From contig JALOQF010000018.1 of assembly GCA_025459425.1 (NCBI GenBank), forward strand, positions 1-39,236: a stretch of DNA of 39,236 nt, written 5' to 3'. The first letter of the stretch is position 1, and the number at the start of each line of letters is the position of its first letter. Both the position numbers and the translations under genes were made by a program. The notes under the pieces are model-generated. The model worked only from the letters and a program-made list of their open reading frames with translations. It was not told where the DNA came from and made no database searches. The DNA is from Myxococcaceae bacterium. Its GTDB lineage: Bacteria > Myxococcota > Myxococcia > Myxococcales > Myxococcaceae. This document shows, in pieces, positions 1 through 39,236 of this stretch.

Positions 1-165
1 GACGAACGCTCGGATGACGAACGCTCGGATGACGAACGCTCGGATGACGAACGCTCGGATGACGAACGCTCGGATGACGAACGCTCGGATGACGAACGCA
101 CCGATAACGAGCGCACGGCCGACGCGCGCACAGCCGCCGAGCGCACAGCCGACGAAACCAAGCCG
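1..165. repeat. 15-bp tandem repeat tract at the left edge
   Basis: The unit gacgaacgctcggat occurs six times without change (1-90). About five degenerate copies follow, keeping the 15-base period, to about 165. Because 15 is a multiple of three, the tract is open in several frames: plus frame 1 reads Asp-Glu-Arg-Ser-Asp, plus frame 2 reads Met-Thr-Asn-Ala-Arg, and one minus frame reads Ser-Ser-Ser-Glu-Arg. The perfect copies point to recent expansion; the right side has decayed. The tract continues beyond the window, so its true length is unknown. Confidence 0.9.
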
Positions 166-221
166 GGCCGTGTCCGCGCCGAGTCCATCGACTCAGCCAC
201 GGCCGCGCCGACGTTCCCCAC
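1..221 (-). CDS. possible Ser/Arg/Glu-repeat protein, 3' end outside window
   Basis: A minus-strand frame opens with GTG at 221, about 30 bases after the aroB stop. An AAGGA sequence lies upstream at ribosome-binding distance. The frame stays open to the window edge. After a short start it reads into five-residue repeats (Ser-Ser-Ser-Glu-Arg) coded by the 15-bp DNA repeat. Its place after the aro genes would make it the next cistron. I do not recognise a family. Since other frames across the tract are also open, including a plus-strand frame that would converge on aroB, the coding strand is not settled. An ATG at 188 is an alternative start. Confidence 0.3.
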   Translation of the reverse strand, partial: MGNVGAAVAESMDSARTRPGLVSSAVRSAAVRASAVRSLSVRSSSERSSSERSSSERSSSERSSSERSSSERS

Positions 222-250
222 CTCGGAGCGTCCTTCTCGCTCGCACCAAC

Positions 251-1321
251 TCACGCAGGCCACCCGCCACGCCACAGCGGCGCCCAGACCGACTCGGGCA
301 CCTCAGCCACCGTCCACTCACCGGGCGCGCGTAACAGCACCATGCGAAGTCCGCGCCCCGCACCCTTCTTGTCCGCCGCGAGGAGCCGCCGCACCGTGGC
401 CACATCACGCCTCGCAGCCAGGTGCGCCAGGCGTGCGCGGGCCCCGTCGCCTTGAGGGAGCGCCGACTCCACCGCGCGCGCGACGGCCGGTGGCGTCACG
501 CCCAGCGCCACGCCCACGTCGAGCGCGCACAACATGCCCAGCCCAACCGCTTCTCCATGGCGCACCCGGTACGCACTGGTGGACTCGAGCACGTGACCGA
601 ACGTGTGCCCGAAGTTGAGCACCACCCGCACGCCCTTCGTCTCGAACGGATCCGCCGCGACGACCTGCTCCTTCATCGCCCGCGCCTCGCGCACGAGCAC
701 CTCGTCGGCCGGCGCCCGACGGCTCCATCGACGAAACGTCTCGGCGTCGAGCGTCACGGCCATCTTCCACGCCTCGAGACGGCCTTCCCGGCGCTGGGCC
801 TCGGACAACGTGCCGAAGAAGTCGGGACACAGCCACGTCTCGGCCGCGCCGTGAAAGACGCCGAGCGCGTTCTTCACGTCGCCCACGTTCACCGCGCCCT
901 TCCCGCCGACGGAACTGTCGACGGCCGCGAGCATCGTCGTCGGCACGTGCAGCAACCGCACGCCACGTTTGTGAAGGTGCGCGAGCACCGTGATGGCGTC
1001 GCCCACCGTCCCGCCGCCGAGCGCGACGAAGGTGGCCGACCGCGGAACCCCGGCCAACTGCCGCGCGAGCCGCTCCAGGCTCGAGAGCGACTTGAGCGCC
1101 TCTCCGGCCGTGACCCGCAGCACACGGTGACGGCTCAGCGCCGACGCCACCCGCGGGTGGAGCCGCAGCACCCGCGCGTCGGCGAACACCACCGCATCGC
1201 CGGGGAGCGCGCGCACCAGCCTGGTGAAGTCTCCGCGCCGCTCGCGCGCTGGCTCGAGCGCTCCGGGGAGCGCCTCTGGCCCACCACGCCTCGTCGATGC
1301 ACGCTCGCGCACGGCGCTCAT
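251..1321 (-). CDS. aroB: 3-dehydroquinate synthase AroB
   Basis: Converts DAHP to 3-dehydroquinate, the second step of the shikimate pathway, in the cytoplasm with NAD and a divalent metal. The 356-residue product has the usual family length. It shows the NAD-binding GGGTVGD loop, a TTMLAAVDSSVGGK segment, and the metal-site motifs FGHTFGH and HGEAVGLGM near the C-terminus. The ATG at 1321 is chosen because it forms an ATGA overlap with the aroC stop. An upstream in-frame start would add 32 residues that lie inside aroC and look unlike the family. It is last of three tightly overlapped aro genes and so is probably translated by coupling. Confidence 0.93.
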   Translation of the reverse strand: MSAVRERASTRRGGPEALPGALEPARERRGDFTRLVRALPGDAVVFADARVLRLHPRVASALSRHRVLRVTAGEALKSLSSLERLARQLAGVPRSATFVALGGGTVGDAITVLAHLHKRGVRLLHVPTTMLAAVDSSVGGKGAVNVGDVKNALGVFHGAAETWLCPDFFGTLSEAQRREGRLEAWKMAVTLDAETFRRWSRRAPADEVLVREARAMKEQVVAADPFETKGVRVVLNFGHTFGHVLESTSAYRVRHGEAVGLGMLCALDVGVALGVTPPAVARAVESALPQGDGARARLAHLAARRDVATVRRLLAADKKGAGRGLRMVLLRAPGEWTVAEVPESVWAPLWRGGWPA

Positions 1322-2355
1322 GGCCGGTGTGGCCCCGCGAGGAAGGACAACCACAGGTCGGCGAGCACCATCGACGTCATCGCCTCCACCACCGGCACTG
1401 CTCTCGGCAAGATGCACGGGTCATGGCGGCCGGCCTTCGCGACGTCGGTGAGCGTCGACGTCGGCTTGAACAGCACCCGCGCCTCGAGGGGCTCTCCATT
1501 CGACAGCCCCCCCTGAATGCCGCCGTACACTTCGCTCGGCGTTCCGTCGGCGCGCGGGGCGTGGAAGCGGGTGCCCGGAAGGCGCAGGCGCTCCTCGAGG
1601 TCGGCAGGCCCCCACACCACGCCCGTCACCGCGCCGATGCCTGACAGCGCATCCGCGAGCCGCGCCTTCAGCTTGCCGAAGACGGGCTCTCCCAGGCCCA
1701 CGGGCAGCCCCTCGCAGCGCACCGTGATGGCCCCGCCGAGGCTGTCACCTTCGGCCTTCGCCTCGAGAATGCGCGCCTCGACCTGCGCCGCTGTCGAGGC
1801 GTCGGGCACCCGGCTCGCGTGCGCATCGACGGCCTGACGCGTGAGCCCCCCAGCCGGTGTCGGAGCGACGAACCGTTCGACCTGTGACACCCACGCCACC
1901 ACGCGGAGCGCCGGCACCTCGCGCGCCAGCAACGCCTCGGCGATGGAGCCGCCGATGACCCGGCAGAGCGTCTCGCGCCCGCTGGTTCGGCCACCGCCGC
2001 GGGGGTCTCGGTGCTGAAAGCGCGCGCGCCAGACCCGGTCTGCGTGGCCCGGCCGCTCCTTCGTCTTGAGCGCGTCGTAGTCCTGGCTGCGCTGGTCCTG
2101 GTTGCGCACGATGGCGGCGATGGGCGTGCCGAGCGTCTTGTCTTCGTAGACACCCGAGAGCAGCTCGACCTGGTCGGGCTCGTTCCGCGAAGTGGTGAGC
2201 GCGCTCTGGCCGGGCCGCCGGCGGTCGAGCGCCTGCTGCACCTGCGCCCGTGTCAGCGGTACTCCCGCCGGACAGCCATCGACGACGGCGCCCATCGCCG
2301 GCCCGTGGCTCTCGCCGAAGGTGGTGACACGAAAGAGGTGCCCGAAGGTGTTCAC
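1318..2355 (-). CDS. aroC: chorismate synthase AroC
   Basis: Makes chorismate from EPSP, the last common step before aromatic amino acids, folate and quinones; it needs reduced FMN. The N-terminus NTFGHLFRVTTFGESHG is the classic start of this family. The RGGGRTSGRET segment matches the conserved FMN/substrate-binding signature, and QGGLSNGEP appears near the end. Length is 345 residues, slightly short of typical. I place the start at the GTG coding for the residue just before NTFGH, since this gives a GTGA overlap with the stop of the upstream AroK-D-E gene and matches the family N-terminus. Further upstream in-frame sequence is a shadow of the fusion gene. Confidence 0.93.
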   Translation of the reverse strand: MNTFGHLFRVTTFGESHGPAMGAVVDGCPAGVPLTRAQVQQALDRRRPGQSALTTSRNEPDQVELLSGVYEDKTLGTPIAAIVRNQDQRSQDYDALKTKERPGHADRVWRARFQHRDPRGGGRTSGRETLCRVIGGSIAEALLAREVPALRVVAWVSQVERFVAPTPAGGLTRQAVDAHASRVPDASTAAQVEARILEAKAEGDSLGGAITVRCEGLPVGLGEPVFGKLKARLADALSGIGAVTGVVWGPADLEERLRLPGTRFHAPRADGTPSEVYGGIQGGLSNGEPLEARVLFKPTSTLTDVAKAGRHDPCILPRAVPVVEAMTSMVLADLWLSFLAGPHRP

Positions 2356-4121
2356 GTGGACGACTCCCAGAGCGACCGTTGACGGCGTGCCTGCGCGAGG
2401 AACCACCGGGGCCCGAGCGCGAGCGGGGTTCCGCCGCGGGCGCGAATCGACGCGGCGATGACGCGGGCGGGAGCGCCGTACGCGATGACGGCCACCAGCG
2501 CGCCGTCGAGGCGCAGCGGCGCTGGCACCTCGACTGGCGCGGGCCACGTCCACACCGCGGCGGTCGTCGTCACGGGCCCGGCCGTCTGGCGCGTCATGAC
2601 GACCAGCTCGAGGCCCAGCTGGGCGGCGGCCTCACGCAGGGCGTCGGTGGCGCCACCATCACCGAGCACCGTGACTCGCTGCGCGCCCGTCCGCTCCCGC
2701 AGCGCCGACAGACTGGCCGCGGCGCCTTCGCGGTCGGTGTTGAACGACGCCCAGCCCTCGACGTCGCGCACCAGGGTGTTCACCGCAGGCCGCAGCGCGC
2801 CGACCGCCTTCGCGACGGGCTTCTTGAAGGGGTTGGTGACGGCGAAGCCGCGGTAGTGCGGCCGCAGCACCTCGAGCAGCGCGCCGACGTCGGTGTCGGG
2901 CGGCACGTCGAGCCGGTCGAAGGGCTGCGCGTGCAGGCGCGGGCTGCGCGAGTGCGCGAGCGGGTGGCCGAGAATGCCCAGGCGCTGGGTGCGCGCGTCG
3001 TGGGTGGCGCGCTGGCTCGACCGCACGGCATCCGAGACGAGCCGTTGCCCCGGCGCCGCGGCCCACGCCGGCTCGAGCGCGAGGTAGTCGAGCGCGTTGT
3101 CGACCGCGAGCAGCGCCCGGAACGGCGACGCCAGCGGCCCGGTGGCGAGCACCGTCACGCGGTGGGCACCGAAGCGCTCGATGAGGCGGCGCTGCGTCTC
3201 GAAGAGCCGGTGGGCCTGGCGGAGGTCTCCGAGCGGCTCGACGTGCTTGAGGTGAGCGCCGTCGGGCAGCGACGCCCACCGGGCGACGGCGTCGTCCACC
3301 GACAGCGGCGCCTCGGCGTGAAGCGAGCGCACGTCACCGTCGGCGGCGTCGAGCAGCGAGGCGCGCGCCCGCCACGACGACGGCGCCGCAGGCCCGCGCT
3401 CTGCGACGAGAACCGGCAGCGCTCGCGCGACGGGCGTCAGGTCGACCTCGAGCGGCGTCAGGTCGGTGCGCACCTCGAGCACCTCGGCGCCCGCGTGGCG
3501 GGCTTTCCAGGCGAACTCGACGGGGTGCGTGAAGGGCGGGAGCGTCACCACGCGCCGCGCACGGGCCGGGCGCTCGGCGGCGAGGGCCAGGTCGACGAGC
3601 GACGACGTCTTCACCCGTCGATGGAGCGCCTCGCGCTCGTGCCACACCGCCTCGAGCTCTCCGTCGAGCGACAGCTCGGGCCTGAGGCGCGGCCGCGTCG
3701 TGTCGGCCAGCAGGCGCTCGCGGTACGTCTCGAAGGTGAGGGGCACCACCACCGTCACGCAGCCAGTGAGGGCCTCGGGGTGGTGCGACAAGAAGCCGCC
3801 GCCGACGGCCACCACGAGCCCGCGGGGCAGCGCGCGGAACGCCTCGCGCTCGGCCTGGCGAAACGAGGCGGCGTCGGCAGCGACCCAGTCGCGCAGCGAG
3901 CGCCCGTGCACGGCTTCGAGGTGCGCGTCGAGGTCGAGCGCAGGCCGGCCGAGCCGTGCGGCGACGGGCCCGAGCAGCGTCGACTTCCCGGCGGCGCGGT
4001 GGCCGGCGAGCACGACGGTGACGCCGCGCGGGAGCCCTTCGCACGGCGCCTGGGCCCGACGGACGAGCTCCGCACGAAGGCCGTCACGCAGCCGTGGGTC
4101 GACGAGGGCGAACCAATCCAC
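2352..4121 (-). CDS. three-domain shikimate kinase / type I dehydroquinate dehydratase / shikimate dehydrogenase fusion
   Basis: One 589-residue ORF appears to carry three shikimate-pathway enzymes. Residues 33-180 look like shikimate kinase, with Walker A GHRAAGKST at 40-48, DLDAHLE, and the VAVGGG loop at 104-109. Residues about 188-365 look like type I dehydroquinate dehydratase: EVRTD at 216-220, a candidate general-base His268, a candidate Schiff-base Lys292, an Arg in GPLASPFR, and APGQ at 356-359. Residues about 378-589 look like shikimate dehydrogenase: SRSP at 391-394, VTNPFKK with catalytic-type Lys433, NTD at 461-463, and a glycine loop LGDGG. The dehydrogenase part is a little short at its N-terminus. 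The start is GTG at 4121. The order AroK-AroD-AroE equals the last three domains of fungal AROM. Domain identities are read from motifs; activity of each domain is inferred. Confidence 0.85.
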   Translation of the reverse strand: MDWFALVDPRLRDGLRAELVRRAQAPCEGLPRGVTVVLAGHRAAGKSTLLGPVAARLGRPALDLDAHLEAVHGRSLRDWVAADAASFRQAEREAFRALPRGLVVAVGGGFLSHHPEALTGCVTVVVPLTFETYRERLLADTTRPRLRPELSLDGELEAVWHEREALHRRVKTSSLVDLALAAERPARARRVVTLPPFTHPVEFAWKARHAGAEVLEVRTDLTPLEVDLTPVARALPVLVAERGPAAPSSWRARASLLDAADGDVRSLHAEAPLSVDDAVARWASLPDGAHLKHVEPLGDLRQAHRLFETQRRLIERFGAHRVTVLATGPLASPFRALLAVDNALDYLALEPAWAAAPGQRLVSDAVRSSQRATHDARTQRLGILGHPLAHSRSPRLHAQPFDRLDVPPDTDVGALLEVLRPHYRGFAVTNPFKKPVAKAVGALRPAVNTLVRDVEGWASFNTDREGAAASLSALRERTGAQRVTVLGDGGATDALREAAAQLGLELVVMTRQTAGPVTTTAAVWTWPAPVEVPAPLRLDGALVAVIAYGAPARVIAASIRARGGTPLALGPRWFLAQARRQRSLWESST

Positions 4122-4213
4122 ACCCGGCTTCTACGCGCCCCGCTCACGGCCCGCATCGTCAAGTCGCTCACCGGTTGGGGCACCGGGCGGTTGGGCGTAG
4201 GCTGGTGCACGTC

Positions 4214-4630
4214 ATGACGCGTTCAACGCTGGTGCTTCTGGTGGCTGCGGTCTTCGTGGGGCTCGCGTGCGGCACGACGATGACCCCGGCGCCGATGCCG
4301 GGCGCCGCGTGCGCGCAAGAGAACGTGGGGGCGTGCGAAACACCGACGCGGCTGCTGGCCTGTCGCGAGCAGGTGTGGACGGTCATCAGCGACTGCAAGG
4401 GGCCCAACGGGTGCCGGCGCAGCGGCGACACCGTCGAGTGCGACACGAGCCTCAACGGCCTGGGCGACCGCTGCAACAACGTCGGCCGCGTGCGCTGCGA
4501 CCCCGACGGTGGCCTGCAGATTCTCCGCTGCAAGGACGGCGGCGTGCTCGAGCTCGAGCTGAGCTGCGAAGAGCGCAGCGGAGTGCAGCTGAAGTGCGTC
4601 CTGTCGGACGCTGGGCTCACCTGTAACTGA
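4214..4630 (+). CDS. small Cys-rich lipoprotein of unknown function
   Basis: A 138-residue protein beginning with a hydrophobic signal that ends in LACG, a plausible lipobox with the lipidated Cys near residue 19. A Thr/Pro/Met-rich linker follows, then a domain with about ten Cys residues spaced in pairs, which suggests disulfides outside the cytoplasm. It is transcribed away from the aro operon, with about 90 bases between the two starts. The ATG at 4214 is preferred over an upstream in-frame start at 4094 because the signal peptide begins there. I recognise no named family. Confidence 0.75.
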   Translation: MTRSTLVLLVAAVFVGLACGTTMTPAPMPGAACAQENVGACETPTRLLACREQVWTVISDCKGPNGCRRSGDTVECDTSLNGLGDRCNNVGRVRCDPDGGLQILRCKDGGVLELELSCEERSGVQLKCVLSDAGLTCN

Positions 4631-4632
4631 GC

Positions 4633-4655
4633 CGCCTGGCTCTCGACGCCAGGCG
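4633..4655. terminator. hairpin between convergent genes, likely bidirectional terminator
   Basis: CGCCTGGC at 4633-4640 and GCCAGGCG at 4648-4655 form a perfect 8-bp GC-rich stem with a 7-base loop. On the plus strand it is followed by a pyrimidine-rich run (tcccttctcttc). It sits directly between the convergent ends of the small lipoprotein gene and the carH-like gene, so it could end both transcripts. There is no uninterrupted U tract. Confidence 0.6.
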
Positions 4656-4665
4656 TCCCTTCTCT

Positions 4666-5568
4666 TCAGCCCAGCAGGGCTTCCCACTCCTCGCCACTCC
4701 GAATGACGCGCGCCCCGAGGGCCTCGACGATGGCCCGGTTGTTCTCCGCGGCGCGCCCGCCGACGATGAACTGCGCCGAGGTGCCGCGCTCCTGCATCAT
4801 CTCTTCGAGCGTCTGACGGAAGACGTCGGGGCCTTCGTCGTTGATGACCGACAAGGCCACCACCTGAGGCTGCGTCACGCGCACCACCCGCGCGAGGTGC
4901 TCGGCCGGCGTGCGCGCCCCGAGGAAGGTGACGCGCCAGCCCGCGTGCCGGAACCGGAGCGCCGCGCCCATCAGGCCCAGCTCGTGCTCGTCACGGGGGA
5001 AACAGGCGCACACCACGTGCTGCCGCGCGCGACGGGGCGCCTGGTGCAGCAACGCCACCACCCGCTGGCGCGCGGCCTGGGTGACGAGGTGCTCCTCGGC
5101 CACGGTGAGGTTGCCAGCGTGCCACCGCTCGCCCACCTCGCGCTGCAGCGGCGCCAGCACCTCTTCGAAGAAGGCCACCGGCGGCATCGACGCCATCGCC
5201 TCGTCCAGCACCTGCTCGACGGACTGCTGGTCGAGGCGCTCGGCGGCCACCAGAATCTCCTGGCGCCAGCGGTCGGTCTGCCCCGCCTTCGGTGCCCGCA
5301 CCGGAGCCCGCTCGGCGCGCTCCAGCGTCTCCTTCACGTCGCGCTTGATGCTCGGCAGCAGCTTCACCGCCTCGGCGATGGACACGCCTTCTTCGGTGAG
5401 CTGCTTGAGGCGCTTGAGCACCGCGATGTCGGCCTCGGTGTACGCGCGGTAGCCCGACGGCGTGCGCCGGGGCTTGAGCACGCCGTAACGGCGCTCCCAG
5501 GCGCGAATGAGGCCTTCCGAGACACCACTCATCTCGGCCGCGATGTTGATTCGGTACGTCCGCTCCAT
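4666..5568 (-). CDS. carH: CarH/CarA-type B12-binding MerR repressor
   Basis: A 300-residue regulator. Residues 1-75 form a MerR winged helix-turn-helix (AWERRYGVLKPRRTPSGYRAY). Residues 100-180 form a cobalamin-domain helical bundle with W149-x9-E159-H160, the motif that caps adenosylcobalamin in CarH. Residues 185-300 form a B12-binding Rossmann domain with DEHELG (His195 as lower-ligand candidate), a LSVIND segment and VGG. In known CarH, AdoCbl drives tetramer formation and repression in the dark, and light breaks it. Having the full set of B12 residues favours a CarH-like photoreceptor over a B12-independent CarA, but sequence alone does not settle this. The ATG at 5568 shares one base with the preceding stop (TGATG). 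Being last in the operon it probably regulates, it would be autoregulated. Confidence 0.88.
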   Translation of the reverse strand: MERTYRINIAAEMSGVSEGLIRAWERRYGVLKPRRTPSGYRAYTEADIAVLKRLKQLTEEGVSIAEAVKLLPSIKRDVKETLERAERAPVRAPKAGQTDRWRQEILVAAERLDQQSVEQVLDEAMASMPPVAFFEEVLAPLQREVGERWHAGNLTVAEEHLVTQAARQRVVALLHQAPRRARQHVVCACFPRDEHELGLMGAALRFRHAGWRVTFLGARTPAEHLARVVRVTQPQVVALSVINDEGPDVFRQTLEEMMQERGTSAQFIVGGRAAENNRAIVEALGARVIRSGEEWEALLG

Positions 5569-6296
5569 CACGACTGCGCCGCGTGCTGCTGACGCGGGCC
5601 CTCCTCGGTCGAGACCCTGGGCGCCGGGAGCCGGCGCACCGCGTCCCACCGTTCCTGCACGCCCCTACGTCCTCTCACCACGGCTGTGAAGCCTTCGGTT
5701 GACCTCGCTGACATCACCCGCGCGTAGACTTCACCGAGCGAGGACTCGTACGTGGCCAGGTCGCCCGGCGCGTGCGGCGCGCCGACCTCGACGAGCACGT
5801 CGGGGTGCTCGTGCTCGAGGAAGGCGTAGCGAATGGCGATGGGCACGGCCTGCTTCCTGGCCGAGCGGGCGAGCACCTCGACGCCCCGCGACAACTCGCC
5901 GAGCGGGCCCTGGCCAGCGTGAATTTGACCCTCGGGAAAGATGATGACGCACGCGTTGGGGCGGGCGAGCACCGTCTTGGCGTACTTGAGCGTCTCGACG
6001 GCGCTGCGTGGGTCGCCCCGGCGAATCGAGAAGGCGCCGATGCGCGTGTGGAACGGGTACTTCGCCAGGTTCTGCTCTTCCATCACTGCGTATGCGTCCC
6101 AGCCGGCGGCGAGGCCGAGCTGGTGGGCGATGAAGCCGTCCCAGAAGCTCGAGTGGTTGAGGTACGCGACGAGGCCGTCGCGTGACGAGGGGAGCTGCCC
6201 GCGCACCCACACGCCACGGAACGCGCTGCGCACCTTGCGCCCGATGTACCAGTCGATGACGCGGGAAAAGAGCCCGCCTTTGGCGTCTCGAATCAT
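5568..6296 (-). CDS. PlsC-like 1-acyltransferase, probable carotenoid glycoside acyltransferase
   Basis: The 242-residue protein has the glycerolphosphate-acyltransferase-type motifs: H48-SSFW-D53 (HX4D, catalytic) and FPEG at 120-123. It probably works at the inner face of the membrane with an acyl-CoA or acyl-ACP donor. Placed between a glycosyltransferase and carH in a carotenoid operon, its likely acceptor is the sugar of a carotenoid glycoside, giving a fatty acid ester; this is inferred from position. The start at 6296 forms an ATGA overlap with the glycosyltransferase stop. A role in general phospholipid synthesis is less likely here. Confidence 0.8.
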   Translation of the reverse strand: MIRDAKGGLFSRVIDWYIGRKVRSAFRGVWVRGQLPSSRDGLVAYLNHSSFWDGFIAHQLGLAAGWDAYAVMEEQNLAKYPFHTRIGAFSIRRGDPRSAVETLKYAKTVLARPNACVIIFPEGQIHAGQGPLGELSRGVEVLARSARKQAVPIAIRYAFLEHEHPDVLVEVGAPHAPGDLATYESSLGEVYARVMSARSTEGFTAVVRGRRGVQERWDAVRRLPAPRVSTEEGPRQQHAAQS

Positions 6297-7441
6297 GAAG
6301 CCTCCCCCGACGACGGCAGCGCTTCCATGCGCCCACCGGCCTTGAGCGCGAAGCGGCGCCCTCGCCATTGCACGGTGCTGCCCTGCTTGAGCGCATTGAG
6401 CCACGCGGCCCACAGCAGCACCTCGGCCATCAACCACTCGAAACGCAAACCGCCGCGGTTGTCCTGGGTGTTGGCGAGCGTGATGCGCGCCGCGACGAGG
6501 AACGACAGGGCGCCGGCCACTTCGGGCGTGGCCACGATGGAGGCCAGCACCATGAGCGCCGGCGTCGGCGCGAAGAGGAGCGGAATCGACGGGAACAGCG
6601 CGCCGCGGTGCGCCCGGAGCACCTGCATCCACCGGGTGAAGCGCTCGACGACGCCCGAGAGCCTCACGGCGGCCGGCTGGGGCACGCGCGCGGTGGCCTT
6701 CGCCAACGTCACCGACAGGCCCTTGTCGTGCAGCACCGCCGCCAGCTCGAGGTCTTCACCGATGCAGTTCGACAGCTTCACCAGCTCGTCCGCCGCCACC
6801 GCCGACAGCGCGAGGGCCTTGCCACAGATGGCGGGCGCGCCGGCCGACATGACGTCGAGCACCTCGAAGGCGTGGTGCGACTGGACGAGGAGCCCACGCA
6901 CGCAGCGGCCGCCCATCGACTCCGAGACGTCGGGGCGGGGCGCCGCCGAGGCCGCGGCCGCGCCGTGCTGGAGCTCGTCGACCAGCGCCGTCACCAGCGC
7001 CGCGTCCACGCGCACGTCGGCGTCGACGCACAGCACCACCTGGTCGACGGTGCCGTGCAGCGCGTCGGGCCGCTCGTCCATCGTCTCTTCGCGTGGGCCC
7101 TGGGGCCCCGTGCGCAGGGTGGCGAGCGCGTAGGCGATGTGGCCCACCTTCCGGTTGCGCGTCAGCGGGTCGGACGCGAGCCAGCGCACGTTGGCCGAGG
7201 CGAGGCGGGGCCGGAACGGCGACACCACCACGTGCGTCAGCTCGCCGGGGTAGTCGATGGGCGTGGCCAGGTTCTCGAGCTCGAGCGGCGTGGGCGCGTC
7301 GACGGGGCGAATGAGGAGCACGTGGGGCCGGCGACGCAGCCGCTGCTGCGGCTCGGCGCGCTTCCAGAACCGCAAGCGGTAGACCGCGACGGCCGAGAAG
7401 AGCCCCGCGACGATGGCCCAGGTGGCGACGAAGGTGCTCAT
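6293..7441 (-). CDS. membrane-associated family 2-type glycosyltransferase, probable carotenoid glycosyltransferase
   Basis: A 382-residue GT-A-type enzyme resembling ceramide glucosyltransferases. It has an N-terminal membrane segment (about residues 5-22), CVDAD at 138-142 (nucleotide-sugar/metal aspartates), GED at 228-230 and RFTRW at 267-271 (the Q/RxxRW-type motif). C-terminal hydrophobic stretches follow around 282-325. It would transfer a sugar to the hydroxyl made by CrtC, supplying the substrate of the acyltransferase encoded next; that acceptor is inferred from the operon. The ATG at 7441 overlaps the crtC stop as ATGA. Confidence 0.8.
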   Translation of the reverse strand: MSTFVATWAIVAGLFSAVAVYRLRFWKRAEPQQRLRRRPHVLLIRPVDAPTPLELENLATPIDYPGELTHVVVSPFRPRLASANVRWLASDPLTRNRKVGHIAYALATLRTGPQGPREETMDERPDALHGTVDQVVLCVDADVRVDAALVTALVDELQHGAAAASAAPRPDVSESMGGRCVRGLLVQSHHAFEVLDVMSAGAPAICGKALALSAVAADELVKLSNCIGEDLELAAVLHDKGLSVTLAKATARVPQPAAVRLSGVVERFTRWMQVLRAHRGALFPSIPLLFAPTPALMVLASIVATPEVAGALSFLVAARITLANTQDNRGGLRFEWLMAEVLLWAAWLNALKQGSTVQWRGRRFALKAGGRMEALPSSGEAS

Positions 7442-8319
7442 GCGACGGCCTTCCCAGAGGCGGCGCGCGCCCCCGACGTTCCATGAAAGCGCTCGAAGTC
7501 GGCGACCTCGGCGAAGACGTGCGCGCCCGGCTCGCTGGCCTCGAGGCGCGCGTAGAAGGGAGACGACTCGAGCACCGTCGGCGCTCCGCCCACCCCCAGC
7601 GTGGCCGGGAACGACAGGCCCCAGTTCGAGCGCGCGCTCTGGCCCACGTCGTCCTCGTGGGACACGGCCAGGCGGCCCTCGCGCACCTCGGCGACGAGCG
7701 TCGGCGCGCCCCACGGCCGCAGCCGAATCGACGAGAAAGCCTCGCGGTGCGTTCGAATGCGGTCGAACCCCGACAGCCCACCTGCGCCGAGCGGCACGTC
7801 ACCCGCGTGGCTGTCGTGCGAGCCCAGGCCCACCAGGTCGAGCTCCCAGCTCGGCACGACGAGCCGCGCCGTGCCGCGCACGCACAGCGGCTGCCAACGG
7901 TGAACCAGGCCGTTCACCACCGACTGCTCGGCGCCGAGCGGCGAGGCCGTCGTGAAGTCCAGCGTGGCCTCGACGGCCGCGGCCCAGGCGGTCTGGGCGC
8001 TGGCCACGTGCATGGTGAAGCCGTCGGGGCGATAGGTGAGGAACGAGCCGCCGAGCCTCAACGTGCGGCCCTCGGCCTCGACCGCGACGTCCTGGAATTC
8101 GTTGACCACCCACACCACCCGCACGCCCTTCTCGTAGAGCGCGACGTGCACGGCGGCGTGCTCCCGCGGCGACCCGCCCTTCTTGTGGGACGCGGCATAG
8201 CGGCCCGAGAAGACGCTCCCGAGCATGAAGGCGAACAGGGCCGTGTAGTCGCCGGCGACGACGTCGGCCGAGTACCAGCGATAGGCGCCGCCCTGCGCCG
8301 GAACCTGGACGCGCGTCAT
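7438..8319 (-). CDS. crtC: carotenoid 1,2-hydratase CrtC
   Basis: Adds water across the 1,2 double bond of acyclic carotenes, giving a tertiary 1-hydroxyl. The 293-residue product has the look of the CrtC/AttH lipocalin-like fold: many beta strands, the early segment YRWYSADVV, and SHKKGGSP and SHDSHAG loops. The gene sits in the usual place after a CrtD-like desaturase. The ATG at 8319 overlaps the previous stop (ATGA). The call leans partly on operon context, since short motifs in this family are not strongly diagnostic. Confidence 0.8.
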   Translation of the reverse strand: MTRVQVPAQGGAYRWYSADVVAGDYTALFAFMLGSVFSGRYAASHKKGGSPREHAAVHVALYEKGVRVVWVVNEFQDVAVEAEGRTLRLGGSFLTYRPDGFTMHVASAQTAWAAAVEATLDFTTASPLGAEQSVVNGLVHRWQPLCVRGTARLVVPSWELDLVGLGSHDSHAGDVPLGAGGLSGFDRIRTHREAFSSIRLRPWGAPTLVAEVREGRLAVSHEDDVGQSARSNWGLSFPATLGVGGAPTVLESSPFYARLEASEPGAHVFAEVADFERFHGTSGARAASGKAVA

Positions 8320-9736
8320 GAGGCGCCTCCCAGGTGCTCGGCCGTCAGCCCTGCGGCGAAGCGCCCCGACAACATCACCAGGGGCACGCCGCCGCCCGGG
8401 TGCGTGCCGCCACCGGCGAAGAAGAGCCCGGGCCGCTCGCCCCGAATGGCGGGCCGCTTGAAGGGCCCGAAGCGCCCGTGCGGCAAGAAGCCGTAGATGG
8501 AGCCCCGCGGCGCGCCCTTCTTCGCCAGGTCGACCGGCGTGCGCTCGGCGACGGTGGTGAGTTCGACGTCCTTCAGCTCGGGCACCAGCGCCTTCACCCG
8601 CGCGCGAATGAACGCCTCGAGGCGGCGCGCGTGCTCGGGCCAGCGGGCCTCTTCTCCGGCGGGCATCGGCGGCACGTTCACCATCGCGTACAGGCCGCTC
8701 TTGCCGGCGGGCGCCATCGTCGGGTCCGTCGCCGCCGGGTGGCAGAGGTGAATCGTCAGCTCGTCGGCGACGCGGCCCGAGCCCAGTTCGGCGAACTCCT
8801 TCGCGTAGTCGGCCGAGAACAGAATGGTGTGATGCGGGAGCGCCAGGCGCGTGGGCGCCTCGAACATCACCACGTAGCCCGACATCGTCAGCGGCTGGTC
8901 GACGTCTCCGCGGTGCTGCAGCGGGTCGGCGTTGACGATGACCGCGTCGAAGGCGCGCTCGTCGACGATGAACTCGGCCCCACGCGAGGTGTGCGTGGCC
9001 TTGCGCCCCAGCACCACCTCGACGCCGTTGCGGCGGGCGGCCTGCTCGAGGCCACGCACGATGCCGCCGAGCCCGCCGACGGCGTGGTGAACGCCGAACG
9101 CGCGCTCGATGTGGGCAATCATCGCGAACGCCGCATTGGCCTCGTACGGCGAGGCGCCCGCATAGGTGGCGAAGCGACCGACGAACTGCCGCAGGTGAGG
9201 CCCCGAGAAGTGCGCGCGCGCCAGGCCGTCGAGCGTCGACAGCTTGAGGCCGGTGACGAGCGTCGAGAGCCCGTTGCGCGCGGCGCGGGCCATGAAGCCC
9301 ATCATCGTCTCGTACGGCGCCTCGAGGTACGGCTGGCCGGCCGCGCGGTAGATGGTCTCGGCTTCGCGGAAGAACGCCCGCAGCGAGCGGCCACCCTCAC
9401 GCTCGAGCGCGTCAGCCTGCTCCGCGGCGCGCTCCAGGTCTTCCCAGCAGTCGAAGACGCGCCCATCGGGCCAGCGGTAGCGCGTCTGCAGCGCCACGCG
9501 CTCGAGCCGCGGCATCAGGTCTTCCGCGCCCAGCTCGGCGAACGTCGCCCGCACGGTGTCGGGCATCGTCATCACAGTGGGGCCGGTGTCGAAGGTGAGG
9601 CCGTCGAGCGACACCGAGCCGGCCTTGCCACCGAGCGCCTCGGTGGCCTCGAACAGCGTCACCTGGTGGCCTTTTCGAGCGAGCACGCCCGCGGCCGTCA
9701 GGCCTCCGATACCACCCCCGATGACGGCGACCCGCT

Positions 9737-9740
<4 letters not shown>
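8316..9740 (-). CDS. crtD: CrtI/CrtD-family carotenoid desaturase (second copy)
   Basis: A 474-residue FAD-dependent desaturase. The N-terminus has the dinucleotide-binding GGGIGGLTAAGVLARKG motif followed by the acidic end of the second strand, and LGGKAG. The C-terminus carries the family signature FFAGGGTHPGGGVP. As in other myxobacterial clusters it lies between the HMG-CoA reductase gene and crtC, which suggests the 3,4-desaturase CrtD acting on 1-hydroxy carotenoids. A role as an additional phytoene or zeta-carotene desaturase cannot be excluded. The ATG at 9740 makes an ATGA overlap; the much longer in-frame extension upstream is a shadow of mvaA. Confidence 0.78.
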
Positions 9741-11037
<1,297 letters not shown>

Positions 11038-11041
<4 letters not shown>

Positions 11042-12096
11042 GCGGCCTCCTGCGAAGTGAAGGCCTCGAGGCGAGGCAGGGGAACGTCGGTCGCCGGGCC
11101 GAGGGCCCGTGGGTTGGGGGTCAGCAGCACCGGCACCGCCTTGAGCAACTTCTGCGTCAGCGACAGGTGCGGGCGGCCCGAGAACACGTCGTAGCCGCGG
11201 CGCTCGACGTCGGTGAGGATGCCGCCGTACACGGCCGCCATCAGCCGCACCACGCGCTGGCTGCCGAAGCCGCGCAAGTCGGGCACACCGAAGAGCGAGC
11301 GCTGGTAGAAGGCCCGCGCCCGCGCCACCTGGAAGCGCATGAAGGCCTTCCACGCGCGCCACTTCGCCTCGGGCACCTTTGCGCCGTGCCGCCACGCCTC
11401 GAGCTCGGCGGTGCCCAGGCCGAAGGCCGTCAGCTCGTCGGCCGGCAGGTACACGCGGCCGCGCGCGAGGTCTTCCTTCACGTCGCGCATGATGTTGGTG
11501 AGCTGCATCGCCACGCCGAGGTCGGCGGCGAAGGGCAGGCAGCGCTCGTTGGCGTGCCCGAGCACCGGCGTCATCATCTCGCCCACCACGCCCGCGACGC
11601 GGTAGCAGTACTGGTGGATCTCCTCGAAGGTCGCGTAGCGCGTCTTCGTGAGGTCCATCTCCATGCCCGAGATGAGCTCCTGAAACGGACGCTCGGGGAT
11701 GGCGTAGCGCGCCACGGTGTCGCGGAAGGCAGCGGCTTCGGACTCGTGCCAGGGCAGTTCCCGCCACGAGGCGCTCGAGCCTGCGCCGTACAGCGACGAC
11801 ACGGCCGCGCGCGCGAGGGCGAGCCGCTCCGAGAGCTGAGCCGGTGACGCCGAGGGCGCTGCGACCGAGCCGTCACCCCGGTTGTCACCGTCGACGAGGT
11901 CGTCGAGGCGACGGCAGAAGGCATAGAGGGCGAACGCTCCGCGGCGGCGCGCACCGAAGAGCACGACGCTCGAGAAGAAGAACGAGCGCGCGTGGAACCG
12001 CGTCACCGCCTTGGCCCGCGCGTAGCCCTCGGCCACCAGCGCCGTCGTGCCGGCGTCGGGCCTCACGGCAAGGGCCGTGGCGGCGGGAGTCATCAT
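11038..12096 (-). CDS. crtB: phytoene synthase CrtB
   Basis: Condenses two GGPP to phytoene. The 352-residue product has both Asp-rich metal sites: DDLVD at 65-69 and DVKED at 205-209 (in NIMRDVKEDLARGRVYLP). It also carries the usual middle segments around GVVGEMM and the late YGGILTDVERRGYDVFSGR. Two adjacent ATG codons (12096, 12093) overlap the crtI stop as ATGATGA; I use the first. The C-terminal 30 residues look variable. Confidence 0.92.
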
Positions 12097-13652
12097 GGGG
12101 CCTGGGCCTCGAGCCGCGCGGCGGCGGGCAGGGTCACCTCGGGGGCCAAAGCCACCTTCGTCGGGCGGCCGGTCGGCTTCACCGAGGCGCGCTGGGTGAT
12201 GGCGTTGACGCAGAGGTCGGCCGAGATCATCACCGTCGGGACGCCGGTACCCGGCTGCACCGAGGCGCCGCAGTAGAAGAGGTCGCCGATGCGGTCGTCC
12301 CACACCTTCGGGCGGAACGGCCCAATCTGGAACATGTTCTGCGCCAGCCCGAAGTTCGAGCCGCGCTCGAGGTTGAGCTCACGCGCCCAGTCGTCGGGGG
12401 TGATGACGCGCTCGACCTCGACGTCGCGCTCGAGGTCCTTCAGGCCCAGCTCGGCGAGGCGCGCGAAGACCTTCGCGCGCACCTTCGGGCCCTCGACCTT
12501 CCAGTCCAGGTGCGGCGCCTGGTGCGGCACCGGCACCAGCACGTACAGCGCGTCTTTTCCGGCAGGCGCCATCGACGGGTCGGTGTGCGCCGGAGCGTTG
12601 ACGTAGAAGCTCGGGTCGTCGGGCACCTTCAGGTCGTCGAAGATGTCGCGGAAGCTGCCCTCGAAGTCGTTGCCGAAATAGACGTTGTGGTGGAGCAGCT
12701 CGTCGTACCGGCGCTTCACGCCCAGGTAGAGCATGTAGCCCGACGAGGTGTAGCGCTTCTTCTCGAGCTCGGGCCGGCTCGACACCTGCTGGTCGATGAG
12801 GTGCTTGGCCGCCCAGGGGTAGTCGGCGTTGCACACCACCACGTCGGCCTTCTCGACCGAGCCATCGGCGAACGCCACGCCCGTCGCGCGGCCCTGCTCG
12901 ATGACGATGCGGCTGACGGGCTCCTGGTAGTGCAGCGTGACGCCCAGCTCGCGGCACACCTTCTCGAGCGCGCGCGGAATCGCGCCCATGCCGCCCATCG
13001 GGTACCAGATGCCGACGGCGAGCTCGGTGTACGGGAGCAGCGAGAAGACGGCCGGCGCCTCGTAGGGCGACACGCCCAGGTACATCGTCTGGAACGACAT
13101 CGTCTGGCGCAGCCGCTCGTCCTGGAAGGACTTCGACACCTGCGTGAAGAGCTTCTGGTGCGCGCCGATGCGGAAGATGTGCGGCAGGTTCGACGGCGTG
13201 AGGAACTGGGGCAGCGAGTCGAAGTGCTTCGTGACGAAGCGGTCGAGCGAGGTGTCGTGGCGGTCGCGGCCCTTGGCGAGGAAGCGCAGGTAGCGCTCGA
13301 AGCTCCCGGGCTCGAGGCGCTCGAGCTCGTCGCGCATGCGCGTCAGCTCGCTGGTGAGCGTGATGGTCGAGTCGTCACGAAAGGTGACGCGGTAGTTCGG
13401 GTCGCAGCGAACGAGCTCGAGGTAGTCGCTCAGCTTGCGCCCCACCGAGGCGAAGGCCTGCTCGAAGACGAACGGCATCAACATGATGGTGGGCCCGAGG
13501 TCCCACGTGAAGCCGCCCGCCTCGACGCGGCCGCAGCGCCCGCCGGGCACGTCGAGCTTCTCGTAGAGGTCGACCTGCCAGCCCTGGTGGGCGAGCTTCA
13601 TGGCGGCGGTGAGCCCGCCGACGCCGGCGCCGATGACGATGGCTCGACTCAC
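12093..13652 (-). CDS. crtI: phytoene desaturase CrtI
   Basis: A 519-residue FAD-dependent carotene desaturase acting on phytoene. It has GAGVGGLTAAMKLA at the N-terminus, VPGGRCG after the beta-alpha-beta unit, SPYEAPAVFSLLPY in the middle, and CGASVQPGTGVP near the C-terminus, which is the CrtI signature. It lies between crtE and crtB like the carA2/crtIb gene of Myxococcus xanthus, whose product stops at zeta-carotene; the number of desaturation steps here is unknown. GTG at 13652 overlaps the crtE stop (GTGA). It differs clearly from the second desaturase in the operon, so they are not recent duplicates. Confidence 0.9.
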   Translation of the reverse strand: MSRAIVIGAGVGGLTAAMKLAHQGWQVDLYEKLDVPGGRCGRVEAGGFTWDLGPTIMLMPFVFEQAFASVGRKLSDYLELVRCDPNYRVTFRDDSTITLTSELTRMRDELERLEPGSFERYLRFLAKGRDRHDTSLDRFVTKHFDSLPQFLTPSNLPHIFRIGAHQKLFTQVSKSFQDERLRQTMSFQTMYLGVSPYEAPAVFSLLPYTELAVGIWYPMGGMGAIPRALEKVCRELGVTLHYQEPVSRIVIEQGRATGVAFADGSVEKADVVVCNADYPWAAKHLIDQQVSSRPELEKKRYTSSGYMLYLGVKRRYDELLHHNVYFGNDFEGSFRDIFDDLKVPDDPSFYVNAPAHTDPSMAPAGKDALYVLVPVPHQAPHLDWKVEGPKVRAKVFARLAELGLKDLERDVEVERVITPDDWARELNLERGSNFGLAQNMFQIGPFRPKVWDDRIGDLFYCGASVQPGTGVPTVMISADLCVNAITQRASVKPTGRPTKVALAPEVTLPAAARLEAQAP

Positions 13653-14719
13653 CGGGCCCTCCGGACCATGCGGGCGATGAGGCCGTCGAGCACCAGCCGC
13701 GCGCCGGAGCCAGAGGGGAGCGCCTGCAGCGTGCGCCGCGCCGACCGGGTCATGCGCTCGATGACGCGCTGGGTGGCCTCGCGGCCGCCCCACCGGTTGA
13801 CCTCGTTCCGCGCGAGCGCCAGCGCCTTCGCGTCGCGAACGTCACCGTCCCAGAGCTGCTCGAGCTGCGCGCGGCCCTGCGCGTCGGCGCGCGTCCACGC
13901 GGCGACCACGGGGAAGGTGCGCTTGCCCTCGATGAAGTCGCCGCCGCCGTCCTTGCCGGCCACCGCGTCGTCGCCGAACAGGCCGATGAGGTCGTCGCGC
14001 AGCTGGAAGGCCATGCCCACCTGGCGGCCCACGCGCTCGAGCTGCTCGAGCAGGTCCTTGTCGGCCCCGCCCAGCATCGCGCCGGCGATGAGCGGCGCCA
14101 CGAAGCCGTAGCGGGCCGTCTTGAGGTTGGCCACTTTCAGCGTCTGGAAGAGGTTCACTTCGGCCAGGGGCGTGCGGGCGAGGTCGATGTCGAGGTACTG
14201 GCCCACCGCCGTGTGCCGGCAGATGGTCATCATGTACCGCGTGGCCGCGGCGGCGTGCGGCAGGCCGCTGCCCAGCATCACCTCGACGGCACGGGAATAG
14301 ACGTGGTCGCCCACCACGACGGCGAGGTCTTCGCCCGACTTGCCCGCCGACAGCACGCGGTGGAGCGACGGGCCTCCGCGACGGGTCGCCGCGCGGTCGG
14401 CCACGTCGTCGTGAATCAGCATGAAGGTGTGGAGCAGCTCGAGGCCGGCGGCGAATTCCTGCACGCCCTGCGGAATGCCGTGGCCCAGCCCGCCCGACGC
14501 CATGGCCCAGCCGGCCACCATCAACGTGGGCCGCACGCGCTTGGCCGGTCGCAGGGTGTACGCCCGCAGCTCGACCATGGCCCGCGACCAGCGCGGGTCC
14601 ATCGCCGCCTCGTCGGGCAGCACCAACACCTGGGCCAGCACGCGCTCCAGCTCGACCTGGAACGACGCCAGCGCCGCCTCGGCACCCATTGGAATCGTCG
14701 ATGTTGCGATGCTCGTCAT
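13649..14719 (-). CDS. crtE: geranylgeranyl diphosphate synthase CrtE
   Basis: Chain-elongating prenyl diphosphate synthase that makes GGPP for carotenoids. The 356-residue protein has the first Asp-rich motif DDVAD at 104-108 and the second DDLIG at 242-246, with EGKRTFP after it, and RPAKRVRP near residue 57. First gene of the nine-gene operon. The ATG at 14719 has AGGA nine bases upstream. A dyad and a likely promoter lie 60-85 bases before the start. Product chain length is inferred from context. Confidence 0.92.
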   Translation of the reverse strand: MTSIATSTIPMGAEAALASFQVELERVLAQVLVLPDEAAMDPRWSRAMVELRAYTLRPAKRVRPTLMVAGWAMASGGLGHGIPQGVQEFAAGLELLHTFMLIHDDVADRAATRRGGPSLHRVLSAGKSGEDLAVVVGDHVYSRAVEVMLGSGLPHAAAATRYMMTICRHTAVGQYLDIDLARTPLAEVNLFQTLKVANLKTARYGFVAPLIAGAMLGGADKDLLEQLERVGRQVGMAFQLRDDLIGLFGDDAVAGKDGGGDFIEGKRTFPVVAAWTRADAQGRAQLEQLWDGDVRDAKALALARNEVNRWGGREATQRVIERMTRSARRTLQALPSGSGARLVLDGLIARMVRRAR

Positions 14720-14778
14720 CTCGAAGAATCCTTTCGCGACGCTTGGATGCCGTGATCGGCGGCGCGTTGCAGGGTTCG

Positions 14779-14791
14779 TACAACCTTTGTA
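14779..14791 (-). promoter_or_regulatory. candidate operator dyad in the crtE promoter region
   Basis: The sequence TACAA-CCT-TTGTA is a perfect 5-bp inverted repeat with a 3-base spacer, set in an AT-richer island within GC-rich DNA. It is 60 bases before crtE. On the minus strand TTGGAC (14805-14800) could serve as a -35 and TATACA (14793-14788) as an alternative -10, so the dyad would overlap RNA polymerase contacts. MerR-family proteins commonly bind such short dyads, making the CarH-like protein the obvious candidate. Neither promoter assignment has good spacing, so the exact start is uncertain. Confidence 0.45.
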
Positions 14792-14804
14792 TAGCTAGCG
14801 TCCA

Positions 14805-15356
14805 ATGCCGGGTGCAGCAATCGGTTCGCGGAGGTCGGCCGTGGTGGTCGGCCTTCTGCTGTCAGCGCCCCTGGCCCGGGCAGACGGAGGTGTCGTCTTG
14901 GATGCAACCGTCGAGAACTCCAGCGGTTCTTTCACGAAGTTGAGCACGCTCTGGCAGAAGCCGACGGTCCTCTTCTACGAGGACCGCGACTCGACGGGGC
15001 TGAACCAGCACGTCAAGGACGCCCTCACCGAGCGCGCCCGCCAGCCGGGAATCGCCGATCAGGTGTCGGTGGTGGCCGTGGCGAACGTGTCGGCGTGGGA
15101 CTGGTTCCCGGCCCGGAATTTCGTTCTCGCCGCGGTGAAGGACATCGAGAAGAAGGTGAACGTGCCGGTGTACCTCGACTTCAAGGGGTCGATGACGGCG
15201 GCGCCGTGGAACCTGCCATCGAAGTCGTCGACGGTGCTGGTGCTCGACGCGGCGGGGAAGGCCGTGTGGCGGGCGCAGGGGAAGCTGAGCAAGGAGAAGA
15301 TCGACGAGCTCTTCGCCGAGCTCGAGCGCCTGGTGCACGGGCGCGTGACGCACTGA
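14805..15356 (+). CDS. exported YtfJ-like thioredoxin-fold protein without cysteines
   Basis: A 183-residue protein with a signal peptide (Arg-Arg, then a Val/Leu-rich core, cleavage likely after LARA). The C-terminal half, with STVLVLDAAGKAVWRAQGKL and the final helix, resembles E. coli YtfJ, a thioredoxin-fold periplasmic protein. It contains no Cys, so classical thiol chemistry is excluded. It is transcribed divergently from crtE with only 85 bases between starts. An in-frame GTG at 14841 has a better ribosome site (GGAGG six bases before) but would remove the basic part of the signal peptide; I keep the ATG at 14805. Confidence 0.7.
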   Translation: MPGAAIGSRRSAVVVGLLLSAPLARADGGVVLDATVENSSGSFTKLSTLWQKPTVLFYEDRDSTGLNQHVKDALTERARQPGIADQVSVVAVANVSAWDWFPARNFVLAAVKDIEKKVNVPVYLDFKGSMTAAPWNLPSKSSTVLVLDAAGKAVWRAQGKLSKEKIDELFAELERLVHGRVTH

Positions 15357-15440
15357 CGAGCTGGGTGGCCCTGTTCTCGCGACAGCTCAGCGGTCCGGCG
15401 CGCGTTCGCGTCGAGCGGAAGCAGGGGTAGGCTTGGGCCG

Positions 15441-15890
15441 ATGCGGTTTTCGGATCCGAACGAGCGGCCGTACTTCCTCTGGAACGAGCCGACCACCGTC
15501 GGCCAGTTCCGGGGGGCGCTCGCGCAGGCCTCCGATGACGAGCGCGCCCAGTTGCTCGGCCGCTTGATGCGTGAAGCGCGCGACCCGGACGTGTGGGAAT
15601 TCACCACGGTCGCCGAAGTGCGCCGGCTGTTCCCGCTCATCTCGCGCTACCTGGGCCGACGGCGGGCGTTCTGGACGTGGTTGCTCGACGCCTGGGCGGA
15701 GCGCGGCCTTGCCTCGCCTGGGGAGGCTGACCGACCGGCAGCTCGCGCTCGCGCAGGCCTTCTTCCGTCACCAGCCGACAGGCTACTTCCTCACGGGCGG
15801 TGCCGTGCTCGCGGGCTGGGAGCTCGCCCACCGGAGCACCGACGACCTCGACCTCTTCACGCTCCAGCCCGACGCGATGGTGCCCGGTGA
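15441..15890 (+). CDS. small protein upstream of a nucleotidyltransferase remnant, probable C-terminal run-on
   Basis: The first 85-90 residues (starting RFSDPNERPYFLW, with a helical charged stretch through RRAFWTWLLDAW) look like an intact small protein. Beyond about residue 92 the frame runs over the next gene and becomes Arg/Ala/Pro-rich shadow sequence to 15890. The original stop near 15720-15735 may therefore have been lost. It has no motif I can name. The following frame encodes an AbiEii-like nucleotidyltransferase start, so the two probably formed a two-gene unit. A GGGGTAGG sequence lies a little upstream of the ATG. Confidence 0.55.
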   Translation: MRFSDPNERPYFLWNEPTTVGQFRGALAQASDDERAQLLGRLMREARDPDVWEFTTVAEVRRLFPLISRYLGRRRAFWTWLLDAWAERGLASPGEADRPAARARAGLLPSPADRLLPHGRCRARGLGARPPEHRRPRPLHAPARRDGAR

Positions 15891-15991
15891 GCAGGCCCTT
15901 CGGCGAGCTGCTGCCGAACTGGGAGCAACCGTGACTGCGGTGACGACCTCGCCGGACTTCAGTGCGGGTGGCTCGAAAGGGGTGAGCCGCC

Positions 15992-16005
<14 letters not shown>
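15709..16005 (+). pseudogene. truncated AbiEii-like nucleotidyltransferase
   Basis: From a possible TTG start at 15709 the frame reads a helix-rich start, then YFLTGGAVLAGWELAHRSTD and DLDLF. The GG plus DLD pattern is typical of the AbiEii/AbiGii-type nucleotidyltransferase fold. Only about 98 residues remain before a stop at 16003-16005, while the family usually has over 200, so the C-terminal part is missing. The end overlaps the 3' end of glmS by 14 bases on the opposite strand. This suggests the gene was cut off by a rearrangement next to glmS. It could still be a short expressed protein, but an intact toxin is unlikely. Confidence 0.6.
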
Positions 16006-17827
<1,822 letters not shown>

Positions 17828-17828
17828 G

Positions 17829-17914
17829 GTTCCAGCTCGATTCCGGCCTGCAGTTCAGGCAGTGAGTTCACTTCCGCTCGCCATCGTTCCGTCGTTCCAG
17901 CTCGATTCTGGCCT
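17829..17914. repeat. paired short direct repeats between glmU and glmS
   Basis: A 21-base sequence beginning gttccagctcgattc occurs at 17829-17849 and again at 17894-17914 with one difference. Nearby, gccttcatctcgc occurs at 17911-17923 and 17927-17939. Both pairs lie in the leader region before glmS. They might be regulatory protein sites or slippage duplications; nothing in the sequence decides. Confidence 0.6.
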
Positions 17915-17940
17915 TCATCTCGCGACGCCTTCATCTCGCC

Positions 17941-17984
17941 GGCCTGGTGCCCACGCCCGGACTGTTCGTTCACCGGGCCAGGCC
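17941..17984 (-). terminator. imperfect hairpin after glmU
   Basis: GGCCTGG (17941-17947) pairs with CCAGGCC (17978-17984), and the inner CCCGG (17956-17960) pairs with CCGGG (17973-17977), with an 8-base bulge on one side. It lies 17 bases after the glmU stop. No T tract follows on the minus strand, so it may slow or protect the transcript rather than end it fully. Confidence 0.35.
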
Positions 17985-18000
17985 TCCCAAGCCCCCCAGG

Positions 18001-19410
18001 TCACCCTTTCTTCTTCATCCCCTCGAGCACCTTCCGCCGGCGCTCGGCCCAGCCTTCCTTCACCTGCTGCGGAACGCGCGACAGGCCGAGGGCATTCGCG
18101 GGGACGTTCTCGGTGATGGTGCTGCCGGCCGCGATGAAGGCGCCGTCTCCAATCTTCACGGGCGCCACCAGCTGGGTGTCGGAGCCGACGAAGACGCCGT
18201 CACCGAGCACCGTCTGGTGCTTGTTCACGCCATCGTAGTTGCAGGTGATGGTGCCCGCGCCGATGTTGCAGCCGGCGCCAATCTCGGCGTCGCCCAGGTA
18301 CGCGAGGTGGTTCGCCTTGCTGCCCTTCTTGAGGCGGGTCTTCTTGGTCTCGACGAAGTTGCCGATGTGCACGCCCTCGTCGAGCACCGTGCCGGGCCGC
18401 AGGCGCGCGTAGGGGCCGACGTGACAGCGCGGCCCCACGACCGCCTCTTCGAGCACCGAGTACGGCTTCACCTCGGTCCCGTCGCCCACGGTGGAGTGCG
18501 TCAGCACCGAGCCCTGGCCAATCGTCACACCCGAGCCAATCTCGCACTCACCCGAGATGCAGACGTTCGGATGAACCGTGGTGTCGGGCCCGATCTCCAC
18601 GCCCTCGTCGATGAAGGTCGACGCCGGGTGCACGATGGAGACGCCCGCCTTCATGTGCCGCACGTTGATGCGCGCGCGCATGAGCTCGGTGCGCTCGGCG
18701 AGCTCGACCAGGTCGTTGACGCCTTCGACCTCGCGGGCGTCGGCTTCGACGACCGCCACCTCGCCCACCGCCGCGGCCTTCGCCACGATGTCGGTGAGGT
18801 ACAGCTCACCCTGCGCGTTCTGCGGCGTGAGCGTCTCGAGCGCGCCCCAGAGGAACTTCGCGTCGGCGACGTAGAGGCCCGCGTTGATTTCGCTGATGAG
18901 GCGCTGCTCGGGCGTGGCGTCCTTCTGCTCGACGATGCCCTCGACCCGGTGGCCGTGCCCTCGCAACACGCGCCCGTAGCCATGCGGGTTCGCCGGCCGG
19001 CACGTCACCATCGCGAGCGGCCCCTTGCCCGCGCGGAAGGCGGCGACGAGCTTCGTCAGCAACTCCGCCGTGAGCAGCGGCACGTCGCCATAGAGAATGA
19101 GCACGGCACCCGAGAAGCCCGTGAGCGCTCCACGCGCAGCGGCGACGGCGTCACCGGTGCCGCGCTGTTGCTCCTGCGTCGAGAACGCGAGCGCCTGGCC
19201 CTCGAAGGCCTTCGCCAGCGTGGCCTTCACCTGCTCGCCCTGATGCCCCACGACGGCCACCACCTGCTGGCAGCCCGACTCGAACGCGCGCGTGATGGGG
19301 TAGTACGCCAGCGGCCGACCGAGCAGCGGGTGGAGCACCTTCGCCTTCTCGGACTTCATGCGCGTGCCTTTTCCGGCACAGAGCACGACTGCTGCGAGCG
19401 GTGGGTTCAT
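18001..19410 (-). CDS. glmU: bifunctional GlcNAc-1-phosphate uridyltransferase / GlcN-1-phosphate acetyltransferase GlmU
   Basis: Acetylates glucosamine-1-phosphate and then couples it to UTP, giving UDP-GlcNAc for peptidoglycan and surface polymers. The 469-residue product starts with the pyrophosphorylase loop [11 protein letters not shown] and has GTGDAV and YGDVPLL. The second half is a left-handed beta-helix of hexapeptide repeats, with the acetyltransferase segments [17 protein letters not shown] and NYDGVNKH. Length is normal. It is followed by glmS on the same strand, so two consecutive hexosamine genes lie together. Confidence 0.96.
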
Positions 19411-19497
19411 GTGCGCCGTCTGTCAGACCGGGAGGCGCGGGGTCAAGGAGCGGGGAATTCGGGGGGCTTGGTGGAATTGGGACCTGGGCGGCCTGGG

Positions 19498-19722
19498 TCA
19501 GTGCGCCGTCGGGACCGCCGAGGCCTGGAGCGTGAACACCCGCACCGGCTTCTCGGCGTTCGCCTTCACCTGCACCAGCAACTCACCCGTTCCGGGCAGC
19601 GCGGAGATCGCAAACTTCGGCTTCAGAAAGGTCGTCGTCTCCACGGGTCCTGCTCCTTCGTCGTCGGCTCCACTCCGTCGGCCTTCTCCGGGAGCCCCCA
19701 GCATGACGCACCCCGTCAGCAA
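19498..19722 (-). CDS. possible truncated lipoprotein ORF
   Basis: A 74-residue frame opening with TTG and reading LTGC within its first five residues. This looks like the end of a lipoprotein signal whose hydrophobic core is missing; an in-frame stop lies just upstream. The rest, including KFAISALPGTGELLVQVKANAEKP, looks protein-like, perhaps an extracellular beta domain. It may be a gene that lost its start, or a chance frame. It occupies most of the otherwise empty stretch between glmU and the bio genes. Confidence 0.3.
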   Translation of the reverse strand: MLTGCVMLGAPGEGRRSGADDEGAGPVETTTFLKPKFAISALPGTGELLVQVKANAEKPVRVFTLQASAVPTAH

Positions 19723-19872
19723 GGGACATGCCCGTCAGAGCAGAGTCCAGAATTCAATTGGTTCCAAGGCGGCTCCAGTCCCACCGCCGTGACAGACATG
19801 GCACCGATGCCACACCTGCCTGCAACGTGGGCACAGACCCGCCACCTCCCCGCCACGTGAAACCAAAGTGTG

Positions 19873-19904
19873 TCGTCAACCACGTGCGGCCAACTGGTTG
19901 ACAA
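19873..19904 (+). promoter_or_regulatory. candidate BirA operator upstream of bioB
   Basis: TCGTCAACC (19873-19881) and GGTTGACAA (19896-19904) form an inverted repeat with a 14-base spacer. This fits the known BirA box TTGTnAACC-N14/15-GGTTnACAA: the right half is a perfect match and the left half differs at one position. In this arrangement biotinyl-AMP-bound BirA would repress the bio genes. The right half overlaps a TTGACA -35 element. Confidence 0.7.
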
Positions 19905-19926
19905 GCCTCGGGAGCCTCCGTAGCCA
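19898..19926 (+). promoter_or_regulatory. bioB promoter
   Basis: TTGACA at 19898-19903 is a consensus -35. Seventeen bases later TAGCCA at 19921-19926 could act as a weak -10. Transcription would then begin within a few bases of the bioB ATG at 19934, so the message may be leaderless or nearly so. The overlap with the BirA-like dyad supports this placement. Confidence 0.5.
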
Positions 19927-19933
19927 CCCGGCC

Positions 19934-20983
19934 ATGGCGACCCTCGAGACCGACAGCCCCAAGCCTCCCAAGTCCCCCACTCCCGCCACGCTCCCCGAAA
20001 CGCCTGCGGCGGTTCTCCGCCACGACTGGACCGTCGCCGAGGTGAAGGCCCTCTACGAGCTGCCCCTGCTCGACCTCGTCTACCGCGCGCAGACCGTTCA
20101 CCGCGCCGTGTGGAAGGACAACAAGGTGCAGCTGTGCAGCCTCCTCTCCATCAAGACCGGCGGCTGCCCCGAAGACTGCGCGTACTGCCCGCAGGCCGCC
20201 CGCTACGACACCGGCGTCAAGGCCGAGAAGCTCATGCAGGTCGACGCGGTGCTGGCCGATGCGCAGAAGGCCCGCGCCGCCGGAGCCACCCGCTTCTGCA
20301 TGGGCGCCGCCTGGCGTGAAGTGAAGGACGGCCCCCAGTTCGACTCGGTGCTCGAGATGGTCCGCGGCGTCAAAGCCCTCGGCATGGAGGCCTGCTGCAC
20401 CCTCGGCATGCTGTCCGAGTCGCAGGCCAGACGCCTCAAGGCCGCCGGCCTCGACGCCTACAACCACAACCTCGACACCGGCGAGAGCCACTACGGCGAC
20501 ATCATCTCCACCCGCACGTACCAGGACCGCCTGCGCACCCTGGGCTTCGTGCGCGACGCCGGCATCGAGGTCTGCTCCGGCGGCATCATCGGCCTGGGCG
20601 AAACCGTCGAGCAGCGCTGCGAGATGCTCGTCACCCTCGCCAACCAACCGAAGCACCCCGAGTCGGTGCCGGTGAACGCCCTCGTCGCCGTCGAGGGCAC
20701 GCCGCTCGAGCAGCAACGCCAGGTCGACTTCACCGAGATGGTGCGAATGATCGCCACCGCGCGCATCGTCATGCCCGCGTCGATGGTGCGCTTGTCCGCC
20801 GGCCGGCTCCAGATGTCGGAAGAGGCCCAGCTGCTCTGCATGATGGCCGGCGCCAACAGCCTCTTCTTCGGAGAGAAGCTCCTCACCACCGCGAACCCCG
20901 AGTTCGGGTCCGACATGGCGCTCCTCGAGAAGGCCGGCGTGAAGCCCCTCGAGCCCGCCGTCGACAAGCCCGTCGCCCAGTGA
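19934..20983 (+). CDS. bioB: biotin synthase BioB
   Basis: Radical SAM enzyme that inserts sulfur into dethiobiotin. The 349-residue protein has the iron-sulfur motif [12 protein letters not shown] (C-x3-C-x2-C), the preceding [15 protein letters not shown], and GGIIGLGE. The N-terminus carries a Pro-rich extension of about 35 residues before the usual RHDWT start. No ATG or GTG lies between, so ATG 19934 is the best start. A BirA-type operator and promoter precede it. Its stop overlaps the start of the bioF-bioA fusion. Confidence 0.95.
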
Positions 20984-23505
20984 CGATGTCGCCCCTCGAC
21001 GAGTTCGCTCGCGCCCGCCTCGCGCAGCTCGAGGTCAAGGGCCTCAAGCGCGCGCTCGAGCCCCTCTCGAGCCCGCAAGGCCCCGTCGTGCGCGTCGAGG
21101 GCCGCCCGCTCGTCAACTTCTCGTCGAACGACTACCTGGGCCTGGCCAACCACGAAGCCGTGAAGGCCGCCGCGCGTGACGCCGTCGAGCGCTTCGGCCT
21201 CGGCGCTGGAGCGTCCCGCCTCGTCACCGGTGACTCCACCGAACACCACGCGCTGGAAGCCGAGCTCGCGGCCTTCGAGGGCACGGAAGCCGCGCTCCTC
21301 TTCAACTCGGGCTACGCAGCGAACACGGCGGTGCTGCCCGCGCTGCTCGGCGAAGGAGACGTCGTCTTCTCCGACGCGCTCAACCACGCCTCGCTCGTCG
21401 ATGGGTGTCGGCTCTCCCGCGCGCGCGTCGTCGTCTTTCCACACCGCGACGTCACCGAGCTCGCGCGACTCATGACCGTGCACCGCGGCCGACGCCAGCT
21501 CGTCGTCACCGACTCGGTGTTCTCGATGGACGGAGACCGCGCGCCGCTCCGTGCGCTGGCCCGCCTCTGCCATGAACGCCACGCGGCGCTCTTCGTCGAC
21601 GAGGCTCACGGCACCGGAGTGCTCGGCGCGCGCGGCGCAGGCCTGTGTGAAGTGGAAGACGTTCGCCCCGACCTCGTCATGGGCACGCTGTCGAAGGCGC
21701 TGGGGTCCAGCGGTGCGTACGTGGCCACCTCTCGCGTCGTGCGAGAGCTGCTGCTGTCGACCGCGCGCCCACTCATCTTCTCCACCGCGCTGCCCGCCGC
21801 CGTCGTCGCCGGGGCACGCGCGGCCCTGAAGCTCGTGCGCGACGAGCCGCTCCGACGCGCGAGGCTGCACCAGCACGTCGAACGGTTCGCCGCGGGGGCT
21901 CGTCGCCTGGGCTTCGAGGTGTCCGCCGACTCCGCCATCTTCTCGCTCGTGCAGGGAACACCCGAGGCCGCGCTCGCGGCGAGCCAGACGCTGCGCGCGC
22001 AGGGCTTTCTGGTGAAGGCCATTCGCCCACCCACCGTTCCCGACGGCACCAGCCGGCTCCGCATCTCGCTCTCTGCCGCGCACACCGACGCGCAGGTCGA
22101 CGGGCTGCTCTCGGCGCTCGAGACGCTCCCACCTCGCGCGCGCGTGAAGCCGCCGCCGCGGAGTTCCCGCACGGCCGAGCTGCTCGAGGCCGACCGCAAG
22201 CACGTGTGGCACCCCTTCACCCAGATGCAGCAGTGGCCCGACGACCAGCCGCTCGTCATCGAGCGCGCCGAGGGCAACTGGCTCGTCGACACCGAGGGCC
22301 GCCGCTACCTCGACGCCATCTCGTCGCTGTGGGTCACCGTGCACGGCCACCGCCGGCCAGAGATCGACGCCGCCGTGAGGGCGCAGCTCGACCAGGTGGC
22401 GCACTCGACGCTGCTGGGCCTCGCCTCGGTGCCCAGCATCGAGCTCGCGCAGAAGCTCGTCGCGAAGGCGCCGCCGGGGCTCTCACACGTCTTCTATTCG
22501 GACTCGGGGAGCACGGCCGTCGAGGTGGCCGTGAAGCTGGCGTACCAGTACTGGCAGCTCTCCGGGCGGCCCGAGAAGCGGCGCTTCGTGGCCTTGAGCG
22601 AGGCCTACCACGGCGACACCATCGGCTCGGTGAGCGTCGGCGGCATGGACCTGTTCCACGAGCGCTTCCGGCACCTGTTGTTTCCGGTCGAGCGCATTCC
22701 GACGCCGCACGCGTACCGCTGGCCGGGCCGTGACGTGCTGTCGGAGTCGCTGGCCGCGGCTGAAGCGCTCCTCGTCGAGAAGGGCCATGAGGTGGCGGGC
22801 CTCGTCGTCGAGCCGCTCGTGCAGGGCGCGGCCGGCATGTTGATGCAGCCGAAGGGCTACCTGAAGGGCCTCGAGGCGCTGTGCCGCACGCACGACGTGC
22901 TGCTCATCTGCGACGAGGTGGCCACGGGCTTCGGGCGCACCGGCACGTTGTTCGCGGTCGAGCAGGAAGACGTGCGACCCGACCTCCTGTGCCTCGCCAA
23001 GGGCCTCACCGGAGGCTACCTGCCCCTCGCCGCGACGCTGGCCACCGACCGCATCTACCAGGCGTTCCTCGGGCCCTTCGCCGACGCGAAGACGTTCTTC
23101 CACGGCCACACGTACACGGGAAACCCGCTCGCCTGCGCGGCGGCGCTGGCGTCACTGGAGCTCTTCGACACCGACCAGACGCTCGAGCGCATGAAGCCCG
23201 TGGTGCAGGCGCTGTCGGAAGGGCTCGCGCGGGTGGCCCGACACCCGAACGTCGGTGAGGTGCGCCAGCGCGGAATGATGGTGGGCGTCGAGCTGGTGAA
23301 GGACCGCGCCACGAAGGCCGAGTTCGCCTTCGCCGAGCGAATGGGGTTCCGCGTGTGCCTCGAGGCGCGCAAACACGGCGTGTGGCTGCGCCCGCTCGGG
23401 AACGTGGTGGTGGTGATGCCGCCGCTGTCGCTCTCCGTCGACGAGGCGCACCTCATCGTCGACGCGCTCGAGAAGAGCCTCGCCGCCGTGCTGCCGAGCG
23501 CCTGA
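20980..23505 (+). CDS. fused BioF-BioA: 8-amino-7-oxononanoate synthase / DAPA aminotransferase
   Basis: An 841-residue ORF joins two consecutive biotin enzymes, both PLP-dependent. Residues 1 to about 385 are BioF-like: [20 protein letters not shown], and [12 protein letters not shown] with PLP Lys239. A short Arg/Pro linker (about 386-400) follows. Residues 400-841 are BioA-like: [43 protein letters not shown], and [10 protein letters not shown] with PLP Lys674. Thus pimeloyl thioester plus Ala would give KAPA, then DAPA, on one chain. GTG 20980 overlaps the bioB stop (GTGA); ATG 20986 is an alternative start. The frame runs through the linker without a stop. bioD is not adjacent. Confidence 0.92.
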
Positions 23506-23509
23506 GACG

Positions 23510-23887
23510 TCAGCGCAGGGAGCGCTCCACCAGCGCGCGAAGCGCCGTGTCGTCGTCTTTCGACAGCACGGCGACCCGGTTCAACGAGCCGTTCGTCGTC
23601 GAAACCGCGAGCATGATGGTGCGCGACGGCGCGTTCGAGCCGCTGCTCGAGACCGTCAGCGTCCCGAGGAACGTCGCCTGGCAGCCGGCCGCGCCGCACA
23701 GCCCACCCAGGTGCAAGAGCGTGACTTCACCGACCGTGACGCCCTGGCCCGGCTTCAAGTCATTGCGCGCGTTCTCGATGGCAGCGCGGACCACTGGGGC
23801 CGCTTTGACGGTGTCGGCGAGCGACGGCGGCTGGGCCAGGCCTGGCGAGGACACCACGAGGAGCAACACCACGAAGCGGAGCGTCAT
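23510..23887 (-). CDS. small exported protein of unknown function
   Basis: A 125-residue protein with a clear signal peptide (hydrophobic residues 4-16, cleavage likely after LAQ). The mature part is Ala/Val/Ser-rich and beta-like, with a two-Cys LCGAAGCQA loop that could form a disulfide. Convergent with the bioF-bioA gene, only four bases between the stops. No family recognised. Confidence 0.65.
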   Translation of the reverse strand: MTLRFVVLLLVVSSPGLAQPPSLADTVKAAPVVRAAIENARNDLKPGQGVTVGEVTLLHLGGLCGAAGCQATFLGTLTVSSSGSNAPSRTIMLAVSTTNGSLNRVAVLSKDDDTALRALVERSLR

Positions 23888-24060
23888 CTCGTCACGGTAC
23901 CGCTCGGACGCGCACTTCTCGATTTTGTGTTTCCTGGGCCCAGCCGTGTCTGTGTCTGTTGTGTCCGCCGCACGAGCCGCAAGTCACTTGAACTGCTCAT
24001 GAATTTCCCGACCCCGCCGCGGAACCCTGTCTGCGAACCCGCTGCCGGAGAGTCCCTCTC

Positions 24061-24960
24061 ATGCGAACCCAGCCCGTCGTCGCTGCGCTCCTCTTCATCG
24101 CGTGCGGGGTCGAACCAGGCCCCGGCCCCGGCCAGTTCGACGGGCGCGACGTGAGCGGCAACTACGAGCTCACCTACGACGACCGCCTCACGCTCAAGCT
24201 CGACGTGGGCGGCGCGGTGCGTGAAGTGACGCAGACCGGCTACGGCGGCGTCGTCGACTTCGGCATGGTGAATGGGCAGCCGGTGCGGCTCGACCTGACG
24301 GCCTTCTGCGCGAAGCCCGAGGTGAAGTGCCCCAGCGAGGCCTTCTGGGCCCGCGCCGCCATCACGCAGCCGAACCTCTCGCAGAACCGCTTCGAGCTGC
24401 AGCAGCTCACCGTGGTGAACGACTCGACGCGCATGCTCCCGGCCGGCCAGCGCGCCGAGTCGTTGAGTGGCCTCGTCGACCACGCGCAGAATGACCGCTT
24501 TCTCCTCGGGCTCGGCGCCCAGGGCGGCGCGAACGACGCGTGCCTGGCGCTGGCCGTGTCGCTCGCCGGAGGCCGCTTCACCCGCGTCGGAGAGCGGCAA
24601 GAGACGGTCATCGAGGGGCGCACGCCACGAAACCAACCGTGCTCCCTCGACGCGGGCTCGCTCGACGCTGGCCTGGCCGTCGATGGCGGCGCGCTCGACG
24701 GGGGTGCAGCAGTGTGTCAGCCGACGATGGTGGCGCGACGGGTCGTCCCACCGGGCGCCGCGGTCGAGGGCATCGCCGATGGGAAGGTCTTCCTCGGGTG
24801 GACTGGCGGCTGCGCCTTCGGCCCCTTCCTCGTCGGAGCCACCCTCACCCTCGAGACCGGCTTCACCGGGCGACGCACCGGCCGCTTCGACCCTCCGCCG
24901 TACACGCCCGCGCCCGTGGTGCTGCCGCCCGACGGAGGCGCTCCCGATGGCGGCCCCTGA
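24061..24960 (+). CDS. lipoprotein with Asp-Ala-Gly-rich linker, unknown function
   Basis: A 299-residue protein with signal LLFIAC (lipobox, Cys15) followed by a Gly/Pro tether. The first domain (about 30-195) looks beta-rich, as in a small extracellular barrel. A Leu-Asp-Ala-Gly/Asp-Gly-Gly linker (about 200-218) leads to a second, shorter domain, and the end is Pro/Asp/Gly-rich. GGAGAG lies at ribosome-binding distance upstream of the ATG. The upstream 170 bases are relatively AT-rich and probably hold its promoter. No named family. Confidence 0.7.
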   Translation: MRTQPVVAALLFIACGVEPGPGPGQFDGRDVSGNYELTYDDRLTLKLDVGGAVREVTQTGYGGVVDFGMVNGQPVRLDLTAFCAKPEVKCPSEAFWARAAITQPNLSQNRFELQQLTVVNDSTRMLPAGQRAESLSGLVDHAQNDRFLLGLGAQGGANDACLALAVSLAGGRFTRVGERQETVIEGRTPRNQPCSLDAGSLDAGLAVDGGALDGGAAVCQPTMVARRVVPPGAAVEGIADGKVFLGWTGGCAFGPFLVGATLTLETGFTGRRTGRFDPPPYTPAPVVLPPDGGAPDGGP

Positions 24961-25014
24961 CGTTCATCAGCGTGAAAGCGTGCACGGTTTCGGCTCGCAC
25001 TGCATCGGCCCGAC

Positions 25015-25557
25015 ATGTCTGGTTCCACACCACCTCTCTCCGACATCCTGAGCGCCCTCGAATCGGGGGTGCTCGTCCTGACCCGCGAGCTCGCGGAAGA
25101 AGCGGTGCGCGCAGTGGCGGCCGAGGTGGTGGTGAACCGCGTCGAGCTCCGCCGGCTGGACGCGTGGGCGCGGTCGACGGGCGGCGAGTTTCCGCACTCG
25201 GCTGCGGGCCAGGCGCTGGTGCGCGCGCTCTGTGAAGTCGTCGACGAGCTCAGCCGCCCGGGCCGCTCGTTCGACCCGTGGACGTGGACGACGCCGCGCT
25301 CGCAACTGGTCGAGGTCGAGGCCCTGCTCCGCCTCGTCCGGGAGCGCGCGCAGAGCTTCATCGACGCCAGCGTCGCCACCGTGCTCATGCAGTACCCGAA
25401 GGCGACGCGCGTCGTGTCCGAGGTCGAGCGCGAGCCGACGCCCGAGGTGCGTGCCACCATTCAGCGCCTGAAGGTCGACTGGCTCGAGGGCCACGTGGTG
25501 AACGAAGCAGACCTCGTGGCGCCGCTGCGCGCGCTGCTCGAGTCGCGGTACCGGTGA
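25015..25557 (+). CDS. hypothetical helical cytoplasmic protein
   Basis: A 180-residue protein without signal or membrane segment, predicted mainly helical and Glu/Arg/Val-rich. No catalytic motif is visible. It stands alone, 54 bases after the preceding lipoprotein gene on the same strand. Codon use fits the neighbourhood, so it is probably real. I do not recognise it. Confidence 0.6.
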   Translation: MSGSTPPLSDILSALESGVLVLTRELAEEAVRAVAAEVVVNRVELRRLDAWARSTGGEFPHSAAGQALVRALCEVVDELSRPGRSFDPWTWTTPRSQLVEVEALLRLVRERAQSFIDASVATVLMQYPKATRVVSEVEREPTPEVRATIQRLKVDWLEGHVVNEADLVAPLRALLESRYR

Positions 25558-25695
25558 CGGCACGACGCGCTCGACCAACCAGGGCCTGGTCTCCCGGCCT
25601 TCGAGGCTGCGTGGCGGTTCGTCGGCGGTGAGCCCTCCGAAGAGGCCTGATCCGGCCATTGACTTCGGCGGTTCGGCAACACCACCATCAAATCA

Positions 25696-26694
25696 ATGAC
25701 GGCGTTGGGTGCTCCCACCGACTCGAACGACGTGGCGAACCTCGAGACGCTGCTGAATGACGCTCGGCGCCACCCCGTTGAAAGCGACGCGCTCCATCAG
25801 CTGCTCTCAGGTTCGAGCCCTGATTCGCTGGAGGGCTCAGCCGCCCAACTCGTCGCACTGCTCGAAGAACCAACTTTCGGCCGGCTCTCGGTCGGTGGCG
25901 CCCTGCCCGCGCGGGTGTCGGTCGTCGAAGCGCTCCTCCGAATGGGTCATCCATGGGCACTGCAGCTGCGCGCGGAGGACGTCGCGTTCCGTCGTTCGGA
26001 GCTCCGACGCCGAGCGGTGCGGCGGACACGAAGGGTCGCCATGTCCGTCTTCTTCGTCGCGGGCCTGGCGGTCGCGGCGTGGCTGCTCGCCCCACGCGAG
26101 ACGAGTGGATTGCCACCCGACGAACTGGAGAACGAAGCGACCGGCTTCGCTTCATTCGAAGAAAGCCAGCTCGAAGGGGCCGAAATGGACGAGTTGGTAT
26201 GGCTTCTCCGTGATGCTGCCTATCGCGCAGATGAGGACGGACGACCGCGACTTGCAGCGCGCATCGCCATCGACTGCTTCGTCCACTCCAACCGTGAAGA
26301 ATGTGGCCTGGCAGAGTTCTCTTCGCGTCTGAGGGCTCACCGCGCACATCGAGCGCTCGGCCAGTTACTCCATGCTCTCGCGCGGGCTGAAGGCACTGAC
26401 CGGCTCGCCTTGTTGGAACGGACTCGCGCAGCGCTGGCACTTGATGGCCTCGAGGCCGACGCAGCAACGCGAAACGAACTGCGGTTGACATCGAAGCGCG
26501 CGCTCGAAAGGGGAGACCGAAACGGCGCCCTCGCGGCGGCGCTCGAGTGCATCGACGTCGCTGCCGACGAACCTGAGTGCCACCGCATCGTCCTCGCGAC
26601 GTCGAGGTCCCCGAGGACTCAGCGTCGGTCCATTGAACTGCTGGCCTGGTTCCACGTTCGTCAGCGGCTCGCCGTCACGGGACCGTCGCCCTGA
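25696..26694 (+). CDS. hypothetical single-pass membrane protein
   Basis: A 332-residue protein. The N-terminal part (1-112) is soluble and ends in a very basic stretch. A transmembrane helix spans about 114-132. The remainder (133-332) is helical and Ala/Arg/Leu-rich, like TPR-type repeat regions, with a few paired Cys. The basic residues before the helix suggest a cytoplasmic N-terminus. The arrangement resembles membrane partners of sigma factors or kinases, but no such gene is adjacent. Confidence 0.6.
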   Translation: MTALGAPTDSNDVANLETLLNDARRHPVESDALHQLLSGSSPDSLEGSAAQLVALLEEPTFGRLSVGGALPARVSVVEALLRMGHPWALQLRAEDVAFRRSELRRRAVRRTRRVAMSVFFVAGLAVAAWLLAPRETSGLPPDELENEATGFASFEESQLEGAEMDELVWLLRDAAYRADEDGRPRLAARIAIDCFVHSNREECGLAEFSSRLRAHRAHRALGQLLHALARAEGTDRLALLERTRAALALDGLEADAATRNELRLTSKRALERGDRNGALAAALECIDVAADEPECHRIVLATSRSPRTQRRSIELLAWFHVRQRLAVTGPSP

Positions 26695-26848
26695 CCGAGA
26701 GCAGCGCTTCGACGGGTGCCTCGCGGGTAAACGAGCCGACTCGGGGCGCGACCGGTGTGGGCGTCGATGTCGCCTCATCGCGACGCTCGCAGCGAAGACG
26801 AAGACGACCGTTCACCGGGCCCGCGAACTGCCAGCATTGACGGCAGGG

Positions 26849-27073
26849 ATGTTGGATGGAGTCGCAGTGCCCCTCGACGGAGTTCGGGAAGAGGTCATCT
26901 GGCGTCCTGGTCAAGCCGTACCCGAGGCCCCACCACGCATTCCGCTCGTCAGCTCTCCAAAGGCCGCACGCGCCCCGGAGGTACGGTGGTGTCGTTCATG
27001 TGGTTTTGAAGACACCCGGTTCGAGCATGCACATGACCGCGTATGCCCTCGCTGCGATGAACCATGGTTCTGA
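26849..27073 (+). CDS. small protein with C-terminal zinc-ribbon motif
   Basis: From ATG 26849 the frame encodes 74 residues ending in a clear Cys-x2-Cys (RWCRSCGFED) and Cys-x2-Cys (RVCPRCDEPWF) pair with His residues between, as in a zinc ribbon. The frame is open back to 26633, but the upstream part overlaps the previous gene and looks Arg/Cys-rich and less protein-like. It may bind nucleic acid or a protein partner; this is a guess from the motif. Confidence 0.5.
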   Translation: MLDGVAVPLDGVREEVIWRPGQAVPEAPPRIPLVSSPKAARAPEVRWCRSCGFEDTRFEHAHDRVCPRCDEPWF

Positions 27074-27251
27074 CGGAAGCAGTTGCGGTCGATGACGGCG
27101 CCGAGCCGACCACGATGCGCGCGCGCGCGATGGTCATGAGGGCAGTCGTCCCTCAGGGTGCGACGCTCCGCCCGCTGCAACGTCAAGAGAACCCAAAGAA
27201 TGACAGCGCCCAGCGGTCCACGTGCTCGCCCAGCCAGGCCGCGCGCTCACG

Positions 27252-27956
27252 TCACAGCGGGCGGAAGAACCGCTCGAGGTCGTCCATCAACGTCTCGGGA
27301 GCGCGCTCCGCGAAGCCGAGGGCCAGCGCGCTCGCCGCTTCCATCGCGTCGAGCCTGAAGATGCGGCCCGCGCCTCGCAGCCGGTCCCAGCCGAGCAGGT
27401 ACCAGACGGGCGCGTTGAGCAGCAGCGCGTGCGGCTCGACTTCACGGCGCGTCCGCTGGCCGGCCCGGTCGACGTACTCCACGTTCAGGCACCGCCGGGC
27501 GAAGAAGGCGTCTTGCAGCACCGTCACCACCCGCGGGCGGGGCGCACGCCACGTCGACGCCACCCGGACCGAAGCGGGCGCTCCCACGAAGACGCGCGTG
27601 CGCAGCCGGCTGATGACGCGACGCTGCTGCGGTGGAAACGCCGCGCCGAGCCTCGCCCGCAGCGCCCGCACGTTCTTCAGCAACAAGGGAGAGCCCATCG
27701 ACTCGGCGATGGCCAGCGCGAGCAAGAGGTCGATGGCCTCACGGTGGTCGAGCTTGAGCCGGTGAAGGCCCGTGCCCACGAGGCGCACGCCGCCGCCGCG
27801 CCCGACCTCGGTCTCGAGGGAAACCCCCTGCGCCTCGAGGCGAACCAGCGCGCGCCGCACCGTTCGCAGCGACACCCCCAGCGCGTCGGCCAGCGCCCGG
27901 CCCGTCCACACCTCGCGGCTCGAGAGGAGCCCCATCACCTCGTCTTCGATGCGCAT
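27252..27956 (-). CDS. HTH-WYL domain transcriptional regulator
   Basis: A 234-residue regulator. Residues 1-60 form a DeoR/HTH_11-like winged helix (RALADALGVSLRTVRRALVR). Residues about 120-225 form a WYL ligand-sensing domain with PVWYLLGWDR. The ATG at 27956 is used because in-frame sequence further upstream is a shadow of the neighbouring gene. It is transcribed divergently from the small protein at 28062, with a perfect dyad between them, so local regulation is likely. WYL regulators often sense nucleotides or DNA damage, but the ligand here is unknown. Confidence 0.85.
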   Translation of the reverse strand: MRIEDEVMGLLSSREVWTGRALADALGVSLRTVRRALVRLEAQGVSLETEVGRGGGVRLVGTGLHRLKLDHREAIDLLLALAIAESMGSPLLLKNVRALRARLGAAFPPQQRRVISRLRTRVFVGAPASVRVASTWRAPRPRVVTVLQDAFFARRCLNVEYVDRAGQRTRREVEPHALLLNAPVWYLLGWDRLRGAGRIFRLDAMEAASALALGFAERAPETLMDDLERFFRPL

Positions 27957-27979
27957 GCGCGATGCCTCGACCCGAGAAT

Positions 27980-27998
27980 GGTGCCACGAAATGGCACC
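27980..27998. promoter_or_regulatory. perfect dyad in the WYL regulator / 28062 intergenic region
   Basis: GGTGCCA (27980-27986) and TGGCACC (27992-27998) are exact inverted repeats separated by cgaaa. The dyad lies 24 bases before the regulator start and about 64 before the divergent gene, a fitting place for an operator controlling both. Confidence 0.65.
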
Positions 27999-28061
27999 GT
28001 TTTCGTCCATCGTGCGTGCCGTCGCGAATCGCCGCGACCCTGACCCCAGAGAGGACTCCAC

Positions 28062-28364
28062 ATGGTGTACGAAATCGTCAGCTTCCGTTTCTCCGACAAG
28101 CGCCCCGTCGCCGAGCAGCAGCAGCGCCTCGAGGCGATGGGCCGTTGGGTGAAGACCCAACCCGGCTTCCTCGGCCGTACCGCCTTCTACGATGCCCAGC
28201 AGGACCGCTGGGTCGACCTGGTGACGTGGGCCGACCTCGCCTCGGCGCACACCGCGATGGAGCGCAGCCAGCAGGAGCCCTCACTCGCCTCGGCCATGAG
28301 CGCGCTCGACACCGACACCATCGCCATGGGGCACTACGAGCGTCGGGTGGTGGAAAACCCCTGA
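28062..28364 (+). CDS. small ABM-like dimeric alpha/beta-barrel protein
   Basis: A 100-residue protein resembling antibiotic-biosynthesis-monooxygenase-type ferredoxin-like folds: an initial beta strand (YEIVSFRF), a helix, then PGFLGRTAFYD and RWVDLVTWAD strands, and a terminal strand HYERRV. GAGGA is six bases before the ATG. Divergent from the WYL regulator and probably its target. Such proteins may be monooxygenases, heme-handling proteins or stress proteins; the substrate is unknown. Confidence 0.75.
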   Translation: MVYEIVSFRFSDKRPVAEQQQRLEAMGRWVKTQPGFLGRTAFYDAQQDRWVDLVTWADLASAHTAMERSQQEPSLASAMSALDTDTIAMGHYERRVVENP

Positions 28365-28413
28365 CGAAAATCACCCCTGAAAGGTCCTGGCAGCCCGGGG
28401 CTCCGTCCCGGCC

Positions 28414-30156
28414 ATGCGAGGGACCGTGGAGTGGGGCGTCCGGCTGCTGGTGGCGGCTGGCGTGGCGTTCGTCATGTCGTGCGGCAGTCCTCCCGGAGGC
28501 GACGACGCCGGGGCTGGCGGTGGCGCGGGGGCCGGCGGTGCAGCGGGGGGCACCACAGCGGGCGGCAGCACGGGGGGCGGCACCGCGGGGGGCTCCACGG
28601 GCGGCGGCGCGAGCGACGGAGGCATCGTCGACGCGGGCCAGCCCGCCGTTCGCGGAGCCGCCTGCACCACCAACGCCGGCTGCGCTTCTGGTTTCTGCGT
28701 CGATGGCGTGTGCTGCGAGTCGGCCTGCGCCGGCAGCTGCTCGGCCTGCGTGACGGTGAAAACCGGCGTGGCCGACGGTACCTGCGCGCCCATCACCGGG
28801 GCGACCGACCCCGATGACGAGTGCACCGCGGCGGCAGGCTCGTGCGAGACGGGCACGTGCAACGGCGCCGGGGCGTGTGGCCGCGTCGCGAACGGCGCCG
28901 TCTGTCGGCCTGCGGCGGGCCCCTGCGACGCCGACGAAGTGTGCACGAACGACATGTGCCCGATGGACGCGCTCCTGCCGTCGTCGACGACGTGCCGGCC
29001 CAGCGCGGGGCCGTGCGACGTGGCCGAGACCTGCTCCGGCGGTGGCACCACCTGTCCACCTGACGCCTTCGCCAGCACCACCACCGTGTGTCGTCCCTCG
29101 GCCGGCGCGTGCGACCCCGAGGAGCGCTGCAGCGGCGCAGCCGCGATGTGTCCACTCGATGCGCTGGCACCGCCCCAGACGCCGTGCCGCACAGCCCGTG
29201 GGCCGTGCGACGTCGAGGAGCAATGCTCTGGCAGCGCCGCCGCCTGCCCGGCCGACGCGCGCGCCAGCACCACCACCGTCTGTCGCGCGGCCGCTGGGCC
29301 CTGCGACGTCGAGGAGCGCTGCTCCGGTACCGTCGACACCTGCCCCGCCGACGCCCTGGCCCCGGCCACGCAGGTCTGCCGGCCCGCGGCCGGCGCGTGC
29401 GACACCGAAGAGCGCTGCCCTGGCACCGCGCCCGCCTGCCCCACCGATGCGAAGCTCACGAACGTCTGCCGGCCCGCGGTGTCGGCGTGCGACGTCGCCG
29501 AGACGTGCGATGGCCTCTCGAACGACTGCCCCGCCAACGCGGCTCAACCCGCCAGCACCGAGGTCTGCGCGCCCTACCGCTGCAACACCACCACCCTCAT
29601 GTGCACCAGCGGCGCGTGCAACTCGGACACGCAGTGCGCGCCGGGCTCGTTCTGTCGCGGCAGCGTCTGCGTTCGCGGCAAGCGCGTCTTCGTCACCAGC
29701 ACCACCTACGGCGGAGACTTCGGTGGTCCCGTCGCGGCCGACGCCCTCTGTCAGGCCCGCGCGCAGGCCGGTGGCATCACGGGCACGTTCAGGGCGTGGG
29801 TCAGCAGCAGCACCCTCAACGCCCGCGACCGCATCACCCAGTCGACGGTGCCCTACTTCCGGCGCTCGGTGAGCAGCAACCTGCTCGTCGCCAACAACTA
29901 CGCCGAGCTGGTCGCGAACGGCCAGCCCCGCACCATCAGCTTTACGGAGCTCGGCAGCGCCGTCGCCGGCTCGGTGTGGACGGGCTCGAGCAACTCCGGC
30001 GTCTTCTCGGGGCCCACCTGCAACGACTGGATGACGGCGACAACCAACGTCAGCGGCCGCTTCGGCACCATCGGCGCCACCACCGTTCCCGGCTGGACCG
30101 ACGACGGCACCGGCTCCTGTGCCTTTCCTCGCCGGCTCTATTGCATCGAACAGTGA
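28414..30156 (+). CDS. lipoprotein with seven disintegrin-like Cys-rich repeats and DUF1554-like C-terminus
   Basis: A 580-residue protein. The signal ends in VMSC (Cys23), followed by a Gly/Thr/Ser-rich tether (about 30-68). Residues 84-162 are Cys-rich. Residues 164-385 contain seven units of about 30-32 residues with the pattern C-R-x3-G/S-x-C-D-x2-E-x-C, then C-P-x-D, the disintegrin-like repeat. Residues 424-580 resemble the DUF1554 domain (RVFVTSTTYGGDFGG, final YCIEQ), which is C-type-lectin-like. It is surely outside the cytoplasm and probably surface exposed; adhesion or ligand binding is inferred. The RCC1 lipoprotein gene follows 11 bases later. Confidence 0.85.
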   Translation: MRGTVEWGVRLLVAAGVAFVMSCGSPPGGDDAGAGGGAGAGGAAGGTTAGGSTGGGTAGGSTGGGASDGGIVDAGQPAVRGAACTTNAGCASGFCVDGVCCESACAGSCSACVTVKTGVADGTCAPITGATDPDDECTAAAGSCETGTCNGAGACGRVANGAVCRPAAGPCDADEVCTNDMCPMDALLPSSTTCRPSAGPCDVAETCSGGGTTCPPDAFASTTTVCRPSAGACDPEERCSGAAAMCPLDALAPPQTPCRTARGPCDVEEQCSGSAAACPADARASTTTVCRAAAGPCDVEERCSGTVDTCPADALAPATQVCRPAAGACDTEERCPGTAPACPTDAKLTNVCRPAVSACDVAETCDGLSNDCPANAAQPASTEVCAPYRCNTTTLMCTSGACNSDTQCAPGSFCRGSVCVRGKRVFVTSTTYGGDFGGPVAADALCQARAQAGGITGTFRAWVSSSTLNARDRITQSTVPYFRRSVSSNLLVANNYAELVANGQPRTISFTELGSAVAGSVWTGSSNSGVFSGPTCNDWMTATTNVSGRFGTIGATTVPGWTDDGTGSCAFPRRLYCIEQ

Positions 30157-30167
30157 GGCTCTCGACC

Positions 30168-32978
30168 ATGCGGCTTCTCACGCTGTGCGCGCTCGCCTTG
30201 CTGGCGGCCGGCTGCCCAACCTCCGTCGACCCCGCGGACGCCGGCGGGCCGGAACTGACGGGTGGCGGCTCCGCTGGCGGCGCCTCGAGCGCGGGTGGCG
30301 GTTCCGCTGCTGGGGGTTCGACGGCTGGGGGTTCGGCCGGCGGCATGGGCGGCGGCGGTTCGGTGGTCGACGCAGGACCTTCGGCTCCCGACACCAGCCT
30401 CACCCAACAGCCCATGGGCGTGCTCGGAGCGATGACGCCGGCCACCTTCGGCTTCAACTGCGACGTCGGCCCGTGCACCTTCGAGTGCGCGTGGGACGCC
30501 GAGGCCTTCACCGCGTGCACCTCGCCCACCACCCGCCAGGGCTTCACCGACGGGCGCCACGAGTTCCAGGTGCGCGCCCTGCGCGACGGCCTCGTCGATG
30601 CTTCTCCAGCGAGCGCCCGCTTCGAGGTCGACGCGGTGCCACCCGTCGTCACGTTCTCGTCCACGCCGGTGAATGGCCAGCCGAACTCGCGACCGGTGAA
30701 CTTCACCACCACCTGCGACGCGGTCCCCTGCACGCTCGAGTGCAGCCTCGACGGAGCGCCCTTCTCTGCCTGCCCCCAACCCCTGAGCCTCGAGGTCGGC
30801 GCCGTGGGCAGCCACACCCTGCGCGTGCGCGGCACTGACGCCGCGGGGAACGTCGGCGGCGCGGCGATGCACGCCTTCACCCTCGTCTTCGGCTGGCGTT
30901 CCGTCGCCGTCGCGAACGCCACCGTGTGCGCGGTCGCAGGAGACCGCACGCTCCACTGCTGGGGCGGCGACTCGAGCGGCACCCTCGGCCAGGGCGCGCC
31001 CCCGGCGACCGACGGCGGCGGAGAGGGTGGCGGCCGCGCGTCACCCCGGCCGCTGCGCGTCGGGACCGACTCCGACTGGGATTCAGTGCACTCGGCAGAG
31101 CGCTTCTTCTGTGCCTCGAAGACCTCGGGCGCGACCTCGTGCTGGGGGAGCAACCAGAACGGGCTCTTCGGCGACCCGGCGGTGACGCAGCCCGCGACGT
31201 TCGCGCCGACGCCCGTCGCCCACCGCTTCACCGTCTTCGCCGGAAGTTCGGCCTCGGCCTGCGGCATCGACTCCACCGGCGCGCTCTTCTGCTGGGGTGA
31301 CGGCGAGAACGGCGTGCTCGGCGACGGCATCGTGACGCCCCATCAGGTGGCGACGCCGCTGCGCGTGGGCACCGACACCTGGCGCTCCGTCTCGGTCGGC
31401 GACCACGTCTGCGCGGTGCGCACGGACGGCTCGTTGTGGTGCTTCGGCGACAACAACTCGGGCGAGCTCGGCCTCGACCCGATGACGACTCCCGCTCTCG
31501 GCACGCCGAGCCGCGTCGGCACCGACACCGACTGGGCCGAGGTGGACGTCGGCAGCGAGTTCACCTGCGCGCGCAAGCAGTCGGGCGAGGTGTTCTGCTT
31601 CGGCACTGCGGCGAACGGCGTGCTCGGCTCGGGCGCGACGACGGACACCACCACGCCGACCCGCGTCGGCTCGGCGACGTACCGCAGCCTCTCGGTCACC
31701 ACGTTCGGCGCGTGCGCCGTGACGCCTTCGAACGTCGCCCGCTGCTGGGGCCAGAACGAAGCGGGCGAACTGGGCGCGCGCGTGCCCTTCACGGCGACAC
31801 CGACGCCCATCGACGTCGAGACGACGACGCCCCTGTGGCGTGTCATCGGCCGGCGCCGGCTGCGCTGCGCCCTCACCACCACCGATGGGCTCGAGTGCTG
31901 GGGCGACAACGTGTCGGCCAACGGTGGCCTGGGCCGCGGCGTGCCGGGCGGGCAGGCCACGCCGCTGGCGCTCGATGGGCCGTGGTCGGCGCTCGCCGTC
32001 TCGAACGCCGGTGGCTGCGGCGTCAGCGATGGCGGCTTGTCCTGCTGGGGCCGCGGCGTTCACCTGGCGCTCGCCGACGCAGGCGTGGTGCTGCCCACGC
32101 CGATGCCGGTCAGCACCGCGACCGGCTGGACGGCGGTGGCGCTGACGGGCACCGCGACGCCACTGCTCGGCCCGCAGTCGCTCAACCCCAGTCCCTTCGG
32201 GCACGCCTGCGGCCTGCGCAGCGGTGGCCAGCTCTTCTGCTGGGGCCGCAACACGTTCGGCCAGCTCGGCGTCGGAACCACCACGCCGTCCTTCACGCCC
32301 CTCGCGGTTCCCCCGCCCTCGGGGGCCACGTGGAGCCAGGTGGCCGTCTCGGAATTCAACACCTGCGCCATCGCGAGCACCGGGCGCCTGTACTGCTGGG
32401 GCAACAACATGTTGGGGCAGGTCGGCGTGGGGATGGCGAGCAGCGTCGCCGTGACGAGCCCCACGGCCATCGCGAGCCCGGCGACCGACTGGACGTTCGT
32501 CGCCGTCCACCAGATGCGGGTGCTGGCACGTCGCGGCAACGGAACGCTGTGGACGTGGGGCGGCGGCGTGGCGACGCCTACCGCCGTCGACGCGGCCACC
32601 GACTGCGAAGAAGGGCAGTGGGTGTCGAACTCGTGGTGCGCGCGCAAGACGAACGGCACGGTGTCGTGCCGACTGGGCACGCAGGCTCCAGCGGCGGTCG
32701 TCGGCCTGACCGACGCGGTGCGCCTGGCGCGCTCCCAGAACCAGCTCTGCGCGCTGCGTGCGAGCGGGAGCATCTCGTGCGTGAACAACAACGGCACCAA
32801 CTGGGTCATCGTCTCGACGCTGACGCCGGCCATGCCGCTGCGCAGCTGGGAGATGGCGACCGGGCTGGCGTGTGGCCTCGGAATGGACGACCGCCGCTGG
32901 TGCACGGGAACGCGCGCGCGGGCTCAACTCGGAGACGGCTTCGACGAGCGCGTGCCGGCGCCCGCCCTCACGCCGTAG
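30168..32978 (+). CDS. RCC1-repeat lipoprotein
   Basis: A 936-residue protein with lipobox LLAAGC (Cys16) and a Gly/Ser/Ala tether to about residue 70. Two modules of about 85 residues (75-155 and 158-240) share a C-x-FEC / C-x-LEC ... C pattern typical of bacterial Ig-like surface modules. From about 245 onward there are a dozen RCC1-type blades, for example ACGLRSGGQLFCWGRNTFGQ, implying one or two beta-propellers; some late blades are degenerate. The repeats lie outside the cell envelope here, unlike eukaryotic RCC1, so the role is probably binding. The start at 30168 lies just after the stop of the preceding gene. Likely co-transcribed. Confidence 0.87.
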   Translation: MRLLTLCALALLAAGCPTSVDPADAGGPELTGGGSAGGASSAGGGSAAGGSTAGGSAGGMGGGGSVVDAGPSAPDTSLTQQPMGVLGAMTPATFGFNCDVGPCTFECAWDAEAFTACTSPTTRQGFTDGRHEFQVRALRDGLVDASPASARFEVDAVPPVVTFSSTPVNGQPNSRPVNFTTTCDAVPCTLECSLDGAPFSACPQPLSLEVGAVGSHTLRVRGTDAAGNVGGAAMHAFTLVFGWRSVAVANATVCAVAGDRTLHCWGGDSSGTLGQGAPPATDGGGEGGGRASPRPLRVGTDSDWDSVHSAERFFCASKTSGATSCWGSNQNGLFGDPAVTQPATFAPTPVAHRFTVFAGSSASACGIDSTGALFCWGDGENGVLGDGIVTPHQVATPLRVGTDTWRSVSVGDHVCAVRTDGSLWCFGDNNSGELGLDPMTTPALGTPSRVGTDTDWAEVDVGSEFTCARKQSGEVFCFGTAANGVLGSGATTDTTTPTRVGSATYRSLSVTTFGACAVTPSNVARCWGQNEAGELGARVPFTATPTPIDVETTTPLWRVIGRRRLRCALTTTDGLECWGDNVSANGGLGRGVPGGQATPLALDGPWSALAVSNAGGCGVSDGGLSCWGRGVHLALADAGVVLPTPMPVSTATGWTAVALTGTATPLLGPQSLNPSPFGHACGLRSGGQLFCWGRNTFGQLGVGTTTPSFTPLAVPPPSGATWSQVAVSEFNTCAIASTGRLYCWGNNMLGQVGVGMASSVAVTSPTAIASPATDWTFVAVHQMRVLARRGNGTLWTWGGGVATPTAVDAATDCEEGQWVSNSWCARKTNGTVSCRLGTQAPAAVVGLTDAVRLARSQNQLCALRASGSISCVNNNGTNWVIVSTLTPAMPLRSWEMATGLACGLGMDDRRWCTGTRARAQLGDGFDERVPAPALTP

Positions 32979-33011
32979 GCCATGACGCGTTGCCTGGAGT
33001 AAGGACGAGGG

Positions 33012-34706
33012 GTGTCACCGCTCGTCTTCGTCTTGATGGCGTGCCCCGCGCCGCTCGAGGTCGAGCGGGTGCTCGACGCGTCGGTGAAGGCAAGCGTGAA
33101 GGCCCACCACCGCTGGGGCGTCTCGGTCGAAGGAGCGACGCTCCGGGTGACGCTGCGGGACGAGCGTGGCGCGTTGGTGCGAGAGCGCGTGGTGCCAGCG
33201 CCGGGGCCCTGCCGTGAGCGGGCACGGGTGGCGGGCGCCGTGCTGGCCGCGTGGATGATGGAGGCGCCTGGAGCGCTCGCGCAGCTCGACGCCGGGGTCG
33301 CAGAGGCGACTGCAGACGCCGCCGAGCGCGCAGGTGGGTTGCCGCCGATACGTGCATCAGTCGGCGCGTCGCAGAACGACCTCACCGAGCGCGCACGCGG
33401 CTCGCCGGGCGCGCCTTCGACGACCGCATCGAGTGCGCCGCCGCCGAACACCTCGGTCGAGCGCGCGGGTGGACCGCCGCTCACGGGCGCGACGAGCGCA
33501 GCGCTCCCGAACACCTCCGCTGAGCGCACAGCCGGGTTCCCGCCCACGCCGTCCGTGGCTGCATCGGCTGCTCTGTCGACGCCACCACAGAACACCTCCG
33601 CCGAGCGCGCAGGTGGACCGCCGCTCACGGGCGCGACGAGCGCAGCGCTCACGAACACTTCTGCTGAGCGCGCGGGTGGATCGCAGGTCGCGCCCGCAGC
33701 GGCTGCATCGACGGCGGCCTCGTCTGCTGCGCCGAACGAATCAGCCGAGCGCTTGCGTGGGTCGACGCCGAGCCCCTCGTCCACCGCAGCGCTCCCGAAC
33801 ACCTCCGCTGAGTTCGCGCGCGGCTCGCGGCCCACCCCAACACCGGCTGCGGCTTCGCCGAACCCTTCCGCTGAGCGCGCGGGTGCCTCGCCGGCCACAC
33901 CGACCGCGACGCCGCCGAACGACTCCGGCGTGCGCCTCGGTGGCTCGCCGCTCACGCCCGCTCCTCCCAGCGCACCAGCACCGGCCTCCGCACCGACGCG
34001 AACCGCCGCCAACAGCAGCGACTCCGGGCCTCGTGCCTCGAGCGACGACCAGCCACCGCTGCTCGCCTCGGCGCCGGTGCCTGGCAGCCTGGCACCCGAG
34101 CCACCCTCTCTGAGCGGGACGACACCCACGCCCGCGGGCCCGACCGACGCGACACGCCCCCCGTGGCGGTGGGACGTCGGCGTGCACACCCGCGCCGAGT
34201 GGAGCAGCTCCGTCTCGCCGGCCCTCGGCCTGAGGCTTGGCGGCGGCCGACGTCTCGGAGGCTTCCTCGAGCTCGACGCCGCCCTGCCCCGCGATGCCAA
34301 CCTCGCCGGTGGCACCATCACCTGGAATCGCCTCTCGGCAGGCCTCGGTGTCAGGTACCAGGCGCCGCTCGGCCGCGTGCTGCTCGAGCCCGGCCTGTCC
34401 ATCGACGTGGCGACGCTCTGGGTCCGCTCTCGTGGCTACACCGTCAACGCCGAGCGGGTGGAGCCAGACGTCGCGGCCTGTGGGCACCTGCGCGCCGGGT
34501 ACCGCTTCGGGGGCCTGCTCGTCTTCGGCGGCGCCCGGGCCTGTGCCTGGCCCTTCCCCGTTCGTGTCGCGGTGGGCTCGGTCCCCGGCGTAGTCGAGCT
34601 CCCCGTCGTCGACGCCTCGCTCGTCGTGGGCCTCGGTTGGGAATGGCTGACAGGTTCCGGCGCGCCGGGGCTCTCGCAGGAGGCGCAGGTGGCGAAAGGC
34701 CCATGA
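33012..34706 (+). CDS. repeat-rich envelope protein with C-terminal barrel-like domain
   Basis: A 564-residue protein from GTG 33012 (AGGA upstream). It starts with a short hydrophobic segment ending in LMAC, a possible lipobox. Residues 15-95 form a compact domain. Residues about 105-340 consist of some nine units of 19-27 residues around Asn-x-Ser/Thr-Ala-Glu-Arg-Ala-x-Gly plus a Pro/Thr/Ala stretch. Residues about 383-555 alternate hydrophobic and polar residues, as in an outer-membrane beta-barrel (GLRLGGGRRLGGFLELDA). The stop overlaps the sigma factor start (ATGA), so the two are translationally coupled. I infer a cell-surface sensor or structural role; no family name. Confidence 0.7.
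   Translation: MSPLVFVLMACPAPLEVERVLDASVKASVKAHHRWGVSVEGATLRVTLRDERGALVRERVVPAPGPCRERARVAGAVLAAWMMEAPGALAQLDAGVAEATADAAERAGGLPPIRASVGASQNDLTERARGSPGAPSTTASSAPPPNTSVERAGGPPLTGATSAALPNTSAERTAGFPPTPSVAASAALSTPPQNTSAERAGGPPLTGATSAALTNTSAERAGGSQVAPAAAASTAASSAAPNESAERLRGSTPSPSSTAALPNTSAEFARGSRPTPTPAAASPNPSAERAGASPATPTATPPNDSGVRLGGSPLTPAPPSAPAPASAPTRTAANSSDSGPRASSDDQPPLLASAPVPGSLAPEPPSLSGTTPTPAGPTDATRPPWRWDVGVHTRAEWSSSVSPALGLRLGGGRRLGGFLELDAALPRDANLAGGTITWNRLSAGLGVRYQAPLGRVLLEPGLSIDVATLWVRSRGYTVNAERVEPDVAACGHLRAGYRFGGLLVFGGARACAWPFPVRVAVGSVPGVVELPVVDASLVVGLGWEWLTGSGAPGLSQEAQVAKGP
33459..33658 (+). repeat. near-identical 56-bp direct repeat within the repeat-rich gene
   Basis: The segments at 33459-33514 and 33603-33658 are almost identical over 56 bases (two differences), with a 144-base period. 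They encode the same Glu-Arg-Ala-Gly-Gly-Pro-Pro-Leu-Thr-Gly module. Other units of the gene are diverged, so this pair reflects a recent duplication or gene conversion. Confidence 0.8.
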
Positions 34707-35248
34707 CCGCTCACCTCCCAGCCCAGGCAGAGCGGGTGACGGCCCTCACCTTCGACGAGGTGTACCGGGCGCACGCCCTCACCGTGGCGCGCTGGGCGGC
34801 GCGCCTTGGCAGGCCCTGGCTCGACCCGGAAGACGTCACCCACGACGTCTTCCTCAAGGTGCAGCGCAGCCGCCTCGACGACATCGTCGACGTCGAGGCG
34901 TGGCTGTACGCCATCACCGTCAACGTCGTGCGCACCCGGCGGCGCGTGGAGCGGTTTCGACGCTGGTTCCAGCTGCCAGAGTCCGACGGTGCCTCCGTCG
35001 CCTCGGAGGCGCCTCACGGACTCGATGCGCTGGAGCGGAAGGACGCCGAGCGGCTGGTCGTCACCGCCCTGGCTCGCCTGTCGGACCGGGACCGCGAGGT
35101 GCTGGTGTTGTTCGAGCTCGAAGGCCGCTCAGGGCAGGAGATCGCCCGCCTCATGGCCGTGCCCGTCGACCGGGTGTGGGTGTGGCTCCACCGGGCCCGC
35201 GCCCGGTTCGCCAGGGCCGTCGAAGCGACCGAGGAGAGGACGCCATGA
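34703..35248 (+). CDS. ECF-type RNA polymerase sigma factor
   Basis: A 181-residue sigma-70-family protein with region 2 at about 17-78 (DPEDVTHDVFLKV, the core-binding and -10 region) and region 4 at about 118-172 (LSDRDREVLVLFELEGRSGQ, then the recognition helix). Region 3 is absent, as in ECF factors. The ATG at 34703 overlaps the upstream gene's stop, and its own stop overlaps the next start (ATGA both times). It is thus embedded between a barrel-like surface protein and a membrane protein, which suggests control by an envelope signal. Its target promoters are unknown. Confidence 0.9.
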   Translation: MTAHLPAQAERVTALTFDEVYRAHALTVARWAARLGRPWLDPEDVTHDVFLKVQRSRLDDIVDVEAWLYAITVNVVRTRRRVERFRRWFQLPESDGASVASEAPHGLDALERKDAERLVVTALARLSDRDREVLVLFELEGRSGQEIARLMAVPVDRVWVWLHRARARFARAVEATEERTP

Positions 35249-35883
35249 ACGAGCTGCCCGACGACGTGAAGGCGCTGCTCCAGCGCGGAGACCCGGCTCG
35301 CGGCGTCTCACCCCAGCTCGTCGCGCGCGTGTCGGAGCGCCTCGAGACCCGCGTGGCCATGCAGGGGCGATGGCAGGGCGCCGTGCTCGTCGCGGCCCTC
35401 GCCGCGAGCGTGGCGCTGGGTGCGGCGGGAACGGTGGTGGTGTCGCGCTGGGCCCCCGGCGTGCTCGCGCCGTCGCCGCGCCCGGCGCCGCCTGCATCCA
35501 CGCCCCGCCGCAGCACCGAGGACGCCGTCACGAAAGAAGCGGCCCTCGTGCAGGCGGCGCTCGAAGCGCTGGCGCGTGGAGCGTCGGACGAGGCCCTGGC
35601 GAAGCTCGACGAGCGCGACCGCACGTTCCCCGCGGGGCCGCTCGCCGCCGAGGCGCGGGTCGCGCGGGTGCGGGTGTTGCTCGCGCGGGGAGAAGCCGAC
35701 GCTGCGCTCGAGCGATTGGCGGCGCTCCCGCCTTCCGACGTGACGCCAGCGCTGCGGTCGACCTGGGTGCAGGTGTTGGTCAAGCGCGAGCGCTGCGAGG
35801 CGGCGCGCGAGGTGGCGCGGGCCCTCGACAGCGCAGCGGCCTCGTCGGCGCTCGGGCCCTGCGCGGTGAAAGGTGGGCCGTGA
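35245..35883 (+). CDS. single-pass membrane protein, probable sigma-factor partner
   Basis: A 212-residue protein with a short cytoplasmic N-terminus (1-43), a transmembrane helix (about 44-66), a Pro-rich linker, and a helical C-terminal region (about 85-205) with Ala/Leu-rich repeats like TPR units. Immediately after an ECF sigma gene with an ATGA overlap, the layout matches an anti-sigma or co-sensor, but no recognised anti-sigma domain motif (such as HxxxCxxC) is seen. The cytoplasmic part is small for binding a sigma factor, so the call is by position. Confidence 0.7.
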   Translation: MNELPDDVKALLQRGDPARGVSPQLVARVSERLETRVAMQGRWQGAVLVAALAASVALGAAGTVVVSRWAPGVLAPSPRPAPPASTPRRSTEDAVTKEAALVQAALEALARGASDEALAKLDERDRTFPAGPLAAEARVARVRVLLARGEADAALERLAALPPSDVTPALRSTWVQVLVKRERCEAAREVARALDSAAASSALGPCAVKGGP

Positions 35884-36134
35884 AGTCGGCTCCTCGACGG
35901 GTGATGAACCCGCACTCGAGCCAGCCTGGTGACGTCGTGGTCCCCTCCACGCCCTGCGTGCGCCCCGTTCGTGGCGTACCGCGGCTCGCCCGGCGGGTGC
36001 TGCGCGTGCGCATCGCTCCAACGCCCGCTCCCAACCGACTCGCGACATCACCTCGTCCCGGTGAGGTGTCGTCGTCGGCCGGGGCTGGGTCCTCGGGCCG
36101 ACTCGGCGCCGCGCTCGCCGGCGCACCGGGCCGC

Positions 36135-36881
36135 GTGACCGAAGGCAGACCGCCGGCCGCGCGCCCCCAGCGGCGTACCTCGAGCTCGTCGGAGTTCGCG
36201 CCAGTGCTGGCGAGCCTCGCCATGCTCGTGGGCCTGACGGGGTGTGACCGGTTGTTCACCCTCGGAGACGGCTCTCGCACCGGCCTCGACACCTGCACCT
36301 CGCTCGTCTGCAGCAACAGCTGCCCGGGTGGCTACGCCGTCGACGAGCGCGGCTGCGAGACGTGCCAGTGCGTCGAAGCGAATGATGGAGACGCGGGCGC
36401 AGCGTGCGGGCCGACCTTCTGCTCGCTCGCGTGCCCGCAGGGCCTGGCGCGCGACGACGCGGGGTGCCCGCGCTGCGCCTGCGCGCCCGGAGCCGATGGT
36501 GGTGGTGGGGACGCCGGCGTCGACGGGGGTGGAGTCGACGCCGGCGGGTTGGATGCAGTCCCGCTGGACGCCGGGACTGGCAGCGACGCTGGCGCGTGCA
36601 CGACCGACTGTCAGATGCCGTGCCCGCATGGCTACCTGCGCGCGCCCAACGGCTGCGAGCTGTGTGCGTGCGCTCCCCCGCCCGACGCCGGCTGTGGGGG
36701 CCCTCCCTTCTGCTCGCTGCCCTGTCAGTTCGGGTTCAAGCGCGATGCGCGCGGCTGTGAGATCTGCAACTGCTCCCCGCAGCCGATGTCGACCTGCGCA
36801 CCACCACCATGCAGCCTCGTCTGCCCCAACGGCTACCGGAGTGACTCAGCGCGCTGTCTGCTCTGCGAGTGTTCGAATTGA
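36135..36881 (+). CDS. lipoprotein with antistasin-like Cys-rich repeats
   Basis: The protein has a signal with lipobox GLTGC (C at 36240) and then five Cys-rich modules of about 26-30 residues with the antistasin-type pattern C-x3-C-x3-C-x2-G-x6-GC-x2-C-x-C (e.g. CSLACPQGLARDDAGC). A Gly/Asp/Ala linker separates modules two and three. Antistasin domains inhibit serine proteases in invertebrates; the function here is unproven. The start is uncertain: GTG 36135 gives a basic 37-residue signal, GTG 36204 a short one, and GTG 35880, which overlaps the preceding stop, adds about 85 further unlikely residues. Last gene of the sigma-factor unit or its neighbour. Confidence 0.75.
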   Translation: MTEGRPPAARPQRRTSSSSEFAPVLASLAMLVGLTGCDRLFTLGDGSRTGLDTCTSLVCSNSCPGGYAVDERGCETCQCVEANDGDAGAACGPTFCSLACPQGLARDDAGCPRCACAPGADGGGGDAGVDGGGVDAGGLDAVPLDAGTGSDAGACTTDCQMPCPHGYLRAPNGCELCACAPPPDAGCGGPPFCSLPCQFGFKRDARGCEICNCSPQPMSTCAPPPCSLVCPNGYRSDSARCLLCECSN

Positions 36882-37113
36882 TCAGCCCACAGGGCCTGAA
36901 CGGCGCCCGGGCCCCCACCCCGACCGGTCGGCCAGGGCCCGCAAAGCCCGGTAAATCGGCCTGCGACGCATCTCGTCATCCCCACAAACCTGCGAACTCA
37001 CGGCACCTTTCAGATGAGGGTGGACGTGCCATACATGTGTTGTAACGGAGGGGCTTGCAGGTGTCGCCCGAGCGGATCACGCTTGCAGGGTGGGCACAGG
37101 AGGCCCGACGGAC

Positions 37114-37641
37114 ATGGCGCAGAGCGTCCAGGAATTGATCAACCGCTTCGATGAGATCCACGCGCGCTACAAGGGCGTGCGCGGGGAGCTGCTCTCGAAG
37201 GTGCGTGACGAACTCGTGAAGCCGGGAGCCGCGTCGACGAAGGACGTGCTCGCACGCTTCGACGCAGTCGCCACGAAGTACAAGGGCGTGCGGGGGGAGC
37301 TGCTGGCGAAGGTGCGTGAGCAGCTCGTCGGTGACGGTGCGGCTGCTGCGCCGAAGCCAGCGCCCGTCGTCGCCCGGCCCGCGCCAGTGGTGGCGAAGCC
37401 GGCGCCAGTCGTCGCGAAGCCGGCGCCAGTCGTCGTCGCACCGCCGCCACCGCCGCCCGTTCAGCTCCAGCCACAAGCGTCCATCGACTCGGTCCGGCAG
37501 CTGCGGCGCTCGACCCCGGAGCAGAAGGCCGCGGTGGCGAACATGCTGCCCTCGTGCCGGGTATGTGGCCGCGGCATGAAGCCGGCCGGCAGCGGCACGC
37601 TGATGTGTGAGAAGGGCCACGTGCGCAACCTGGCCGGCTGA
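37114..37641 (+). CDS. protein with duplicated helical motif and C-terminal zinc-ribbon-like motif
   Basis: A 175-residue protein. Residues 8-36 and 46-72 repeat the motif F-D-x6-YKGVRGELL-x-KVR, a charged helical unit. Residues 80-120 are a Pro/Ala/Val hinge with four PAPVVA-type copies and a run of prolines. The end has Cys148-x2-Cys151, Cys165 and His169, a possible zinc site. AGGAGG lies upstream of ATG 37114, which I prefer to an in-frame GTG at 37090. No family recognised; a scaffold or nucleic-acid role is possible. Confidence 0.65.
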   Translation: MAQSVQELINRFDEIHARYKGVRGELLSKVRDELVKPGAASTKDVLARFDAVATKYKGVRGELLAKVREQLVGDGAAAAPKPAPVVARPAPVVAKPAPVVAKPAPVVVAPPPPPPVQLQPQASIDSVRQLRRSTPEQKAAVANMLPSCRVCGRGMKPAGSGTLMCEKGHVRNLAG

Positions 37642-37801
37642 GCGGCCTGCTCGCACTCCGTCGACGGCGCTTCAGGGCTCGAGCATGTGGTCACTGCATG
37701 CCGGTGCTCGCACGGCCGCGGTTCGCTCGACACGGCGCCCAGGTGGAGCACCTCGTTCTGCACTGAATGGAGCCAGGTCACGGCGCCGCGTGGTGCTCTT
37801 G

Positions 37802-38025
37802 AGATCGTCGTGGACGGGCGCGGCAGCCGGAGTCCTGTGGCGAGCGGCGCGGCACGCATCGTCGACCTCATCGGTGCTTCGGCGCCCAGCGTGCTCGCGG
37901 AATCGTCATCGAGCGTGACGGCGGCCGAAGTTCCGTGGCGAGCGGCGCGGCACGCATCGTCGACCTCATCGGTCGGCGTTGACGCCTCGCGGGCTCGCGG
38001 AATCGTCGTCGAGCGTGGCGGCCTG
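37802..38025. repeat. 98-100 bp tandem repeat in an otherwise empty stretch
   Basis: A 39-base block (gtggcgagcggcgcggcac...) is identical at 37837-37875 and 37935-37973. A second block (ctcgcggaatcgtc...) recurs at 37894 and 37994. A weaker third copy begins about 37802. Copies differ by small indels, so the coding frame shifts between them. The 419 bases from 37642 to 38060 hold no convincing gene; the repeats translate to similar peptides (VASGAARIVDLIG) and may be remains of a duplicated gene end. Confidence 0.75.
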
Positions 38026-38060
38026 TTCCCGCGCGTCCCTGGCGGACGCTCCGCGTCTCG

Positions 38061-38660
38061 TCACAGCGGGCGAGAGACCAGCACGTAGAGCACCGCTTGG
38101 CGCCGCGCAGACACCCGCACCGACCGCTCCGCGACGAGCGCCGAGGCGTCTGCGGTGCCGAGCTGCACGAGGTCCTCCGCGTGCGCGAGCTCGACCTGGC
38201 CCACGTCGACCACCACGTTCACCGAATCTCCGGGAGACACCGCAGGGACGTCGATGGCCGCGCCGTCGTCCAACACGAACTCGAACCACCGCACGCGTTG
38301 GAGGCGTGGATCGTTCGACAGCTCGCGCACCCGAACGCCTGGAGCGGGCATCTGCCATGCCGAATCCGCTCGCCGCGTCACCACGACCGGAGGGTCACGC
38401 CCCTCGTCGAGGAGCTGCGCGACCGACACCTGGAGTCCGCCGGCGACCCGCCCCAACACCGTGATGGTGGGCATCGAGCGACCAGACTCGATCTGGCTCA
38501 GCATCGCGCGGCTGACACCACAGCGCTCCGAGAGACGCTCCAGCGAAAGCCCGCGCTGCACTCGCAGGCGACGTACCGTCCGCCCCAGTGAAGCGCCCGG
38601 CCCCTCGCGCTCCCCCAGGGACGACGGCGGCTTTACGGCTGAACGAGCGGCGCCGGCCAT
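38061..38660 (-). CDS. XRE-family regulator with C-terminal cupin-like domain
   Basis: A 199-residue regulator. Residues about 25-85 form an XRE helix-turn-helix (LERLSERCGVSRAMLSQIESGR). Residues about 100-195 look like a small cupin barrel, giving the common HTH-cupin layout of metabolite-sensing repressors. ATG 38660 is used; GTG 38666 is an in-frame alternative. The start overlaps the end of the small upstream ORF by 28 bases, so the two are probably coupled. The cupin ligand is unknown. A conserved 14-base direct repeat upstream may be its operator. Confidence 0.85.
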   Translation of the reverse strand: MAGAARSAVKPPSSLGEREGPGASLGRTVRRLRVQRGLSLERLSERCGVSRAMLSQIESGRSMPTITVLGRVAGGLQVSVAQLLDEGRDPPVVVTRRADSAWQMPAPGVRVRELSNDPRLQRVRWFEFVLDDGAAIDVPAVSPGDSVNVVVDVGQVELAHAEDLVQLGTADASALVAERSVRVSARRQAVLYVLVSRPL

Positions 38661-38785
38661 ACCCACACCCAGACCCAGACCGGGACGACTGGAGGCGTCG
38701 GCGCGACACGCATCATCGTCGGCGCCTGCCCTTCGGTCCGCTTCTTCCGAAACTCACCGAGATCGATCACCTGGGCCGCGCTCAT
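38633..38785 (-). CDS. 50-residue leader protein with Trp-Val run
   Basis: A short frame starting MSAAQVIDLGEFRKKR with a good ribosome site (GGAG seven bases before). The C-terminal part is Pro/Val-rich and holds a run of alternating Val and Trp (VWVWVWVW), an unusual composition. It ends inside the XRE gene, overlapping by 28 bases, so it is the first cistron of that unit. It may be a small regulatory or membrane-interacting protein; the function is unknown. Confidence 0.6.
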   Translation of the reverse strand: MSAAQVIDLGEFRKKRTEGQAPTMMRVAPTPPVVPVWVWVWVWPAPLVQP

Positions 38786-38841
38786 GTCGTGCTCCTTCGC
38801 CGTGTCACGTCGACGCTGCACCGCCGCCGTCGACGAAGAAC

Positions 38842-38870
38842 AATATCTGCTCAAGCGGATGCAATGTCAA
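38842..38870 (-). promoter_or_regulatory. promoter of the small protein/XRE unit with candidate operators
   Basis: On the minus strand TTGACA (38870-38865) is followed after 17 bases by GATATT (38847-38842), a fair promoter about 60 bases before ATG 38785. The spacer contains tctgctcaagcgga (plus-strand 38846-38859), which recurs exactly at 38949-38962, about 103 bases upstream. The repeats may be binding sites of the XRE regulator. The rest of 38786-39082 shows no gene. Confidence 0.5.
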
Positions 38871-39082
38871 GTCAAACAGAAACCCCCGCTCCACCGACCA
38901 GAAGAGGCGCAGAGATTCCCTTCAGGAAAGGCGGCCACGCCGACGACGTCTGCTCAAGCGGACATCCCAGAAGATACAAGCTCGGAGAAGCACTCCGGCG
39001 CTGCCGCTGGCTTCCTGAGACGAGGTCGCCGTCTGCCACTTTCGCCTTGCGCGCCCGGCCGGGCGACGACACCAGCCCGGGC

Positions 39083-39236
39083 ATGAGCCTCGCGACCCTG
39101 CTTGACGAGCCCGAGCTGCGCCCGTTCCTCCCGCTCCTGTACGTCGCGTGGGCCGACGGCGACCTCACCGCCGCCGAGCGCAGCCTGGTGCATTCGCGCA
39201 TCTCCGCCCAGCCGTGGCTCAAGCCCCGTCTGCGTG
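39083..39236 (+). CDS. 5' end of an unidentified gene, TerB-like N-terminus
   Basis: From ATG 39083 the frame is open to the window end (51 codons). It starts MSLATLLDEPELRPFLP and reads LLYVAWADGDLTAAERSLV, a helical pattern with an acidic loop like TerB-type or similar small helical domains. Too little is visible to name the full protein. Confidence 0.6.
   Translation, partial: MSLATLLDEPELRPFLPLLYVAWADGDLTAAERSLVHSRISAQPWLKPRLR

Follow-up and report, generated by a model that had tools for sequence, protein, structure and literature searches.

A three-domain AroK-AroD-AroE fusion protein, very probably trifunctional, in one family of Myxococcota

The closest described counterparts of the protein analyzed here are the AROM (Aro1) proteins of fungi and Apicomplexa, in which a shikimate kinase, a type I dehydroquinase (DHQase) and a shikimate dehydrogenase (SDH) follow one another in K-D-E order on a single chain, and the bifunctional AroDE enzymes, including plant DHQ-SDH (PDB 2gpt and 2o7q; NCBIfam PRK09310), in which a DHQase precedes an SDH. 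Fusions of AroD with AroE have been described in plants, in some archaea, and in Planctomycetes and Acidobacteria (PMC11237513). Two-domain AroDE fusions are therefore known already, whereas the portions of the open-licence literature on fusions and on myxobacteria that were covered yielded no mention of an AroK-AroD-AroE fusion in bacteria.

Here we describe such a triple fusion in a Myxococcaceae bacterium (GenBank assembly GCA_025459425.1). The window, by which we mean the entire stretch of 39,236 nucleotides analyzed (contig JALOQF010000018.1, positions 1 to 39,236), comes from a draft genome of 8.4 Mb in 651 contigs (source contig C639) that is ~90% complete, so that an additional, unassembled enzyme is possible. 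ORF analysis delineates one open frame of 589 codons, with a GTG start and a TGA stop, which bears out the original prediction of a single ORF at this place and adds the strand, minus, that the prediction had left out (Table 1). The three anticipated domains were recovered in K-D-E order, through Pfam SKI for the kinase, profile-profile comparison and a predicted model for the middle domain, and aroE models for the C-terminal domain, and this is indeed how the three final domains of AROM are ordered. The same fused frame is present at 19 loci from 19 genomes and is thus not due to chance. The protein is confirmed as a real three-domain enzyme and, as judged from its sequence, is very probably active at three steps of the shikimate pathway. 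The interpretation that we consider highly probable is that of a trifunctional enzyme for shikimate steps 3 to 5, encoded by the first gene of an operon and formed within Myxococcota by in-frame fusion of aroK with aroDE.

Table 1. Features of the aroKDE locus in the window
Feature	Position	Strand	Details
aroKDE: fused shikimate kinase / type I 3-dehydroquinate dehydratase / shikimate dehydrogenase	2352..4121	-	589 aa
Shikimate kinase domain	3573..4121	-	residues 1-183; Walker A GHRAAGKST at residues 40-48
Compact type I dehydroquinase domain	3000..3563	-	residues 187-374; E216, R218, D220, R242, H268, K292, R335, Q359 invariant in 40 rows
Compact shikimate dehydrogenase domain	2355..2999	-	residues 375-589; S393, K433, N448, D463, Q577 invariant in 35 rows
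aroC, chorismate synthase	1318..2355	-	Pfam Chorismate_synt E 7e-104
aroB, 3-dehydroquinate synthase	251..1417	-	Pfam DHQ_synthase E 9e-28, DHQS_C E 3e-24
15-bp tandem repeats	1..155	.	downstream of aroB at contig edge (TRF)

The proposed domain search recovered the architecture in part: SKI was found and Shikimate_dh_N scored 26.9 bits, just under its cut-off of 27, but DHquinase_I had no match in the 589-residue protein and, at E values up to 10, matched 7 of the 40 relatives (best E 0.0033). An NCBIfam scan of the middle domain, alone and together with the 40 relatives, gave no DHQase match either. The missing Pfam match is a limit of the reach of the DHquinase_I model, not a biochemical feature. 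Searching the PDB with a profile of the middle domain retrieved no DHQase, its sole match (GliT, E 0.063) being dismissed as chance. When the profile of the 40 relatives was compared with a canonical type I DHQase profile built from 12 Myxococcota loci and E. coli AroD, the two matched at 97.4% (E 1.4e-11) over 160 columns, against at most 3.0% for 60 column-shuffled templates, 0.15% for the reversed template and 11% for the family's own dehydrogenase profile. A decoy set of 35 single E. coli K-12 sequences, AroD among them, run through HHalign was discarded as an unfair control because E. coli AroD alone scored just 0.25% against the profile. The structure prediction that had been proposed yielded a confident model, residues 188-372 of which match type I DHQases ((beta/alpha)8 barrel) in a VIA-align comparison. 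The domain is small for its family, with about 185 residues, five of them between barrel strands 4 and 5; the archaeal DHQase 2ox1, the one protein compared for size, has 196.

Alignment with E. coli AroD pairs E216/R218/D220 with E46/R48/D50, R242 with R82, H268 with H143, K292 with K170, R335 with R213 and Q359 with Q236, and these eight active-site residues all belong to the 29 invariant positions among the 188 of the domain. The chance probability of finding 8 of 10 aligned active-site positions invariant is about 5e-6, or about 4e-5 for 8 of 12 if E86 and E116 of E. coli AroD, which are without equivalents in the window, are counted as misses; the positions behind both values were chosen after the alignment had been seen. 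The position of S232 is occupied by Ala in the window, and E86, E116 and S232 are residues that we take to have active-site roles. PMC4114755 describes Lys170 of the type I enzyme as forming the Schiff base, along with the role of His143. The predicted catalytic residues Lys292 and His268 are at the expected positions and conserved in 40 of 40 aligned rows, as are G358 and Q359 of the APGQ motif. Residues 188-365, on which the original prediction hinged, accordingly show a dehydratase-like fold with the catalytic residues retained, as attested by profile-profile homology and the confident model. The middle domain would dehydrate 3-dehydroquinate by the type I mechanism, with a Schiff base on K292 and H268 as the general acid/base.

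The assignment of the N-terminal domain as a shikimate kinase is borne out by an SKI match at residues 42-172 (E 1.1e-14; 55.3 bits against a cut-off of 22.1) and by the Walker A motif. In an alignment with E. coli AroK, the Walker A residues G40, A44, G45 and K46 are present in 17 of 17 rows and S47 and T48 in 11, and in the PDB residues 1-180 are matched best by bacterial shikimate kinases (lowest E 6.2e-9). Structural comparison of the model (VIA-align) returned no shikimate kinase among the 50 matches listed, a list taken up by the DHQase and SDH domains. The domain is predicted to phosphorylate shikimate with ATP. The window's genome contains a second, weak SKI match (L034, G000:C414:14392-14739; 23.6 bits against the cut-off of 22.1).

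At the C-terminal end, NCBIfam aroE models match residues ~377-513 (best E 1.2e-14), a partial match far below the full-length cut-offs, and the domain comprises 215 aa compared with 272 aa in E. coli AroE. Equivalents of E. coli AroE S16, K65, N86, D102 and Q244 are found in 35 of 35 relatives and that of S14 (S391) in 30 of 35; all six residues presumably have catalytic or shikimate-binding roles. Within the SRSP, VTNPFK and NTD motifs noted originally, S393, K433 and D463 are invariant in 35 rows. The NADP-binding region is shortened: R511, which corresponds to E. coli R150, is kept in 27 of 35 rows, and conservation is lacking at the position of E. coli N149, where 6 of 35 rows have the window's residue. 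Residues 185-588 of the model superpose on 385 residues of plant DHQ-SDH 2o7q with 21% identity. The domain would reduce 3-dehydroshikimate by means of K433 and D463, probably with NADPH. In the SDH tree, the compact dehydrogenase (18 rows) stands by itself as a clade (100/100, branch 1.97), separate from 40 other sampled Myxococcota AroE proteins, including ten adjoining or fused with canonical AroD. Canonical-type AroD-AroE fusions from other Myxococcota families (L081, L083 and L085, in G194, G008 and G009) fall outside the compact subfamily in this tree. The AroDE at L055:2318-3910 (+) (G104) has roughly 140 additional residues between its dehydratase and dehydrogenase domains.

Downstream of the fused gene lie aroC, the likely GTG start of which (2355) shares 4 bases with the TGA stop of aroKDE (GTGA, 2355-2352), and then aroB, two genes away, as predicted; the exact start of aroB is uncertain, with similarity to the aroB of the congener locus L032 beginning at 1366. 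In three congeners (L032; L186 in G149; L187 in G151), the order is aroKDE-aroC-aroB-aroA and then an FAD-dependent oxidoreductase gene, so that all five AROM activities and chorismate synthase are clustered, three of them in fused form. The aroA of L032 was assigned by Pfam EPSP_synthase; NCBIfam aroA is the best model for L032, L187 and the copy in the window's own genome, with scores of 189-191 bits (cut-off 287). In the window genome, aroA and the FAD-dependent oxidoreductase gene are on a separate contig, C632. The repeat array at the window start consists of 7.9 copies of GACGAACGCTCGGAT followed by a second unit, and a 24-base piece of it has no other match in its own genome with up to 3 mismatches; C632 ends in another 15-bp repeat, unlike that of the window start. 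Because C632 ends and the window contig begins in 15-bp repeats, the window genome likely shares the aroKDE-aroC-aroB-aroA order. The fused gene would be the first of an operon aroKDE-aroC-aroB(-aroA), whose members are probably co-transcribed. Elsewhere in the window, positions 4666-5649 (-) encode a regulator with MerR and B12-binding domains, which we take to be CarH-like, and an FAD-type frame at 8316-10946 (-) resembles, by eye, a carotenoid desaturase.

A match covering the AroD-AroE part was found in 90 of the 195 genomes of the phylum, a count that reflects our own judgement of the search output. This module is anticorrelated with canonical DHQases: 83 of the 90 genomes that carry it have neither a canonical type I DHQase nor an AroQ above 130 bits, whereas 80 of the 105 genomes without it have one or the other and 25 have neither (Fisher P 1e-23, with no correction for relatedness; the 130-bit threshold was set after a gap between 132 and 117.5 bits had been seen). 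The seven genomes with both the module and an AroQ above 130 bits are G063, G065, G091-G093, G104 and G140, and the AroQ of G104 itself lacks Tyr24; other AroQ-like proteins of the window genome's family (f1) score lower. Seven AroQ residues were found to be essential in PMC10772564. Seventeen divergent AroQ-like proteins were inspected, including two second copies from f1 genomes that lack the module; every one is without Tyr24, and they keep 2-5 of the seven residues, a number that depends on the alignment at gaps. By comparison, all six canonical AroQ controls from other families, one of which served as the position reference, keep all seven, and four f1 AroQ copies above 180 bits keep six or seven. 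Some f1 genomes without the module (G105, G141 and G142) have a canonical AroQ and a better-scoring AroE, and G091-G094 combine the module with a second AroE of about 142-146 bits. This pattern mirrors that in Candida, where, according to PMC9074039, a type II enzyme tends to be absent when the type I domain of Aro1 is intact and present when it is broken. In the window's own genome, an AroQ-like protein of 286 aa with a long C-terminal extension (L001:76-936 (-), G000:C596) keeps two of the seven essential residues; the adjoining frame looks, by eye, like methionyl-tRNA formyltransferase. A decayed protein of this type is possibly a repurposed relic.

Both the kinase and the dehydratase could be placed at the locus in 61 of the 90 genomes, 19 of them fused, in 8 genera that all belong to f1, and 42 split; the count leaves out G109 (broken over two contigs), G143 (no aroK near aroDE) and the other 27 genomes, and in L018 and L025, among the fused loci, the contig ends inside the dehydrogenase. 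At 42 of 42 split loci, the two genes are parted by a frame shift of equal amount, and the aroK stop shares four bases (RTGA) or one (TGATG) with a possible start codon. The original expectation that bacterial fusions of this kind are uncommon must be qualified for AroD-AroE pairs, known in several groups (PMC11237513). The triple fusion was found solely in one Myxococcota family, coverage beyond the phylum consisting of a single-protein scan of a genome collection, which gave one relative, and of plasmids. On plasmids, partial matches appeared in 7 records, nearly all to the dehydrogenase part, and none covers 80% of the query. Three reduced genomes of the same family (G144-G146; loci L017, L016 and L025; 2.1-2.7 Mb) have retained the fused enzyme, and no AroQ match was found in them.

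These junctions bear on how the fused frame arose. That it results from an assembly or frameshift artefact might be suspected from the single net frame shift that parts the genes in split relatives and from the 651-contig draft, but the same open junction in 19 genomes and 8 genera, that is, at 19 independent loci, already refutes this explanation, the probability of which is practically nil. A reverse course of events, in which an ancestral fused gene gave rise to the split aroK/aroDE by fission, is a less extreme proposition yet still unlikely. It draws on the AroDE tree, which has no certain root and places the fused rows in two positions with weak support, and on an AU test that does not reject a single fused clade (p 0.49) and is silent on direction; however, the more distant carriers, G011 in another family of the phylum and G057 and G059 in another family of the order, are split, and the kinase-dehydratase spacing is uniform in 19 of 19 fused loci but varies from -10 to +20 bases in split ones, as expected of one derived event. 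We therefore prefer fusion within Myxococcota, whereby aroK, the stop of which in many relatives shares bases with the start of a pre-existing aroDE fusion, would have come into the same frame.

The function of the middle domain and the relationship to AROM raise two further alternatives. The middle domain might be a dead or weak DHQase kept for structure (dimerisation or spacing) while another enzyme performs step 3, as in Candida albicans, where, according to PMC9074039, an inactive Aro1 DHQase domain is covered by the type II enzyme Dqd1; its divergence beyond the reach of Pfam in most rows, the two missing acidic residues and the AroQ-family match in most genomes of the family would fit. 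Nevertheless, this appears quite improbable given that the inactive Aro1 domain lost both the catalytic His and Lys (same source) that are invariant here, that the divergent AroQ-like proteins lack the essential Tyr24, and that G144-G146 (completeness 88-99%) have the fusion with no AroQ match at E 0.001. Descent shared with fungal AROM, by transfer or from a common ancestor, is far less probable still. The K-D-E order, the first rank of AROM chains in a whole-protein phmmer search, in which two matched stretches add up, and the score of the Shik-DH-AROM model (47.4 bits), higher than several bacterial aroE models, seem to favor it, but the four top aroE models (50.6-54.2 bits) do not include the AROM one. 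Moreover, AroB and AroA are separate genes, and in the PDB the scores of the kinase and dehydrogenase with bacterial single enzymes somewhat exceed those with AROM chains (39.6 bits for 1shk against 29.5 for 7tbv, and 37.7 for 4p4g against 33.8 for 7u5s). Because of these scores, and because 42 loci keep unfused aroK and aroDE with overlapping ends, the fusion is best read as convergent with the C-terminal end of AROM. Of the two possibilities raised originally, convergence is thus favored and a link to the origin of AROM is unsupported, on the basis of per-domain scores and persisting unfused loci.

Taken together, the results lead us to somewhat favor a broader scenario, in which a highly divergent, size-reduced AroD-AroE subfamily displaced the canonical type II DHQase and AroE in most of one family and then, in at least eight genera, fused with AroK, perhaps once, to give a bacterial counterpart of the last three AROM domains within an operon that holds the other two AROM activities, with the old AroQ persisting as a decayed remnant that bears a C-terminal extension and may serve a new function. 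Overlapping separate genes and a single chain among genera of one family represent a natural before-and-after series, which offers tests of why shikimate enzymes fuse and whether fusion changes flux or channelling, with fixed stoichiometry among the conceivable benefits, and bears on how an AROM-like order could arise from operon order. Because domain libraries mostly miss the DHQase, genomes of this family may seem to lack step 3, or this step may be misassigned to a decayed AroQ.

Compared with AROM, which has five domains (B-A-K-D-E), the window protein has three, DHQ synthase and EPSP synthase being encoded by separate aroB and aroA genes; its dehydratase and dehydrogenase domains are compact, its kinase and dehydrogenase score closer to bacterial enzymes, and its host is a bacterium. 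Relative to bifunctional AroDE, it adds an N-terminal kinase and shortens both shared domains (31 bits against the PRK09310 cut-off of 598), and its SDH clade stands apart from SDHs that adjoin canonical AroD, or are fused to it, in other Myxococcota. The AroK-AroB bifunctional enzymes (NCBIfam PRK13951 and PRK14021) likewise join shikimate kinase to another pathway enzyme, but the partner is DHQ synthase, whose gene is separate in the window. The fusion of Methanomicrobiales described in PMC11237513 also joins shikimate kinase to SDH, but it is archaeal, lacks a DHQase and is presented there as an aroE-aroK fusion. Also comparable are the split aroK and aroDE of other members of the family (e.g. 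L021 and L036), which comprise the same two frames, with roughly 45-60% identity by domain and aroC next to them, but as separate genes with overlapping stop and start instead of the single chain in the window.
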